52,917 nucleotides of DNA from a virus. Location: positions 1-52,917 of IMG/VR virus record IMGVR_UViG_3300013104_000030. One strand, 5' to 3'. Made by a program: the position numbers and the translations under genes. The notes below the pieces were generated by a model. That model was not told the origin of the DNA and made no database searches. It worked only from the letters and a program-made list of their open reading frames with translations. Position 1 is the stretch's first letter; every line of letters begins with the position of its first letter. Shown here piece by piece: positions 1 through 52,917 of this stretch.

Positions 1-222
<222 letters not shown>

Positions 223-226
<4 letters not shown>

Positions 227-516
227 TCTTGATTCATCCCATCATAACTACATGTTTGATTCCCTGTTCTCTTACTCCAGATGTCTTCAGCAGAGTATTC
301 AGAGAGGGTGTTTTCGATGTTGTCCCACGTAGCCATATACTTATTGAATACATAAAGCTTCTTGGTCTTATGGCTTACTTTATAGCTTGTGTACAGAGCT
401 TGCTTATCTGGATTGTTCAGATAAGCATAAGTGCCATCGACATAACTACATTCAAGAATGATTGATTCATAATAGTCGGCTTGGAGTTTGTATTTGGTGC
501 CTTCTTGATAGCTCAT
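223..516 (-). CDS. Hypothetical protein (97 aa)
   Basis: Soluble protein rich in Tyr and Lys, with no recognised domain. A G-rich Shine-Dalgarno (GGGGGATCT) precedes the ATG at 516, which overlaps the stop of the upstream gene (ATGA). Its own stop overlaps the next start in the same way, so translation is probably coupled. Confidence 0.7.
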
Positions 517-752
517 AGATCCCCCTGAGAGTCAATCCATCGTTCAGCATTCTTTACAGTTACACGTTGAGTGACACAAACGTATTCAGTAGATATATCA
601 TCGTATTTTACAACATCAATCCAAGGGTTTGAGTACTTGAAGATATAATAACCTTTGTACTCTATGGGTGTTTCGTTGTCCCTTACTGGGTAATACTCAG
701 GCTGAAAGAGTTGCCGAGTATACCACGGATTGCGGAATTTCCTGATGATCAT
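513..752 (-). CDS. Hypothetical protein (~79 aa)
   Basis: Aromatic-rich small protein (PWYTRQLFQPEYYPV) without a recognised domain. The ATG at 752 has a GAG seven bases upstream. An in-frame TTG at 758 is possible but lacks a usable ribosome site and would overlap the upstream stop. Confidence 0.65.
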   Translation of the reverse strand: MIIRKFRNPWYTRQLFQPEYYPVRDNETPIEYKGYYIFKYSNPWIDVVKYDDISTEYVCVTQRVTVKNAERWIDSQGDL

Positions 753-754
753 AG

Positions 755-943
755 TCAATCTCTATCAAAAACACAACGGTGATTAAGAAGTGCTTGGTCA
801 GCATCTGTCTCAGCTTGTACAAGATCACGAACGATTTGCATAGCTGCTTCCCATTGATCTGTACCGAACTCAAGGGAGCGAACTACATTACGAGCTTCGA
901 TCAGTGCTTTAGGTTCCTTGTAAGCTTGGGTTTTAGTTTTCAT
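755..943 (-). CDS. Hypothetical protein (62 aa), start uncertain
   Basis: The helical sequence MKTKTQAYKEPKALIEARN...VRDLVQAETDADQALL has no known domain. The frame is open up to a TTG at 1009. The extra N-terminal 22 residues look hydrophobic and non-native, so the ATG at 943 (GGA nine bases upstream) is preferred. Confidence 0.6.
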   Translation of the reverse strand: MKTKTQAYKEPKALIEARNVVRSLEFGTDQWEAAMQIVRDLVQAETDADQALLNHRCVFDRD

Positions 944-1067
944 GGTCTTGTATCCGTTAATTGTTTGCTTGAGTAGGATCATCATAACCCACACAGCTAA
1001 CCTTTGCAAAGCTTTTCTTTTATCTTTTTAAGCCTAGTCGCGCATGAACGACAGCGAGCTTGTCTCG

Positions 1068-1253
1068 CTACTCTTGTTCCCAATTCCGCTTAAGATTTCT
1101 CTCAGTGCTATAGCCTCGCTTCTTGTCCTTACCACCTGTGTCATAGTGGTCTGCACACTTGCGCTTAGATGAACGAGGCCCTTGGGCACTCTTGCGTCCA
1201 TATTTTTGGAATGATTTGTTTTCTTTGAAAACGTCTTGTGTGTAGGTGTTCAT
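1068..1253 (-). CDS. Hypothetical basic protein (61 aa)
   Basis: Strongly basic, with Lys/Arg clusters (SSKRKCADHYDTGGKDKKR), compatible with nucleic-acid binding; that role is only inference. Its start overlaps the upstream stop (ATGA at 1250-1253). A 6-bp hairpin (AGCGAG/CTCGCT, 1053-1069) covers its stop codon but has no U tract. Confidence 0.6.
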   Translation of the reverse strand: MNTYTQDVFKENKSFQKYGRKSAQGPRSSKRKCADHYDTGGKDKKRGYSTERNLKRNWEQE

Positions 1254-1456
1254 TTGGTTTTCTCTGGTGGCATGTTGGGCCAGTGTTGTGTATCTGTTAA
1301 GTAATCCATGATCAAAGCTTCTGCCTTGTGTTCATCGTTTGTGTAAAACAAATCAGGCCACTGACACTTAATATAGTCATTCACGAAAGCTTGACCTAAG
1401 CGTTCATGATGTTGACGGTTCTGTCTAAAGTCTGCTTTGCACTCTTGAAAATTCAT
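1250..1456 (-). CDS. Hypothetical protein (68 aa)
   Basis: Small charged soluble protein (MNFQECKADFRQNRQHHERL...) of unknown function. The ATG overlaps the stop of the upstream gene as ATGA, with GAGATGTTGAA ahead of it. Confidence 0.65.
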   Translation of the reverse strand: MNFQECKADFRQNRQHHERLGQAFVNDYIKCQWPDLFYTNDEHKAEALIMDYLTDTQHWPNMPPEKTK

Positions 1457-1623
1457 TTCAACATCTCCAATTCAATCATCTGTTTTGTATTATACATTGG
1501 AACACATGTAATGTCTGACATAGGAAGACAGACCCATTGCCCATTGTCACGGCAGAGTTTAGCAGCTATGCCTTGGGAAAGGAAGTGAAAAGCTTGTTGG
1601 AATGCCACTTCTTGAGCTGTCAT
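1453..1623 (-). CDS. Hypothetical protein (56 aa)
   Basis: Start placed at the ATG at 1623 because AGGA lies nine bases upstream and the upstream gene ends at 1625. The longer frame to 1704 would overlap that gene out of frame. Begins MTAQEVAFQQAFHFL; no recognised domain. Confidence 0.6.
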   Translation of the reverse strand: MTAQEVAFQQAFHFLSQGIAAKLCRDNGQWVCLPMSDITCVPMYNTKQMIELEMLK

Positions 1624-1624
1624 T

Positions 1625-1858
1625 TTATGCATTCCTATCATTAGGTGATGGTGCTTTAGGCATCTGCATCCAGTAAGGATATTCCTCGGCAGCGACATCA
1701 TCAAACATTTTGTTGTCTATAAGCTTCAAGCTCAGCCAATGCACTGCCATCCAACGACCATTGTTCCAAGCTAAGACATGACCGTCCCATTGAGTGTCCT
1801 CTTGTGTTGGACGAACCTTGGATGTCTCAAAATAAAACATTTGCTTATGTTCTTTCAT
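1625..1858 (-). CDS. Hypothetical protein (77 aa)
   Basis: Trp-rich soluble protein (GHVLAWNNGRWMAVHWL) of unknown function, one base upstream of the next gene's start and one base after the previous gene. Confidence 0.65.
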   Translation of the reverse strand: MKEHKQMFYFETSKVRPTQEDTQWDGHVLAWNNGRWMAVHWLSLKLIDNKMFDDVAAEEYPYWMQMPKAPSPNDRNA

Positions 1859-1859
1859 C

Positions 1860-2342
1860 TCACACCGCCTTCAATTCGTTGATGTAGTTTCTTGCTTTGT
1901 GGTGCCATCTTACCAATGTCTTAGCTACCTGTAAAGCTTTTTTCATATGTTTCTTTAGGCTATTTTTATCACTCAAATCATCGATCCAAGAGCTAGTGGT
2001 TACCTCTGTGTCTGTGTAGTCTACATCACAGCTTGAGTGGGTAGTTTCTTCGCTAACTTCCTCTGTTTCTTCACGAATTGGACGAACACTTGTAGCCTTT
2101 TTATAGAGAACCTCTGCACGTTCGATTTTGCATACGATCACATCTCTGAGAATCGAATACTCTTCACACGTCATGTCTGTGGTTTTGTATTCTTTCTCTA
2201 GATCAATCATCTGTGAGCGTAACGTTTGCAGCCTTTTAAACTGAGGTAGGATTTTATCTTTGATGCTTACTTTAGACACAACCTTCTTAGGTTCGTCAAG
2301 CTGACCATAAATGTCAATGTTGGCCTTGCCATTCTTCAGCAT
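1860..2342 (-). CDS. Hypothetical helical protein (160 aa)
   Basis: Residues 30-85 are Leu/Lys/Glu-rich and probably form a helix or coiled coil (FKRLQTLRSQMIDLEKEYK). The middle (95-120) is acidic and Ser/Thr-rich. The C-terminus is basic (KKHMKKALQVAKTLVRWHHK). Unrecognised; one of the longer genes of this arm. Confidence 0.7.
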   Translation of the reverse strand: MLKNGKANIDIYGQLDEPKKVVSKVSIKDKILPQFKRLQTLRSQMIDLEKEYKTTDMTCEEYSILRDVIVCKIERAEVLYKKATSVRPIREETEEVSEETTHSSCDVDYTDTEVTTSSWIDDLSDKNSLKKHMKKALQVAKTLVRWHHKARNYINELKAV

Positions 2343-2348
2343 ATGCAG

Positions 2349-2609
2349 TTAAGCAGGAATTTCTTCAGTTGGGCGATTCTGTTTACGACAATGCCAATAG
2401 TCCGCTCCAGACAAGTTACGAGTTTCCATAGTGGCTTCATTCTTGTATTGCTTACCGTTAGGACTGATACCATCCCACGAATCGTAGTCACCACCGATTG
2501 TACTATCACCGTAACCTGATCTGCCTTTGGAAGTCCACATGATAAAACCCTCAAACCTAAACACCTTGTCGATGTAGAGATTATGAGGGTTTAAGGGTGT
2601 TGCTGTCAA
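2349..2609 (-). CDS. Hypothetical protein (86 aa)
   Basis: Gly/Asp-rich centre (GRSGYGDSTIGGDYDSWDG) with a C-terminal WHCRK. Chosen over a competing minus-strand frame at 2336-2554 because it fits between neighbouring starts and stops without overlap. Function unknown. Confidence 0.6.
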   Translation of the reverse strand: MTATPLNPHNLYIDKVFRFEGFIMWTSKGRSGYGDSTIGGDYDSWDGISPNGKQYKNEATMETRNLSGADYWHCRKQNRPTEEIPA

Positions 2610-2612
2610 CAG

Positions 2613-2753
2613 TTATTTTGCAGATTTTTCATCATCTTTCAATTCACGCTTAGCCTTAGCCAGCAATTCATGCAACACGTCTACAGCATCATTCCCAATC
2701 TGTTGTGCTTGTGGTGTCTGTGCAATAGCTTGTCCAGCATATGCAACCACCAT
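2613..2753 (-). CDS. Small hypothetical protein (46 aa)
   Basis: Open from an ATG at 2753, three bases after the upstream stop. Encodes an Ala/Gln-rich start (VVAYAGQAIAQTPQAQQIG) and a charged helical end (LLAKAKRELKDDEKSAK). The AAGG abuts the ATG, so the GTG codon just after it could be the true start. It fills an otherwise empty gap in a fully packed operon. Confidence 0.5.
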   Translation of the reverse strand: MVVAYAGQAIAQTPQAQQIGNDAVDVLHELLAKAKRELKDDEKSAK

Positions 2754-2756
2754 CCT

Positions 2757-3011
2757 TTACATAGTTTTCTCACTTGGAATAGTTTTTGCAAACAGAATGA
2801 ACAACAAAGGTAGCCAAACCCAACGCAAGGCTTTACGCCGCCCAGCTTTCTTGTATTCAACTGTCTCTTTACTATCCCATGACCTGATATCCACAGTAAA
2901 GAAGAAAGCTGCACCTAGAAGCAACAACAAGGCAATACCACCCGTTACACCAAAGAAAGCTGCAATACCCGGAAGGATGCCAATACAATACACGATAAAA
3001 GCCAATTCCAT
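2757..3011 (-). CDS. Small membrane protein (84 aa)
   Basis: Three hydrophobic segments are visible: residues ~3-20, ~23-40 and ~63-78 (WVWLPLLFILFA), with a positively charged loop (KKAGRRKALR) before the last. Inner-membrane location is inferred. Start and upstream stop share bases (TAATG at 3011). Role unknown. Confidence 0.65.
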   Translation of the reverse strand: MELAFIVYCIGILPGIAAFFGVTGGIALLLLLGAAFFFTVDIRSWDSKETVEYKKAGRRKALRWVWLPLLFILFAKTIPSEKTM

Positions 3012-3196
3012 TATTTCTCTCCTTTAGCTTGATTAGCGATAATTCGCAATAGTTGAAGCTCTTCCTCTTTCATCCTCATCTCACGTTTCTTACGACCACT
3101 ACCAATGCAGATGGCACAGATGATCCAGATTGGTAGCCAAATAAAACCTGTGAGCATCGTTAAGATAAAGTGTACGAAGTGGGCCATACCGCTCAT
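3011..3196 (-). CDS. Small membrane protein (61 aa)
   Basis: One long hydrophobic stretch (ILTMLTGFIWLPIWIICAIC, residues ~11-30) is followed by a basic/charged cytoplasmic-type tail (GRKKREMRMKEEELQLLR). Start overlaps the upstream stop (ATGA). Paired with the neighbouring membrane protein; role unknown. Confidence 0.65.
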   Translation of the reverse strand: MSGMAHFVHFILTMLTGFIWLPIWIICAICIGSGRKKREMRMKEEELQLLRIIANQAKGEK

Positions 3197-3396
3197 GATT
3201 TATCCTCCAAAACATACTCGAAATAATTTGTCCACGCCTGCTGTCCAACACTGTAAAAGATGTGAACTGTATTATTCTTGAACTGTTGAATGTCGCCATT
3301 AGATTTCATGTGAGAGGGATATTCTTGTCCGGCCTTGAATGCCACTTCACCTGTAGGATGCATAATGACGTCTTTAATGCATTTGAGCCTGATCAT
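3193..3396 (-). CDS. Hypothetical protein (67 aa)
   Basis: Beta-rich small protein (IRLKCIKDVIMHPTGEVAFKAGQEY), resembling the small SH3-like barrels common in phage early regions; this is resemblance only. It starts one base after the stop of the 44-aa gene upstream. Confidence 0.65.
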   Translation of the reverse strand: MIRLKCIKDVIMHPTGEVAFKAGQEYPSHMKSNGDIQQFKNNTVHIFYSVGQQAWTNYFEYVLEDKS

Positions 3397-3397
3397 T

Positions 3398-3532
3398 TCA
3401 CACCACCTTCACAACGATGTAACGACCTTTCAGACGTTCATTCAAAGTGCTGCACCATTTGTCTGCTGAAGCTTTCGTACCACGTTGAGCAACCACTTCA
3501 GAGGTAAGGGTGTCTTTGATTTGAAATTTCAT
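3398..3532 (-). CDS. Small hypothetical protein (44 aa)
   Basis: An ATG at 3532 with AGGAATACGGTC upstream opens a 44-codon frame, MKFQIKDTLTSEVVAQRGTK... ending YIVVKVV, that closes one base before the next start. It is the first gene after the promoter at 3580-3607. Confidence 0.65.
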   Translation of the reverse strand: MKFQIKDTLTSEVVAQRGTKASADKWCSTLNERLKGRYIVVKVV

Positions 3533-3551
3533 GACCGTATTCCTTTGGTTT

Positions 3552-3568
3552 GGAAGCTTTTTGCTTCC
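3552..3568 (-). other. 5'-leader hairpin
   Basis: GGAAGC-AAAAA-GCTTCC (read on minus) lies between the promoter at 3580-3607 and the ATG at 3532, at the predicted 5' end of the transcript. Such hairpins can protect phage mRNA; that role is inferred. There is no U tract, so it is not a terminator. Confidence 0.5.
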
Positions 3569-3579
3569 TCTTGATTACA

Positions 3580-3607
3580 AGTATAACTCTTTCATACAGG
3601 CAGTCAA
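3580..3607 (-). promoter_or_regulatory. Sigma70-like promoter
   Basis: TTGACT (3602-3607), 16-bp spacer, TATACT (3580-3585) on minus, upstream of the gene starting at 3532. Confidence 0.6.
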
Positions 3608-3611
3608 CCAT

Positions 3612-3794
3612 TCATTTCCAATCAAGTGAAAATTCTTTAGCTGATTTCTTCGTCAAATCTCCCAATGACCTACTCCGCAGCAAAACGCTTCCCTTGTCCA
3701 TCAGTTGCCACTCTTTTTCAGTTGGACATTTGTGTACAGTGAAGCCTACTGAGCGTAGCTGTGTGACGATATGGTTGGAGAATGTTGATTTCAC
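3612..3794 (-). CDS. Hypothetical protein (60 aa)
   Basis: Small basic protein (VTQLRSVGFTVHKCPTEKEW...) without a recognised domain. Start overlaps the upstream stop (3791-3794, ATGA). Its last codons abut the -35 box of the next promoter. Confidence 0.6.
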   Translation of the reverse strand: MKSTFSNHIVTQLRSVGFTVHKCPTEKEWQLMDKGSVLLRSRSLGDLTKKSAKEFSLDWK

Positions 3795-3982
3795 TTATAG
3801 CCGCTCCAATGTTCTGCTATGCAAGACGAACACCAGCCAATTGCCATACCAATAGGGAGCATTAGGACAGGTGCCCAACCGGAATAAAAACTAGCCATGG
3901 CTGACCCAATGAGCAACACTAGACCTAGTCCTAAAAGAATACAAACCGCCCATTTAAAAATTTTGTTAAATTTAACCTTCAT
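3791..3982 (-). CDS. Small membrane protein (63 aa)
   Basis: Basic N-terminus (MKVKFNKIFK), then two hydrophobic segments (~11-30 and ~34-52) with Gly-rich packing motifs. AGGAGGTTTGAG before the ATG at 3982 is one of the strongest ribosome sites of the arm. First gene after the promoter at 4022-4050; role unknown. Confidence 0.65.
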   Translation of the reverse strand: MKVKFNKIFKWAVCILLGLGLVLLIGSAMASFYSGWAPVLMLPIGMAIGWCSSCIAEHWSGYK

Positions 3983-4021
3983 CTCAAACCTCCTTCTGTG
4001 TGTTTGTCTTTGATGTCTTGA

Positions 4022-4050
4022 ATTCTATAGCTCAGAGAGCAGCCTGTCAA
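4022..4050 (-). promoter_or_regulatory. Sigma70-like promoter
   Basis: TTGACA (4045-4050), 17-bp spacer, TAGAAT (4022-4027) on minus. It drives the gene starting at 3982 and sits just below the terminator at 4081-4110. Confidence 0.7.
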
Positions 4051-4080
4051 CAATATTTCTTAAATTATTTTCTTACGGGC

Positions 4081-4110
4081 AAAGAAAAAGCCTTCAGTTA
4101 GGAAGGCTTT
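4081..4110 (-). terminator. Intrinsic terminator
   Basis: On minus, AAGCCTTC-CTAACT-GAAGGCTT is followed by TTTCTTT. It ends the transcript carrying the frameshifted gene at 4120-4312. Confidence 0.8.
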
Positions 4111-4119
4111 GAGGGCAGG

Positions 4120-4312
4120 TCAGTTTGCACGCTTTATTGTCTTAAAAGCTTCATCTAAATACTTCTTGACACTAATCTTCCCATCAGTGGTTCGGAACAC
4201 CCTGTACTGCCCATCATCAGTTTTAGTGATTGTCCCGAGAATCAAACACTCGACGAACACGTGTTCCAGCTACATCTGAATATTTCCCGTATACACCACT
4301 AGAAGTTTTCAT
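4120..4312 (-). pseudogene. Small gene with a +1-nt frameshift (~63 aa if intact)
   Basis: From the ATG at 4312 (AGAGGAATACATT upstream) the frame reads MKTSSGVYGKYSDVAGTRVR then RVFDSRDNH and stops. One frame over, the sequence continues as a convincing protein, TITKTDDGQYRVFRTTDGK then ISVKKYLDEAFKTIKRAN, to a TGA at 4120-4122. Removing one base from the CCC at 4234-4236 (GGG on minus) joins them. The span is 193 nt, one more than a multiple of three. Either a sequencing error or a recently broken gene. Confidence 0.65.
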
Positions 4313-4392
4313 AATGTATTCCTCTTGAGATTGTAAAGAAATAGTTTGCTTATAGCCCTAGCAAGCTGCTCCAGTCTTTCCCCTTGAGAGAT

Positions 4393-4421
4393 AGCTTATG
4401 AGACCTTGTAGATCGTGTCAA
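4393..4421 (-). promoter_or_regulatory. Probable promoter
   Basis: TTGACA (4416-4421), 17-bp spacer, TAAGCT (4393-4398) on minus, ~80 bases upstream of the ATG at 4312. The -35 box is perfect and the -10 weak. Confidence 0.45.
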
Positions 4422-4435
4422 CACCTCATTTCAAA

Positions 4436-4714
4436 TTATTTCAATGTTGGAAGGTTTTCGTTGTAAATCAAACCTTTACACACCAAATCTTCTTCAATTT
4501 TACCACTGTCTTGATAATATTTCTTGTCTTCATCGTTATCAAATGCCCAATCAGCCGGTACCCACAACGTAGCATCAAGAAATTTCTCTAGCGTCTCTTT
4601 ACTCTGTACTAAAGCTCCTAGACAGTCGTTACGAGCTTCAGATTGAGGAAAGGATTCAATAGCTTGCTTGATTTGTAAAACGTTCAGATCGATGTTGCTG
4701 GTGATTGCGTTCAT
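4436..4714 (-). CDS. Hypothetical protein (92 aa)
   Basis: Acidic helical protein (LNVLQIKQAIESFPQSEARND) with no recognised domain. Single gene with its own promoter (4771-4798), immediately downstream of the GC-rich island. Confidence 0.7.
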   Translation of the reverse strand: MNAITSNIDLNVLQIKQAIESFPQSEARNDCLGALVQSKETLEKFLDATLWVPADWAFDNDEDKKYYQDSGKIEEDLVCKGLIYNENLPTLK

Positions 4715-4770
4715 TTTGTTTAGCTCCTGTTGTACCAGTGTTGGGTCAGTTTTTGTTTACTCTGATTAAC

Positions 4771-4798
4771 AGTTTATCTGAGCAATTCTACAAATCAA
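4771..4798 (-). promoter_or_regulatory. Probable promoter
   Basis: TTGATT (4793-4798), 16-bp spacer, TAAACT (4771-4776) on minus. The same TAAACT -10 box occurs in the plus promoter at 14396-14423. Confidence 0.5.
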
Positions 4799-4804
4799 GG
4801 TGTT

Positions 4805-5257
4805 TTAAATAATTATTTTTGTGTTATTTCTCTTCACCTCATTCAGCGCAGCGGTGGCGTCGAGGCAGGCAACCTCGCGAATCACCGCGATGCAGTCGTC
4901 CGAGTCCATCAGATAGTCTTCTGCCGATAAGCGCTCTTGCTCGGTCTGAATTGCCGCGATCAATTGCTCAGGCAGCACCACCGCGGATGGCGCTGACGGG
5001 GCAGTGAACAGTGGAATAACCGTCATCCCGTGAGCATCGGCATGCCGATTGGCGTCGACTTTATAGCCCCATACAATCGGGCCAGTCATCCACGCCACCG
5101 GCTCACCCCTCCCACTCTCCAGCTCAGCAACTCGCGCCTGTAGCTGGGCGATGGTGGATTGCAGGGCGTCGTAATCGGATTCCCGCACGCACCGGATGTT
5201 CTGAGCTTCGTGGCACCAGAACCGCGACACGCCGTCAATCGTTGGGTTATTGGTCAT
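4805..5257 (-). CDS. Island gene 3: hypothetical phage protein (~150 aa)
   Basis: Start placed at the ATG at 5257 (GGAGTGCCGACC upstream; ATGA overlap with the preceding gene) rather than 5311. The N-terminal third is a Leu-zipper-like coiled coil (DALQSTIAQLQARVAELE). Next comes GEPVAWMTGPIVWGYK and PLFTAP, a layout I associate with early-region hypothetical proteins of temperate Pseudomonas and enteric phages. The last ~8 codons (RNNTKIII) lie in AT-rich DNA beyond the island border, so the native C-terminus was probably replaced at the junction. Confidence 0.65.
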   Translation of the reverse strand: MTNNPTIDGVSRFWCHEAQNIRCVRESDYDALQSTIAQLQARVAELESGRGEPVAWMTGPIVWGYKVDANRHADAHGMTVIPLFTAPSAPSAVVLPEQLIAAIQTEQERLSAEDYLMDSDDCIAVIREVACLDATAALNEVKRNNTKIII

Positions 5258-5481
5258 GGTCGGCACTCCAGAATTCGCGTTAAGCCGACGTTGCGGCTGG
5301 TGAGTTGACACATGCAGCTATTGATGTGCATACCGCGACCCAGACCAAACGGGATGAACCGGTGACCCTGAAGCTGTCCACACTCTTTGCATTCGTAGAC
5401 AACCCGCATTTCACCGTTTACCGGTCGCATTGCCTGCATTACTTCATCAGCCTGAATGGCTTTCTGCATGTCGTTACTCAT
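5254..5481 (-). CDS. Island gene 2: Cys-containing hypothetical protein (75 aa)
   Basis: Start at 5481 (AGGAAGTC before ATG, 8-nt overlap with the upstream gene). Contains CKECGQLQGH and, 30 residues on, INSCMC. This four-Cys arrangement suggests a zinc ribbon, inferred from spacing only. Function unknown. Confidence 0.65.
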   Translation of the reverse strand: MSNDMQKAIQADEVMQAMRPVNGEMRVVYECKECGQLQGHRFIPFGLGRGMHINSCMCQLTSRNVGLTRILECRP

Positions 5482-5869
5482 GACTTCCTGCCTCGGGTTT
5501 GGGGTTGAGGGTGGCTTCAACGCGTGCGTTATGAGCCTGCAAAATCTGCAAGAACCGAGTTCGACCGATAGAGGTCATGGCCGCACGTATCTGAGAATCA
5601 GAAATCGCCAGTGTCATCTCCGTTGCCATTTCTTCAAGCATCGACGCTTGCTCCGCAATGCGCTGCTCGGCGGCGGCATGCTTGCGCGCCCATCCAGTTA
5701 CGGCGGTCTGTGCTTCGATCAGGTCACGATTGACCAGAGTCAGCGCTTCGTCGCGCTCAGCCACGACAGCCTCAGCCGTATCGGCGCGCAGGCGTTGGGC
5801 GTCGAATTTCGGCGCGTAGACGTATTCCCCAGCAGCACCCTTGAACGTGTAACGCTTCACATCATCCAT
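5474..5869 (-). CDS. Island gene 1: coiled-coil hypothetical protein (131 aa)
   Basis: Opens MDDVKRYTFKGAAGEYVYAP, followed by a long Ala/Glu/Arg-rich coiled coil (residues ~25-90). The pattern of a short beta head plus coil is common in early genes of temperate Pseudomonas phages (family recollection, not a search). Its ribosome site (GGGG) lies in the AT-rich flank, so the island probably borrowed host-phage translation signals. Confidence 0.65.
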   Translation of the reverse strand: MDDVKRYTFKGAAGEYVYAPKFDAQRLRADTAEAVVAERDEALTLVNRDLIEAQTAVTGWARKHAAAEQRIAEQASMLEEMATEMTLAISDSQIRAAMTSIGRTRFLQILQAHNARVEATLNPKPEAGSHE

Positions 5870-5904
5870 TTTTCAATACCCCATTGAATAAGTTTAAATT
5901 TCAT
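5857..5904 (-). pseudogene. Possible 5' remnant of a gene cut by the island
   Basis: The ATG at 5904 overlaps the stop of the preceding gene (ATGA), exactly as real genes here begin. It reads MKFKLIQWGIEKW and then runs into island sequence and stops. The first 12 codons are AT-rich like the resident phage. I infer that the island replaced the rest of this gene. Confidence 0.35.
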
Positions 5905-5996
5905 TGTCCAATATCCATATCAATATCATCACCACAACCACTGGCAACTCCTATAAGAAGACAGAATACCACAATTACAAAGATTATCCACCACAT
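5901..5996 (-). CDS. Tiny membrane peptide (31 aa)
   Basis: The ATG immediately follows the upstream TAA, with AGGA nine bases ahead. The sequence is a single hydrophobic helix (WWIIFVIVVFCLLIGVASGC) and an acidic tail (DDIDMDIGQ). The ASGC could be a weak lipobox, but the canonical -3 residue is absent, so a simple membrane peptide is more likely. Confidence 0.55.
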   Translation of the reverse strand: MWWIIFVIVVFCLLIGVASGCGDDIDMDIGQ

Positions 5997-6260
5997 TTAA
6001 AACATTCCTGTAATCTGGTGCCACTTTTCTTCTACGAATTGTACACCTTGCTGATACTCTTTTGAAAATTCTGAACCATAGATATAATCTACATCTTGTC
6101 CACCATTCCAAGTAGACAGCCAAGTTTCAAGAGAAAGCACGCTGTTCAAGCCACAAGCGTATACTCCATCTACCAGGGCTTCTTTAAAATCTTCTGTCTC
6201 GCTTGTCTCATCCAAAGCTTTTTCTAGCTGAGTCTTTAGGATTTCCAGGGGGTTGGTCAT
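5997..6260 (-). CDS. Hypothetical acidic protein (87 aa)
   Basis: Acidic helical protein (LKTQLEKALDETSETEDFKEA) without a known domain. Start overlaps the upstream stop (ATGA). Confidence 0.65.
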   Translation of the reverse strand: MTNPLEILKTQLEKALDETSETEDFKEALVDGVYACGLNSVLSLETWLSTWNGGQDVDYIYGSEFSKEYQQGVQFVEEKWHQITGMF

Positions 6261-6466
6261 TCTTCACTCCAAACCACACCAGACGGTGTTAGTTCATAAA
6301 CCATGAAGTGTTTTTCGTTGTCCCCGATGGACACTAAGTAGTCAATTAATGCATATGCTTCTTCGAAAGACCCTTTGAATGGCTTTGTAAAATCATCAAT
6401 TCTCTCATCATAAACGAATTGATTCTTAAGGTGCTTTGTACTTCGTAAAACCATAAACTCTTTCAT
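6257..6466 (-). CDS. Hypothetical protein (69 aa)
   Basis: Small soluble alpha/beta-looking protein (MKEFMVLRSTKHLKNQFVYD...). TAGGAGAAGATT lies before the ATG. Unknown function. Confidence 0.65.
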   Translation of the reverse strand: MKEFMVLRSTKHLKNQFVYDERIDDFTKPFKGSFEEAYALIDYLVSIGDNEKHFMVYELTPSGVVWSEE

Positions 6467-6475
6467 AATCTTCTC

Positions 6476-6664
6476 CTAATAATTCCTATTAATAAATCTA
6501 ACTGCACTATAAATCATCGAAAAAATAAATACAAGCACAATCGTAGAAATAAATGCTGAAAATGATACAAAAATAGCTTTCAGCAATAAAAACATAGCAC
6601 CTAAAATTAATATTGTACAGAAAATTATGCCAAAAATACTTAGAAAATCTTTTAGGAAATTCAT
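6476..6664 (-). CDS. Small membrane protein (62 aa)
   Basis: Start at 6664 is supported by GAGGAG eight bases upstream. Two long hydrophobic segments (~10-32 and ~36-55) are rich in Phe/Ile; both termini are charged. The next gene upstream is also a membrane protein, so the two may act together. Confidence 0.65.
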   Translation of the reverse strand: MNFLKDFLSIFGIIFCTILILGAMFLLLKAIFVSFSAFISTIVLVFIFSMIYSAVRFINRNY

Positions 6665-6668
6665 GTGG

Positions 6669-6890
6669 CTACTCCTCAAGATTAATGATTCCTTTTATGC
6701 ACACATTTCCAGTGCCTCTGATATAGATCATTTTACCTCCTTTAGCTAAACAATCAAATTGTCGATTTTCCTCCTTTTCTTTGGCTCCTGAAAGATTATA
6801 GATTAAAATAATTAGGAAAAATACTAATATGATTATAAATAATACAATAGCAATCCCCTTGGCCACATAATATCCCAAATCGTCATCCAT
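6669..6890 (-). CDS. Small membrane protein (73 aa)
   Basis: N-terminal acidic MDDD, one very hydrophobic helix (GIAIVLFIIILVFFLIILIY, ~12-31), then a soluble domain with two Cys (FDCLAKGGKMIYIRGTGNVC). Probably membrane-anchored; function unknown. Confidence 0.65.
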   Translation of the reverse strand: MDDDLGYYVAKGIAIVLFIIILVFFLIILIYNLSGAKEKEENRQFDCLAKGGKMIYIRGTGNVCIKGIINLEE

Positions 6891-6891
6891 T

Positions 6892-7167
6892 TTAATTCAC
6901 CTCGTAGATTGGTGAACGCAATGATTGCATGAGCTGATCATATGTAAGCATACCCGGCTGCTGTTTTTTACGAATTGCACACTCGTGCCACTCTCCAGTT
7001 TTGCCTTCAAGAGTATACACCCAACCACTATCCATTTCTTTAAGAGTAGAAGCATTCAGTGGATTTTCTTGAAAACGCATATTTATTACAGTTGTCTCAC
7101 CATTTTCTTCTGGGTAGTGGACACTTTGGAGTATTACAACTTCTCCTTCTGAGAATTTAGCGTTCAT
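6892..7167 (-). CDS. Hypothetical protein (91 aa)
   Basis: Start at 7167 (GGAGAAACAA before the ATG; ATGA overlap). Beta-rich N-terminal half (FSEGEVVILQSVHYPEENGE) suggests a small barrel; unrecognised. Confidence 0.65.
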   Translation of the reverse strand: MNAKFSEGEVVILQSVHYPEENGETTVINMRFQENPLNASTLKEMDSGWVYTLEGKTGEWHECAIRKKQQPGMLTYDQLMQSLRSPIYEVN

Positions 7168-7580
7168 TTGTTTCTCCAAATCTTCTTAATTGCCCAAACC
7201 ATATTGCACCAAGGAGACAGTTCGATCAACGATTGATGGTCATCTTTTACCGCCAACAACTGAGTATATTGATGCTTTACACGTTTATCTGTAGCTTCTT
7301 GGACATCGCGTTCAAACTTATCTTGAGAACAACCTATAAGTTCGCGTAATTCCTCATCAAATGCTGCAAAGATTTCTCTTGTAACTCCATTTTTATTGCC
7401 CCAACAAAACCTTTCAACAGGCAGATGTTTCACTTCCACTTCTTGTTTGTTCAGAAGAATGTCTGAATTCCTAACAGACATCATATCCATGAGAGAAGGG
7501 TATTGGTATTGTACCACAAAAGTCATGTCGTAAGATTGAACAGTTTGTCTGGTAGCTGAGTATAAAATGATTGGTTTCAC
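7164..7580 (-). CDS. Hypothetical protein (138 aa)
   Basis: Mixed alpha/beta protein beginning MKPIILYSATRQTVQSYD, with a charged helical middle (DKFERDVQEATDKRVKHQY). No known motif. Start overlaps the upstream stop. Confidence 0.65.
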   Translation of the reverse strand: MKPIILYSATRQTVQSYDMTFVVQYQYPSLMDMMSVRNSDILLNKQEVEVKHLPVERFCWGNKNGVTREIFAAFDEELRELIGCSQDKFERDVQEATDKRVKHQYTQLLAVKDDHQSLIELSPWCNMVWAIKKIWRNK

Positions 7581-7759
7581 TGCTCATCCTCATAGTAAAA
7601 CTTTACTTTAAGCTTGCCATCAATATTATGAAACTCTTCCCACGAATTGTCTCCGTGTTTCTCTTCCCAAAAGTGTTGAACAGTATTCTGGAGAGCTTCA
7701 CCATAGTCATCAAAGGCATCTTCATACCACTCAATCAAATCTTCACGTTTAGTGGTCAT
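7577..7759 (-). CDS. Hypothetical acidic protein (60 aa)
   Basis: Very acidic (REDLIEWYEDAFDDYGEAL...FYYEDEQ). Small acidic early proteins are often inhibitors of host factors; that is speculation here. Confidence 0.6.
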   Translation of the reverse strand: MTTKREDLIEWYEDAFDDYGEALQNTVQHFWEEKHGDNSWEEFHNIDGKLKVKFYYEDEQ

Positions 7760-7920
7760 TCTGGTTTCTCCTTAGAATAGTTTAGTTCATTCTCTTTCAA
7801 ATAATATCTTTGCTGTACATTATCACCAACGAAGAAAACATATAATCCTGTCTTAGCATCAATCCCTACTTCAAATCCTTTGATCCACTCGCCCTCGACT
7901 AGGCCCCAGACATCAAACAT
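7756..7920 (-). CDS. Hypothetical protein (~54 aa), start uncertain
   Basis: MFDVWGLVEGEWIKGFEVG..., a beta-rich small protein. The ATG at 7920 gives an 8-nt overlap with the upstream gene; an upstream ATG at 7938 gives 60 aa. Neither has a strong ribosome site. Confidence 0.55.
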   Translation of the reverse strand: MFDVWGLVEGEWIKGFEVGIDAKTGLYVFFVGDNVQQRYYLKENELNYSKEKPE

Positions 7921-8125
7921 TGGAAAACTCGTGTACATCTGAATTCTTCTTAATCACATGCTCAAGAATATGTGATTCACATTCTTTAAGCCAGTTATAG
8001 CGAGCTTCTTTCAACTCTTGCTTTGCAATAATTAGTGCATTGCTCCCATCAAGCGATGTTTTAGCTGTTTTATAGGCGAATTCGCACTCTCTGAGCCGTT
8101 CTAGCAATTCAGTTAACTCGTTCAT
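7913..8125 (-). CDS. Hypothetical helical protein (70 aa)
   Basis: Start at 8125 supported by AGGTGACCCT before the ATG. Leu/Glu-rich helices (MNELTELLERLRECEFAYK) suggest a coiled coil. Unknown role. Confidence 0.65.
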   Translation of the reverse strand: MNELTELLERLRECEFAYKTAKTSLDGSNALIIAKQELKEARYNWLKECESHILEHVIKKNSDVHEFSNV

Positions 8126-8133
8126 AGGGTCAC

Positions 8134-8274
8134 CTAACTCTGTTGTTTTTCTACATGAATTCTCTGCATACAATGTGTCTTATATGCTTGAGCAAGGATA
8201 ACAGCTTCCTTGCGAGAATTGGCTTGGATAGAGCCTTTTGGGATGTTATTTATGCTGATGGTATAAGTGATCAT
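8134..8274 (-). CDS. Small hypothetical protein (46 aa)
   Basis: ATG at 8274 overlaps the upstream stop (ATGA at 8271-8274). Encodes MITYTISINNIPKGSIQANS then a helical basic tail, ending TAG at 8134. The tight junctions on both sides support it. Confidence 0.6.
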   Translation of the reverse strand: MITYTISINNIPKGSIQANSRKEAVILAQAYKTHCMQRIHVEKQQS

Positions 8275-8495
8275 GATCTTTCATCCTGTGCGATTGCAAA
8301 ATCAATAAGCCGAACAAGTTCTGTGCTAGCCGACTGTGGATCAGATTGGGCTGAAAAGAAATCAAGCCATTCTTCACTAAGCTGATCATAAGGTAGACCA
8401 GAAGCCTTGACGAATGATGTCCACCGCTTTGCATCCTGAATCTGTTCAGCAGATGGGCGTTTAGAAACAACAGCTTTCTTCTTTACAGCGCTCAT
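8271..8495 (-). CDS. Hypothetical protein (74 aa)
   Basis: Lys-rich N-terminus (MSAVKKKAVVSKRPSAEQ), then a helical acidic body. TTAGGAGAATGTT precedes the ATG, and it is the first gene after the promoter at 8533-8561. Confidence 0.7.
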   Translation of the reverse strand: MSAVKKKAVVSKRPSAEQIQDAKRWTSFVKASGLPYDQLSEEWLDFFSAQSDPQSASTELVRLIDFAIAQDERS

Positions 8496-8532
8496 AACAT
8501 TCTCCTAATAAATATTGTCTTTCTGTGTTTCT

Positions 8533-8561
8533 ATTGTGGATTGTTGTGGAGGGATTGTCAA
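8533..8561 (-). promoter_or_regulatory. Probable promoter
   Basis: TTGACA (8556-8561), 17-bp spacer, CACAAT (8533-8538) on minus, upstream of the gene at 8495. The -35 is perfect, the -10 imperfect. Confidence 0.45.
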
Positions 8562-8743
8562 GCTGGATTTACAGAATTTTCCAAACCATTAGAAATAAAC
8601 CACTTACATCCGTCGTTGGGATTTTTGCAAGCTACCACCATGCACAGATAAGCCTGATACTTTGGCAAAGGTGGTCGTGTGTATCTTTCGCAAGATTCTT
8701 TGGCGTTACAGCCTGTGCCTTCACATTTGATTGCTGCGCTCAT
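8558..8743 (-). CDS. Small Cys-rich protein (61 aa), probable zinc binder
   Basis: Start at 8743 (ATGA overlap with the upstream gene). Six cysteines at residues 7, 12, 18, 34, 39 and 46 form two similar triplets (C-x4-C-x5-C and C-x4-C-x6-C), suggesting metal binding. No family recognised. Confidence 0.65.
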   Translation of the reverse strand: MSAAIKCEGTGCNAKESCERYTRPPLPKYQAYLCMVVACKNPNDGCKWFISNGLENSVNPA

Positions 8744-9702
8744 TTCTTTTCCTCTATACTTACCAATTGACGTTCCAAATGCCTCCAACGATCATAGAGG
8801 TTTGTTTTATTTTCTACACGTTGAGGACAGTACCACGAATACTCGTCAACAGATAGTGACAAAGGTTCGTGGCGTACAACTTCTACAATCTTAGGCTTAG
8901 AGAATTTTTCTACAGAATACGAAGTCTTTTCTGAATAAATTTGTTTTCGTAGGAAGGCTTCAATCCACTTTTCATCTTGAATATTAACCCATTCAGAATA
9001 AGTAGTCTGTCGATTCCTATCCCAATAATCTCCTGTGATATAACCTCGAATAGCCCAAGTACCTTTCAGTTTACCAGCATAGTAGTATTCGTTGTCATTC
9101 TCAAAGAGCTTCACCCAATCACCAACTTTCAAATCCTTAACACTGATCAGTTTATTCTGAAGTGTGTCCATCTGATTAAGTGTAAGCAAATAAGGTTCTG
9201 AGTTGACAGGTAAGAGGATATGATTATTCCCTTCACGTCCCCAGCAGCACGCTTCTTGTACAACACCTTTAACCACAGTTGTGTGGTGCAACAAAGTTGC
9301 CAAGTTGTCTGTTGGGATTTCTACAGTGAAACCCCGAGGATCTTTTACACGAAACAATTTGTTTGATGTAGACCAACGAGAGACAGAGCTACCAACATAG
9401 AAGCCTGTTGTTGGTGTGTTATCACAGATTTCCTCAACGCCAGTTTGTGCAGGAATAATATGATCAACAATTACGTTGTTCTTTTCATCCCGTTCATAGT
9501 CATAAGAAGTTTTAGCACCTTCTTTGAGTTTATAAACTTTCTGAGGACCAACACTTGCCCAACTACGTCCAGTCGATTGCATCTTAGCAACATTGGAGAG
9601 TGGTTCACCTTCTTTAGTCTCTTCATAAGGGCACATGTAAGAAAGCTCATCTTCTCGATTAACTCCCTTTACGAACCAGAACTTCTTAGCTATTTTAATC
9701 AT
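8740..9702 (-). CDS. Hypothetical protein (320 aa), largest of the left arm
   Basis: Start at 9702 (GAGG upstream, ATGA overlap). A beta-rich protein with many Trp/Tyr and two segments resembling small barrels: GFTVEIPTDNLATLLH (~150) and ISVKDLKVGDWVKLFENDNE (~210). There is no catalytic signature and no signal peptide. It is several times longer than its neighbours. Function unknown. Confidence 0.7.
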   Translation of the reverse strand: MIKIAKKFWFVKGVNREDELSYMCPYEETKEGEPLSNVAKMQSTGRSWASVGPQKVYKLKEGAKTSYDYERDEKNNVIVDHIIPAQTGVEEICDNTPTTGFYVGSSVSRWSTSNKLFRVKDPRGFTVEIPTDNLATLLHHTTVVKGVVQEACCWGREGNNHILLPVNSEPYLLTLNQMDTLQNKLISVKDLKVGDWVKLFENDNEYYYAGKLKGTWAIRGYITGDYWDRNRQTTYSEWVNIQDEKWIEAFLRKQIYSEKTSYSVEKFSKPKIVEVVRHEPLSLSVDEYSWYCPQRVENKTNLYDRWRHLERQLVSIEEKK

Positions 9703-9893
9703 TTCCAAACCTCACAAAATTCAACTTCATCTACCCAATATTCAATATCAGACGTTTTATCATTCCCTTGCATACTCCGTGCTGCCATACTAGCTGTGTC
9801 TTGAGTAGAGTATGCCCCTACATTAGAACGATTGTAGCGTGTTCCTGTCCATTCATCGCAGACTACGACGTATAGTTTATCTGGTGCTTTCAT
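9699..9893 (-). CDS. Hypothetical protein (64 aa)
   Basis: Start at 9893 (AAGGAG eight bases ahead). Begins MKAPDKLYVVVCDEWTGTRY; a small alpha/beta protein of unknown function. Confidence 0.65.
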   Translation of the reverse strand: MKAPDKLYVVVCDEWTGTRYNRSNVGAYSTQDTASMAARSMQGNDKTSDIEYWVDEVEFCEVWK

Positions 9894-10009
9894 CACCACA
9901 ACTCCTTTTCAATTTTATAGATATCCAGTGACTCATGTTTATAAGTAACCCAAACATACCGAAGACCTCCAGTAAGATGGCGTATTGTTTCATGACTGTA
10001 GTATTTCAC
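9893..10009 (-). CDS. Small hypothetical protein (38 aa), GTG start
   Basis: GTG at 10009 with GGGAG upstream opens MKYYSHETIRHLTGGLRYVW... ending KIEKELW; its TGA overlaps the next ATG. The composition is protein-like, although the start overlaps the upstream gene by 17 nt. Confidence 0.5.
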   Translation of the reverse strand: MKYYSHETIRHLTGGLRYVWVTYKHESLDIYKIEKELW

Positions 10010-10310
10010 TTTTCAAATACTCCCAATAAAGTGATGGATTACGTTCTGTATAAAAATATTCCCAGAATCCTGTCTTCTGCCAGTGCCTCAATCTCAACAA
10101 GCTATCCAACACTGTAGTCTTATACCTTGCACCAACATACCAATATTCAGGGAACAATGCAAGATATTCTTCCTCTGTGTAGTATGAGAGGAATTGCTTA
10201 TCTTCTTCGTTGAGGCGTCTGTTGGAATTGTATTTCTCCCACCATTGGTATACTGGAGGTTTGGAGAAGAATTCAGGGAACCACTTCTTGAACCAAGAGT
10301 CGCTTAGCAT
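9990..10310 (-). CDS. Hypothetical aromatic-rich protein (106 aa)
   Basis: Exceptionally Trp/Tyr/Phe-rich (WFKKWFPEFFSKPPVYQWWE; YWYVGARYK). Predicted soluble helices; no family recognised. Starts as TAATG with the upstream stop. Confidence 0.65.
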   Translation of the reverse strand: MLSDSWFKKWFPEFFSKPPVYQWWEKYNSNRRLNEEDKQFLSYYTEEEYLALFPEYWYVGARYKTTVLDSLLRLRHWQKTGFWEYFYTERNPSLYWEYLKSEILQS

Positions 10311-10492
10311 TAGTCATATCCCAAGAGAGTAGGTTTGTTTGGATATCGGATATAGCCGTCCGTATGCAAGACTGCACCCTGTTCTTTACACTGCTTTAAA
10401 AGGTTGAGTCTGTAAATCAAATCCTTGTTAGAGCTGTTTTGTTGCAAGGCTGCTTCCGCTTGTTTGATAGCTTCGTCTAACAGTGTGCTCAT
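10310..10492 (-). CDS. Hypothetical protein (60 aa)
   Basis: Helical N-terminal half (LLDEAIKQAEAALQQNSSNK) resembling a TPR-like hairpin. Unknown function. Overlaps the denV stop by four bases. Confidence 0.65.
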   Translation of the reverse strand: MSTLLDEAIKQAEAALQQNSSNKDLIYRLNLLKQCKEQGAVLHTDGYIRYPNKPTLLGYD

Positions 10493-10884
10493 TTCATTTC
10501 TCCCAAACGCTCATTAATACGTTGACGATTAATTTCAATAGCTTCTTGTGTAGGGATGAAATCTCCAAACCACCAGCTATTGATCCCTTCAATCAAACTG
10601 TCTTTCTCAATAGGATTTACTTTATAGCCACGACTGACAGCTTCATTGCACAGAGAATAATATCTCTTGGTGATGAAGTCAAGCTTATCATACATAAATA
10701 AAACATGTCCTGTACCCATTGTGTAAGCTGATGGCTGCTTAATTTTGTCTTTGAAATTATATTTGTTAATTTTCCTATCCTGTGCTTTGCGGACTAGACC
10801 AAACACACGGGTGATCTCGTGGATTTCTCCCATCAAGTGCTTATTGTGCAATTCAGATGGGGCGATAACATTGATTCTTGTCAT
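10489..10884 (-). CDS. denV: Pyrimidine-dimer DNA glycosylase/AP lyase (T4 endonuclease V family)
   Basis: 131 aa against 138 for T4 DenV. It starts MTRIN and continues PSELHNKHLMGEIHEITRVFG, closely matching T4 ([20 protein letters not shown]), and later HVLFMYDKLDFITKR matches HVTFFYDKLEFLRKR. Known catalytic residues are kept: Thr2 (its alpha-amine is the nucleophile once Met is removed), Arg3, Glu23 and Arg26; T4 Arg22 is His here. The enzyme excises one base of a UV-induced cyclobutane dimer and nicks the backbone. It is the first gene of a transcript from a promoter embedded in the preceding terminator. Confidence 0.93.
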   Translation of the reverse strand: MTRINVIAPSELHNKHLMGEIHEITRVFGLVRKAQDRKINKYNFKDKIKQPSAYTMGTGHVLFMYDKLDFITKRYYSLCNEAVSRGYKVNPIEKDSLIEGINSWWFGDFIPTQEAIEINRQRINERLGEMK

Positions 10885-10917
10885 GAGAAGTCTTCTATGT
10901 GAATGGCTGATGTGAGA

Positions 10918-10946
10918 ATAATACAGACAAAAGAAAAGGCCGTCAA
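10918..10946 (-). promoter_or_regulatory. Promoter overlapping a terminator (denV operon)
   Basis: TTGACG (10941-10946), exactly 17 bp, TATTAT (10918-10923) on minus. The -35 box lies in the loop and 3' arm of the terminator hairpin, and the terminator's T tract is the spacer. Predicted start ~10911, about 27 bases before the denV ATG. Confidence 0.7.
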
Positions 10947-10953
10947 GCGGCCT
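10929..10953 (-). terminator. Intrinsic terminator
   Basis: On minus, AGGCCG-CTTGA-CGGCCT followed by TTTCTTTT. It ends the transcript of 10965-11437 directly ahead of denV. Confidence 0.8.
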
Positions 10954-10964
10954 GTGAGGTTTAT

Positions 10965-11180
10965 TTAGTAAACTTCCTCAATCTTAAAATCATCCTGACC
11001 ATCATACAGACCTCTAGTGTCATCCATGTAGGTCAAACCAAAATGAGATTTCATGTGCATATTGAAAGCAACTTTAGCTGCTGATTCTGATATCCAACCA
11101 CATTTAGAGCCGAATTTAATCAGTTCACCTGTCATGACATCCCGGATTACGTAAACCTCTGTTGGTTTGTGACGGCTCAT
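10965..11180 (-). CDS. Hypothetical protein (71 aa)
   Basis: Begins MSRHKPTEVYVIRDVMTGEL; a small alpha/beta protein with an acidic C-terminus. Start overlaps the upstream stop (11177-11180). Confidence 0.65.
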   Translation of the reverse strand: MSRHKPTEVYVIRDVMTGELIKFGSKCGWISESAAKVAFNMHMKSHFGLTYMDDTRGLYDGQDDFKIEEVY

Positions 11181-11437
11181 TTATTCAGATCCTCTTTAAT
11201 CTCTATCCAATGTCTAGGACGACGATCATTTCGTCTACGTCCGTATTCATATTTATGTTGGTCAGCTTCATGGATTGTTGTGCTGCAATCGTCGTCGGAC
11301 CAATCCACATAAGCAATCCAACCAAGTTCCTCATCTTCTACAATCTGGGTGATGATAAAATCACTTGTCTCAGTTTCTCCTTCAGTCCAGTGACGAATAA
11401 TACGAGAACTTTTCTTTAGTTTACTGATTTCGATCAT
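11177..11437 (-). CDS. Hypothetical protein (86 aa)
   Basis: Beta-rich, with acidic then basic patches (DWSDDDCSTTIHEADQHKYE; GRRRNDRRPRHW). Unknown. Two promoters (11484-11512 and 11573-11601) read toward it. Confidence 0.65.
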   Translation of the reverse strand: MIEISKLKKSSRIIRHWTEGETETSDFIITQIVEDEELGWIAYVDWSDDDCSTTIHEADQHKYEYGRRRNDRRPRHWIEIKEDLNK

Positions 11438-11559
11438 TTAAATACTCCAAGTCTAGATTGTTAATGTCAAATTCACTCTCAGGATAATAACCAACGTCAG
11501 ATATGGTGTCAACAAGATCTTGAGGAAATTCATAATCAAAATTCTCTGTATAAAAGCAC
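11421..11559 (-). pseudogene. Start-less or frameshifted small gene
   Basis: A frame reading ENFDYEFPQDLVDTISDVGY then YPESEFDINNLDLEYLNDRNQ is open to a TAA at 11421-11423 and looks like real protein. It has no in-frame start after an upstream TAG. Removing one T from the T4 run (11552-11555) would join it to a GTG at 11559. Alternatively it is the C-terminal remnant of a gene displaced by the adjacent GIY-YIG insertion. Confidence 0.4.
11484..11512 (-). promoter_or_regulatory. Sigma70-like promoter
   Basis: TTGACA (11507-11512), 17-bp spacer, TATTAT (11484-11489) on minus, ~45 bases before the ATG at 11437. Confidence 0.65.
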
Positions 11560-11572
11560 TACAGCAGCCTTT

Positions 11573-11601
11573 ATTCTATGCAACAGAAAGCCCTCCGTCA
11601 A
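11573..11601 (-). promoter_or_regulatory. Promoter overlapping a terminator
   Basis: TTGACG (11596-11601), 17-bp spacer, TAGAAT (11573-11578) on minus. The -35 hexamer is exactly the loop of the terminator at 11579-11608, the same design as at 10918-10953. Confidence 0.6.
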
Positions 11602-11608
11602 GAGAGCT
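11579..11608 (-). terminator. Intrinsic terminator
   Basis: On minus, AGCTCTC-TTGACG-GAGGGCT (one G-U pair) followed by TTCTGTT. It lies directly after the GIY-YIG gene. The U tract is interrupted, so it may be leaky. Confidence 0.6.
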
Positions 11609-11616
11609 GGTGAAAT

Positions 11617-11997
11617 TTATTTTATTTCTTCTGTTACCCAGTCAGGAATTGTACTGATGTCTGTAAAACCAAAGAACTCAGCAGAGGTAATAAAAGATAA
11701 GCTTTTAATATCACAATTGAATAACTCGTACCCATCATCAAGAAATGAATTAATGAGCTTTCGTTCTATATACAGGGCTTCATCATCTGAGAGATTGTAA
11801 CATGGGATTTGCACATTGAGGGAATCAACACCATGAATAAACAAGGCTTGATTTAGCTGGAAGTTGTTGCTTCTACCTGACTTGCAATGTAAATATCTTT
11901 TTCCTGTTCCCTTACCAACGTAGACTGGATTACCGTGGAGATAGCAGATATAAACATAAGCTTTTCTTGAATCTTGTATTTGTTTTAGATCTATCAT
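11617..11997 (-). CDS. GIY-YIG homing-type endonuclease (126 aa)
   Basis: YVYICYLHGNPVYVGKGTGK (residues ~14-33) is the GIY-YIG core: first strand YVY, second strand VYVGKG, followed by Arg (KRYLH). The conserved Glu is probably in ALYIERKLI (~80). Such free-standing enzymes nick DNA and spread their own gene. It is related in its core to the protein at 23243-23695. It follows a long ORF-poor, hairpin-rich leader and precedes a gene fragment, so insertion as a unit is plausible. Confidence 0.8.
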   Translation of the reverse strand: MIDLKQIQDSRKAYVYICYLHGNPVYVGKGTGKRYLHCKSGRSNNFQLNQALFIHGVDSLNVQIPCYNLSDDEALYIERKLINSFLDDGYELFNCDIKSLSFITSAEFFGFTDISTIPDWVTEEIK

Positions 11998-12529
11998 TCT
12001 TTTCTCTTATCATCACTTACAGTTCCTATAGTTCTTAGTGGTTAGTTATATTTAAGTTAATTGTTATATAAGTATTACACTTCCTAATCAGTTCAGGAAG
12101 AAATCTGGATAGAGCTACCCTATATATTCCCATACAGTTAAAAGATAAACATCATCTTCTGTCAACCCTTCGGCTGACACTGCTTAGAGAACATATAGGC
12201 TCACATCCGACCCTTCCTTCACTGCCCTATGAAAAGACAATAAATGTCCCTTCCTAATTCAGACGAGGTTAGATAGTTGCATGTTGGCAACTCCCAATAC
12301 ACCATAGGTAGAATATTGTGCTGGAGAAAGAATCAGGGCAAGCTGTCTTTCTTATCTGTCATTCTCCCCTTGCGCGGGAGCCAGTACGCCGATTCCAGAT
12401 TACGAGCTACGGCTGTGTCTAGTACCATTCCTTTTACACGTTTTAATACAGAGCCAAGCGTTGTAGTCCCGACAAACTCTGTACGATGACTTTCTAATTT
12501 GCTCTCGCTTAGAAGAAGGACATGAATCA
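11998..12529 (-). ncRNA. Candidate structured RNA / hairpin-rich region
   Basis: This part of a ~600-base stretch lacks a convincing gene in an arm where genes otherwise overlap. Reading from the promoter at 12530-12558 on minus, hairpins follow in series: TTCTAA/TTAGAA around GCGAGAGC (12492-12514); TACAGAG/CTCTGTA with inner TTGT/ACAA (12447-12483); AGCC-GTA/TAC-T-GGCT (12379-12414); CTCCC/GGGAG (12364-12380); AGTTGC/GCAACT (near 12290); TGTCAGCC-GAAG-GGTTGACA (12160-12179). No tRNA T-arm, group I P7 pair or group II domain V was found. It may be a noncoding RNA or the long leader of the GIY-YIG gene. Confidence 0.4.
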
Positions 12530-12558
12530 ATATTACGCTAATCTTTTCTGTATTGCAA
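12530..12558 (-). promoter_or_regulatory. Probable promoter of the hairpin-rich region
   Basis: TTGCAA (12553-12558), 17-bp spacer, TAATAT (12530-12535) on minus; the transcript would begin ~10 bases before the first hairpin. Confidence 0.45.
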
Positions 12559-12604
12559 GCATTTTCACATGAAATGTTTTTATCCAAAACAGGGAAATGC
12601 ATTC

Positions 12605-12976
12605 CTACAAGGAATCAAGATATTCTTGATAAGTATGCCAATGCTTGACAATCACTTTAGACTGCTCCTTATATTTCTTACGTTCCTTATGATCACTAAT
12701 CCCATGAAACGTAATCAGATGATTTGTCGAAGCTCCGTCTTGTTGGTTAGCATCCATCAACTTATTCTTAGATGAACGTTCAAACGTCTTACCACAAATC
12801 TTACAACTTGTACCGATGTAACTCTTTGTGATATACGGCTGCCTACGTCGGTATTTCTCAAGAATTTGATTGGCTTCATCCGCACCATTACATTGTTTGT
12901 AGTAAGGTTCCAACATATCAGCTAGAGAACTGATACAGCCTAGAAGTTCATCTAGGTCTTCGTTAGAGATTTCCAT
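12605..12976 (-). CDS. Zinc-finger-containing hypothetical protein (123 aa)
   Basis: Acidic helical N-terminal half (ISNEDLDELLGCISSLADML), then SCKICGKTFERSSKNK and, ~25 residues on, NHLITFH. The C-x2-C ... H-x4-H layout indicates a C2H2-type finger. Could be a DNA-binding regulator or part of a nuclease, but no HNH motif is seen. Ribosome site GAGGATTAAAC. Confidence 0.65.
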   Translation of the reverse strand: MEISNEDLDELLGCISSLADMLEPYYKQCNGADEANQILEKYRRRQPYITKSYIGTSCKICGKTFERSSKNKLMDANQQDGASTNHLITFHGISDHKERKKYKEQSKVIVKHWHTYQEYLDSL

Positions 12977-12978
12977 GT

Positions 12979-13263
12979 TTAATCCTCAATCCCATCATCA
13001 AAATGTCTACGAATCAAATACTGTCGCCACTCTTCACTAACCTCATAATCTTTCTTTGTGTGGTTGTCAAAGAATCCAATAGCCCAGCCACTGCTACTGA
13101 TAATACCACTTTCTCGGATAGGTTTGCCCCAAGATTCCTCAACATTCAATACTTCCCCTTCAACGTATGTAGATGCAAGGTAGCGAGATTCACTAAGGAC
13201 AACAGAAGAGTATTTCTTTCCTGAGTGTAGATGTGTAACGTACCAAGCTTTAAGATTATTCAT
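12979..13263 (-). CDS. Hypothetical protein (94 aa)
   Basis: Begins MNNLKAWYVTHLHSGKKYSS; alpha/beta, no motif recognised. Start overlaps the upstream stop (ATGA). Confidence 0.65.
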   Translation of the reverse strand: MNNLKAWYVTHLHSGKKYSSVVLSESRYLASTYVEGEVLNVEESWGKPIRESGIISSSGWAIGFFDNHTKKDYEVSEEWRQYLIRRHFDDGIED

Positions 13264-13535
13264 TTCGATTCTTCCAACTTTTCATAATTTTCTACATACA
13301 AATCCCAATAAGGTTCGTAAATACACTGCCCATAGTCTGTGTACTCACCCTCATTACGATTGCAGGTTAGGAGGTATAAACCGTCTCCGCGCTCAAGAAT
13401 TTCTTCTTCATACTCTAGGAGTTCTTTTTCTATATCAACCAAAGCCTCAATTGTTACTTTTCCGTTAACATGGTAAATAAATGTATCTACACCTTCTAGT
13501 TTCATAACCTTAAGCTTAATTTCTTTATCTGACAT
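13260..13535 (-). CDS. Hypothetical acidic protein (91 aa)
   Basis: Start at 13535 (TGATG with the upstream stop; GGAAGAG ahead). Contains a Glu-rich helix (ALVDIEKELLEYEEEILERG). Unknown. Confidence 0.65.
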   Translation of the reverse strand: MSDKEIKLKVMKLEGVDTFIYHVNGKVTIEALVDIEKELLEYEEEILERGDGLYLLTCNRNEGEYTDYGQCIYEPYWDLYVENYEKLEESK

Positions 13536-13726
13536 CACTCTTCCCCCTTCCATTCCACATTGTATCTAGGACACACATCAGAAAGCTTCCTGACATACGT
13601 ATCATAATCCATAAAATTCCCCACAATGAAAAATATTCCCTGTGAGTTCATGACAATCATCTCTCCCTCTTTTAGCTTAATCCTCTGTCCCGTGGATGTG
13701 TCGATTATTTTGAATTTCTTTTTCAT
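13535..13726 (-). CDS. Hypothetical protein (63 aa)
   Basis: Start at 13726 (MKKKFKIIDTSTG), where ATGA overlaps the stop of the 43-aa gene upstream; a longer frame to 13756 would overlap it. Beta-rich. Confidence 0.6.
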   Translation of the reverse strand: MKKKFKIIDTSTGQRIKLKEGEMIVMNSQGIFFIVGNFMDYDTYVRKLSDVCPRYNVEWKGEE

Positions 13727-13854
13727 TTGTAAATACTCAAATTCCAATAACCCCAATGATACGTCTTATAGCCCGAATCCTTGTAGGTGTAGATATTCAG
13801 CCATTTTGGTTTCCAATACCAGTGACCAATCCCTTTACAGATACTAATTTTCAT
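13723..13854 (-). CDS. Small aromatic-rich protein (43 aa)
   Basis: The ATG at 13854 directly follows the upstream stop. Reads MKISICKGIGHWYWKPKWLN and ends YHWGYWNLSIYK: 12 Trp/Tyr/His in 43 residues. Junctions on both sides are tight, which supports coding. Unknown function. Confidence 0.6.
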   Translation of the reverse strand: MKISICKGIGHWYWKPKWLNIYTYKDSGYKTYHWGYWNLSIYK

Positions 13855-14043
13855 TTACAGACTCCCTCGTTTAGCTTTCATAAAATCAGAGTAGTGTACT
13901 AACGAACCATTGAAGAACATTGACTGACCTTCAAATGTCCACTTCTTATTATTGTAAAATAAACACTCATACACATTTGCTCGGTAGACACTCCACTCGT
14001 CAGGCGTCATTTCATGACCTGCACCAGTTGTTTTATTTTTCAT
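13855..14043 (-). CDS. Hypothetical protein (62 aa)
   Basis: MKNKTTGAGHEMTPDEWSVY..., small soluble protein; stop adjoins the next ATG. Confidence 0.65.
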   Translation of the reverse strand: MKNKTTGAGHEMTPDEWSVYRANVYECLFYNNKKWTFEGQSMFFNGSLVHYSDFMKAKRGSL

Positions 14044-14044
14044 T

Positions 14045-14230
14045 TTAATCCTCTAACACTACTTCAGATACGTGGTAGCTGATATTGCAGTCAGCGTCTT
14101 TAACTTGTAAGATTAAGGCTTGCACCTTGGCTATATGTTCATTCCCATACGCACAAATAAAATCTGTCATGTGGTGGGCCTTGTCCAGTGTAAGCTTTGT
14201 TTCTCGATACACAACGTAAACATATTTCAT
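14045..14230 (-). CDS. Hypothetical protein (61 aa), first gene of the left operon
   Basis: MKYVYVVYRETKLTLDKAHH..., with a strong AGGAGGTTGTC before the ATG at 14230. First gene behind the minus promoter at 14258-14286. Confidence 0.7.
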   Translation of the reverse strand: MKYVYVVYRETKLTLDKAHHMTDFICAYGNEHIAKVQALILQVKDADCNISYHVSEVVLED

Positions 14231-14257
14231 GACAACCTCCTCACTTAATGTAGGCCA

Positions 14258-14286
14258 ATACTACCTCCATCACAAACCCCTGTCAA
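14258..14286 (-). promoter_or_regulatory. Left-operon promoter (minus)
   Basis: TTGACA (14281-14286), 17-bp spacer, TAGTAT (14258-14263), preceded by GTG as at 4416-4421. Transcribes leftward into the small-gene arm. Confidence 0.75.
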
Positions 14287-14395
14287 CACCCTTTCGAAAA
14301 ATCTTCTGACAGAGTGTAGATAAATCTACCAAATGAATTTGCCCAAGGGGGTTTTCCCTGAATTGAGGGCCTAGAGAATATTTTTAAATCATTGC

Positions 14396-14423
14396 TTGAC
14401 ATAGTAGTAGGAGCGTGTAAACT
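14396..14423 (+). promoter_or_regulatory. Replication-operon promoter (plus)
   Basis: TTGACA (14396-14401), 16-bp spacer, TAAACT (14418-14423), ~45 bases before the first plus gene. With the promoter at 14258-14286 it forms a divergent hub. Confidence 0.65.
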
Positions 14424-14469
14424 GAGACCAATCGAGTAAGACACAACCTAAACGAAATGGAGAAATAAA

Positions 14470-15015
14470 TTGAAAATTACAATCTGTGGCAGTGCTCGCT
14501 TTGAAGAGTACTTTAAATTCTGGAATGAAATGTTGTCACTGTATAGACACACAGTCTATACGTTGTCTGTTTACCCAAGCCAAAAGGAAGAAGGTAAAGA
14601 TTGGTATAACGAAGAAGAGAAGAAAACTCTTGACCAAGTACACCTTGACAAGATTAGCAATTCTGATGCAATCTTTGTGATCAATCCCTTTGCTTATCTT
14701 GGAGAATCCACCCTCAAGGAAATTAAGTTCGCACAACAGAAAGGTAAGGAGATTTTCTGTCTTGAATCTTGGGGTGAAGGTAATGGCATCAGTAAACACA
14801 TGCACCACAAATACGTGGTAGAATTGGCTAAATGGTTTGGCGTCCCCGATGAATTTGGTAGCCCAATTGCTACTCACAAGTTTCGTCAAGAGACTTCTCC
14901 CCTTCTACTCGGAGGGGCAAGCACCATTCGCAGTAAGATTTTTACTTGTAAGAAATTGTTTGAGCTATCTTTGTATGATCGTGCCGGCATTGAGATTCCT
15001 GTGGATAAGCTTTGA
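14470..15015 (+). CDS. Nucleoside 2-deoxyribosyltransferase-like protein (181 aa)
   Basis: Begins at TTG (GGAG nine bases upstream). MKITICGSARFEEYF is the nucleotide-binding start of this fold, and SDAIFVINPFAYLGEST followed by KEIKFA matches the D...G...E active-site region, where the Glu acts as nucleophile in known deoxyribosyltransferases. These enzymes swap or hydrolyse bases on deoxyribose, and relatives (including DUF4406) are common in phages. The substrate is unknown. As first gene of the plus operon it probably belongs to nucleotide salvage. Confidence 0.7.
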   Translation: MKITICGSARFEEYFKFWNEMLSLYRHTVYTLSVYPSQKEEGKDWYNEEEKKTLDQVHLDKISNSDAIFVINPFAYLGESTLKEIKFAQQKGKEIFCLESWGEGNGISKHMHHKYVVELAKWFGVPDEFGSPIATHKFRQETSPLLLGGASTIRSKIFTCKKLFELSLYDRAGIEIPVDKL

Positions 15016-15159
15016 AGCCTCTTGACCCCTCACAAACAATGTGACAAGATGCTGTGACTGAAGGGCTTAGACGTGTAAGCAAATAAATTTGAATGAATTA
15101 TTAATGTAATGCTATGCAGCGAAGGCTATTCGAAGAATGGCGGCTGTGGGAGAGATGGG

Positions 15160-15741
15160 ATGAACGATAAAATTGCAGCATATAAAGACCTCTTGAAAGT
15201 GGTTAAGAAGCACTCTGAAGCATTTGACCGTGAGAGTGTGACCTTATCTCCTCTACATGTTAAATCCATTGTAGAAGCTCTTGAGGTGAGTGAACGCTTC
15301 GGTATTCCTCTTCAGGGTATTCAGTCTGGTACACATCTGCGTGTAAAGAATGTCTACGATGACTGGACAGGGTTGAGTCTGTTTGGTGAAAAGCATGGTC
15401 GCACTATCGGATGTTCAGATAATGGCAAGCAACCTAAAGACGAATGGTTGTTCAAGATTAGCTTTCCTTGTGGTGCTTACACGTTTGGTGGAGATGGTTT
15501 ATGGGATAAGAGCTATCCTAAGAAAACCTTTGATGCATTCTTTGAAGAGCTGAAATCGTATGGTACAGCTTTCTCTGATACAATGAATAATGCTTTGTAT
15601 TTTCGTGAAGATAATTCTAAAGCTGTGTATGAGGCTTTCTGGCCTTTGTTCAATAAATATAAAGCAATGGTCAGTGATGAGTTGAAAGAGCAACGTAAAC
15701 AAGAGTTGGTTAGGGAGCTTGAAGCTTTGGAGAATAAATAA
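15160..15741 (+). CDS. Hypothetical protein (193 aa)
   Basis: Start at the ATG at 15160 (GGAGAG upstream) rather than 15109. Helical N-terminus (KIAAYKDLLKVVKKHSEAFD), a central beta-rich segment with DEWLFKISFPCGAYTFGGDG, and a charged C-terminal coil. No family recognised. Stop and next start share TAATG. Confidence 0.65.
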   Translation: MNDKIAAYKDLLKVVKKHSEAFDRESVTLSPLHVKSIVEALEVSERFGIPLQGIQSGTHLRVKNVYDDWTGLSLFGEKHGRTIGCSDNGKQPKDEWLFKISFPCGAYTFGGDGLWDKSYPKKTFDAFFEELKSYGTAFSDTMNNALYFREDNSKAVYEAFWPLFNKYKAMVSDELKEQRKQELVRELEALENK

Positions 15742-15965
15742 TGGGTGTCCTAGCATGTGACAGACAAGGTTGTGAGAATATTATGTGTGACTATGATAGT
15801 TACGAACATGGTTATATTTGTCATGATTGTCTAAGCCAGTTAATGGACACACAAGGAAGCACCACAATCAGTCAATTTATGCAAACACCAAAGACTCACG
15901 AAAGAACTACTTACCAAAATGCTTGGGGAGATTATGTTGAGAGTGTGTTTCAGGAGAGGAATTGA
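15741..15965 (+). CDS. Small zinc-ribbon-like protein (74 aa)
   Basis: Five Cys in the first 30 residues: C6, C11, C16, C27 and C30 (CHDC). The C-x4-C ... C-x2-C pattern suggests a zinc ribbon. Translation is coupled to the previous gene. Function unknown. Confidence 0.65.
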   Translation: MGVLACDRQGCENIMCDYDSYEHGYICHDCLSQLMDTQGSTTISQFMQTPKTHERTTYQNAWGDYVESVFQERN

Positions 15966-16018
15966 TGAACATATGCAGCAATTAAGTGAGATGGAAAATA
16001 AATTGAATGGGTGGGAGG

Positions 16019-16035
16019 GGTGAGACAAGCTCACC
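16019..16035 (+). other. Intergenic hairpin
   Basis: GGTGAG-ACAAG-CTCACC between 15965 and the primase gene. No U tract, so possibly processing or attenuation. Confidence 0.35.
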
Positions 16036-16089
16036 TTCGTTCAAACGCCATTGGGCTTTAGAATCAAAAACTAAATTGGAGAGTTTAAA

Positions 16090-17808
16090 TTGGCTTGTGT
16101 AGAACGAATTAAACATGATGTTGAGCATTGTACTTCGGACAAAGGTCTGCAAGTATTTTATGATGATGGGAAGAATATTTTTACTGGATACTGTTTTTCG
16201 TGTGCTGCGAAGGGATTGGAGGCATATGTCTTTGATCCATATAACGGTAAACAGCCACGACCACCAAAACGTAAAACAGAAGATGAGATTAATGAGGAAA
16301 TCCAAGAGATTCGTAATCTGAAATCTCCTCGTGATGAACATCGAGGTATTGCACCAGAATACTTTGCTCGTGCTGGCATTAAATTAGCTTATAGTGAGTA
16401 CGACGGCAAAACACCATTTACCTTTAATTTCCCCTATACGCTTGAAGGGAAGTTGATGGGCTACAAATCCATTATGCTTGATAAAAAAGCAATGTGGTCT
16501 GTTGGCGATATCAAAGGCGCTGATCTATTCAACTGGGAAATTGCCAAGAAAAATGCAAACGGACCTAATCCTCGTCTGTACATCTGTGAGGGAGAATACG
16601 ACTCCAGAGCCCTAGAAATGATGCTTGAGGCTCATGCTGCCAAACGTAAGAGTCAATACAATAAGTTTGCTGTAACAAGTTTGCCTCATGGTGTTGGAAG
16701 TGCTGTAACTACAATCGGACGTATGCGTAAAGAGATTGACAATTACTTTAAGGAAATCGTCCTAGTATTTGATAACGACGAGGCTGGCAAGAAAGCTGCA
16801 AAAGAAGTTCAAAAGATCCTTCCAAATGTGAAGGTAAACATTTACCCAACAAATGCTAAAGATGCCAACGAAGCTCTGTTGAAGGGTGATGGGGATTTGT
16901 TTGCAGATTTCTGTATTTGGAAAAGTGCAAAACCTACTACTGAAGGTGTAGTAGGTGTTTCTGTAGTGTTGGGTCGTGATGATGCAGCACCTGAACCGGG
17001 GTTTGCTTATCCTTGGCAAGCACTTACAGACATGAATTGCACTCAGCGAATGGGTGAAGCTACTTGTACGGGTGCCGGTGTTGGCCTTGGCAAGACTCTT
17101 TTGTCTCATATGAAAGCTGCACACAATATTATTGAACACAAAGAGAAAGTGTTTTCTGTTCTACTTGAGGAACCAAACCGCTCAACACTTTACAATATTG
17201 CTGGTAAGATTGATGGGATTCCTTACCATATCCCAAGTGTCCACCAAGAGAATCGAGAACGGTATCTTGAAACAGCGTACAGCCTTGAAGGTAAATTGTT
17301 CTTGTGGGAAAGTGATGGACAAGCTGCCCACAATCGGTTCGATATTGAAGAGATTGTAAAAGCTATCCGCTACAATGCTATGGAGTATGGTGTTCGGTTT
17401 GTAGAGATTGACAACATGACTCGTTTGGTAGATCATTTGTCTAGCGCAGAAGCTAACGAATTTATCAACAAATGGTCTTCTGAGATTGCCAACCTTGCAG
17501 CAGAGCTTGATATTCACATTGGTGTGTACAGCCACTTGAACCCGCCAAAGGGTAAAGATGCAAAAGATCATGAGAATGGTGGTGAAGTATTTGCTTCCCA
17601 ATTCACAGGCTCTCGTGGTATTATGCGGGCATTCCCTTTGCTGATGAGTTTTGAGCGGAATAAACATGCTTCAGGTGATTTGAAATCAAACAGCTTTATC
17701 GGGTGTATTAAAAACCGAATGTTTGGCGGTGAAGATAAGTTTAAAACTCAGTATCAATCTAATACAGGTTTGCTCCTTCAGTATGAATGGGAAGGAGATT
17801 CACTTTAA
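16090..17808 (+). CDS. DNA primase-helicase (T7 gp4-like)
   Basis: 572 aa with TTG start (GGAGAG upstream). Residues 1-45 form a zinc-ribbon-like head (H9...C14...CFSC at 35-38). The TOPRIM domain spans ~155-240 with YICEGEYDSRALE (E167) and VFDNDEAGKKAA (D228, D230). The C-terminal RecA-type helicase has Walker A TGAGVGLGKT (K335), Walker B FVEIDN and a terminal arginine-rich region. It would unwind the fork 5'-3' and lay primers for the polymerase encoded next. The layout matches T7 gp4 and Twinkle; DnaB-only helicases lack the TOPRIM half. Confidence 0.92.
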   Translation: MACVERIKHDVEHCTSDKGLQVFYDDGKNIFTGYCFSCAAKGLEAYVFDPYNGKQPRPPKRKTEDEINEEIQEIRNLKSPRDEHRGIAPEYFARAGIKLAYSEYDGKTPFTFNFPYTLEGKLMGYKSIMLDKKAMWSVGDIKGADLFNWEIAKKNANGPNPRLYICEGEYDSRALEMMLEAHAAKRKSQYNKFAVTSLPHGVGSAVTTIGRMRKEIDNYFKEIVLVFDNDEAGKKAAKEVQKILPNVKVNIYPTNAKDANEALLKGDGDLFADFCIWKSAKPTTEGVVGVSVVLGRDDAAPEPGFAYPWQALTDMNCTQRMGEATCTGAGVGLGKTLLSHMKAAHNIIEHKEKVFSVLLEEPNRSTLYNIAGKIDGIPYHIPSVHQENRERYLETAYSLEGKLFLWESDGQAAHNRFDIEEIVKAIRYNAMEYGVRFVEIDNMTRLVDHLSSAEANEFINKWSSEIANLAAELDIHIGVYSHLNPPKGKDAKDHENGGEVFASQFTGSRGIMRAFPLLMSFERNKHASGDLKSNSFIGCIKNRMFGGEDKFKTQYQSNTGLLLQYEWEGDSL

Positions 17809-17819
17809 GGAGTTAGGAT

Positions 17820-19805
17820 TTGAAAAGTATTTATAACTGGAAGCAAGCAACAGTAGCTGACTTGGAAAGTGATAACCTTCTTGATAAGGCAACCAAACTT
17901 CATGTTCTTGGCTTTCAGATGAATGAAAATGACATCCAGACTTTTAGGGGTTCTTCCGAATCACAAAGGATTGTGAAGTTTTTTCAGTGGCATATGGAGA
18001 ATGAAGTGCCAATCGTTATGCATAACGGTATTTCATTTGACGTACCTTTAATGGAAAAGTTGTTTGGTATTGATCTGTCTAAGCTGATGCTTATTGATAC
18101 CTTAGCTCTTAGTTGGTATTTGAATCCTGAACGAAAAACTCATGGTTTGGGAACTTTTCACGAAGAGTATGGTATTGAGAAACCTCCTGTAGATGATTGG
18201 TCGGAACAACCTTACGAAGTATACCAAAATCGTGTGGTAGAAGACGTTAAGATTAACCAAGCTTTGTGGAAGGATCTTAAGAAACGTTTGATTGAACTAT
18301 ACACAACAGCCAAAACAGAAATTGATGTAGGTGCTGTGGGTGGTAAGCGTATCTCTGATGATGAGGTGTTGGCTATTGATGAATTGAGAGGTTTGTCTGT
18401 AGAACAACATATTAACCGACTACTTACTTTCTTGATGTTTAAGATGGACTGTGCTCGGCTGCAAGAGAAAACTCGTTGGGAAGTTGATACAGAACTTCTT
18501 TTCGAATCAGAAAAGAAACTTGAAGCAATTGTAAACGAAACAACGGAAGCCCTAGAGGCTGTAATGCCAAAGGTTCCTCAATACACAAAGAAAGAAAAGC
18601 CCAAGAAACCTTTTAAGAAGGATGGTAGCCTTTCCGCAACAGGTGTTAAATGGAAAGAGTTGATGGAGGTTTATGAAGCAAAAGAAGTAGATGAGTACGG
18701 CACTTTGCGAGTTGAAAGTACGGAAGTTAAGGGAGTTTTTAAGGTATTAAACGGTTACGAGGAACCAAAGGCATCTTCTCCTGCCCAAGTAAAAGCTCTG
18801 CTTTATTCACATGGTTGGGTGCCGACATCGTTCCGTTATGAAAAGGATGAAGAAGCTTTTAATGCTTGGGTTGAAAAGAAACCAAAGGAAGGCTCGCATA
18901 ACAGTAAGTGGACCGAATGGAAAAACAGTAAGCCTGAAGAACGTGCAATCCCTCAGATTAGTGTTGGTGGTGATGACGGTAAAGAGCTGTGTGAATCTGT
19001 ACTAGAGTTGGCTGAAGATGTGCCAGCTATTCGCAAGTATGCAGAATACAACGTGGCTAAACACCGACTGGGAGTCATCAAAGGCTTTATTCGTGACCTT
19101 AAAGATGGTAAGTGGCTGCAAGCTCGTATTGGTGGCTTTACTAACACTTTGCGTGTCATGCATCGTGAAATTGTAAATTTGCCCGGAGTAGACAAGCCTC
19201 ACGGAGAGTTAATTCGTGGTGGTTTGGTTGCCGGTAAGGGTAAGGTTCTATTAGGGTCAGATATGAGCAGCCTTGAGGATCGGGTGAAGCACAACTTCAT
19301 GTTGCCTCATGACCCTGAGTATGTAGCCACAATGCAAGAAGAAGATTTCGATCCTCATATTCTGATGGCCCTTACTGCTAAGATGATTAGTCAAAAAGAG
19401 TTTGAAGACTTTAAACGTGGAGAAAAATCTTCAAACGCAAAAGCTGCACGTAAGAAGGGTAAGACGACAAACTATGCTTCTGTTTACAATGCTGGGGCTG
19501 CCAAGATTGCTCAAGCAGCAGGCGTTAGTTTGAAAGAAGGTAAGACTTTGCATGAGGCATACTGGAAACTGAACTGGTCTGTAAAGGCTATTGCTGATGA
19601 GCAAGTTATTATCAGAGACAGCCGAGGTCGTAAGTGGCTTGTAAATCCAATTAACGGATTCTGTTATGCTTTGCGTTCTGAAGCTGATAGGTTCTCAACA
19701 CTGGCACAAGGTACAGGCTCATATCTCTTTGATATGTGGGTTGATAATATTTTGACAGAGACAGATAAAAGATACGGTAAGCAAACACTTACCGGCAGTT
19801 TCCAT
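17820..19805 (+). CDS. DNA polymerase family A, exon 1 (residues 1-662)
   Basis: TTG start with GGAGTTAGGAT upstream. The N-terminal 3'-5' exonuclease has DLE (D14, E16), NGISFDVP (D74) and VVEDVKIN (D142). The polymerase half has motif A LLGSDMSSLED (D481, E486) and motif B KKGKTTNYASVYNAG (K548, Y552; Tyr as in T7). Motif C starts with His662 (GSFH), where the coding sequence is interrupted. Read straight on, the frame ends at 19832 after KHHCGLAA. Splicing to 20055 restores HDE and gives 714 aa, the size of T7 DNA polymerase. Confidence 0.93.
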
Positions 19806-20054
19806 AAACATCATTGTGGCCTTGCAGCGTGAGTTGCATTGAATAACTTTGCTTAAACGGGGAAAGCTAAGGGATACGCAAGAGTCCTACGCCAACCTAC
19901 CGTGCTAAATTGTCGTAAGACATAAAAGCCTAGAGACTATCCTTCGGGAGTAAGGGGCAAGTGCCCTTGAAATAGCAAAGAACCTCTTTTGAGGTTGTGA
20001 TATAGTCCGACACCAGTTGAAAGGCTGGGTGCCTAACGAGCACACAACAGTAAG
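19806..20054 (+). ncRNA. Group I self-splicing intron in the polymerase gene
   Basis: 249 nt without an ORF. The 5' exon ends ...CCAT and pairs with GTGG at 19816-19819 (P1, with a terminal U-G pair at the splice site); the intron ends in G (CAGTAAG). A conserved P7 pair is visible as GACTAT (19935-19940) and ATAGTC (~20002-20007), with hairpins between them: CCTTCGGG, GGGCA-AG-TGCCC and AACCTC-TTTT-GAGGTT (P8). Removing 19806-20054 rejoins CAT to GATGAA in frame as His-Asp-Glu. Exact boundaries are inferred from frame and group I rules. Confidence 0.88.
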
Positions 20055-20213
20055 GATGAATGTATCTTGTGCGTCAAAGATAGTCAGAAGTTTAAAGATG
20101 AATTCTCTGCTCTTATTAAAGAGTCTGTAGATAAAGTAAGCCATAAATTTAAGTTGCGGAGAATGCTGGGGTGCGAAACACAAGCGGGACAACGCTACTC
20201 AGATATTCACTAA
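20055..20213 (+). CDS. DNA polymerase family A, exon 2 (52 aa)
   Basis: Starts with the Asp-Glu of motif C (DECILCVKDSQKFKDEF) and ends ETQAGQRYSDIH. The tail LIKESVDKVSHKFKLR resembles the C-terminus of T7-like polymerases. It has no own start codon or ribosome site, so it is expressed only through splicing with exon 1. Confidence 0.88.
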   Translation, partial: DECILCVKDSQKFKDEFSALIKESVDKVSHKFKLRRMLGCETQAGQRYSDIH

Positions 20214-20223
20214 TGGAGAAGTA

Positions 20224-20772
20224 ATGAAAGAAGTGTGGAAACCGATTATTCTTGATGATATTCAAGAACGTTACGCAGTCAGTAATTTTGGAAAAGTGAT
20301 TGACTTAAAGAATCAAAAGTATATGATATGGCATGACAACGGGGCTGGTTATATGAACGTTGGTCTACAAGGTCCAAACTCTAAAGTCAGAGTTCGTTAT
20401 GTTCACAGACTGGTAGCTATTGCTTTTCTTGAGAATCCTGATAAACTACCTCAAGTTGGGCACAAGGATCATACACGAGCTAACAATTTTGTTGATAATT
20501 TGTACTGGACAACACAGAAGCAAAACACAGCAGATGGTATTGAGGCTGGACGGATTAATGCAAATCGTCCTAAGACAAACCGCAAGATAACACCAGCTCA
20601 AATTTGTGAAATTGCTTTGCTTTCACATCAAGGAAAAGGTGTACATGAGATTGCAATTATGCTAGACTTCCCACGTACAACGATTTCTAGTGTGTTCAAT
20701 GGGCGTAGTAGTTGGGATCTGTTTGAGTTTGCAAGAAAAGAAATTGAAAATACCGCTGTACAAACCCAATAA
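20224..20772 (+). CDS. HNH homing endonuclease with NUMOD4 head (182 aa)
   Basis: EVWKPIILDDIQERYAVSNF is the NUMOD4 motif (DNA recognition). An HNH_3-type core follows: VHRLVAIAFLENPD then VGHKDHTRANNFVDNLYW. The C-terminus holds a helix-turn-helix (GVHEIAIMLDFPRTTISSVF). GGAGAAGTA precedes the ATG. It sits 10 bases after exon 2, outside the ORF-less intron, so it is a good candidate for cutting intron-free polymerase genes on behalf of the intron (collaborative homing). Confidence 0.88.
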   Translation: MKEVWKPIILDDIQERYAVSNFGKVIDLKNQKYMIWHDNGAGYMNVGLQGPNSKVRVRYVHRLVAIAFLENPDKLPQVGHKDHTRANNFVDNLYWTTQKQNTADGIEAGRINANRPKTNRKITPAQICEIALLSHQGKGVHEIAIMLDFPRTTISSVFNGRSSWDLFEFARKEIENTAVQTQ

Positions 20773-20818
20773 ATCATGCGAAAATAGATGTACAAATTAA
20801 ATTGTAAAGGAGAGAAAG

Positions 20819-21042
20819 ATGAAACATAAACTGCAAGCCCTTATCGAACGTCTTGAAAGTCAACATGATTTTGAGAATGAATTCTACCTGACCTACACAG
20901 GTCAACTGAATGATGGTGATATCTCAGACTGGCACAATAACCATTTGATGATAACGTAGAACTTGGATTCAGCACTGGTCAAACAAGCATGGCTGAAGAC
21001 GTAATTGTAGCACTTAAGAAAATTATTGAAGAGGAAGAATAA
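20819..21042 (+). pseudogene. Small gene with a -1-nt frameshift (~74 aa if intact)
   Basis: From the ATG at 20819 (AAGGAGAGAAAG) it reads MKHKLQALIERLESQHDFEN...DISDWHNNH and then stops. One frame over, DNVELGFSTGQTSMAEDVIV...KKIIEEEE runs to TAA at 21042. Adding one T to TTT (20944-20946) gives HFDDNVELG and a continuous protein. Homopolymer error or mutation. Confidence 0.65.
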
Positions 21043-21043
21043 C

Positions 21044-21217
21044 ATGCAAACTAAATTCACATACACAATCCAAGACACTAACAATCTGTTCGCAGATGAT
21101 ATTCCTTCGCGCAGTCTAGCACGGCAGGAACTCAAAGAAGTGAAATCTCTTGGTTACACTGAAGCTAAGATTCTCCGGGAAGAGTGGGTGAAGTTGTCCA
21201 CTAAGGCTGCTCGATAG
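21044..21217 (+). CDS. Hypothetical protein (57 aa)
   Basis: Start at 21044 (GAGGAAGAATAAC upstream). Basic helical protein (RSLARQELKEVKSLGYTEAK). Unknown. Confidence 0.6.
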   Translation: MQTKFTYTIQDTNNLFADDIPSRSLARQELKEVKSLGYTEAKILREEWVKLSTKAAR

Positions 21218-21218
21218 T

Positions 21219-21485
21219 ATGGGCAGTGTAACCCTACGAGACACAGTAGAAAAAGTTGGTGATGCATCAATTTCCACTGTAGAATATGTCTTCTCAGATA
21301 TTCAGGACTTCCTTCTTTGGGAATCTAGTAAACGAGATGCTATGAATCAGGCTGTGAAGAGCTTTTTTGATAGTCAATTGTTTGGTGATCATTTTTCGGG
21401 TGAAAGTCCTTTTGAGAATGAAGAAGCTTGGAATGTGACAGAGATTAAAGTGGCTAAGAAGAAAACTGAACCAACTAAACATTAA
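21219..21485 (+). CDS. Hypothetical protein (88 aa)
   Basis: Begins MGSVTLRDTVEKVGDASIST; acidic/aromatic middle and a basic tail (KVAKKKTEPTKH). Starts one base after the previous stop. No family recognised. Confidence 0.65.
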   Translation: MGSVTLRDTVEKVGDASISTVEYVFSDIQDFLLWESSKRDAMNQAVKSFFDSQLFGDHFSGESPFENEEAWNVTEIKVAKKKTEPTKH

Positions 21486-21502
21486 TTAAGGAGAAATAAA
21501 AG

Positions 21503-21796
21503 ATGTCGCTAGATCTGAACGAGATTATCCAGTATATTGACTTGATTCCAGAGTTCAAGCCAGTTGCACGTAAAGTGTTGGACGGTTTGAAAGCTTACGA
21601 AGAAGAGTATAACGAGATTACAGACTTTGTAATTGATCGTACTGTAGCAAATAAGATTAAAATGTATAAAGCTTCCCAAGCTGCTGGTATTAGTGATGAT
21701 CATTCGTTGGCTTTGGTAGTGAATACCTATCAAGAGTTTAAGAAAGTTGCTGAGAATGCTGGCAAGAATGTCTCAACCAAGAAGGCTGAGAAGTAA
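21503..21796 (+). CDS. Hypothetical helical protein (97 aa)
   Basis: All-helical, charged (DLIPEFKPVARKVLDGLKAY; C-terminal NAGKNVSTKKAEK). AAGGAGAAATAAAAG precedes the ATG. Next to the SSB gene, so possibly replication-linked. Confidence 0.65.
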   Translation: MSLDLNEIIQYIDLIPEFKPVARKVLDGLKAYEEEYNEITDFVIDRTVANKIKMYKASQAAGISDDHSLALVVNTYQEFKKVAENAGKNVSTKKAEK

Positions 21797-21875
21797 AAGA
21801 ATTTACGGAAACGTAGATATACCCTCACAATAATGTGAACAAAACTTATACACACCTAAATAGAGAAAATTAAAT

Positions 21876-22601
21876 ATGACTAACAAAACTGAAGTGATCG
21901 TTCGTGACTTGCCTAAATCGGGTACTTTGGAAACAGCAAACGTTTATATCAAGAATGCTGTAGTTTACTACGCAGCAGTACATGAACCAAAGCTGAAGTA
22001 CCAGTCTGTAGACAAAGAGTTTAGTGCAACTGTCTTTGTTGATGAAGAAGCTAAGGATCGTCTGCTGGATGAGGTGATGGTTAACAAGTCCTTCTCCCAA
22101 GTTGGTATCACTAAAACGAGCAAACCCCCTCGAAAAATTAAATTCGCATTGTCTTCGCAAGTTGAAGAAGGTAAAGCTAATTATGATCTGGTAGATGGTT
22201 TGTGGGGCTTCAACATTGCCAAGCCTGAGTTTAGCAAGAAGGGTTTGCCGATGAATGTTAACGTAATTGATGCAGAAGGTAATGCATTCACTGAGAATGT
22301 GGGCAATGGTTCTGTCGTTAACCTGAAGCTGTTTGGCTACAAGAATCAGGACGGTCAACTGACTGTTACACTGGACACTGTCCAAGTGATTGAGCACGTA
22401 GCTTATGAATGGAAAGGTTCGTCTGATTCGATTGATGATGATGTCTTGGGTGTTAGTTATAAGGTGAAAAAGACTGAGGCTAAGCCTGCTGAAAAAGAAG
22501 AGGAACAAGAAGTTCCAACTCCAGTAGCTAAGCCAAAAGCCAAGACTGCTCCACAGCCAGCACCAGACTTTGATAGCTTCGATGACGATATTCCTTTCTA
22601 A
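21876..22601 (+). CDS. Single-stranded DNA-binding protein (T7 gp2.5-like)
   Basis: 241 aa. An OB-fold-like beta body (residues ~10-175) is followed by a Lys/Pro/Ala/Glu linker (~195-225) and an acidic tail FDSFDDDIPF. Family size and the acidic tail match gp2.5/DUF2815-type phage SSBs, in which the tail contacts polymerase and helicase. The last six residues, DDDIPF, equal the tip of bacterial SSB, which docks host repair and replication proteins. It lies between polymerase and exonuclease genes. Confidence 0.8.
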   Translation: MTNKTEVIVRDLPKSGTLETANVYIKNAVVYYAAVHEPKLKYQSVDKEFSATVFVDEEAKDRLLDEVMVNKSFSQVGITKTSKPPRKIKFALSSQVEEGKANYDLVDGLWGFNIAKPEFSKKGLPMNVNVIDAEGNAFTENVGNGSVVNLKLFGYKNQDGQLTVTLDTVQVIEHVAYEWKGSSDSIDDDVLGVSYKVKKTEAKPAEKEEEQEVPTPVAKPKAKTAPQPAPDFDSFDDDIPF

Positions 22602-22623
22602 ATCAAGCACTTAGAAACACACA

Positions 22624-22640
22624 GGCACAGGGATTGTGCC
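22624..22640 (+). other. Hairpin after the SSB gene
   Basis: GGCACA-GGGAT-TGTGCC, followed by ACTTATTTG. A weak terminator or mRNA-end stabiliser between the SSB and the next gene. Confidence 0.4.
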
Positions 22641-22660
22641 ACTTATTTGAGGAGAGATTT

Positions 22661-22912
22661 ATGACAACAGATATTCAATCCATACTGAACTGCCCACTAG
22701 AAGAAAATGATTCTGGGGGAGACACAGTAAAAGGGTATCTTAAAGCACTTTTGTTCACATTGTGGGACGAAGATGAAGGTTTTAGTGGTAAGCGTCCATT
22801 CGGTAATTCGGGCTGGGAGTACGACCTTACAGATGCCTTGATTGACAACAAACTTGCACAAACCCAAAGTGAAGCTAAGAAACTGATTTTCAAAGCTATC
22901 CAAGCAATTTAA
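22661..22912 (+). CDS. Hypothetical acidic protein (83 aa)
   Basis: Start at 22661 (GAGGAGAGATTT) rather than 22634. Contains KRPFGNSGWEYDLTDALIDN; small acidic phage protein without a known domain. Confidence 0.65.
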   Translation: MTTDIQSILNCPLEENDSGGDTVKGYLKALLFTLWDEDEGFSGKRPFGNSGWEYDLTDALIDNKLAQTQSEAKKLIFKAIQAI

Positions 22913-22929
22913 ATTATTAGGAGAAATAT

Positions 22930-23187
22930 ATGATTAGCGAAAAAGAACTCTTCGATCGTCTGGCAGACTTGGAATCTCAGAAACTTGTATTGTCTGAAGA
23001 TATTCCTCAACTTAAAGCAGATAGTAAGTATAACGAAGATGACTGCCCTCAAGGTTTGACTGCTGAAGTTATTAAACTGATTGCAGCGGCTGCTAAGCTA
23101 GAAGCCAAACGTGATTTTGAAGAGAAGAAAGATGCTGCGAATGCTGTGTTCAAGAAGTATGAAGAGCTGACTCAGTATAATGATTAA
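22930..23187 (+). CDS. Hypothetical coiled-coil protein (85 aa)
   Basis: Two helices with an intervening acidic loop: FDRLADLESQKLVLSEDIPQ and KLIAAAAKLEAKRDFEEKKD. The helix-loop-helix coil recalls the GapR/DUF2312 DNA-binding family, but key residues cannot be matched by eye. Confidence 0.6.
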   Translation: MISEKELFDRLADLESQKLVLSEDIPQLKADSKYNEDDCPQGLTAEVIKLIAAAAKLEAKRDFEEKKDAANAVFKKYEELTQYND

Positions 23188-23195
23188 ATTTGATT

Positions 23196-23219
23196 GCCGC
23201 TGAAATATGCGGCTTTCTT
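23196..23219 (+). terminator. Intrinsic terminator
   Basis: GCCGC-TGAAATAT-GCGGC followed by TTTCTTC, just before the GIY-YIG gene. It probably limits readthrough into the endonuclease. Confidence 0.6.
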
Positions 23220-23242
23220 CTATAAATGAACCTTGAAGATAT

Positions 23243-23695
23243 ATGGAAACTAAACAAAATAAATACTATGTTTATGTCGCAATAAAAGAAGACGAGGTAG
23301 TCTATGTTGGCAAGGGCACAGGCTCTAGATATAAGCATTTAATTTCTGGTAAGAGTCATGTTTATGAAGCTAATGAATGTTTCTTTATGGGTATCAATTT
23401 TACTACGAAAATAATCGCCAGTTTTGATACTTCTGAAGAAGCCCTTTCTTTTGAAAGCAAAATGATCAAAGATATTAATCCGACTTGGAATTCCACTAGG
23501 AGTAGAGATGTAATTAGAGAAGGTTTTCTTGGAGTACACTTTGAACCTAATAGTAAGAAGCCGTGGAGATGTCGATTCAAGTATAAAGGTAAACAGTACA
23601 GCTGCGGAAGTTATGAAACAGAAATTGATGCAGCAAAAGCTCATGATTTATATGTGAAAACCAATAATATAATCCGTCCAATAAACTTTAGCTAA
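23243..23695 (+). CDS. GIY-YIG homing endonuclease with AP2 DNA-binding domain (150 aa)
   Basis: N-terminal GIY-YIG core YYVYVAIKEDEVVYVGKGTG (residues ~8-27), with catalytic-type Arg (SRYKH) and Glu (SFESKMI, ~75). The C-terminal ~45 residues form an AP2-like unit: GFLGVHFEPNSKKPWRCR ... GSYETEIDAAKAHD. AP2 plus nuclease is a known homing-endonuclease pairing. It is a separate insertion between a terminator and the exonuclease gene. Confidence 0.85.
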   Translation: METKQNKYYVYVAIKEDEVVYVGKGTGSRYKHLISGKSHVYEANECFFMGINFTTKIIASFDTSEEALSFESKMIKDINPTWNSTRSRDVIREGFLGVHFEPNSKKPWRCRFKYKGKQYSCGSYETEIDAAKAHDLYVKTNNIIRPINFS

Positions 23696-23710
23696 AGGAG
23701 TTAAATATGT

Positions 23711-24667
23711 ATGGCAAAGAAACCAATAGTAGTAATTGACGGAGATCTTTTAGCATTCAAAGCCTCCGCTGCAAACGAAACTCGTGGTATTATTGCTCTG
23801 CATAAACCGAGTCAACGAACTAAAGCTTTCAAGCACCGCACAGAGTTTAAAGAGTTTATTGGTGAGAAGTTTCCACTAGAAGACTTTGAGATTACAGATA
23901 CACAAACTGCTGAAGATATCTCATATGCTTTACACACAGTTAAACGAATGATCCAAGGTATTTGTGAAACTTGCGGAACAGATAAGTACGAGATTTATCT
24001 TAGTGGAAGAGACAACTTTCGTGATGAGCTACCCCTACCTCAACGCTACAAGGGAAACCGCTCAGGACTAGTAAAACCCCTCCAACTTAAGGAAGTTATG
24101 GAGTATTTGAAAGGGGTTCACAAGGCTGAAGTTGTGATTGGTGAAGCCGATGATAAAATTTCTATTCGTCAACACGATGGTATCAAAACCAAGACTAAAA
24201 TCATTGGTTGTAGCACAGATAAAGATAGTATGGGCACCGATGGATGGGTATATAACTGGGACCGGATGCAAGAGCCAATGTTTGTCAAAGGTCTAGGTGA
24301 ACTAGTTCTAGATGAGAAAGGCAAGGTACGAGGCCACGGTAGCAAATGGAAGTATCTTCAATGGATCGTTGGTGATACGATTGATGGGCTGAACCCTTGC
24401 TATCTTGCTGGTATTAAGTTTGGTGAGAAGTCTGGATACAAACTATTGAAAGATTTGCAGACAGAAAAAGAATGTTGGCAAGTAGTTCATGATCTTTACA
24501 AGAAGTGGTATCCTGAAGAAGTAACTTATACTGATCAATGTGGACGTGAGGTTACAAAAGATTATCTTGGTATTGCACAGATGTATTGGGATGGAATTCA
24601 CATGCTACGCTGGGAAGGTGACTTTGTAGATATCCGTGAAGTTATGCAGAAGATGGGTATAGTATGA
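23711..24667 (+). CDS. 5'-3' exonuclease (T7 gp6-like, FEN fold)
   Basis: 318 aa. FEN/PIN metal sites in order: VVIDGDLLAFKASA (D10, D12), GEADDKISI (~145), GCSTDKDSMG (~170) and VGDTIDGLNP (~225). The order and spacing match T7 exonuclease, which degrades 5' ends and removes primers. An out-of-frame ATG four bases upstream is ignored. AAGGAG lies upstream; the stop overlaps the next start. Confidence 0.88.
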   Translation: MAKKPIVVIDGDLLAFKASAANETRGIIALHKPSQRTKAFKHRTEFKEFIGEKFPLEDFEITDTQTAEDISYALHTVKRMIQGICETCGTDKYEIYLSGRDNFRDELPLPQRYKGNRSGLVKPLQLKEVMEYLKGVHKAEVVIGEADDKISIRQHDGIKTKTKIIGCSTDKDSMGTDGWVYNWDRMQEPMFVKGLGELVLDEKGKVRGHGSKWKYLQWIVGDTIDGLNPCYLAGIKFGEKSGYKLLKDLQTEKECWQVVHDLYKKWYPEEVTYTDQCGREVTKDYLGIAQMYWDGIHMLRWEGDFVDIREVMQKMGIV

Positions 24668-25248
24668 CAGTCCCATCACAAGCAGACATCAAGAAACGAG
24701 AAGACAAACTAAAAGAGCTCATGAAGAAACTTAATGAAGACGGTTCACCACAAGAGAAACATGTTGTAGCTATTGTTCGCTCTGCTATACGCCAAGCTTG
24801 GATGAAATCAGACGTTAAACTAGCTTATTTATATAGTAAAACGATACCTGATTTGGACGATAGCACCAGAACCAAGTGGTTGGTAAGGTGTGAGATTTGC
24901 GAAGGTTTGTTCAAGCTTTCTGACGTTGAGATTGACCATAAATACGCTGGTAATAAATATCCGTTCACGAAGGTTGAACATTTTCAAGATTACTTTGATA
25001 ACATTTTGATGGTTGGTTTTGATGATTTACAAATCCTCTGTAAAGATGACCACCTTTCAAAAACATTGAGTGAGTCCTTGAACATCTCTTTCGATGATGC
25101 TAAGATCGAACGTGAAGTGATTAAGATTTGTAAACTAAAAGCTGCACAAATTGATAAATGGCTTGGTGACCGAGGCATTAAGGTTGCTAAGAATCCACAG
25201 GCTAGGCGAGATGCTGTACGGGAGGTACTGAAGAATGAAACTGTTTAA
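24664..25248 (+). CDS. HNH-family nuclease (194 aa)
   Basis: The centre reads RCEICEGLFKLSDVEIDH (C-x2-C, then D-H at ~94), and 45 residues later ILCKDDHLSKT, giving a zinc-stabilised beta-beta-alpha HNH site. The long helical N-terminus and C-terminus lack homing motifs such as NUMOD. Coupled to the exonuclease by ATGA, it may be a replication or recombination enzyme (for example debranching) rather than a homing nuclease. Confidence 0.7.
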   Translation: MTVPSQADIKKREDKLKELMKKLNEDGSPQEKHVVAIVRSAIRQAWMKSDVKLAYLYSKTIPDLDDSTRTKWLVRCEICEGLFKLSDVEIDHKYAGNKYPFTKVEHFQDYFDNILMVGFDDLQILCKDDHLSKTLSESLNISFDDAKIEREVIKICKLKAAQIDKWLGDRGIKVAKNPQARRDAVREVLKNETV

Positions 25249-25465
25249 ACTTTACTGTGTGGAAAGTCCCGGCTGGGATTGCAATCATGGATTCGTTATA
25301 AGGGCAAAAGATGAATTGGCTGCACAAGAGCTTGCACAAAATCAAATTTCTGACGAAAAGGATGAAAGTAAAGAATTCTGGCTAGATTCAAACTTCTCTA
25401 GTTGCGAGGAGATTAAAATAAACGGTGATCCTGAAATTATCCTTAATGATTTTAACGCGGGCTAG
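25235..25465 (+). CDS. Hypothetical protein (76 aa)
   Basis: MKLFKLYCVESPGWDCNHGF..., alpha/beta with an acidic C-terminus. Overlaps the previous gene by 14 nt; GGGAGGTACTGAAGA upstream. Confidence 0.65.
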   Translation: MKLFKLYCVESPGWDCNHGFVIRAKDELAAQELAQNQISDEKDESKEFWLDSNFSSCEEIKINGDPEIILNDFNAG

Positions 25466-25475
25466 GAGAACAACA

Positions 25476-25673
25476 ATGACCGACAAGAAACTTAAAGTAA
25501 ACAACGCAGCATATACAGAACTTAGTATTCAAATTGCTGTACTTCAAGCATCTGTGGATAAACTTCTTCAGTTGGCTATGAAAGATAATACTGTAAATAT
25601 TATTGGTGATGTAACTTTCTCAGGCGGTGTGCCTATTCCAACTGATGAAGAATTCACGGAGAACTTCAAATGA
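25476..25673 (+). CDS. Hypothetical protein (65 aa)
   Basis: Start at 25476 (AGGAGAACAACA). Leu-rich helix (SIQIAVLQASVDKLLQLAMK), then a beta/acidic tail. Unknown. Confidence 0.65.
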   Translation: MTDKKLKVNNAAYTELSIQIAVLQASVDKLLQLAMKDNTVNIIGDVTFSGGVPIPTDEEFTENFK

Positions 25674-25762
25674 TTAAAGATTATTGGACAGCAATCTTCT
25701 GGTGTGAATTTATCCAGTTTAGTGTTTATTTCAATATCTGGACTCAACAACTTGGTGTTTAG
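25670..25762 (+). CDS. Tiny hydrophobic protein (30 aa)
   Basis: ATG overlaps the previous stop (ATGA). MIKDYWTAIFWCEFIQFSVY and FNIWTQQLGV: aromatic, possibly membrane-associated. It fills the gap to the next gene. Confidence 0.5.
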   Translation: MIKDYWTAIFWCEFIQFSVYFNIWTQQLGV

Positions 25763-25776
25763 CTTGAGAGGTGGGT

Positions 25777-25995
25777 ATGGGAAGTGTTATAGATATGTTT
25801 CCGAAGAAGCCTATTGGAGAAATCACAGTTGAAGTTGATCCACTAACATACTGGAAGTTGCGTAATGATTTGATTAGCGACGAATTTGTCAAATATAACG
25901 CCTATGAGAAACAGGCTATACTTGATACTATTTTGCAGATGAATTTGGAATTATACACGCTTGTGGTTAAATTGAAGGAGAGACTTGGTGAGTAA
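25777..25995 (+). CDS. Hypothetical protein (72 aa)
   Basis: Start at 25777 (GAGAGGTGGGT before the ATG). MGSVIDMFPKKPIGEITVEV... with a helical C-terminus. Unknown. Confidence 0.65.
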   Translation: MGSVIDMFPKKPIGEITVEVDPLTYWKLRNDLISDEFVKYNAYEKQAILDTILQMNLELYTLVVKLKERLGE

Positions 25996-26164
25996 GAGTA
26001 ACATTGAAGAGATAATCTGTGTTCTCTGGCTTATCTTATCAGCAGTCTTGTTTGGGCAAGGTTTGATCTTCTGGTCAGCACTTGCGTTTGTTAAAGCATT
26101 ACTAGACTTTTTCTTTAGTCTGAAATATGCATATCTTGAATCGAAGGAGAAGAAAGTTGAGTGA
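25988..26164 (+). CDS. Small membrane protein (58 aa), GTG start
   Basis: GTG at 25988 overlaps the previous stop by 8 nt, with AAGGAGAGACTTG upstream. One or two hydrophobic segments (CVLWLILSAVLFGQGLIFWS, ~11-30; ALAFVKALLDFFF) and a basic tail (ESKEKKVE). Its stop overlaps the TTG of the next gene. Confidence 0.6.
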   Translation: MSKSNIEEIICVLWLILSAVLFGQGLIFWSALAFVKALLDFFFSLKYAYLESKEKKVE

Positions 26165-27080
26165 AGTAGAGTGGAAACAACAGGCGGTAGCACTAGCAAA
26201 GAACGGGCTTTCATGGCGCAAGGTTGCAAATCAACTGAATGTTCCTAAGAGTTCAGTATCTGATTTCCTGCGTAAAGTATTTAATAACGTTAGTGATAAA
26301 CCTGAACAACTTGGCCCAAAGATTCTATTTATCGACATTGAAACGAAGCCCATCCTCGCACATGTATGGCGACTGTTTGACCAAAATGTTGGGTTGAACC
26401 AAATCCAAGAAGATTGGTCAATCTTGTCCTACTGTGCTAAATGGAAAGGATCTGATGATGTTATCTATGAAGATCTTCAAGGAGCTGAAGACTTCGAAGA
26501 TGATAGTAAACTTCTTGGTAATCTCTGGAAGTTGCTTAATGAAGCTGATATTGTTGTTGGTCAGAACAGTAAGCGATTTGATGTGAAGAAGATCAATGCA
26601 CGTCTGGTACTTAATGGCTACCCTAAGCCTAGTACATTCCGGCAGATTGACACACTGAACATTGCTAAAGCCCAATTTGGGTTTACTAGTAATAAATTGC
26701 AGTACATGACTGATAAGCTCTGTACACGTTACAAGAAACTTGAGCATGGTAAGTTTGCTGGTCATCTGCTTTGGGCGGAATGTATGAAGAATAATCCTAA
26801 AGCTTGGGCTGAGATGAAGCTTTATAATATCAATGATGTACTTAGTCTTGAAGAGCTTTACGATATCTTGAGTAGTTGGGATAACACACTTCCTAACTTT
26901 GATGTCTATGTAGATGAAATTCTAGATATGTCTGTGTGGGAAGAAGATGGATTCCATTATAGTAACGTCGGTAAATACAAACGGTATCGGAATAAAGTTA
27001 CTGGCGTTCAACGTCGTAGCCGAGTGAATCTCTTGCCAAAAGAAAAGAGGGATTCTTTGTTGTCTAATATTACGGGGTGA
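26157..27080 (+). CDS. DnaQ/RNase H-like 3'-5' exonuclease with N-terminal HTH (307 aa)
   Basis: TTG start at 26157 (AAGGAG seven bases ahead); the ATG at 26127 lacks a site and lies inside the previous gene. Residues ~1-45 form a helix-turn-helix (SWRKVANQLNVPKSSVSDFL). The nuclease core has ILFIDIETKP (D, E), VGQNSKRFDV (D) and YNINDVLSLEELY (D), the DEDD pattern seen in YprB/RNase_H_2 proteins. Resembles the exonuclease half of polymerases but stands alone, so it may proofread or degrade DNA. Confidence 0.75.
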   Translation: MSEVEWKQQAVALAKNGLSWRKVANQLNVPKSSVSDFLRKVFNNVSDKPEQLGPKILFIDIETKPILAHVWRLFDQNVGLNQIQEDWSILSYCAKWKGSDDVIYEDLQGAEDFEDDSKLLGNLWKLLNEADIVVGQNSKRFDVKKINARLVLNGYPKPSTFRQIDTLNIAKAQFGFTSNKLQYMTDKLCTRYKKLEHGKFAGHLLWAECMKNNPKAWAEMKLYNINDVLSLEELYDILSSWDNTLPNFDVYVDEILDMSVWEEDGFHYSNVGKYKRYRNKVTGVQRRSRVNLLPKEKRDSLLSNITG

Positions 27081-27086
27081 ATTGGT

Positions 27087-27239
27087 ATGGATTTTCGACT
27101 GTATGAACGAGTGAATACTTTGGAGAAAGAACTTGACGATATGCGACTTCTCGTTCATACTCTCAAACAACAGCAAGCGGATATGCTTGAGCAGATTAAA
27201 CGATTGAAGGAGGCTGTATCGAATGACGATTGTAAATAA
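27087..27239 (+). CDS. Small coiled-coil protein (50 aa)
   Basis: MDFRLYERVNTLEKELDDMR continues with heptad Leu/Met (LLVHTLKQQQADMLEQIKRL), so a dimeric coil is likely. The stop overlaps the next gene by 17 nt. Confidence 0.6.
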   Translation: MDFRLYERVNTLEKELDDMRLLVHTLKQQQADMLEQIKRLKEAVSNDDCK

Positions 27240-27753
27240 GAAATTTAAATGCAAAGATGACCTTACTCTTTATACCATCGATAATCTTAATCCAGATACG
27301 GACTACTATACCATTAGTTGGACTACAGAGATGGCTGAAAAGGAAACCGACACTTGGCGTAAGGTCACTGTAGAAAAGAAGTTTGACAACGGTGATTGGT
27401 ATCTGGTTGACGATATTACCCGTCCAATTCTAGAAGAACGAAAGATTGGTAAGGTAAAGATGCAGCTCTTTGATGAAGGTTTCCCTAACGCTATTCTAGA
27501 GATTGCCAAGGTGATGGGTTGGGCTGAAGAGAATAAAGGTTATAAGCCTAATGACTTCAAGAACCTCCCTAACGCTGAAACTGAATTCTCTGCCGCTGCT
27601 AGTCGTCACCGAGTGAAAGGGTTTATTCAGAAAGCTGAAGGTATTCCGGCTATTGAACGAACTGATGAAGAGAGTAATATTGTTCATTTGGCACATGCTG
27701 CTTTCAACGTACTGGCTGAACTTGAGCTTGTGTTGACAGGGAAGATTAAATGA
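27223..27753 (+). CDS. dATP/dGTP diphosphohydrolase-like protein (MazZ-type C-terminal domain)
   Basis: 176 aa. The C-terminal half has the family signature SAAASRHRVKGFIQKAEG ... DEESNIVHLAHAAFNVLAEL, matching the H...D-E-S...H-L-A-H-A-A-x-N pattern of dATP/dGTP pyrophosphohydrolases. These produce dAMP/dGMP and, in Z-genome phages, remove dATP. The first ~70 residues are a beta-rich extra domain of unknown role. Coupled to a nucleotidase by ATGA. No PurZ is in the window, so base modification cannot be claimed. Confidence 0.65.
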   Translation: MTIVNKKFKCKDDLTLYTIDNLNPDTDYYTISWTTEMAEKETDTWRKVTVEKKFDNGDWYLVDDITRPILEERKIGKVKMQLFDEGFPNAILEIAKVMGWAEENKGYKPNDFKNLPNAETEFSAAASRHRVKGFIQKAEGIPAIERTDEESNIVHLAHAAFNVLAELELVLTGKIK

Positions 27754-28199
27754 ATCCTAAGCGATTAATTGGTGTGGATGTTGATGGTGTTGTAGTAGAT
27801 ACAATCAATCTGTACAAAGAAGCATCTAAGCATCTAGATGATCCGCTAGACTTCTGGCGTTCTGAGGATCTTTATGATAACCTACAGCCGATGGAAGGTG
27901 CGGTTGAGAAACTGGAACAGTTAAGTAAATACTTTGGTATTGTGTTTATTAGCCGTTTGAAAGGTCAGCATCACAAAAGTAAGTACTATTTCTTGGAACG
28001 TTACTTCCCATTCATGACTGAGTTCATGGGGACTCATGGTAAATGGGTAATGAACAACTCAGTTGAGGCTATGATTGATGACCTTCCTGAGAATCTGGTA
28101 AGATTTGATTCTCACAAGCGTGTGCTGTTTGGACAAGGTGAATATAAAGATTCGAATACGTTTGATGTAAGTAAATTCTGCAAAGAATATTTGAAATAA
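27750..28199 (+). CDS. HAD-family 5'-nucleotidase-like protein (149 aa)
   Basis: IGVDVDGVVVDT (residues ~7-18) is HAD motif I with its nucleophile Asp and +2 Asp. FISRLKG (~75) is motif II-like and MIDDLPENL (~112) is motif IV. Size and order fit the 5'(3')-deoxyribonucleotidase (NT5C) group, which dephosphorylates dNMPs. Placed directly after the diphosphohydrolase, it could take dNMPs to nucleosides. Confidence 0.75.
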   Translation: MNPKRLIGVDVDGVVVDTINLYKEASKHLDDPLDFWRSEDLYDNLQPMEGAVEKLEQLSKYFGIVFISRLKGQHHKSKYYFLERYFPFMTEFMGTHGKWVMNNSVEAMIDDLPENLVRFDSHKRVLFGQGEYKDSNTFDVSKFCKEYLK

Positions 28200-28214
28200 T
28201 TAAGGAGAAATAAG

Positions 28215-28694
28215 TTGTCGAATTACCGCGTTACTCGCTTCAACCACATTGCAGGCAACACACCACATCTTGGTGCAGATTACGAATATTGGCAACAAAT
28301 TAAGAATCAGGCTGCACGGGTTCTAGAAGAAGCTCAAGAACTCTACGATGCTGCTCAAGCTGAAGATATGGTTGGCGTGGTTGACGGCTTTGCTGATGTA
28401 CGTTACACCAACGAATATGTAGAAGACCTTCTAGTTGCTGGTGAAGTTGAAACAAAGAAAGCTTGGGATGCTGTGTGTAATAATAACGATCAGAAGTTTA
28501 CAACTAGCTACACTTATGCCTGTGATAGTAAGGAAGCTTTGGAAGAACTTGGTGTTGATTGTTACCTTGACAGCACAACCTATGAAGGGACGTTGTACTA
28601 TGTGATTCGTCGAGTTCATGATAATAAGATTCTTAAGTTGAAGCACCATGAATCTCCAGATTTGAGTAGTTTTATCCCAAAGGAGTTGCTATGA
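28215..28694 (+). CDS. MazG/PRA-PH-like pyrophosphohydrolase (159 aa)
   Basis: TTG start after AAGGAGAAATAAG. RVLEEAQELYDAAQAED followed by VGVVDGFADVRY gives the E-x2-E ... D-x3-D metal site of all-alpha NTP pyrophosphohydrolases. These cleave (d)NTPs or alarmones to monophosphates. The C-terminal 60 residues are an extra alpha/beta piece (SKEALEELGVDCYLD). Confidence 0.75.
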   Translation: MSNYRVTRFNHIAGNTPHLGADYEYWQQIKNQAARVLEEAQELYDAAQAEDMVGVVDGFADVRYTNEYVEDLLVAGEVETKKAWDAVCNNNDQKFTTSYTYACDSKEALEELGVDCYLDSTTYEGTLYYVIRRVHDNKILKLKHHESPDLSSFIPKELL

Positions 28695-28864
28695 TTCACG
28701 CACATGTACCAACACAACGACAAAAGCTTATCTGGCAAGACATTATTAAATCAAAAGAAGACTATACAAACTTAGCTAAATCTGGCATGATGTACGTTTA
28801 CTTTCCAGATATTACTTGGAAAGAGGTTGAAGAGTATTTGAATAAGGAGAAGCAAGTTGTTTGA
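28691..28864 (+). CDS. Hypothetical protein (57 aa)
   Basis: ATGA overlap with the previous stop. MIHAHVPTQRQKLIWQDIIK... ending EEYLNKEKQVV. Contains the ribosome site of thyX (AAGGAG) near its end. Confidence 0.6.
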   Translation: MIHAHVPTQRQKLIWQDIIKSKEDYTNLAKSGMMYVYFPDITWKEVEEYLNKEKQVV

Positions 28865-29534
28865 TTTTATTAAAGCACAAGTAATTGGGGTAACAACACC
28901 AACTGTGGACTTCATCCCGACAGCAGAGGATCTTCCAGCCTTCTGCGCAAGAGTGAGTAACCCAGACAATCAAAAGAACTTTGATACAGCGGCAGGGCTT
29001 CTTAAATACTGCATGCGAGTTGGTCACTGGTCTGTATTTGATATGTCCAATATCGTAGTTGAAATTGAAGCACCACGAGATATTGCAAGGCAAGTGTTGC
29101 GACATTCAAGTATCAAGTTCCAAGAGTTCAGCCAGCGTTATGCAGTAGCTCAGAACTTTGTAATTCGTGAAGCTCGACTACAAGACACAAAGAATCGTCA
29201 GAATAGTATTGAGCTTGATAAGTTTAACGAAGAAGATTTTAACCTGATACTTGCTTGGGAGAACAAGCAACAAGAAGTGATTGAACTGGTTAAAAAGAAT
29301 TATAATTGGGCATTAGATAATAATATCGCTAAGGAGTGTGCTCGTGTTATTCTTCCTGAAGGTAATACAATGAGCTATATGTATGCAAACGGTACAGTAC
29401 GACAATGGATTACTTACCTGAAAGTTCGTGATGATCTGGGGGTTACACAAAAAGAACACGTAGACCTTGCACGAAAGATTAAACCTGTTATCATTGAACA
29501 CTTCCCGTTCCTTGAAGAGTTGATGGAGAAATAA
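28857..29534 (+). CDS. thyX: Flavin-dependent thymidylate synthase
   Basis: 225 aa, TTG start (AAGGAGAAGCAAG). The ThyX signature appears as RQVLRHSSIKFQEFSQRYA (residues ~79-97). Compared with the usual RHRxxSxxxxSxR the third residue is Ser, not Arg; the rest, including the S-x-R-Y end, fits. ARVILPEGNTMSYMYANGTV and RQWITYLKVR match the conserved C-terminal region. Makes dTMP from dUMP using FAD and folate, upstream of the reductase genes. Confidence 0.9.
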   Translation: MFDFIKAQVIGVTTPTVDFIPTAEDLPAFCARVSNPDNQKNFDTAAGLLKYCMRVGHWSVFDMSNIVVEIEAPRDIARQVLRHSSIKFQEFSQRYAVAQNFVIREARLQDTKNRQNSIELDKFNEEDFNLILAWENKQQEVIELVKKNYNWALDNNIAKECARVILPEGNTMSYMYANGTVRQWITYLKVRDDLGVTQKEHVDLARKIKPVIIEHFPFLEELMEK

Positions 29535-29535
29535 A

Positions 29536-29733
29536 ATGATTAATAACGAATACACAATTTCTAACTTTATCCAAGAACTTCAGAATCTTTATATGGTGCG
29601 TCTTGGTATGTCAGTCTCAGAATCGAGTAGGTACATCGTTGACACTATCGAAGATATTGAAATTGCACTAAATAATGATGTTTCGGCATTTGAGTACTTT
29701 CAAGAAGATTTGGCTAATGGGGTAGAAGTATGA
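29536..29733 (+). CDS. Hypothetical protein (65 aa)
   Basis: MINNEYTISNFIQELQNLYM..., acidic and helical. Starts two bases after thyX and its stop overlaps the next ATG. Confidence 0.65.
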   Translation: MINNEYTISNFIQELQNLYMVRLGMSVSESSRYIVDTIEDIEIALNNDVSAFEYFQEDLANGVEV

Positions 29734-29963
29734 GTAATTTTAAGAAAGTAAGTAAAGAAGTTTTTGATGAGTTTGTAAAAAACTACCCGAACAAACTTGA
29801 GTGGAATGTGGCAACCATTTGTGAACCAGCGATGGGGAATCATAATGACTTCTCGGGTGGTAAAGTCTAGCCCGAAAGTATGGTAACTAAGGTTTCCTTA
29901 ACTAATGGCGAAGCATATTACGACAATGAACCAAATACTTACTACATTAAGGAAGCAGTCTAA
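29730..29963 (+). pseudogene. Small gene with in-frame amber codon (77 codons)
   Basis: Starts by ATGA overlap and reads MSNFKKVSKEVFDEFVKNYP...NDFSGGKV, then TAG at 29868-29870, then PESMVTKVSLTNGEAYYDNE...YYIKEAV to TAA at 29961-29963, which overlaps the next start as TAATG. The second half keeps protein-like composition and correct coupling to the next gene, so the TAG is probably an error, a recent mutation (TGG or CAG to TAG) or a readthrough site. Confidence 0.6.
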
Positions 29964-30337
29964 TGGCCGTTGGATTTAATCTCTCACTTTCAGATTTGCT
30001 TCTTGTTGAAGGTTTTGCTGAAGCATTTGGTAAAAATGATAAAGAAACAATTTATAAAATTCTTGAACAGAACGGATTTGATACCTCGATGGGGGTTGAG
30101 GAGATTGTTTGTCAACACCGAAACCTTCAGGGTAAGGTAGTCAACTGTTTGATGTATCAAGGGCACGAACTTAGCACAAAAGAGTGGCTGTCCGGTGGAT
30201 CAGCAAGTTGGGACAATACACTAGAGCACAGCAGCCTTGATCTTCGAATTCAACTAAAGAACATGGGTAAGATTTTGAATACTGGCGACTTCTGTGATTA
30301 TGCTGAACGTCATGGGATTCAATCGGATAGTAAATGA
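29963..30337 (+). CDS. Hypothetical protein (124 aa)
   Basis: MAVGFNLSLSDLLLVEGFAE..., mixed alpha/beta with two Cys; no family recognised. Between thyX and nrdB, so possibly linked to dNTP synthesis. Confidence 0.65.
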   Translation: MAVGFNLSLSDLLLVEGFAEAFGKNDKETIYKILEQNGFDTSMGVEEIVCQHRNLQGKVVNCLMYQGHELSTKEWLSGGSASWDNTLEHSSLDLRIQLKNMGKILNTGDFCDYAERHGIQSDSK

Positions 30338-30346
30338 GGAGTTAAT

Positions 30347-31354
30347 GTGTCAAAGTATTTGAGCCAAATTGAAACACCAACAGATTCGTATGTCGCACAT
30401 TATCCTTGGGCTATCGAGATGGCTATTCAACAACAGTCCTTGTTCTGGCCTGCTGAAGAACTTGGGGTTGATGATGATGAACAAGACTTCCGAACTAATC
30501 TAACTAAAGGGGAATTGCATGGTATTCTAACTGCACAATCTATCCTGACTCAGTACGAATTGATGATTGGTGGAGATGAGTTGTGGGGTGGCAAGATTTC
30601 AAAGTTGTTCCCACGACCTGAGATTCAACGGATGGCATCTTGTTTTGCTAATGTTGAATTGGGTAGCCATGCACCTTTTTATGACCTTGGAAACAAAGTA
30701 CTAGGTAAAGCAACTGATGAGTTTTATACTCAGTGGAAGGAAGATCCTGTACTTGCTGAACGAATTCGATTTATTAGTGAGTGTGCAAGCAGTAATGATG
30801 CATTGGAAGTAACAGCAGCTCTTGCCTTCTTGGAAGGTGCAATTCTTTTCTCAGTATTTGGTTACTTTAAAGGTTTCAATAGTCGTGGATTCAACTTGAT
30901 TCCTCATTTTGTTAGCGGTATTGATGGTAGTGCTAAGGATGAGAATTTCCACTCAATTGCTTCTGCTAATCTGTTTAAACAATGTAAGGCAGAACGTAAA
31001 GAAGCGGGTAATCACAGCACACGACGTGATAATATTCTGAAAGAAAAGATTAACAAGATTGCGTCTGATGTATATGAACATGAACTTCTAATCATTGACA
31101 AAATGTTTGAAGTTGGTAAGAACCGAGTAGTGAAGAAACAAGAGCTTATTGAATTCTTAGAAGATCGAATTAATATTGTGCTGAATCGTCTGGAAATGCC
31201 ACCGATGTTTGATCGTAAACAAAGTGTGATCAGCGGTTGGTTCTATCAGCAGCTCTCTACTGTTAAGGTTCCAGATTTCTTCGCATCAACCCAGTTGCAA
31301 TACACACGTAACTGGAGTAAACATAAATTGGGCTTTAAAAAGGAGTTGGTATAA
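30347..31354 (+). CDS. nrdB: Ribonucleotide reductase class I beta subunit
   Basis: 335 aa, GTG start (GAGGAGTTAAT). The ferritin-like four-helix core is visible: NVELGSHAPFYDLG with the His and radical-type Tyr (H-x3-Y), FLEGAILFSVFGYF (Glu) and DENFHSIAS (Glu, His) provide the di-iron ligands. The first Glu appears one residue further from His than in E. coli NrdB. It holds the tyrosyl radical for NrdA; the gene is two bases upstream of nrdA. Confidence 0.9.
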   Translation: MSKYLSQIETPTDSYVAHYPWAIEMAIQQQSLFWPAEELGVDDDEQDFRTNLTKGELHGILTAQSILTQYELMIGGDELWGGKISKLFPRPEIQRMASCFANVELGSHAPFYDLGNKVLGKATDEFYTQWKEDPVLAERIRFISECASSNDALEVTAALAFLEGAILFSVFGYFKGFNSRGFNLIPHFVSGIDGSAKDENFHSIASANLFKQCKAERKEAGNHSTRRDNILKEKINKIASDVYEHELLIIDKMFEVGKNRVVKKQELIEFLEDRINIVLNRLEMPPMFDRKQSVISGWFYQQLSTVKVPDFFASTQLQYTRNWSKHKLGFKKELV

Positions 31355-31355
31355 G

Positions 31356-33089
31356 ATGTTGGTTGAGGATAGTGTAGGGGATATTCCCGAAGAAGAGTTG
31401 CAGAAGTTTGAGCAATTCAGCAAAGAGCGTAAGAAGCTCCAAAAGAAAGGTCATCTACCTGAGTGGTATACAACCCAAGGTTGGCAGATGTTTAAGGAGA
31501 AGTATGCATATCAAGGTGAAGAAGCTGTTCTAGGCCGACATCGAACTATTGCTAAAACTCTTGCCAAACATATGAAAGGTCGTGAAGCTGAATGGGAGGA
31601 GAAGTTCTTTACTGAGTTGTGGGACGGTATTCTGTCTCCAAGTTCTCCTGCTCTCGCTAACACAGGTACTGATCTTGGAATGATGGTTGCTTGTTCTGGT
31701 CAAGTGGTTGGTGATAGTGTAGAAGAATTCTATGACGGCATCAAAGAAACAGCACTGTTGTCCAAACAAGGTTTTGGTACAAGTGCAAACTTCAGCCATA
31801 TCCGACCTCGTGGTAGTGCAATCTCAACGGGCGGTAAAGCTAACGGAGCAGTCACTGTAATTGATGATTACTTCACAGCGGTATCTAAAGTAAGTCAGGG
31901 TGGTGCTCGACATGGCTCTATTGGTGCCTACCTTGATATTGAACATGGTGATTGGGACGAAGCTTGTGATTCTCTCGCTCATGATCATAACGGCAAAAAT
32001 TATGGTTGGATTATTAAAGATACTTTCATTGAGAAGTTGAAAGCTAATGATCCTGAAGCTAATCGACGCTGGATTAAAGCTGTATATACCAAGCTGATTA
32101 CAGGTAAAGGTTATATCTTTAAGGTAGATTGTGCAAACCGTCACCGACCTAAGATGTATGAAGACTGGAACTTGTTTATTGAAGCTTCAAACCTTTGTAC
32201 AGAAATTATGCTTCATGCTTCTGAAGCCCTGACTTATTCCTGTATTCTTGCTTCTGAGAACTTGGTACATTGGGATGTAATGCCAGAGCGTGAATCTGTT
32301 TTTATTGGTACTGTGTTCCTTGACTGCCTATGTTCAGAGTTTATTGAAAAATCTGCCGGTGTTGTTGGGCTTGAAAAGGTTCGTGAGTTTACGATTCGCG
32401 GCCGTGCTATTGGTTTGGGGATTATGGGCTTCCACACATATCTCCAGTCTAAGAAGATTCCTTACATCAGCTTGGAAGCCCAGTTTCTGAGTACACGAAT
32501 TGCTAAACATTTGAATGATGAGTCTCTTCGTGCAAGTCAGTGGTTGGCACAAGAGTATGGAAGTCCAATGTGGTGTGAAGGTTATGGTGTTCGTAATACA
32601 CACCGTACAGCTTATGCACCAACTAAAACTTCCAGTCTGCTGATGGGCGGTGTATCTGAATCTTGGTTTCCTGATCCGGGTATGATCTTTGATGCGGGTA
32701 GTAGTGTTGGAGAACTTCGTCGCATTCCTCCAATGTTCTACGAAGAAATGAAGGCTAAAGGTGTTTACAGCGAAGATGTTGTAAAAGATATTATTGATAA
32801 CCTTGGCTCCGTGCAACATGTTGACTGGTTGACCGAAGAAGAGAAGCTGGTTTATCTGAATGGTTTTGAGATGGATCAAGAGATTCTTCTACGACACGCT
32901 AGTCAGCGACAACCATACACTTGTCAAGGACAGAGCCTCAACTTTTATGTTCCAGAAGATGGAAGTGAAGATTTGATTGCTACTCTGCTTACGAAAGTGT
33001 TGTTGGATGAGAATATTTTGAGTCAATATTATATTTATTCTCGTTCAGGGGTTGTGGTGAAAGATGAGTGTGTGGCTTGCTCAGCCTAG
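31356..33089 (+). CDS. nrdA: Ribonucleotide reductase class I alpha subunit
   Basis: 577 aa, compact, without an N-terminal ATP cone, so overall dATP inhibition is probably absent. Landmarks are SPSSPALANTG, the first redox Cys in VACSGQV, the catalytic loop NLCTE (Asn, Cys, Glu), the P-loop-like PTKTSS, the radical-transfer tyrosines in QYYIYSRSG, and the C-terminal shuttle Cys pair ECVACSA. It reduces ribonucleotides to deoxyribonucleotides. A strong terminator follows. Confidence 0.93.
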   Translation: MLVEDSVGDIPEEELQKFEQFSKERKKLQKKGHLPEWYTTQGWQMFKEKYAYQGEEAVLGRHRTIAKTLAKHMKGREAEWEEKFFTELWDGILSPSSPALANTGTDLGMMVACSGQVVGDSVEEFYDGIKETALLSKQGFGTSANFSHIRPRGSAISTGGKANGAVTVIDDYFTAVSKVSQGGARHGSIGAYLDIEHGDWDEACDSLAHDHNGKNYGWIIKDTFIEKLKANDPEANRRWIKAVYTKLITGKGYIFKVDCANRHRPKMYEDWNLFIEASNLCTEIMLHASEALTYSCILASENLVHWDVMPERESVFIGTVFLDCLCSEFIEKSAGVVGLEKVREFTIRGRAIGLGIMGFHTYLQSKKIPYISLEAQFLSTRIAKHLNDESLRASQWLAQEYGSPMWCEGYGVRNTHRTAYAPTKTSSLLMGGVSESWFPDPGMIFDAGSSVGELRRIPPMFYEEMKAKGVYSEDVVKDIIDNLGSVQHVDWLTEEEKLVYLNGFEMDQEILLRHASQRQPYTCQGQSLNFYVPEDGSEDLIATLLTKVLLDENILSQYYIYSRSGVVVKDECVACSA

Positions 33090-33129
33090 AAAATAAAATT
33101 TAACAAAGCTTTGAAAGAAGCCTAAACTG

Positions 33130-33167
33130 AATCCCATAGGCAGAGATGCTTGTGGGATTTTTCTTTT
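33130..33167 (+). terminator. Intrinsic terminator after nrdA
   Basis: AATCCCA-(AGGCA-GAGA-TGCTT)-TGGGATT followed by TTTCTTTT: a long two-part stem with GAGA loop and U tract. Confidence 0.85.
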
Positions 33168-33179
33168 GGAGGGAATAAA

Positions 33180-33830
33180 ATGCGATTTATACAACACCGT
33201 ACACGAATGTCCTACTGGTCACACAGCAAGATATCTAAATACATTCGTACTAAATTTGGCCTTGATAATCCTAAGTGGAACACACTAGAGGGTTGGAATC
33301 AACACAAGGAAGAATGTAAACAGAAAGCACCACTAATCCATTGGTTGACAGATAAAGGTTTCAATAAACTTCAGAATATCTGCTTGTTTATTCCAGACTT
33401 GATTTACACAATCAAGGTAGCTAATATATGGAAGTATTTTAGAAATCTCTATGTCTTCCACAAAGCTCTCCGTCAATACCGTTCGTGGGATTATTCAGGA
33501 TTGCTTTTGTTCATGGAAACTGCGGCAAAGGATATGCATGAATGTCATAAGAATTACGGACACTTGATGCGCTCTGATGATACAGCTAAAGAGCTTCTGA
33601 TTATGTCTGCATTGCTTAAACGGATTCGTGAGGACAATTACACAGACGAAGTTCAAGGGTTTAAGTATACAGAAGGTAAGATGTTTGGCGGAGAGTTTTA
33701 CCAGAAACCAAATACACTACCAAGTATTAAGGTCAAGAAGTTTTACAGGATGAGGGAAGCTGTACGAAAGAATGATCTTGACTTGGTTTGTAAAATGATG
33801 AAAACTAAACTCTTTACTTGGTGGGATTAA
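33180..33830 (+). CDS. Hypothetical protein (216 aa)
   Basis: Start at 33180 (GGAGGGAATAAA); a TTG at 33150 in the same frame lies inside the terminator and is rejected. Basic, aromatic-rich helical protein (RFIQHRTRMSYWSHSKISKY); residues ~70-110 are hydrophobic but interrupted by charges. No family recognised. It can be read only through leaky termination or an unseen promoter. Confidence 0.65.
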   Translation: MRFIQHRTRMSYWSHSKISKYIRTKFGLDNPKWNTLEGWNQHKEECKQKAPLIHWLTDKGFNKLQNICLFIPDLIYTIKVANIWKYFRNLYVFHKALRQYRSWDYSGLLLFMETAAKDMHECHKNYGHLMRSDDTAKELLIMSALLKRIREDNYTDEVQGFKYTEGKMFGGEFYQKPNTLPSIKVKKFYRMREAVRKNDLDLVCKMMKTKLFTWWD

Positions 33831-33832
33831 TT

Positions 33833-34003
33833 ATGAAAAATTTAACAAAAATTGTACTAACAAGCTTGGGAATTAATACGGTTGGGGCTATACTAATTTG
33901 CATTCCAGCAGCAACACCAGCCGGGATAGTTGCACTGGTAATTGGGGGAATGGGACTACTGTTTGCTCCATTGCTTTCTATGGCTTTGGAAGAGTCAAAA
34001 TGA
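33833..34003 (+). CDS. Small membrane protein (56 aa)
   Basis: Start at 33833 (GGATTAATT). Basic start (MKNLTK), then two hydrophobic segments (IVLTSLGINTVGAILICIPA and GIVALVIGGMGLLFAPLLS) and an acidic end. Holin-like in size, but a separate holin is in the lysis cassette; function unknown. Confidence 0.6.
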   Translation: MKNLTKIVLTSLGINTVGAILICIPAATPAGIVALVIGGMGLLFAPLLSMALEESK

Positions 34004-34187
34004 AAAATCACTCGTTGACGTAGCTGCTATCCTAATTTGCCTCTTAGCTGTAGTAGTCGCCGGACAATATTTTATAAACCAGAAAAGGGACAGGCTTGCT
34101 AGTAAAATTGAATTGGCAGTTGAAAGACAAAAGAAGCTGAAAGTGGAACTGTCCACATTTGAGTCGGCTGTAAAACATACTGAGTAA
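34000..34187 (+). pseudogene. Membrane/coiled-coil gene with a -1-nt frameshift (~62 aa if intact)
   Basis: The ATG at 34000 overlaps the previous stop (ATGA), but its frame stops after seven codons. The neighbouring frame reads SLVDVAAILICLLAVVVAGQ (membrane helix) then a charged coil (LASKIELAVERQKKLKVELS) to TAA at 34187. One extra A in the A5 run (34003-34007) gives MKKSLVDVAA, an intact protein with spanin-like layout. Confidence 0.6.
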
Positions 34188-34200
34188 CTTTTATATAGAC

Positions 34201-34234
34201 AAATAAAAACCCCGCTATCCTTTCGGACGCGGGG
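34201..34234 (-). terminator. Late-operon terminator
   Basis: On minus, CCCCGC-GTCC-GAAA-GGAT-A-GCGGGG followed by TTTTTATTT. A GC-rich stem with GAAA loop at the meeting point of the convergent early and late operons. On plus it is preceded by an A tract and may also stop early transcripts. Confidence 0.85.
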
Positions 34235-34287
34235 CGAAGTTCTGAGATAAGGACATGGCAATCCTTAATGTGCCTACTGGCTTGTTA

Positions 34288-34644
34288 TTATTGTTCTTTA
34301 CCGCTGTAGATGACAGCGTTTGAGTTATTATTGTTAATAATTTTCTGGCTAGACTTCTTATCTTCCACCAAACCTTTAACTTGCATCTCCATTATATGCA
34401 TTCTTCGATCAACAAGGATTTGATAGTTATCTTGGTTTTCAGATATCTTATTGATTCTACCATCTGAATAATCCATATTATTGGATATGACCTTTTTCAA
34501 ATCGCTTCTAGCGTTCTCTATCTTTATTTCCAAGGAGCTAAAGTCATGAGCACTTTTGTTATTCGTAAAAATTATGGATAACATCACAATTAGAAGGAGT
34601 AGGGTAGTTAGGTGTACGGTACGCTCAGCTATCACCCAGAACAT
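34288..34644 (-). CDS. Membrane-anchored coiled-coil protein (118 aa)
   Basis: N-terminal membrane helix (LTTLLLLIVMLSIIFTN, ~12-28), then a long charged coil with Asn-rich end (KKSSQKIINNNNSNAVIYS). Last gene of the late operon. Possibly lysis- or exclusion-related, judging only by position. Confidence 0.65.
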   Translation of the reverse strand: MFWVIAERTVHLTTLLLLIVMLSIIFTNNKSAHDFSSLEIKIENARSDLKKVISNNMDYSDGRINKISENQDNYQILVDRRMHIMEMQVKGLVEDKKSSQKIINNNNSNAVIYSGKEQ

Positions 34645-34654
34645 AATCCCTTCC

Positions 34655-34969
34655 TTATTTTCTATTTTTTAAACTACCAAAGTATAAATCCATTCTACCC
34701 AAAATATCAGCCTTATTAGCCATAGAATTAGCTGACAAGGTTGCACCAATGGATTCAATCTTGGTATTGAGCCTTACTTCAACTTCTCGAAGGTCTTCTT
34801 TGTTAACCTTAATCATTTGAAGCTGAGTAATCGTTGCTTGCATTTCTTTATAATCGCTATTGATACCCTGATAACTGATAAACATAATAGATACAAAGAG
34901 GGATAGAAGTGCAAGACACGCCTTCTCGAACAAGTTGCTGATACGGCTGTTTGCGTCATTGATTGTCAT
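34655..34969 (-). CDS. Membrane-anchored coiled-coil protein (104 aa)
   Basis: Membrane helix LALLSLFVSIMFISYQG (~18-34), then a coil (YKEMQATITQLQMIKVNKED). Same architecture as its neighbour, and overlapping the o-spanin gene by four bases. Confidence 0.65.
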   Translation of the reverse strand: MTINDANSRISNLFEKACLALLSLFVSIMFISYQGINSDYKEMQATITQLQMIKVNKEDLREVEVRLNTKIESIGATLSANSMANKADILGRMDLYFGSLKNRK

Positions 34970-35238
34970 TTGTAAAGAAGTTCCTTGTCTCGTTTATTAT
35001 CACGAAGCTTTTGCATTTGTTTCTTATAAGCTCCGATGCATCCAGTGTTTTTATTATAAGCTATTGCCAACTCAATCAAGCTATCCCCGGCTGGAACAGC
35101 TTTACACGGGTCACTTAACAGACTGTCCGGTGGGTACAATAGGACAGGTTTCGACGAGACAATAGGACTCTGTGAGCATCCTGACGAGATCATCAGACAA
35201 AAGCTCAGTCCCATCCAAAATAGTGTTTGCTTCAGCAT
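34966..35238 (-). CDS. Outer-membrane spanin lipoprotein (Rz1-like)
   Basis: 90 aa. Signal peptide MLKQTLFWMGLSFCLMISSGC with lipobox ISSGC (Cys21), then a Pro-containing periplasmic segment (VLLYPPDSLLSDPCKAVPAG). It starts inside the i-spanin gene in another frame, the classic Rz/Rz1 overlap. With Rz it fuses inner and outer membranes at the end of lysis, implying a Gram-negative host. Confidence 0.85.
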   Translation of the reverse strand: MLKQTLFWMGLSFCLMISSGCSQSPIVSSKPVLLYPPDSLLSDPCKAVPAGDSLIELAIAYNKNTGCIGAYKKQMQKLRDNKRDKELLYK

Positions 35239-35572
35239 TTTTAGGTGCCTCTGGATTATTCTGTGAAATAGGCTTTTTGATGCCAGACTTCAGTTTAGAT
35301 ATCTGAGTAGAAAGCTCATCCACCTTAGTTTTTAAAATAGACTTTTCAGATTCCAATTCTGTTGTATCTTTATCGTCTTGTTTACAGCTTAAATCCTTCA
35401 AGTTAAGGGACTTCTGCATCTCTGTATTGACGTTAATGGCTTGGGCTAGTGCTTGTTCAGCCACGACCTTATCGTCGTGCAGAGATATAGAAAGCCAACC
35501 TAAACCCGCTGTACTGGCCGACAATGCTAGGATGATGTAGAAGGTTATTCCAAAACTACTTATCCCCATCAC
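35111..35572 (-). CDS. Inner-membrane spanin (Rz-like)
   Basis: 153 aa. N-terminal membrane helix (ISSFGITFYIILALSASTAG), then a periplasmic coiled coil (TELESEKSILKTKVDELSTQ), a Pro/Asn/Ala segment and a Cys-containing end (ESYCLVETCPIVP). Its last 128 nt overlap the o-spanin gene. Confidence 0.8.
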   Translation of the reverse strand: MMGISSFGITFYIILALSASTAGLGWLSISLHDDKVVAEQALAQAINVNTEMQKSLNLKDLSCKQDDKDTTELESEKSILKTKVDELSTQISKLKSGIKKPISQNNPEAPKNAEANTILDGTELLSDDLVRMLTESYCLVETCPIVPTGQSVK

Positions 35573-35810
35573 TTGATTCCTCTGAAGGCCAGAGCTTCTT
35601 CTGTTTGATCAGCCTGAATACTGCTGCTGATACGTTTAGCGTGAACATACATACGCCATAGATAGCAGGAGTAAGCATTGGCTCTAGCAGTCCGAAAAAG
35701 GGCAAGATAACTTCAATCAATGTAAGGATAACAGACAGAATATTTGTCCAGAAGGAGTAAGTGAACAGCACTTTACGCCAATTAGGAACTACTTTTACAT
35801 TTTTAATCAT
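35556..35810 (-). CDS. Holin
   Basis: 84 aa with two hydrophobic helices (TNILSVILTLIEVILPFFGL, ~22-41; AIYGVCMFTLNVSAAVFRLI, ~49-68), a charged N-terminus and an acidic tail. Two membrane helices with both ends cytoplasmic would make a class II holin. Positioned between lysozyme and spanins and overlapping both. Confidence 0.8.
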   Translation of the reverse strand: MIKNVKVVPNWRKVLFTYSFWTNILSVILTLIEVILPFFGLLEPMLTPAIYGVCMFTLNVSAAVFRLIKQKKLWPSEESSDGDK

Positions 35811-36235
35811 GATAAAAATAACTCCTTCTCAGCTAAACGTCTACGAGTTAGTCCATTAAGAACTTTTCCCCCAGCTTTGTTCCAGCGCTCAAATTCATTA
35901 CCCGCACCAACATAGTCTTTACCATTCAACTTCTTGAGCAGAGTAGAGGATTTAAGATTACCAAGCCCAAGGTTAAAGCTAAATGACACTAAAGCATCAA
36001 ATTGGTTCTGGGTAAGCGGAACTTTAACAAGTTCATTCACACCGGATTCAAATCTAGACAAGTCTTTAATTAGAAGAGCTTCGGCCTGAACTTCAGTGAT
36101 AGTAGATCCTGGAATTATATGTGGGCCTGTAGAGCCATACCCTTGAGTCCACACACCAACAGAATCTCTGTAAGCTTTCAGCTCAAGACCTTCAAAACTT
36201 TTGATAAGGTTAATACCTTCATTACTTATTATCAT
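35807..36235 (-). CDS. Endolysin, GH24 lysozyme
   Basis: 142 aa. Catalytic triad of the T4/P22 lysozyme family in E-x8-D-x5-T spacing: Glu15 (KSFEGLELKAYRD), Asp24, Thr30 (SVGVWTQGYGST). NQFDALVSFSFNLG (~75-88) and GLTRRRLAEKELFL (~127-140) are also conserved. No signal peptide or SAR helix, so release depends on the holin. Cleaves the MurNAc-GlcNAc bond. Confidence 0.92.
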   Translation of the reverse strand: MIISNEGINLIKSFEGLELKAYRDSVGVWTQGYGSTGPHIIPGSTITEVQAEALLIKDLSRFESGVNELVKVPLTQNQFDALVSFSFNLGLGNLKSSTLLKKLNGKDYVGAGNEFERWNKAGGKVLNGLTRRRLAEKELFLS

Positions 36236-36257
36236 TAATCTTGCCTGTGTATTATTG

Positions 36258-36288
36258 ATGGAGATAATTATATTCTAATTATCTCCAT
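36258..36288. other. Perfect 13-bp inverted repeat
   Basis: ATGGAGATAATTA-TATTC-TAATTATCTCCAT, in the 63-base gap between the tailspike stop and the lysozyme start. On plus it is followed by TATTTTTAAG; on minus (the coding direction) no U tract follows. It may be an mRNA processing or stabilising hairpin separating structural and lysis messages. Confidence 0.6.
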
Positions 36289-36298
36289 TATTTTTAAG

Positions 36299-38275
36299 TT
36301 ATTTCACACGTCCACCAATCCTTACTTGGAAGTTGTACGTTCCTGCTCCAATACTGGCAGCTTGATACTCCCTGATACTGAATACAGCAGAAGTTGTAGA
36401 GCTGCTCGCACGGTCGTAAACAAATACTATAAACAAACCAGATACAAAATCAGGGGCTATGAAACCTGTTAAAGGAACTGTATCAAATATCCCTGTAGGA
36501 ATAGGAACAGTTACAATTTGTTCAGTCAGACCTGAAGCAAATGTTACAGATCTTGTTGTCAGGTACTCCACAGGAGCTACAGCATTCCCGCCAGCAGATG
36601 TATCTGAAAAGTTTGTAGTGCAATTAGCAAAGACGTTAGTTCCGACAGTATTACCAACAGCTTGAAGCTGTAATCCTGTGGTGCACAATGTAAAACTATT
36701 GTTACCAATAATATTATTGGTGGAAGAGGTCCGTACCCCAAATACACAATTGTGGGCATGGTTAGCACTCACAATTGTGCTAAATGAGTTGGCTCCGATA
36801 TCTACACCAACAGGAAGTATCGTATCAATCGTTGAGAGATTATTTACGATTACAGAGGCTTGTTGACAGTTAGAAAGAGCAACTAATGTCCCAGCGAATC
36901 CAGCAGCGGTTGAATGCCCGGCCTTGAACAAATCACAATTAATAACTTTTACTTTAAAGATATTAGTAGCGTCTACTGCCCTGTACCTACAATCAACATG
37001 GGTGTTGGACAACATGAAGTCTGGATTTTGTTTTACAGCATCGCCAATCAAGTAACATCCGCGATGTACTTGAACAAAGGCGCACTTATCTACAAAAAAC
37101 CCCTCGTACCACCCAGTAACTTTTATACCATTAGATACACAACCTACTACAGTTTCGTTGACAATATGATCAATCTGCCCTAGCGTACCATCACTTGCGT
37201 ATTCAATACCACTTTCCATCGAATATGGGTTTTCGGTGGTCAGATTTGTATCAAAAACATTACCTTTAATATGGCATTTATCGATAATCGTGCCATTGGC
37301 ATTAAATAGGTAAATACCAGTAGCCCAGTTTTGACCCCCATTATTGAAGTTGTAGATTTGTACGTTATTTGCCAGAAAAAGGGTCTGATTGTTGGTCATC
37401 GGCAACCAAGCTGCACTAATACCCCTACCACCGTTTGTTCCATTCCTCATGATACTTAAGTCACGAACTTCAAAAGTCTTGTATACAGTTCCATTACCAA
37501 CAATTGTGTTAGTGCCTGTAGCAGAGAATCTTAGTCCGTCTTGGTTAGCACCTGACTGAAGAATTACTGTCTGACTGATACCAGCTCCTGAAATTTTAAT
37601 CGGGGCGTTCGGTAAAACCAAGGCAGATGTAATTTTGTAATAACCCGGAGGGAAATAAATAGAGCCGCCTCTTGCAGGAACAGCGTCAAAAACCTTCTGT
37701 AGAGCAACCGTATCATCAACAACACCGTCACCCACTGCGCCAAAGTCTTTAGCAGAAACTGTTTCACCTAAACGGGTGTTCAGTGTCCTTGCAACTGCCC
37801 CTGTACCAGAAGCTGTATAGATTACAGAGGGGGAAGGGATAGTTGAAAAAGTTTTTGTACCATTCAAAAACTTTGTTGCATCTCCGCTTACAGGAAGATT
37901 TGGCTCTTTCTGTGTCAGAGATAATTCGACAGCATCAAGCCGTGAATCTGTTTGTGAAATGGAATCTACTAAGTTGAGAGTGGTGCCATCAAACTGGTAA
38001 GTTTGACCTGTCCCTCTTAACTGCACTACAAACCATTTTGGTGTTGGGCTGGAGTAGTATGTATTATTAACTGCAAAATAAAGCTTATTATCTGTAGTAA
38101 GAAAGTGAGTCTCACCATTTACAATTGCCGGCAGTGTTGAAACAATACTGTCAATGTTCTTATCAAACAAGAAAGAGAATTTAAGGAGATTTTCATCCAT
38201 CCCGAAATTCCAATTACTTTCCCCCAAAGCCCAGCCGAACTTCACATCGAGGAATGGGGATGTCTGTTGTGTCAT
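36299..38275 (-). CDS. Tailspike with pectate-lyase-like beta-helix
   Basis: 658 aa. The N-terminal ~150 residues form an attachment region. KDFGAVGDGVVDDTVALQKV (~180) is the hallmark start of the pectate lyase 3 beta-helix, followed by GGSIYFPPGYYKITSALVLP. Repeating Asn/Gly/Val turns continue to ~560 (VNNLSTIDTILP, NIIGNNSFTLCTTG), then a C-terminal beta domain. Such spikes usually bind or degrade surface polysaccharide; the substrate and catalytic residues cannot be assigned. Confidence 0.82.
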   Translation of the reverse strand: MTQQTSPFLDVKFGWALGESNWNFGMDENLLKFSFLFDKNIDSIVSTLPAIVNGETHFLTTDNKLYFAVNNTYYSSPTPKWFVVQLRGTGQTYQFDGTTLNLVDSISQTDSRLDAVELSLTQKEPNLPVSGDATKFLNGTKTFSTIPSPSVIYTASGTGAVARTLNTRLGETVSAKDFGAVGDGVVDDTVALQKVFDAVPARGGSIYFPPGYYKITSALVLPNAPIKISGAGISQTVILQSGANQDGLRFSATGTNTIVGNGTVYKTFEVRDLSIMRNGTNGGRGISAAWLPMTNNQTLFLANNVQIYNFNNGGQNWATGIYLFNANGTIIDKCHIKGNVFDTNLTTENPYSMESGIEYASDGTLGQIDHIVNETVVGCVSNGIKVTGWYEGFFVDKCAFVQVHRGCYLIGDAVKQNPDFMLSNTHVDCRYRAVDATNIFKVKVINCDLFKAGHSTAAGFAGTLVALSNCQQASVIVNNLSTIDTILPVGVDIGANSFSTIVSANHAHNCVFGVRTSSTNNIIGNNSFTLCTTGLQLQAVGNTVGTNVFANCTTNFSDTSAGGNAVAPVEYLTTRSVTFASGLTEQIVTVPIPTGIFDTVPLTGFIAPDFVSGLFIVFVYDRASSSTTSAVFSIREYQAASIGAGTYNFQVRIGGRVK

Positions 38276-38300
38276 ATTAAACTCCTAAAAGACGAATAAC

Positions 38301-39308
38301 TCAAGAATATTCCATGATAATGGCTATACCGTCACCACCAGCACCACCAGCAGCAGCAGCAGAGTTAGTCCCTGCTGCACCAGCACCACCAGCACCGATT
38401 ACAGAACTAGTTCCTACACCGATATTTGCGCGACCGCCTCCGCCAAAAGAAAGGACAGACCCACCACCAGCGCCTGAAAGAAAGTTAAGGGTGCCAAAAG
38501 AAAGGCCAGCGGCACCCATACCCCCAAGAGAATTATTGATGTTGCCGCTAACACCAGACCCGCCAGCACCACCAGCAGAAACAAATGGGGTTGTAGATGC
38601 GACAGCAGCATTCGCCGCCCCACCCGCTGTGGCCGAGAATAATGCACCGAAACTTGAGGGTGTACCATTAGCTGTCGCACCCGATGCGCCCCCAGCGCCC
38701 ACAATCAAAGTTACACCAGAAAATCCAGAAGTTAGAAAGCTTCGAGCATACCCGCCGCCGCCCCCACCACCAGCAGCAGAGTATTGGCTTGCTGTAGTTG
38801 CAGGAACATTACCACCCGAACCACCGCCAGCAACAAGCACAACATCAACAGCATTAGTCCCAACTGTCGGGGCGTATGTGTATGTGCCCGCGGTAAATAC
38901 TCTTACATTGAGAAGCCGCCGTGTTGTTTTGGCATCAACTTCTGCTTTGGTATAAGTGTTAGTGCCGCTAGCGAAAGCAAGTTCCCAATAAGTGTTGGAT
39001 ACATCTGTAGTTGGATTTTGATTAATATTTGTTTGCTTAGCTCGATAAATAGTGCCATTGCTACCCATAACCAAGGATTTGGAACCGCTAACACCGTATT
39101 GCTACTCTGTGGCAGCATCCCAAGAAGCAATACCATGTTGCATAATATGGGCAATGGCTTGGTCTTGTCGATTTTGTGACCAGTTTTCCCATTGGAGAGG
39201 CGGTACTTCAGCAGTCCAACCAGTTTGAATTTTTACATCACTAGGAGCAACCATAGCTCCACCAGACGACCAGAGTTTGCTATAGTCTGGTTTATTTATT
39301 TCAGCCAA
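38301..39308 (-). CDS. Tail fibre/adhesin with in-frame amber at codon 69
   Basis: MAEINKPDYSKLWSSGGAMV...IASWDAATE is followed by TAG (39102-39104) and then, in the same frame, QYGVSGSKSLVMGSNGTIYR. This is the usual continuation of such fibre heads, where Tyr is expected at the stop. The body (~110-335) is Gly/Ala/Ser-rich, with runs of GGGG (AAGGGGGGGYARSF, GAGGASGATANG), recalling polyglycine adhesins such as those of T-even gp38. Without readthrough only 68 residues would be made. Likely receptor binding. Confidence 0.75.
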
Positions 39309-39325
39309 AATGATATTCCTTAAAT

Positions 39326-40137
39326 TTATATGAGAGAAGCATACCGACCACCACCAACTACTATAGAATCTACTCCACCATAGGCTATACCGTAGCTTTC
39401 GCCGTACCCGCCAATACTGGCTATTGAAGTAAGATCACCATACCCTTTTGCATTTGGTGCTCCCTGAAATCCAAAATAATTATTGATGTCGAATTCACCA
39501 AAATTAACCCTTACTCCGATTGGCTTTGGTACAAATCTGGAGGGATAGCCTGAAGAATACGAGACATAGTTAAGCAAAACTTTTCAAAAGAGGATAGCTC
39601 TCTTCCTAACATTACTGTGAATTCGGCGTTACCCTCAGCCACTACAATACTTGCTTCAATACCAAACACGAATTGCATGAATTCGATAAATTGGAGAGGG
39701 GTGACATTAGTGCTGTTCTTAATAATTTTAGCTTTAATAAAAAGCCTATATTGTTCATCGTTAAGAATTGTATTACCAGCAAGAGGATCATTTAAACCTC
39801 TATAAAATCCACCAACACCGCTGTCATTAAGGTCACCATAAGATTCTGCATCAGGGTATCCAAGGTATGCAAAATAAGTTAATAGGGCAGTATCAATTAA
39901 TTCTCTTGGTTGACCAACTATATCGCCAATAATGTCTAATTGATCGCCGGTGGCGGTGTCAATAGAACGAAGCTGCATCAAATCTTTAAAGGTGTTTTGT
40001 AGTTCAATTTTACCGTTTAAAAGAATTTGAAGATATTTATCAAATATTGGGTGATCTTCTGTTTTGAATTGTTCAGTTACCCTACCACGTGCCTCAGAGA
40101 GGTAATCAATTATGTTGAAAGGATTAGTCTCAGACAT
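39326..40137 (-). CDS. DUF2612-type baseplate/tail protein with a frameshift (~270 aa if intact)
   Basis: From 40137: MSETNPFNIIDYLSEARGRV..., DQLDIIGDIVGQPRELID and LFIKAKIIKNSTNVTPLQFI, as in the DUF2612 family linking baseplate and fibres. The frame ends at 39511. One frame over, VPKPIGVRVNFGEFDINNYF then GFQGAPNAKGYGD...GGGRYASLI gives the normal family C-terminus to 39326. One added base in the T3 run (39533-39535 on minus) makes PPDFVPKPIGV and a single protein. Confidence 0.75.
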
Positions 40138-40148
40138 AGTTACCTCCG

Positions 40149-41588
40149 TTAAGTTATGATGATGTTGACACTGGACAAAGATGCAATAGAGTCAAAAGGA
40201 ATTACAATATTCCCTACACCAACAGGAGAGGGGGACGTACCGATGTAAAGACTGTTGACCTGATGACCCGGAATTGAGTTGATTGGAGTGTAGAGACGGC
40301 TGTAGATAACATCATCCCCTGTGCCGAAATTAGCAGAAAAGTAATCAATCAAAGCGGTTTTAATTGCATCGTTTCCATTAGCCGGGAAGTTTACATCTGT
40401 GGTGATATCCATTGTGATATAAACTACTACAGGGTTTGGTCTAGAGAAGCTGATTGCGTGAGGGAAGCCGTTACTATCATTGATGGTTACTGTAGTATTA
40501 CCATAGCTCAGGATACCAATTGGTTTGTTTTCCCATATAGCATTAGCAATACTTGTTGACAAACCACCAGAGACGATTGGTAGGAAACTGTGGGCAGGTA
40601 CACCGTTAGCATCCACAACACTTGTATCATTTTCATAGATGGTAACTTCGGTAACACCATCTGTGTTAATCAAAGCAGAATAAATGGAATCAATAGAGTT
40701 TGTAGCCCTATCAAACTTACCATTCCTGAATCTAAGGCGAAGTTCTTCATCCGTCTCACGATTCTCGCCGGAAGTTCCTGCAACAGGATTTATTACACTG
40801 TCCCAGCCAAGAAGAGGAGTAAGAATGGTATCAATGGTGTTTGCTGGTTGATTCACCGGCCCAGCTACAGTAGCTACCACTTCACCGACTGTTCTAACTT
40901 TTGTGATACCAAGATTAGATGAAGTTGTAAAGTTTACAGTTTGGAACACATCATTACGATCAATGACTAATGTAGTACCTACAACTGTAGCAATAAGACT
41001 TGGGTGGGAACTAACGATTACAGACCTTAAGCCATTCAAAATCTCCAAGACTGTTGCACTGGCATCAGAAGTAAACGTGATTGTATTAGATGTAGTTGTA
41101 TTTGAATAAGTTACTGTATAAGCGGTACTGTTTTGAAGAGTAATAACGGATAGTGTAATACCGCTAGCATTACTCGGGGCCAGAGAGATTGCGCCACTAG
41201 TAGTAAACTGTTCTCCTGTTGTAGAACTAGAAACAGTTTGACCAACAGGAATAAGGGTATTTGTATCGCCTGCAACAAGAATAGAGGCTGTGGTGAAAGT
41301 TTGCTCTTTTCGAGTCAGGCCCCCATAAGCCACAAGATTATCAAGGGCAATCACTGTAGCCGAGTTTGGGTCGAAGGCTGCATAAACTTCTTGGGCAGCT
41401 TCCCACAGATCAGCTTCACTTGGGGCTGCTAGGGAAATGAGGCGCCCCAATGCCGAACTATCGGATGTATCTACTGTGTCACCGGGTTGGACAAGATCTT
41501 GAAAGAGTTGCACTGCCAAGGCCCTGTCATCTGCCAAAATATCGGCTAGCCTTTTAATTGCAAATCCTTGGTCAGTTACGCCTGCCAT
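40149..41588 (-). CDS. Baseplate J-like wedge protein
   Basis: 479 aa. Contains the J signature region GTSGENRETDEELRLRFRNG (~275-294), with upstream NPVAG. The N-terminus has DLVQPGDTVDTSDSSALGRL, and an Ig-like beta insertion (~85-240) is Thr/Ser-rich. It forms the wedge ring that triggers sheath contraction. Between gp25-like and DUF2612 genes, the standard order. Confidence 0.88.
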   Translation of the reverse strand: MAGVTDQGFAIKRLADILADDRALAVQLFQDLVQPGDTVDTSDSSALGRLISLAAPSEADLWEAAQEVYAAFDPNSATVIALDNLVAYGGLTRKEQTFTTASILVAGDTNTLIPVGQTVSSSTTGEQFTTSGAISLAPSNASGITLSVITLQNSTAYTVTYSNTTTSNTITFTSDASATVLEILNGLRSVIVSSHPSLIATVVGTTLVIDRNDVFQTVNFTTSSNLGITKVRTVGEVVATVAGPVNQPANTIDTILTPLLGWDSVINPVAGTSGENRETDEELRLRFRNGKFDRATNSIDSIYSALINTDGVTEVTIYENDTSVVDANGVPAHSFLPIVSGGLSTSIANAIWENKPIGILSYGNTTVTINDSNGFPHAISFSRPNPVVVYITMDITTDVNFPANGNDAIKTALIDYFSANFGTGDDVIYSRLYTPINSIPGHQVNSLYIGTSPSPVGVGNIVIPFDSIASLSSVNIIIT

Positions 41589-41598
41589 ATGATATCCT

Positions 41599-41970
41599 TT
41601 AATTTAATGGTTCAATTACGATAGGGGCTGTGACCTCTCCGGTGACAACACGAACGCTGAAAGAAAGAGAGTATTTACGGTTTACAAAAGTGGAATTGAA
41701 AGTTACAATCTCTTTTACTCCCTCTTCTGCAAGAATCTGTTGTTGGAAGATCAAATCAGCAGCAGCTTTGGAAGTTTGCTTGATTCCGAGGAGTCGTTGC
41801 CACCAAGGTACGCCGTAGACCGTATTAATGAACCACTCACCCAAAAAGGTCTGAAGCCTGATCTTTAGCCTCCGACCAACAGTTTCAGTAAGGGGTTGAG
41901 TAGTCTCTTCTTTTCGAAGAGGGCCATTTCGCCAGATGATGTCCCAATCTGACCCTAATTTAAAATCCAC
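41599..41970 (-). CDS. Baseplate wedge protein, gp25/W-like
   Basis: 123 aa. LKIRLQTFLGEWFINTVYGV then PWWQRLLGIK is the conserved core (cf. LxxxLGEWFLDxxYGVPW), followed by a lysozyme-like-fold C-terminus (EEGVKEIVTFNSTFVNRKYS). Anchors the first sheath ring to the baseplate. Confidence 0.85.
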   Translation of the reverse strand: MDFKLGSDWDIIWRNGPLRKEETTQPLTETVGRRLKIRLQTFLGEWFINTVYGVPWWQRLLGIKQTSKAAADLIFQQQILAEEGVKEIVTFNSTFVNRKYSLSFSVRVVTGEVTAPIVIEPLN

Positions 41971-41980
41971 AAGATACTCC

Positions 41981-42754
41981 TTAGTTGCTTGGAGGAACCG
42001 TTGAAGGTGCGTGACGGTGTGTATTGAAAACTACACCGTTAAAAGTTGCCTGACCTCCGACAAGGGTATAATTACCTGTCTGACTATAGTCGCCTTGATG
42101 AATGATGGAACCAATCCAAGTAGTCGAGTCAATATCAAAAGTTGCTGTGGGTGAATTAAAGTTTAAACTGGTCGCAGCATTAATAGTGATATCGGAGCCA
42201 TTAATAATAATAGGCATATTGCTAGTTGTAATACCAATACTACCATCTGCCCTAATCCTAATTTCAGCTTCAGCACCCCCTAAGTTACCAAATAGCACGG
42301 TATCTTTTGTATCATGGGTGAGTACGTGTTTTGCTGGATTGTTAACAGCTATCCCCGGAGGTTGAATACCGGGTAAGAAAATCGCATCACTTTTATCCAT
42401 CTTGGCAAAATTTGTCGGGCTAGATGGCCGTCCATTCCCCCCCTTCAAGCCATCCATATTTCTCATGGAGAACATTGCAGTTCCGGTGTCACCAACTTCA
42501 ATAGGGAAGGTAAATCCAGACTTTTTAGATACTTGGAAAGAGACAGGGACACCCGGTATTACTGCACGTTCTTTAACGGTGCCATCTTGTTCGAGCTGAT
42601 TAATAGTTGGTTGTATATCAACCATTTGCCCATTCAAGCCATCTCTTACAGAAACAACGATGCAAGGAATGATAGTATATTTATTATTCATTAAGCTATC
42701 AAAAGCACTAGTCATTGTGCTTTGAATTGCTGCCACAGCTTCAGAACTCATCAC
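41981..42754 (-). CDS. Baseplate spike protein (gp138/gpV-like)
   Basis: 257 aa. OB-fold region (~30-105) with VDIQPTINQLEQDGTVKERA, FQVSKKSGFTFPIEVGDTG and a Gp138-type layout. A beta-helical shaft follows (RIRADGSIGITTSNMPIIIN, INAATSLNFNSPTATFDID). The end NTHRHAPSTVPPSN holds an H-x-H motif, like the metal-binding apex of contractile-tail spikes. It punctures the outer membrane. Confidence 0.8.
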   Translation of the reverse strand: MMSSEAVAAIQSTMTSAFDSLMNNKYTIIPCIVVSVRDGLNGQMVDIQPTINQLEQDGTVKERAVIPGVPVSFQVSKKSGFTFPIEVGDTGTAMFSMRNMDGLKGGNGRPSSPTNFAKMDKSDAIFLPGIQPPGIAVNNPAKHVLTHDTKDTVLFGNLGGAEAEIRIRADGSIGITTSNMPIIINGSDITINAATSLNFNSPTATFDIDSTTWIGSIIHQGDYSQTGNYTLVGGQATFNGVVFNTHRHAPSTVPPSN

Positions 42755-43650
42755 TTAGCTCCAGATTGAACTACTTTCTCTAAACTCACAGCTTTTATCT
42801 CAGTCCACCAACCCGAAGAGCGCCAACCTCCAGAATGTCTAAGAGATTCAACCTTAAGCCATCCAGTAATCAAAGTATCCTCAAGATAGATAATATCCCC
42901 AGCTTTAATTTCTGGGTTAAGTAGGATCTTCATCTGAATTCCGGGTTTTTTAGCTTTATCTTTTTTAGACCGTCGATGATCCCCAGATACACGATAAGGG
43001 GTTTCAATCAACCCTGTATATTTAGAAATAACGTAAGCTTGAGCAAAATTTTCCGTAGCAGCACGATCATTATTATGAACGTATAGCACTCCGTCATCAA
43101 TCTGAGTGTCTAGTGCGTATTTCTCAGCTAACCCATCAAGCATTTCTTTAGGAGTGCCCATGAGGGGATATCCGTAGATAATCTCATTACTAAGATTTGT
43201 ACCGTTGTAGACGCCGCGAGATACGCCGGGAAGGTTCTTGCGAATAGCTTCAGCTACATCTTTGACAGTCTGTCCGGGAGCTACGAGTTCAGAAAGAATT
43301 TGATGGTTGAGTTCTACGTAGCCATCTCCGAGTTGTATCTGTGTAACTCGATCCGTACCAGACTTCCTCGTAGAAACATGAGTAACTTGGCCTGAAAACA
43401 AACGCTTAGGGCCACCTGTATCTAAATAGCCTGCCTCAAACACTGCGGCTGGATAGTCCGTATCAAGCAGTTTGATATGATCAATGGAGAGGTTGGTAAC
43501 TTCAATAGAAGCAGAATTCGTTCTTTTCTTGTTATCCGTACTTTTACTGATATCAAACTGAACTTGAAGATCAGTGATTTCTAATGCTTCACCAGAGTTA
43601 TAGTCACCAATTATTAGTCTATACTGGCGGTTTCTCTGGATTAAGTCCAT
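42751..43650 (-). CDS. Baseplate hub protein (gp27/D-like)
   Basis: 299 aa. Begins MDLIQRNRQYRLIIGDYNSG; VTHVSTRKSGTDRVTQIQLG and DVAEAIRKNLPGVSRGVYNG are typical of phage late-control/hub folds. A basic patch (HRRSKKDKAKK, ~225) precedes the final barrel. Overlaps the spike gene by ATGA; hub and spike form one complex. Confidence 0.75.
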   Translation of the reverse strand: MDLIQRNRQYRLIIGDYNSGEALEITDLQVQFDISKSTDNKKRTNSASIEVTNLSIDHIKLLDTDYPAAVFEAGYLDTGGPKRLFSGQVTHVSTRKSGTDRVTQIQLGDGYVELNHQILSELVAPGQTVKDVAEAIRKNLPGVSRGVYNGTNLSNEIIYGYPLMGTPKEMLDGLAEKYALDTQIDDGVLYVHNNDRAATENFAQAYVISKYTGLIETPYRVSGDHRRSKKDKAKKPGIQMKILLNPEIKAGDIIYLEDTLITGWLKVESLRHSGGWRSSGWWTEIKAVSLEKVVQSGAK

Positions 43651-43658
43651 TAGTCTTC

Positions 43659-43985
43659 CTATGTGTAGATATAGAAAAGATTGTAATACTGATTAATTGA
43701 ATCTGGGTAAACTTTGTAAGGTTCGCTGACAATATCCGCTTTCTCTTCCATCCAGATAAAACCCGTGAGGGGGAATATTGCATAGTCCAGAAACAAAGGG
43801 TAGTTTGGAACCAAAGCTTCCCCCATTACGATAGGGTTATTATCAGCATCCAGCAGATTCATAAAATACAGTTTTGCCCTTTCATTATAAACAAATTCAA
43901 AAATGTACGAATCGCCCTGAAAAGCTATAGTGTAAGTGTAGAAAGGATCTGGAAACAAGGGCATTGCAATATATTTATCAGCCAT
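43659..43985 (-). CDS. Baseplate plug-like protein (Pam3 gp18-type)
   Basis: 108 aa. YIAMPLFPDPFYTYTIAFQG and YNERAKLYFMNLLDADNNPI match the plug domain of simplified myophage baseplates; strongly beta-sheet and aromatic. Upstream of the hub, as in Pam3-like clusters. Family assignment by eye. Confidence 0.65.
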   Translation of the reverse strand: MADKYIAMPLFPDPFYTYTIAFQGDSYIFEFVYNERAKLYFMNLLDADNNPIVMGEALVPNYPLFLDYAIFPLTGFIWMEEKADIVSEPYKVYPDSINQYYNLFYIYT

Positions 43986-44775
43986 TTTCCCTTGCCTGTC
44001 TTAGAGGATCTGTGTCTTTGGGGTGATTGTCGCCTGCCTTCTCACCATCAACATTTTGTGGTGTGCTGTCTTGCTTACCTTTTGATGCTTTACTTGCGGA
44101 TTTCTTTTTCAAGGAATCTTGAACATCTTTAGGTATGGTAGTCTTCTTCAAAAAAGCAAAAGTAACTTGTTCAAAAGTAATATCACAATACAATGCATAA
44201 CCAGTGTTGGCATCTTCCTTGAAAGTAATCTTAGTCATTACAAGGTTGTTAATTACTTTACGTAATGAGATGTTGTCATATTCAAACAAACGGACTAGCT
44301 GGATGCTAGGATCAAACTGACCAGTCTTGTCATTGTAAATAACACCAGATGTTAGGTCAATCAATGCTTGTCGAATTTGTTCGATCAAATCAGTACGTCT
44401 ACTATCAACTATAACTTCTGGCTGATCGTCTGAAAGAAACTGTCCAATGCTATCTGGTAAAAATTTCTTTAACACACTTTGATCAGTGGAGTTGACACTA
44501 ACAGTAGTAGGTGCTTCATTACTGTTGTAGGGGCTATTACCATCCAAGTCTTGAATTAGGTAAGTACCAGTGGAAATATCTACTCCGGTAATCACAGCAC
44601 CAATTGTGAACGTTGGGTTATTCTTAATGAAGTGGTCTGTGATATTTCCACCCGTATCTACGGGATGCTTTGTCACTTGACCACTATAATTCTGTGTATA
44701 GGCTGTTACTGCATCACAATAAATGAAGCCCCCATCCTGTACGGAAGAGTCTCCCCATTCGATGGCTAAGCTCAT
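43978..44775 (-). CDS. Virion/baseplate hypothetical protein (265 aa)
   Basis: Beta-rich body (LAIEWGDSSVQDGGFIYCDA ... TKITFKEDANTGYALYCDIT) and a Lys/Ser-rich disordered tail (KKKSASKASKGKQDS). Between tape measure and plug, it probably caps the tube or hub end (DUF-type initiator). No enzyme motif. Confidence 0.7.
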   Translation of the reverse strand: MSLAIEWGDSSVQDGGFIYCDAVTAYTQNYSGQVTKHPVDTGGNITDHFIKNNPTFTIGAVITGVDISTGTYLIQDLDGNSPYNSNEAPTTVSVNSTDQSVLKKFLPDSIGQFLSDDQPEVIVDSRRTDLIEQIRQALIDLTSGVIYNDKTGQFDPSIQLVRLFEYDNISLRKVINNLVMTKITFKEDANTGYALYCDITFEQVTFAFLKKTTIPKDVQDSLKKKSASKASKGKQDSTPQNVDGEKAGDNHPKDTDPLRQARENG

Positions 44776-44784
44776 AGAGGCTCC

Positions 44785-46653
44785 TTATTGTTTTACTGGG
44801 AATTGAACATTCACTTGATCAAAAGACTGAACAAACATATTTGCTACAGCTTCACCAATTGCTTGAGCTTGTGCATTAGCATCCATACCCGCAAGAGTTG
44901 AACCGTCTACGTTTACAACAATGTCAATCTGGTTGCTATTGTTGGTCACTATACCCATAGCATTATCATCAGCAGCTGCCTTGGCCATTTCAGCTTGTTG
45001 ATCATCATAACCAGCAGCATCATGATAATAAGGTGAGGTTGGATCATCATAGACCGCACGCCCGCGTTCCTTGGCCTTAGCCAGATTGAAGCCTGTGTTG
45101 TTTATGATATCACCAACTATGGCTGCTGGTGAAGCATATTCTAGACCAAACAAATTAGCTTTTTCAGTGGAGCTATTACTTGTCTCGGAGGTCGGAAGGG
45201 ATCCGCTTTTCCACTTCTGGAATTCTGCAATTGCATTCATAATAGATGCAATTTCCTTTGCAGTTGATTCAAGTGTTGGAAGAAAATCAAATTTGATGGA
45301 AGAAATATCTGTAAAGATTTGCTTGATATTTTGCCAATCTTGCTGCAATTGTTTAGTCTTATCTACACCTAACCAATCAGCGACAATACTATCTTTGCCC
45401 TCAAGTGCACGGATAAAAGATTGAGGAAATAATAATAGATCATCAGCCCATTTTGTGGCTTCATTAAAGCCTTCGGCCAATACCTTCACTAGATCGCCAC
45501 TTTCACTCAAACCTGCATTAAGTGTGCGGAAAATACGAGCAAAACCCTCTTCTACGCCTGAGTTAGAGGAGACTATGGCCATATCGCTAAGAGTATTCTG
45601 ATAACGAGCTTGCTCAGCTTGAGAGGCTTTAGAGGCTGCCTCCAACCCCGGCTGAGCTTGTTGAGATGCCAAAGCCCCGGCATAAGTCAAGACATTCCCT
45701 TTAACCTTACCCTTCTTCATCGCATCAAGAAGCTCTGTAATAGCTTCTTGACCTGTTTTATTGCCACCAATTTGTTTTTGATATGCACGAGCAAATAACG
45801 ATACAGCACCGGGCAAAGATTCAGCTAGTTGCCCTGTAAGTTCCTCAGACTGGAGCTTATTCTTACCAGCAATTTGACTTAAGGCCCGGAAAACCCTTTG
45901 TTGTTGCACACGATCAAGTTTATTTACACGGGACAGCTCAGCAAAGCCTTTATAAACTCCTTGCCCCTCTTTAACAGACATCCCTGCACCAGTAAGACCC
46001 GAGAGGAGCTTTGAATAATCTGGAGCTGCTTCAAGATAGTTAAAACCAACCCTCTGACCTTGAGCGCGCAGCCAGTCAAAAGCTTGGCCTCCCTGCTCGG
46101 CAGTTCCTCCGGCTTGTTGAACAACTGCGTTGGTTTGCAACTGTGCTGCAACTACTTGTTTGTTTCTCTGATTCAGGGCACCGAGACCATACCCCCCAAG
46201 GCCCAATGCAATAGCAGGACCAAACAGACTAGGCATGCCCCTTGTTCTACCAACACCGCCAGCTAAAGCGCCTGTGACAGCAGCTTCTCTAGCTCGTCTT
46301 CCCGGAGTTGCAGGAGCATTTCCCGGAACAACTTGAGGGTTGATATGCATTGGGTGTGCCATTCCGGCACGAAGCATAGCAAGCTCAACTGTCCTATTCA
46401 AAGCTGCCTGATTAACAACAAATTTGTTGATATCAAACACTACACGGTTACTTGCCATATCCAGCGCGTTGCCAAGTACACGCTCAAGCTTACGTTGATC
46501 TACTGTAAAGTTACCAACACCAAAATTCAGATTACCAAAGCCACTAAACTTCTTGAGTTTCCTCTCAAGAGTATCTAAAGCCTTGTCAACTTTCTTCAAT
46601 CCTTTGGTGTCTACATCAAAACCCAAACTGGCGAAGTACTTGGCTATTTGCAA
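44785..46653 (-). CDS. Tail tape measure protein
   Basis: 622 aa with TTG start (GGAG ten bases ahead). N-terminus KYFASLGFDVDTKGLKKVDK; Gly/Ala-rich membrane-like segment ~140-165 (GPAIALGLGGYGLGALN); TAGMSVKEG-type tape-measure N-domain with AQLQTNAVVQQAGGT; QAGKNKLQSEELTGQLAESL (~270) is typical. Short for a myophage, predicting a tail of roughly 90 nm at ~1.5 A per residue. Sets tail length and is ejected with the DNA. Confidence 0.88.
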   Translation of the reverse strand: MQIAKYFASLGFDVDTKGLKKVDKALDTLERKLKKFSGFGNLNFGVGNFTVDQRKLERVLGNALDMASNRVVFDINKFVVNQAALNRTVELAMLRAGMAHPMHINPQVVPGNAPATPGRRAREAAVTGALAGGVGRTRGMPSLFGPAIALGLGGYGLGALNQRNKQVVAAQLQTNAVVQQAGGTAEQGGQAFDWLRAQGQRVGFNYLEAAPDYSKLLSGLTGAGMSVKEGQGVYKGFAELSRVNKLDRVQQQRVFRALSQIAGKNKLQSEELTGQLAESLPGAVSLFARAYQKQIGGNKTGQEAITELLDAMKKGKVKGNVLTYAGALASQQAQPGLEAASKASQAEQARYQNTLSDMAIVSSNSGVEEGFARIFRTLNAGLSESGDLVKVLAEGFNEATKWADDLLLFPQSFIRALEGKDSIVADWLGVDKTKQLQQDWQNIKQIFTDISSIKFDFLPTLESTAKEIASIMNAIAEFQKWKSGSLPTSETSNSSTEKANLFGLEYASPAAIVGDIINNTGFNLAKAKERGRAVYDDPTSPYYHDAAGYDDQQAEMAKAAADDNAMGIVTNNSNQIDIVVNVDGSTLAGMDANAQAQAIGEAVANMFVQSFDQVNVQFPVKQ

Positions 46654-46667
46654 TGTTTATTACTCCG

Positions 46668-46943
46668 TCACTTTGGTTTATTTTTATCTGCTTTAGCTTT
46701 TTCTATAGCTTGCTGATGGAGAGAATCATAGACATCCAACATTTCAATAAGCTTCAACATCTGCCTTGTAGAATACTTCCATTCCATCTCAGATGCTAAT
46801 TCTAGACCACCTTTCTCGTGCATTGCAATCCTGTATATACTCCAATGCTGAGAAAAGGTTTTGTCTATCTCTTGGTCTAATCTTGTTTTACCCGATACAG
46901 GCTGCCCATTGGACTGTATTACTCTTCTGTATCGGGTTCCCGA
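46668..46943 (-). CDS. Tail assembly chaperone, -1 frameshift extension
   Basis: There is no start codon. The -1 frame overlapping the end of the chaperone gene stays open from just upstream of the T5 tract (46943-46947) and reads SGTRYRRVIQSNGQPVSGKT..., RLDQEIDKTFSQHWSIYRIA and so on to a TGA at 46668, right before the tape measure. This is the G/GT arrangement of tailed phages: a slip at CTTTTTC would fuse it to the chaperone. The slippery site is inferred. Confidence 0.7.
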   Translation of the reverse strand, partial: SGTRYRRVIQSNGQPVSGKTRLDQEIDKTFSQHWSIYRIAMHEKGGLELASEMEWKYSTRQMLKLIEMLDVYDSLHQQAIEKAKADKNKPK

Positions 46944-47239
46944 AAAAGTTCTTCGAAGTTAAAGTTAAGAACTTCCTTATAAAGCTTATTCAAGTGTGCA
47001 TAACGTTTGGAAAAAATAAAATCAAATGACTTTTCTGTAATTTGCATATTATCTTTAGATACATAATTACAGATGACTTGTTTCATCTGACTAAGGTCGG
47101 CTTTGCCTTCGTCAATAGCTGCCTGATACTTTTCAATAAACATGAGGCCCTTTGTTGCAGGCATTGCAGTTACAAGGTAGTCTTGATTATCTACTGTAAC
47201 GGTTGTTTGTTCTAGAACTTGAAATTGTGGAGCTGCCAT
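46919..47239 (-). CDS. Tail assembly chaperone
   Basis: 106 aa. VLEQTTVTVDNQDYLVTAMP and KGLMFIEKYQAAIDEGK fit small TAC-type chaperones, and the acidic end EELFREPDTEE lies over the slippery T tract. Position between tube and tape-measure genes is diagnostic. It would coat the tape measure during tail assembly. Confidence 0.75.
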   Translation of the reverse strand: MAAPQFQVLEQTTVTVDNQDYLVTAMPATKGLMFIEKYQAAIDEGKADLSQMKQVICNYVSKDNMQITEKSFDFIFSKRYAHLNKLYKEVLNFNFEELFREPDTEE

Positions 47240-47244
47240 TTATT

Positions 47245-48225
47245 TTATCTCAGAAAATTATTAATTTTAATACCGCCATAACTTTCAAATATTTTCACAA
47301 TATCATCTAAGTTATACACATGCGTTGTTTCAGTGTAACCGTCTTTAAATTCTTGTTTTGAGAGAATATTCGTAGATAAGGTAGCTTTAATTTCCTTTTC
47401 GGCATCTTTGCAATCCCTAACAGATTCAAATTCCCAAATTCCATAATTATCAACAGAATAGACTGACATTCTTTCTTGTTTTTCTATTATTAATGTTGAA
47501 TTACGAGCAATACCAAACTTTAAAGCTATTGGTAATTTACCATCGGATATCAAATTTATATAAGCTTGCTTCTGACTGTGAGAAGAGCACGCGCAGGGAA
47601 GCTTGCCACACTTTAGATGATAGGCTAATGATTCATTTACCGTGTTGCAAACAGGGCATTCTACATACCAATAATCAGGATAACCTTTGCGGTTCAGTCT
47701 AAGGCTGCGAGAGAATACCGTATTTATATGAAAAGACCCTGAGTTAAAGAACCCTTCAACCATATCAATATCTGATTTTATATTGCACTTACCAATTCTA
47801 TCTAGAGCACAATACGGGCAACAGCTTCCTGTTTTACATGCGCCGCCTATTGTGGTTGTAGTCCACTCTCCGTGCTTTTCACATTCAAAAATACAATAAG
47901 TCTTATTCCTGTTGTATTCTCCATACCAACCTTTGAATGCGAAGCTCCGTTCATTTGCAAGTCTATGGGCCCTTATAAGTTGTTGTCCTTCCGTCCATGA
48001 GGGATTTCTGGCACAGCCGCAGGGGATTTGACCCCTACGCAGGTCTGGGAGCGAGGTAGTGAAGAGTCCTTTCTTGTAGAGTTCTACATCTTCTGCACAG
48101 ACCTTACAATGAACCACATAGAGTTTTGAGTCAGCTTGCTTTCCAATAACCGTAACTATATCATCAAAGAATTTAAGGTCTGTAAACTTCGTCTTTTTGA
48201 TTTCTGCTTCATAACTAAATAACAT
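47245..48225 (-). CDS. Free-standing homing endonuclease, zinc-ribbon repeats plus MUG113/T5orf172-like GIY-YIG domain
   Basis: 326 aa from the ATG at 48225 (AGGAAATTC ahead); the upstream ATG at 48255 lies before the predicted transcript start. At least three Cys clusters: HCKVCAEDVELYKKG..IPCGC, CEKHGEW..GSCCPYCA and VECPVCNTVNES..LPCACS. The C-terminal part resembles the degenerate GIY-YIG fold: LPIALKFGIARNS (YIYKIGIA-like), Arg, and EKEIKATL..FKDGYTETT with the likely catalytic Glu. It interrupts the tube-chaperone gene pair and has its own promoter, both marks of a mobile gene. Confidence 0.8.
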   Translation of the reverse strand: MLFSYEAEIKKTKFTDLKFFDDIVTVIGKQADSKLYVVHCKVCAEDVELYKKGLFTTSLPDLRRGQIPCGCARNPSWTEGQQLIRAHRLANERSFAFKGWYGEYNRNKTYCIFECEKHGEWTTTTIGGACKTGSCCPYCALDRIGKCNIKSDIDMVEGFFNSGSFHINTVFSRSLRLNRKGYPDYWYVECPVCNTVNESLAYHLKCGKLPCACSSHSQKQAYINLISDGKLPIALKFGIARNSTLIIEKQERMSVYSVDNYGIWEFESVRDCKDAEKEIKATLSTNILSKQEFKDGYTETTHVYNLDDIVKIFESYGGIKINNFLR

Positions 48226-48257
48226 GAATTTCCTACCTACCATATTTATGTTCATCT

Positions 48258-48286
48258 AGTATAGTTGAAATATTATAGATTGTAAA
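48258..48286 (-). promoter_or_regulatory. Promoter of the endonuclease gene
   Basis: TTTACA (48281-48286), 17-bp spacer, TATACT (48258-48263) on minus, in the 36-base gap after the tube-paralog gene. The only consensus-like promoter noticed inside the late operon. Confidence 0.65.
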
Positions 48287-48291
48287 CAAAA

Positions 48292-48789
48292 TTAAAAGAT
48301 GTTATCAATAAATTTACCTATTTCACTAAGCCCTCTGTCAAGTAAGTCGGACGCGGGTTTGGCGTTCCCGCCCACGGTATAAGTACCCGTAGTCTGACAA
48401 AACAGTTCCCAGTTTCTATACTCAAACTGACCAGAGAATGTAGCTGTTGGATAACCTGTAATATACGCTTCATTAGAAGAGAATACGCTTCTGCCAGACT
48501 TGTCTTTCAAGGTAAGTGCAATCCTTGCTGTACCTTCATCCAAATCTAAATCATGAATGTAGGACAGGTAATCGTTTCCTTGGGAGCTTTGAATAAGGGA
48601 GATTGTTATCGTAGCTGAGGTGTCAACATTCTTTACCCTTGTATTCTTTCCTCGTATCCCTCGGATAACAGTAAATCCTTTTACTGTTCTATTGACTGTG
48701 ATACTCTGCCACCCAGTTAATTGATATCCACCAATCTCAAAAAGAACATCCTTGGGGCTGTATGTATTAACTGTAAAAGAGTTCGACAT
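48292..48789 (-). CDS. Tail tube paralog 3 (165 aa)
   Basis: Shares with the two upstream genes the frame NxYSPxDVLFEIGGYQLTG, SQGNDYLSYIHDLD, LTLKDKSGRSVF and FSGQFEYRNWELF: a DUF3277-like tube fold. The start YSPKDVLFEIGGY is closest to the standard family. Overlaps the previous stop by one base. Confidence 0.75.
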   Translation of the reverse strand: MSNSFTVNTYSPKDVLFEIGGYQLTGWQSITVNRTVKGFTVIRGIRGKNTRVKNVDTSATITISLIQSSQGNDYLSYIHDLDLDEGTARIALTLKDKSGRSVFSSNEAYITGYPTATFSGQFEYRNWELFCQTTGTYTVGGNAKPASDLLDRGLSEIGKFIDNIF

Positions 48790-49286
48790 TAGAAAACTCC
48801 TTCAACAATTTGTGCAGCACCTGACGCAAGATTAACAAGATCTTGTAGAATGCCGCTAGCATCTTGGTTACTACCTACATTTATCACAGCTTGTGAAGAT
48901 CGAAGAACCCAAGTACGCGAGTCAAAAGTTGAACTTTGAACCATATTAGGAAGAGATTCGATACATGTGTTTGTAGAGAAAAATAAATCAGTCCCTGACA
49001 AATCTTTAATGAATAAAGGAAACTTAGCCCTTTGTGTCAACTCATCCAACTGCCATAGTTTGGTTAGTACATCATTGGATGTAGAACCTCGGTGGAATGT
49101 CAGTTGGATTGTATATGTTTGGCTGTTAGTGAACAACCTCGCAGTCATTCCATCCGCTGTTTCTGTGGTCCCATAAGGTACTTTATCTTTACTAATTGTA
49201 ATGAATGTACCTTCTGCAAAACCATTAAGCGGTATACCAAAGGCCAAACAATTAATATCTTCTGGGCAATAGTTAGCTAATTCCAT
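48789..49286 (-). CDS. Tail tube paralog 2 (165 aa)
   Basis: Same plan as its neighbours: NYCPEDINCLAFGIPLNGFA-EGTFI, TFHRGSTSNDVLTKLWQLDE, LFIKDLSGTDLFF, and SSTFDSRTWVL near the end. Tandem paralogs usually build different parts of one tube or its completion rings. Confidence 0.75.
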   Translation of the reverse strand: MELANYCPEDINCLAFGIPLNGFAEGTFITISKDKVPYGTTETADGMTARLFTNSQTYTIQLTFHRGSTSNDVLTKLWQLDELTQRAKFPLFIKDLSGTDLFFSTNTCIESLPNMVQSSTFDSRTWVLRSSQAVINVGSNQDASGILQDLVNLASGAAQIVEGVF

Positions 49287-49304
49287 ATTATCTCCTTAAA
49301 ATAC

Positions 49305-49324
49305 TAGGGGCCTTTCAGCCCCTA
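49305..49324 (-). terminator. Hairpin between tube paralogs 1 and 2
   Basis: On minus, TAGGGGC-TGAAAG-GCCCCTA, followed by GTATTTTAAGG. A GC-rich stem with a broken U tract: probably a partial terminator or mRNA stabiliser that favours the sheath and first tube gene. Confidence 0.5.
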
Positions 49325-49331
49325 TTAGGCA

Positions 49332-49865
49332 TTAAGGATTCAACCGCCACCGCTGCTCAACTGTGCCACCAGCAGCTTCAACAGCAGCTACCTCAGAGGG
49401 GGCCAGTGGAATGTTACCACCAATAAATAGATCACTGCCAAACAGGTAAATCTGCCAATCGCGGGTAGAAGTTTCTGAGCTGAATTCTACAGCGGGAGGG
49501 GCGGCGATGATAGCACTGTTGGACGAAACTACAGTTTGTCCACTGATGTCTTTGATGGTAACAGAGAACACCCAAGTGTTATCACTAGTTTGAGCATCAG
49601 CAATTTGTAGTTGTTGAAGAACAGTATTAGATGGGGATTATTGATGCAAAGTTACATCAACAGTCATCCCAGTTACTTTTCGCTTAACACGCCCAAAGGA
49701 GTTGGAAGTGCCTACACCCTGATAAGGTGTAGAACTTGGAACCAGTCGATTCATTGAAACGAAGGTGCCATCTGCAAAACCTGTTACAGTGTGTACAAAA
49801 TCACCTTTCGAGATAACAATTGTGAAATCGTCCGGGGAGTAGTTACCAATATAATTTGAAGCCAT
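49332..49865 (-). CDS. Tail tube paralog 1 with in-frame ochre stop
   Basis: MASNYIGNYSPDDFTIVISK, GFADGTFVSMNRLVPSS, then VDVTLHQ, TAA (49638-49640), SPSNTVLQQLQIADAQTSDN and TWVFSVTIKDISGQTVVSS in the same frame to 49332. The paralogs have Ser or Arg at the stop position (LIQSSQGND, FHRGSTSND), so TCA to TAA is a plausible single change. Directly after the sheath gene, this is the expected major tube protein, which makes a true stop hard to tolerate. Confidence 0.75.
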
Positions 49866-49880
49866 TGTTAATCTCCCAGA

Positions 49881-51164
49881 TTAAACGGAAAGGTAGAATT
49901 GGATGGAAACACTACGAATAGCACCAGCAAGCCGTGCACGAATTACAAATACACCAGCAGCACGTTGGGCACGAAGAGTTGCTGGGATGCTGAGAACTGG
50001 CGGCGTCTGTACAGTCCAACCAGAATCGATCATACCATTACTTTCAGCTAAACTAAGAACCGAACGGATTTCATTCTCTACAATCAAAAGGCCCGGATCA
50101 GTCATTGGGATCTTCAGGCTATTGATGATTCGGAAATAGATACCTTCTTGTAGACGTGCCTTCAGCCAATCCTTAGAAATTTGGATGTCAATTGGCTTAC
50201 CATCGAACATATTACCGTCTTGGAAGACGTCAAGACCCCCTTTACGGCGGAAAAAGTTCCATGATTTAGCACGCAAGTTTACAATCTGAGTGGAGCTAAG
50301 GATACTGCGAGTAACCCCGTTAGCACGCTTAAAATCCCAGTCATTAGAACCCGGAGTAACAGCCAATTGACTACCCATCCAAGCAGCCGCTGGAAACTCA
50401 GTTGCAGAAGTTGCAGAATAAACACCGAAAGTACGACCAGCGTTCTTAGCCTCAAGCTTGTAGCCAACATCAGTAACACCGGCAGTTGGAGCTACCGCAT
50501 CTGAAGAAGACAGGCCGTAGATTTTATCCATTGCTTGGATAGTATCAGACAAAGCTTCTTGTTCAGCAGCCACTTGCGTTTCAGCAGTAAGGGCGTACCA
50601 GATATCATTCTCTGCATCCACAGCTACCAGAGCAGCAGGCCAAGTCTCAGATGCGGTATTTACAGCAATCAGATTGGTCGAGGAACCGACACTCCAAGCA
50701 GTGCCCTGCACAGTTGGCGCAAGACTGAGGGTAGTTGTGCCGGATACAGTAATACCGGTTGGCGTACCAATCGCTGCTTTCAGGCCGGTTACAATTGTTG
50801 TGGCAGTTGCACCTGCGCCAGAGGTAAAGGTATACGGTGTGCCATTAAGTGTAACAGTATAAGTGGTGTTGTCAGCAACGGTAGGAGTAAACACCGCAGT
50901 ATCTACTTGCCGACGACCAACTACAATAGATGGTGGAGTGGCGCCAATAACTGACGACTGACCAAACAGCTGACTGGCCATTTTGTATACGTTAGAGGTC
51001 GTGGCAAAATCACCGCCAACCTCAGCAATATTTTGATAAGTACGAGTACGTTCAGCAAAGTTAGTAAACGTAGCAAGGATAAGGGGAATAGCAAAAGAAG
51101 CTGTGGCAATAGCGGTAGTTTGGTCAGTAATAACAACCTGCACTACGTCGTCCAAGTCACTCAT
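49881..51164 (-). CDS. Tail sheath protein (DUF3383-type)
   Basis: 427 aa. VVQVVITDQTTAIATASFAI, FAERTRTYQNIAEVGGDF and TYGLSSSDAV-like core; Ig-like insertion (~105-175) rich in Thr/Val; IQISKDWLKARLQEGIYFRI and the C-terminal arm AGAIRSVSIQFYLSV fit DUF3383 sheaths of Pam3/XM1-type phages. Forms the contractile outer tail. Confidence 0.85.
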   Translation of the reverse strand: MSDLDDVVQVVITDQTTAIATASFAIPLILATFTNFAERTRTYQNIAEVGGDFATTSNVYKMASQLFGQSSVIGATPPSIVVGRRQVDTAVFTPTVADNTTYTVTLNGTPYTFTSGAGATATTIVTGLKAAIGTPTGITVSGTTTLSLAPTVQGTAWSVGSSTNLIAVNTASETWPAALVAVDAENDIWYALTAETQVAAEQEALSDTIQAMDKIYGLSSSDAVAPTAGVTDVGYKLEAKNAGRTFGVYSATSATEFPAAAWMGSQLAVTPGSNDWDFKRANGVTRSILSSTQIVNLRAKSWNFFRRKGGLDVFQDGNMFDGKPIDIQISKDWLKARLQEGIYFRIINSLKIPMTDPGLLIVENEIRSVLSLAESNGMIDSGWTVQTPPVLSIPATLRAQRAAGVFVIRARLAGAIRSVSIQFYLSV

Positions 51165-51194
51165 ATGATGTGATCCTTTGTTGTGTAGCCGTTG

Positions 51195-51734
51195 CTACGG
51201 ATAAATGATACTTTCTGGAATTTTTATAATTACTGGAATCTCTGAAGTCTCATCAGCAATGACTACGCCTTCAACAGCATCAATGAGCTGGTCAGTAATA
51301 ACGACATAACTGAAAGTTACATCAAGATTATGATACTCAACCCATTTTGTATCTCGTTTCTGAGGTGCCCTACGAATCTGGCTTTTCCTCATAAAACCTA
51401 GTTTGTTCCTACTCAACTCCAACCTTGTAAGAGGGTTGTTATTGATATTATTATTAAAGCTTTGTGACATATCACCACTCAAGCTTCCGATAAAACTCAG
51501 TTGAGCCATAACTTCATATGCAACTTGAAAAGTTAGTGTTCCGTTATCGTTAACTAGAGTTGATGTGCTATGGTGTCCCTGCTGAACAAGATTCAAAACA
51601 TTAATTACAACATAGCTTTCGGCAGGTTCAGTTCCGTTTGAATGGCTAAAAATCACCGGAGTATTGGGATATTCTGATAGTGCTGCTATAACACCTTTAC
51701 GGATGGCTTGTCTGACATCACTGTAGATTGGCAT
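51195..51734 (-). CDS. Tail terminator / neck protein (179 aa)
   Basis: YSDVRQAIRKGVIAALSEYP then TPVIFSHSNGTEPAESYVVI opens like tail terminator proteins. LTFQVAYEVMAQLSFIGSLS and YHNLDVTFSYVV give the beta sheet. Followed by the sheath gene, as expected for the ring that stops tail growth. Confidence 0.7.
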   Translation of the reverse strand: MPIYSDVRQAIRKGVIAALSEYPNTPVIFSHSNGTEPAESYVVINVLNLVQQGHHSTSTLVNDNGTLTFQVAYEVMAQLSFIGSLSGDMSQSFNNNINNNPLTRLELSRNKLGFMRKSQIRRAPQKRDTKWVEYHNLDVTFSYVVITDQLIDAVEGVVIADETSEIPVIIKIPESIIYP

Positions 51735-51743
51735 ATGATGTCC

Positions 51744-52124
51744 TCAATTTGGAGTCAACTCAATCCTAGCAGCCTGTACTTTCACATGCTCCAAGATTCC
51801 CATTCCATTAGTCCAATCATCCACTTTCATGATTTTGTACCGAGCATCTTTCCAAATGAACTCATCTGCTGACCAACCACCAGTCCCCTCTTTAAGTGTG
51901 CGGGCATAATCAGCAGAATAAAACTTAACCCAATTACGAGTTCTATCAGCTTCGGGAAGCATCATAATTTCGTATGGTTTTAGAGGTTGAATGTTCACTT
52001 GCAAAACTACCTCAGTGGTTGATCCTTCAATCCACTCACCAGTTGCATCATCATAACTACCAACAACTTGTCTATAGATAGTTAGGGGGATTTTATGTGT
52101 AAGTAGAAATTGAGGTTTTAACAT
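51744..52124 (-). CDS. Head closure / connector protein (126 aa)
   Basis: IPLTIYRQVVGSYDDATGEW, LQVNIQPLKPYEIMMLPEAD and RYKIMKVDDWTNGMGILEHV match small head-completion proteins (SPP1 gp16-like fold). All-beta. Order between neck and terminator genes supports it. Confidence 0.7.
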   Translation of the reverse strand: MLKPQFLLTHKIPLTIYRQVVGSYDDATGEWIEGSTTEVVLQVNIQPLKPYEIMMLPEADRTRNWVKFYSADYARTLKEGTGGWSADEFIWKDARYKIMKVDDWTNGMGILEHVKVQAARIELTPN

Positions 52125-52607
52125 TTAATTACTTCCCCTATTAGCTACTTTAAAATCGATTGAGTCGTAAAGAGTGTCAGAATCCCTGAGAGGGTCATTG
52201 AACCCTTTTTCAGACACAGTAAACGGAGAGTTTGGCGGAGTATCCCAATCAGCAACAGCTTTCTTTAGGTCTACCTTAGCCTGTACACCAATCTTCGTAT
52301 ACTCTTGTTTGAACGTGCTATTTCCCTCGGCAATCCTTTGCATACTCTCTACAAACAACTTGTCGTATGATCCTTTTCTAACAGGAGTCATGAAACCAAC
52401 ACGAATAGCTGGGCGAGTGGGGATGTTCTGAGCAGGAAGCCCTTCTTCTTGCCACTGCCAAACCTGAGCAACAGAGAGGTTATCGTTATCTGAACCATAA
52501 TATGTAGGCTCAACAATACCAACTTGAACCTCTAGATCAGCTCCTTTTAGAAGTTCTTTCTTTAAACTATTCCAACCAGATTTATCTACTTTTAACTTGA
52601 AACTCAT
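52125..52607 (-). CDS. Neck/minor head protein, HK97 gp10-like (160 aa)
   Basis: EVQVGIVEPTYYGSDNDNLS, VWQWQEEGLPAQNIPTRPAI (the conserved N-I-P-x-R-P-F/A-I region) and a C-terminal SDTLYDSIDFKVANRG characterise gp10-like neck proteins. Connects portal or adaptor to tail. Confidence 0.72.
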   Translation of the reverse strand: MSFKLKVDKSGWNSLKKELLKGADLEVQVGIVEPTYYGSDNDNLSVAQVWQWQEEGLPAQNIPTRPAIRVGFMTPVRKGSYDKLFVESMQRIAEGNSTFKQEYTKIGVQAKVDLKKAVADWDTPPNSPFTVSEKGFNDPLRDSDTLYDSIDFKVANRGSN

Positions 52608-52608
52608 A

Positions 52609-52917
52609 CTAGATTACCGAGTATTCAAAAGTAGTTCCCGCATCGTGACAATCATCACATCCACAACCTGTCTCACAACAAGCTGCTTCTCTGCAATTAT
52701 CCCCATCACAAACTTCAATGTTCATGAGTTTACTCGGGCACTTGTTAGCAGACCAAGGCATCAATCCATTTGGAATCAGAGTTCCGGGATTATTAATCAG
52801 ATAATCAAGGGCTTTAAGGTACTGAGTTGAAAGGCTGGACCAAACTTCGAGGTCGCCGGTCCTCTCGCGGGTACTCCATCCTGCAAGTTGGAACGAAGCA
52901 GAGATTGCAGCTAATCT
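52609..52917 (-). CDS. Head-tail connector/adaptor, C-terminal part, Cys-rich tail (partial)
   Basis: 103 codons up to the window edge; the N-terminus is missing. LAAISASFQLAGWSTRERTG and VWSSLSTQYLKALDYLINNP look like the helical adaptor. It ends with eight Cys in ~35 residues: NKC, VCDGDNC, AACCETGCGCDDCH. The stop TAG is one base before the gp10-like gene. The Cys cluster could bind metal or form disulfides; it is unusual for connectors. Confidence 0.65.
   Translation of the reverse strand, partial: RLAAISASFQLAGWSTRERTGDLEVWSSLSTQYLKALDYLINNPGTLIPNGLMPWSANKCPSKLMNIEVCDGDNCREAACCETGCGCDDCHDAGTTFEYSVI

Follow-up and report, generated by a model that had tools for sequence, protein, structure and literature searches.

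Organization of the polymerase locus

The window (the whole stretch of phage DNA that was analysed, 52,917 nt) contains a replication locus in which a DNA polymerase gene is interrupted near its 3′ end. The features are as follows.

16090 to 17808, + strand: primase/helicase gene, which precedes the polymerase in the same replication locus (phrog_239, 405 bits)
17820 to 19805, + strand: DNA polymerase exon 1, 662 amino acids, last residue the motif C histidine (Pfam DNA_pol_A and RNase_H_2; phrog_17, DNA polymerase, 308.7 bits)
19802 to 19805, + strand: 5′ strand of P1 (CCAU), the last bases of exon 1; pairs with GUGG at 19816 to 19819; invariant in 7 introns
19806 to 20054, + strand: group I intron, 249 nt, ORF-less, last base G20054 (RF00028, covariation and intron-free alleles in relatives)
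19811 to 19819, + strand: internal guide, UCAUU (P10 with GAUGA of exon 2) and GUGG (P1)
19937 to 19941, + strand: 5′ strand of P7 (GACUA), the G-binding helix; pairs with UAGUC at 20004 to 20008; invariant in 7 introns
20055 to 20213, + strand: polymerase exon 2, 52 amino acids and stop codon (20211 to 20213), first residues Asp-Glu; tblastn of intron-free relatives crosses the junction
20224 to 20772, + strand: free-standing NUMOD4-HNH endonuclease gene, 182 amino acids (Pfam NUMOD4 and HNH_3)

Exon 1 ends with LTGSFH and exon 2 begins with DECILCV. When the exons are joined, they encode a family A DNA polymerase of 714 amino acids, which aligns end to end with intron-free relatives. The intron site is exactly between His662 and Asp663, and this junction aligns with H881|D882 of E. 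coli Pol I and with H653|D654 of T7. The initial annotation had placed an ORF-less intron of 249 nt at this H|DE junction and had stated that the catalytic aspartate is lost without splicing. Its coordinates proved right to the base, and the unspliced frame reads SFHKHHCGLAA, with nine extra codons and a stop at 19832, upstream of the catalytic Asp-Glu.

The interrupting element is a group I intron

The element is certainly a group I intron, as had been proposed. A covariance search with Rfam RF00028 matched the full-length model at 54.6 bits (threshold 50; E 3.4e-11), and this was the sole Rfam match within the window. The group I hallmarks are present, namely a U before the 5′ splice site (forming a U-G pair in P1), a 3′ G and P10. 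Because the guide UCAUU-GUGG pairs with both exon ends, the splice sites are fixed independently of the alignment. The minimum free energy of the intron alone was uninformative (z -1.06) and covariation was used instead. Seven ORF-less introns from the same site (those of the window, L031, L033, L024, L183, L184 and L186) were aligned, helices P1, P2, P3, P7, P7.1, P7.2, P8, P9 and P9.1 were scored, and shuffled alignments and slid structures served as controls. Standard pairs filled 95.5% of the cells; shuffled alignments gave 79.2% and slid structures 36-47%. Cells in which both sides had changed numbered 70 versus 26.6 expected, and none of 500 shuffles reached this value. In these seven introns P3 and P8 covary, and P7 (GACUA/UAGUC) is invariant. 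P4 to P6 can be recognised clearly only among the three closest introns and align poorly in the more distant ones. The presence of P7.1 and P7.2 presumably places this intron in subgroup IA.

We infer that the intron is spliced in this phage. Certrevirus CB7 carries an intron at the same site, and its polymerase introns were reported to be spliced in vivo by RT-PCR (PMC7344957); thus, splicing at the exact H|DE junction is supported experimentally in a relative. One may instead imagine that the interruption is never removed and that the polymerase gene is broken or comes in two parts. We regard this as very improbable, because it is at odds with the covarying fold and its P1/P10 guide, with intron-free alleles that join exactly at the junction, with the occurrence of a 90% identical intron in other genomes and with the CB7 report.

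Related introns at Pol I site 881

Other genomes were scanned with short patterns from the 5′ part of the intron, without polymerase-derived bases past the last codon. Most of the 79 loci listed by the pattern scan were chance matches, and loci were retained only if they followed the His of a polymerase motif C. The related introns number more than a dozen, and every locus with an intron-like continuation lies directly after this His; the host polymerases are too different for DNA alignment. The members are given below with the nucleases inside or beside them; each intron-internal call is backed by Pfam.

ORF-less introns: window, 249 nt; L031, 250 nt; L033, 250 nt; L024, 265 nt; L183, 226 nt; L184, 228 nt; L186, 224 nt
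HNH gene inside the intron: L098/L175, 614 nt (the HNH resembles T3 5.3 by eye); L123 (Escherichia phage Av-05), 843 nt; L179 (Pectobacterium phage phiTE), 687 nt; L203/L205, 740 nt; L199
LAGLIDADG_2 gene inside the intron: L189, 919 nt
Free-standing nuclease gene directly after exon 2: window and L031, NUMOD4-HNH; L024, a relative of NUMOD4-HNH; Av-05, a more distant relative of the window HNH (32% identity); CB7, an HNH; L186, a GIY-YIG gene overlapping the stop

Judged by these sequences, the window intron is one of a lineage that occupies Pol I site 881 in many phages. This kind of intron was already known, and the window intron is a real further example. Rfam gives 81-99 bits for the more distant members, and the introns of L031/L008, L033 and L024, up to 90% identical to that of the window, score below the RF00028 cut-off. 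Because such close copies are missed, Rfam-based surveys undercount the lineage, and split polymerases of the L031, L033 and L024 sort are probably under-annotated. In L212 (Vibrio phage qdvp001), an intron-like match at 1801-1992 overlaps the annotated end of the polymerase CDS, and this annotation is probably truncated.

Probable movement of the intron between phages

The window intron is 90% identical to that of L031 and 89% identical to that of L033, and the values are 93% and 92% when unpaired columns alone are counted. Between the same phages, identity at the third codon positions of exon 1 is only 49-50%. This difference suggests that the intron probably moved recently among the three phages. 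The alternative is strong constraint on the intron; however, the distant introns of the L024 type share only about 60% in the same unpaired columns, so that the sequence is free to diverge. In the tree built from exon 1, the carriers of the intron form two groups, and both groups also have intron-free members. A co-converted tract around the intron was sought in the window, L031 and L033, and no long one flanks it: third-position identity was only weakly and unconvincingly raised (47-70% among carriers within 15 codons of the intron).

L030 and L032 are 89% identical to the window in exon 1 and fall to 52% in its last 60 nt and 57% in exon 2. Their polymerase 3′ end has been swapped abruptly, starting some 60 nt upstream of the intron site, and the swapped end is common to the distant phages L038, L042, L045, L046, L065 and L072. 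This break was considered as proof that the window had gained the intron, and the idea was rejected on the exon trees. The exchange is more simply placed on the L030/L032 lineage, which would be the recipient of a foreign intron-free 3′ end.

The free-standing HNH gene

The initial annotation had reported a free-standing NUMOD4-HNH gene close behind exon 2. The ORF does start 10 nt past the polymerase stop, and its product matches Pfam NUMOD4 at 31.6 bits and HNH_3 at 23.8 bits, slightly below the cut-off of 24.8. The closest PDB entry by sequence is I-HmuI (1u3e, E 7.4e-13), which is also the closest fold to a structure model of the protein (pLDDT 89; E 5.4e-9). The domains follow the I-HmuI order of NUMOD4, HNH and helix-turn-helix. 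His80 and Asn101, at the positions of the I-HmuI active-site residues His75 and Asn96, are invariant across 18 HNH relatives. The position of I-HmuI Asp74, which we take to be a metal ligand, is Gly79 in nearly all members of the family. Nuclease activity and a cut site in polymerase-locus DNA are predicted. The gene is under purifying selection, because dN (0.10-0.15) is far below dS (at least 0.43, the largest values being saturated).

The HNH gene has a mosaic structure. From nt 240 on, its 3′ half shares 93-100% identity with HNH genes located behind family B polymerases, and its 5′ part is different; the mosaic partner of window 20224-20772 is 5001-5549 of L002, a phage with a family B polymerase. 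At the other end of the gene, window 20745-20825 is 95% identical to intergenic DNA of L053 (7166-7248), a genome without the HNH gene, and the last HNH codons (ENTAVQTQ) fall inside this DNA. Given that L053 lacks the HNH gene, the HNH reading frame extends into flanking DNA that was already there. A further free-standing endonuclease-like ORF, with weak GIY-YIG and AP2 matches, lies at 23243-23695 of the window, directly before an exonuclease gene.

Occurrence of the HNH family with and without the intron

The nearest relatives of the window HNH (L002-L004, 85% identity) lie behind family B polymerases, and an HNH gene of this family follows the polymerase in 16 of 32 family B loci. These polymerases have no H|DE motif (their motifs, read from sequence, are DxxSYYP, KxxxNxxYG and NTDG) and are assigned to a different PHROG than the window polymerase. 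Family A polymerases that lack the intron are followed by the HNH gene as well, namely in L006, L022, L013, L014 and phage vB_PsaM_M1. Conversely, L033 has the intron and no homolog of the window HNH anywhere in its 83.8-kb record; thus, the HNH is not needed for keeping the intron. The two elements are therefore apart in L033 and in the five phages just named, and they occur together in the window, L031, L024 and Av-05, whose polymerases are very different and where exon 2 is followed directly by a NUMOD4-type or HNH_3 gene. Because it follows both family B and intron-free family A polymerases, the HNH is, by this distribution, a parasite of the polymerase locus, whichever polymerase is there. 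A target at H|DE is possible, but the distribution does not call for one.

Possible spread of the intron and the HNH gene

We lean slightly towards an explanation in which a separate HNH gene behind the polymerase homes and the linked site-881 intron is often carried along. The HNH would be a separate, I-HmuI-like selfish gene of the polymerase locus, and would most likely nick or cut polymerase-locus DNA of co-infecting phages. Repair from the window genome would then copy the HNH gene, and often the linked intron, into these phages; such copying would be collaborative homing in effect. Several observations weigh against this explanation: the HNH relatives behind family B and intron-free family A polymerases, the HNH-less intron of L033, the lack of a long co-converted tract around the intron, and Gly79 in place of the I-HmuI Asp74. 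The intron may confer immunity to cutting by the HNH, and joint mobility of the two elements is plausible; the idea that they share one target is only faintly suggested by the sequences. Collaborative homing had been proposed in the initial annotation. The layout agrees with it, being that of the T3/PhiI polymerase and of cyanophage psbA; the HNH genes behind polymerases without H|DE speak against a shared target, as do those behind intron-free family A polymerases and the HNH-less intron of L033.

The HNH genes behind family B polymerases likewise give weight to the view that the HNH is an independent passenger, which has its target elsewhere (the 3′ part of the polymerase gene, a neighbouring gene or intergenic DNA), homes without an intron and shares no target with it. 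The HNH genes behind intron-free family A polymerases and the HNH-less intron of L033 also fit this view. On the other hand, several unrelated polymerases, L186 with its GIY-YIG gene among them, share the pattern of an intron with a free-standing nuclease directly after exon 2, and the T3 gene, whose spacing is identical, is reported in PMC10448857 to target the intron site. We consider the independent passenger a serious candidate, with a chance appreciably below even. Another scenario starts from an ancestral mobile intron that lost its internal endonuclease, the outside HNH being gained separately, and the series would then lead from inside to outside; we put it not far short of an even chance, and it and the homing explanation that we favour can hold together. 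Introns of the same lineage with an internal HNH (L098, L123/Av-05, L179/phiTE, L203 and L199) or LAGLIDADG_2 (L189) are consistent with such a loss, as is the free-standing HNH of CB7, which among those compared is nearest to the intron-internal HNH of Av-05 (38%). However, no endonuclease remnant was seen in the 249-nt intron, and in none of the four closest carriers does the intron have an ORF, so that the steps may have run in either order. This bears on a further proposal of the initial annotation, later fusion into a mobile intron: internal endonucleases do occur at the same site in the same lineage, but an order in which the free-standing nuclease came first is indistinguishable from loss followed by gain.

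A broader reading, which we hold to be rather unlikely, is that site 881 might be a shared docking site, where one ORF-less lineage is mobilised in trans by unrelated nucleases and repeatedly captures and loses internal ones. It is with the same reserve that we would name the trans nucleases, NUMOD4-HNH in the window, GIY-YIG in L186 and the T3-type HNH, and the internal ones, several HNH types and LAGLIDADG. If this were true, each stage in the assembly of a mobile intron would be represented among living phages, even within this one family. How endonuclease genes come to be part of group I introns has long been asked. The relatives of the window give matched states at one codon junction (neither element, intron only, HNH only, both apart, nuclease inside), and this natural series around the window intron makes the assembly of a mobile intron testable.

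Other interrupted polymerase genes

Some relatives have insertions near polymerase residues 532-569. These were considered as further introns and rejected: they are apparent inteins or ORF-splitting endonuclease genes without an Rfam intron match. Family B polymerase genes are divided into two ORFs near residue 569 in L235 and L240 (AP2-type HNH) and in L238, L239 and L241 (GIY-YIG), and Rfam gave no group I intron in these five; at this site, genes are thus in pieces through two unrelated nucleases. Family A polymerase genes likewise consist of two ORFs, separated near residue 532 by HNH/AP2-like genes, in L074 (6584-7140) and L078 (6596-7188). The insertion at residue 550 of L066 (3634-4622; also L067 and L070) is in frame, lies in motif B (KGKT|C...N|CNYA) and has the appearance of an intein.

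Comparison with described systems

Introns of PhiI and W31 were reported at Pol I site 881 (PMC3428280), and the case of T3 5.3 with the PhiI/W31 intron has been named as collaborative homing (PMC10448857). As in the window, the polymerase is of family A and a free-standing HNH gene lies directly behind it; in T3 the spacing from polymerase stop to HNH start is identical. In contrast, the PhiI and W31 introns contain I-TslI (PhiI was compared by description) and the window intron contains no gene. Moreover, T3 5.3 is another type of HNH than the NUMOD4/I-HmuI type of the window, and BLAST of the window HNH against T3 5.3 and PA11 gp14 gave no similarity. Because the window uses a different HNH family from T3, the arrangement of intron and adjacent HNH appears to have arisen with different nucleases. 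The targeting of the intron site by the T3 gene is credited to Bonocora and Shub 2009 in PMC10448857, and an endonuclease-turnover hypothesis, in which an outside endonuclease replaces the internal one, is also put forward there (PMC10448857).

The introns of Certrevirus CB7/phiTE and of Av-05 (Vequintavirinae) occupy the same H|DE site as the window intron, and CB7 carries the phiTE intron (96% identity). Their 5′ ends are alike (CAU|AARUAACAUUGUGGC versus CAU|AAACAUCAUUGUGGC in the window), and CB7 and Av-05 also have a free-standing HNH after the polymerase. Unlike the window intron, those of CB7, phiTE and Av-05 are 687-843 nt long with an HNH gene inside, and they sit in strongly divergent polymerases. 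I-HmuI of phage SPO1 has the same fold and domain order as the window HNH; however, it is intron-encoded at Pol I site 674, whereas the window HNH is free-standing at the 3′ end of the gene. In cyanophages, F-CphI is likewise a free-standing nuclease adjoining an intron-bearing gene, although it is of the Endo VII type and the host gene is psbA. For F-CphI, cleavage of the intronless site and its blocking by the intron have been shown, whereas for the window HNH both are suppositions. We found two characterised phage systems of collaborative homing in the literature, and the window is a candidate for a third, with a different nuclease family.
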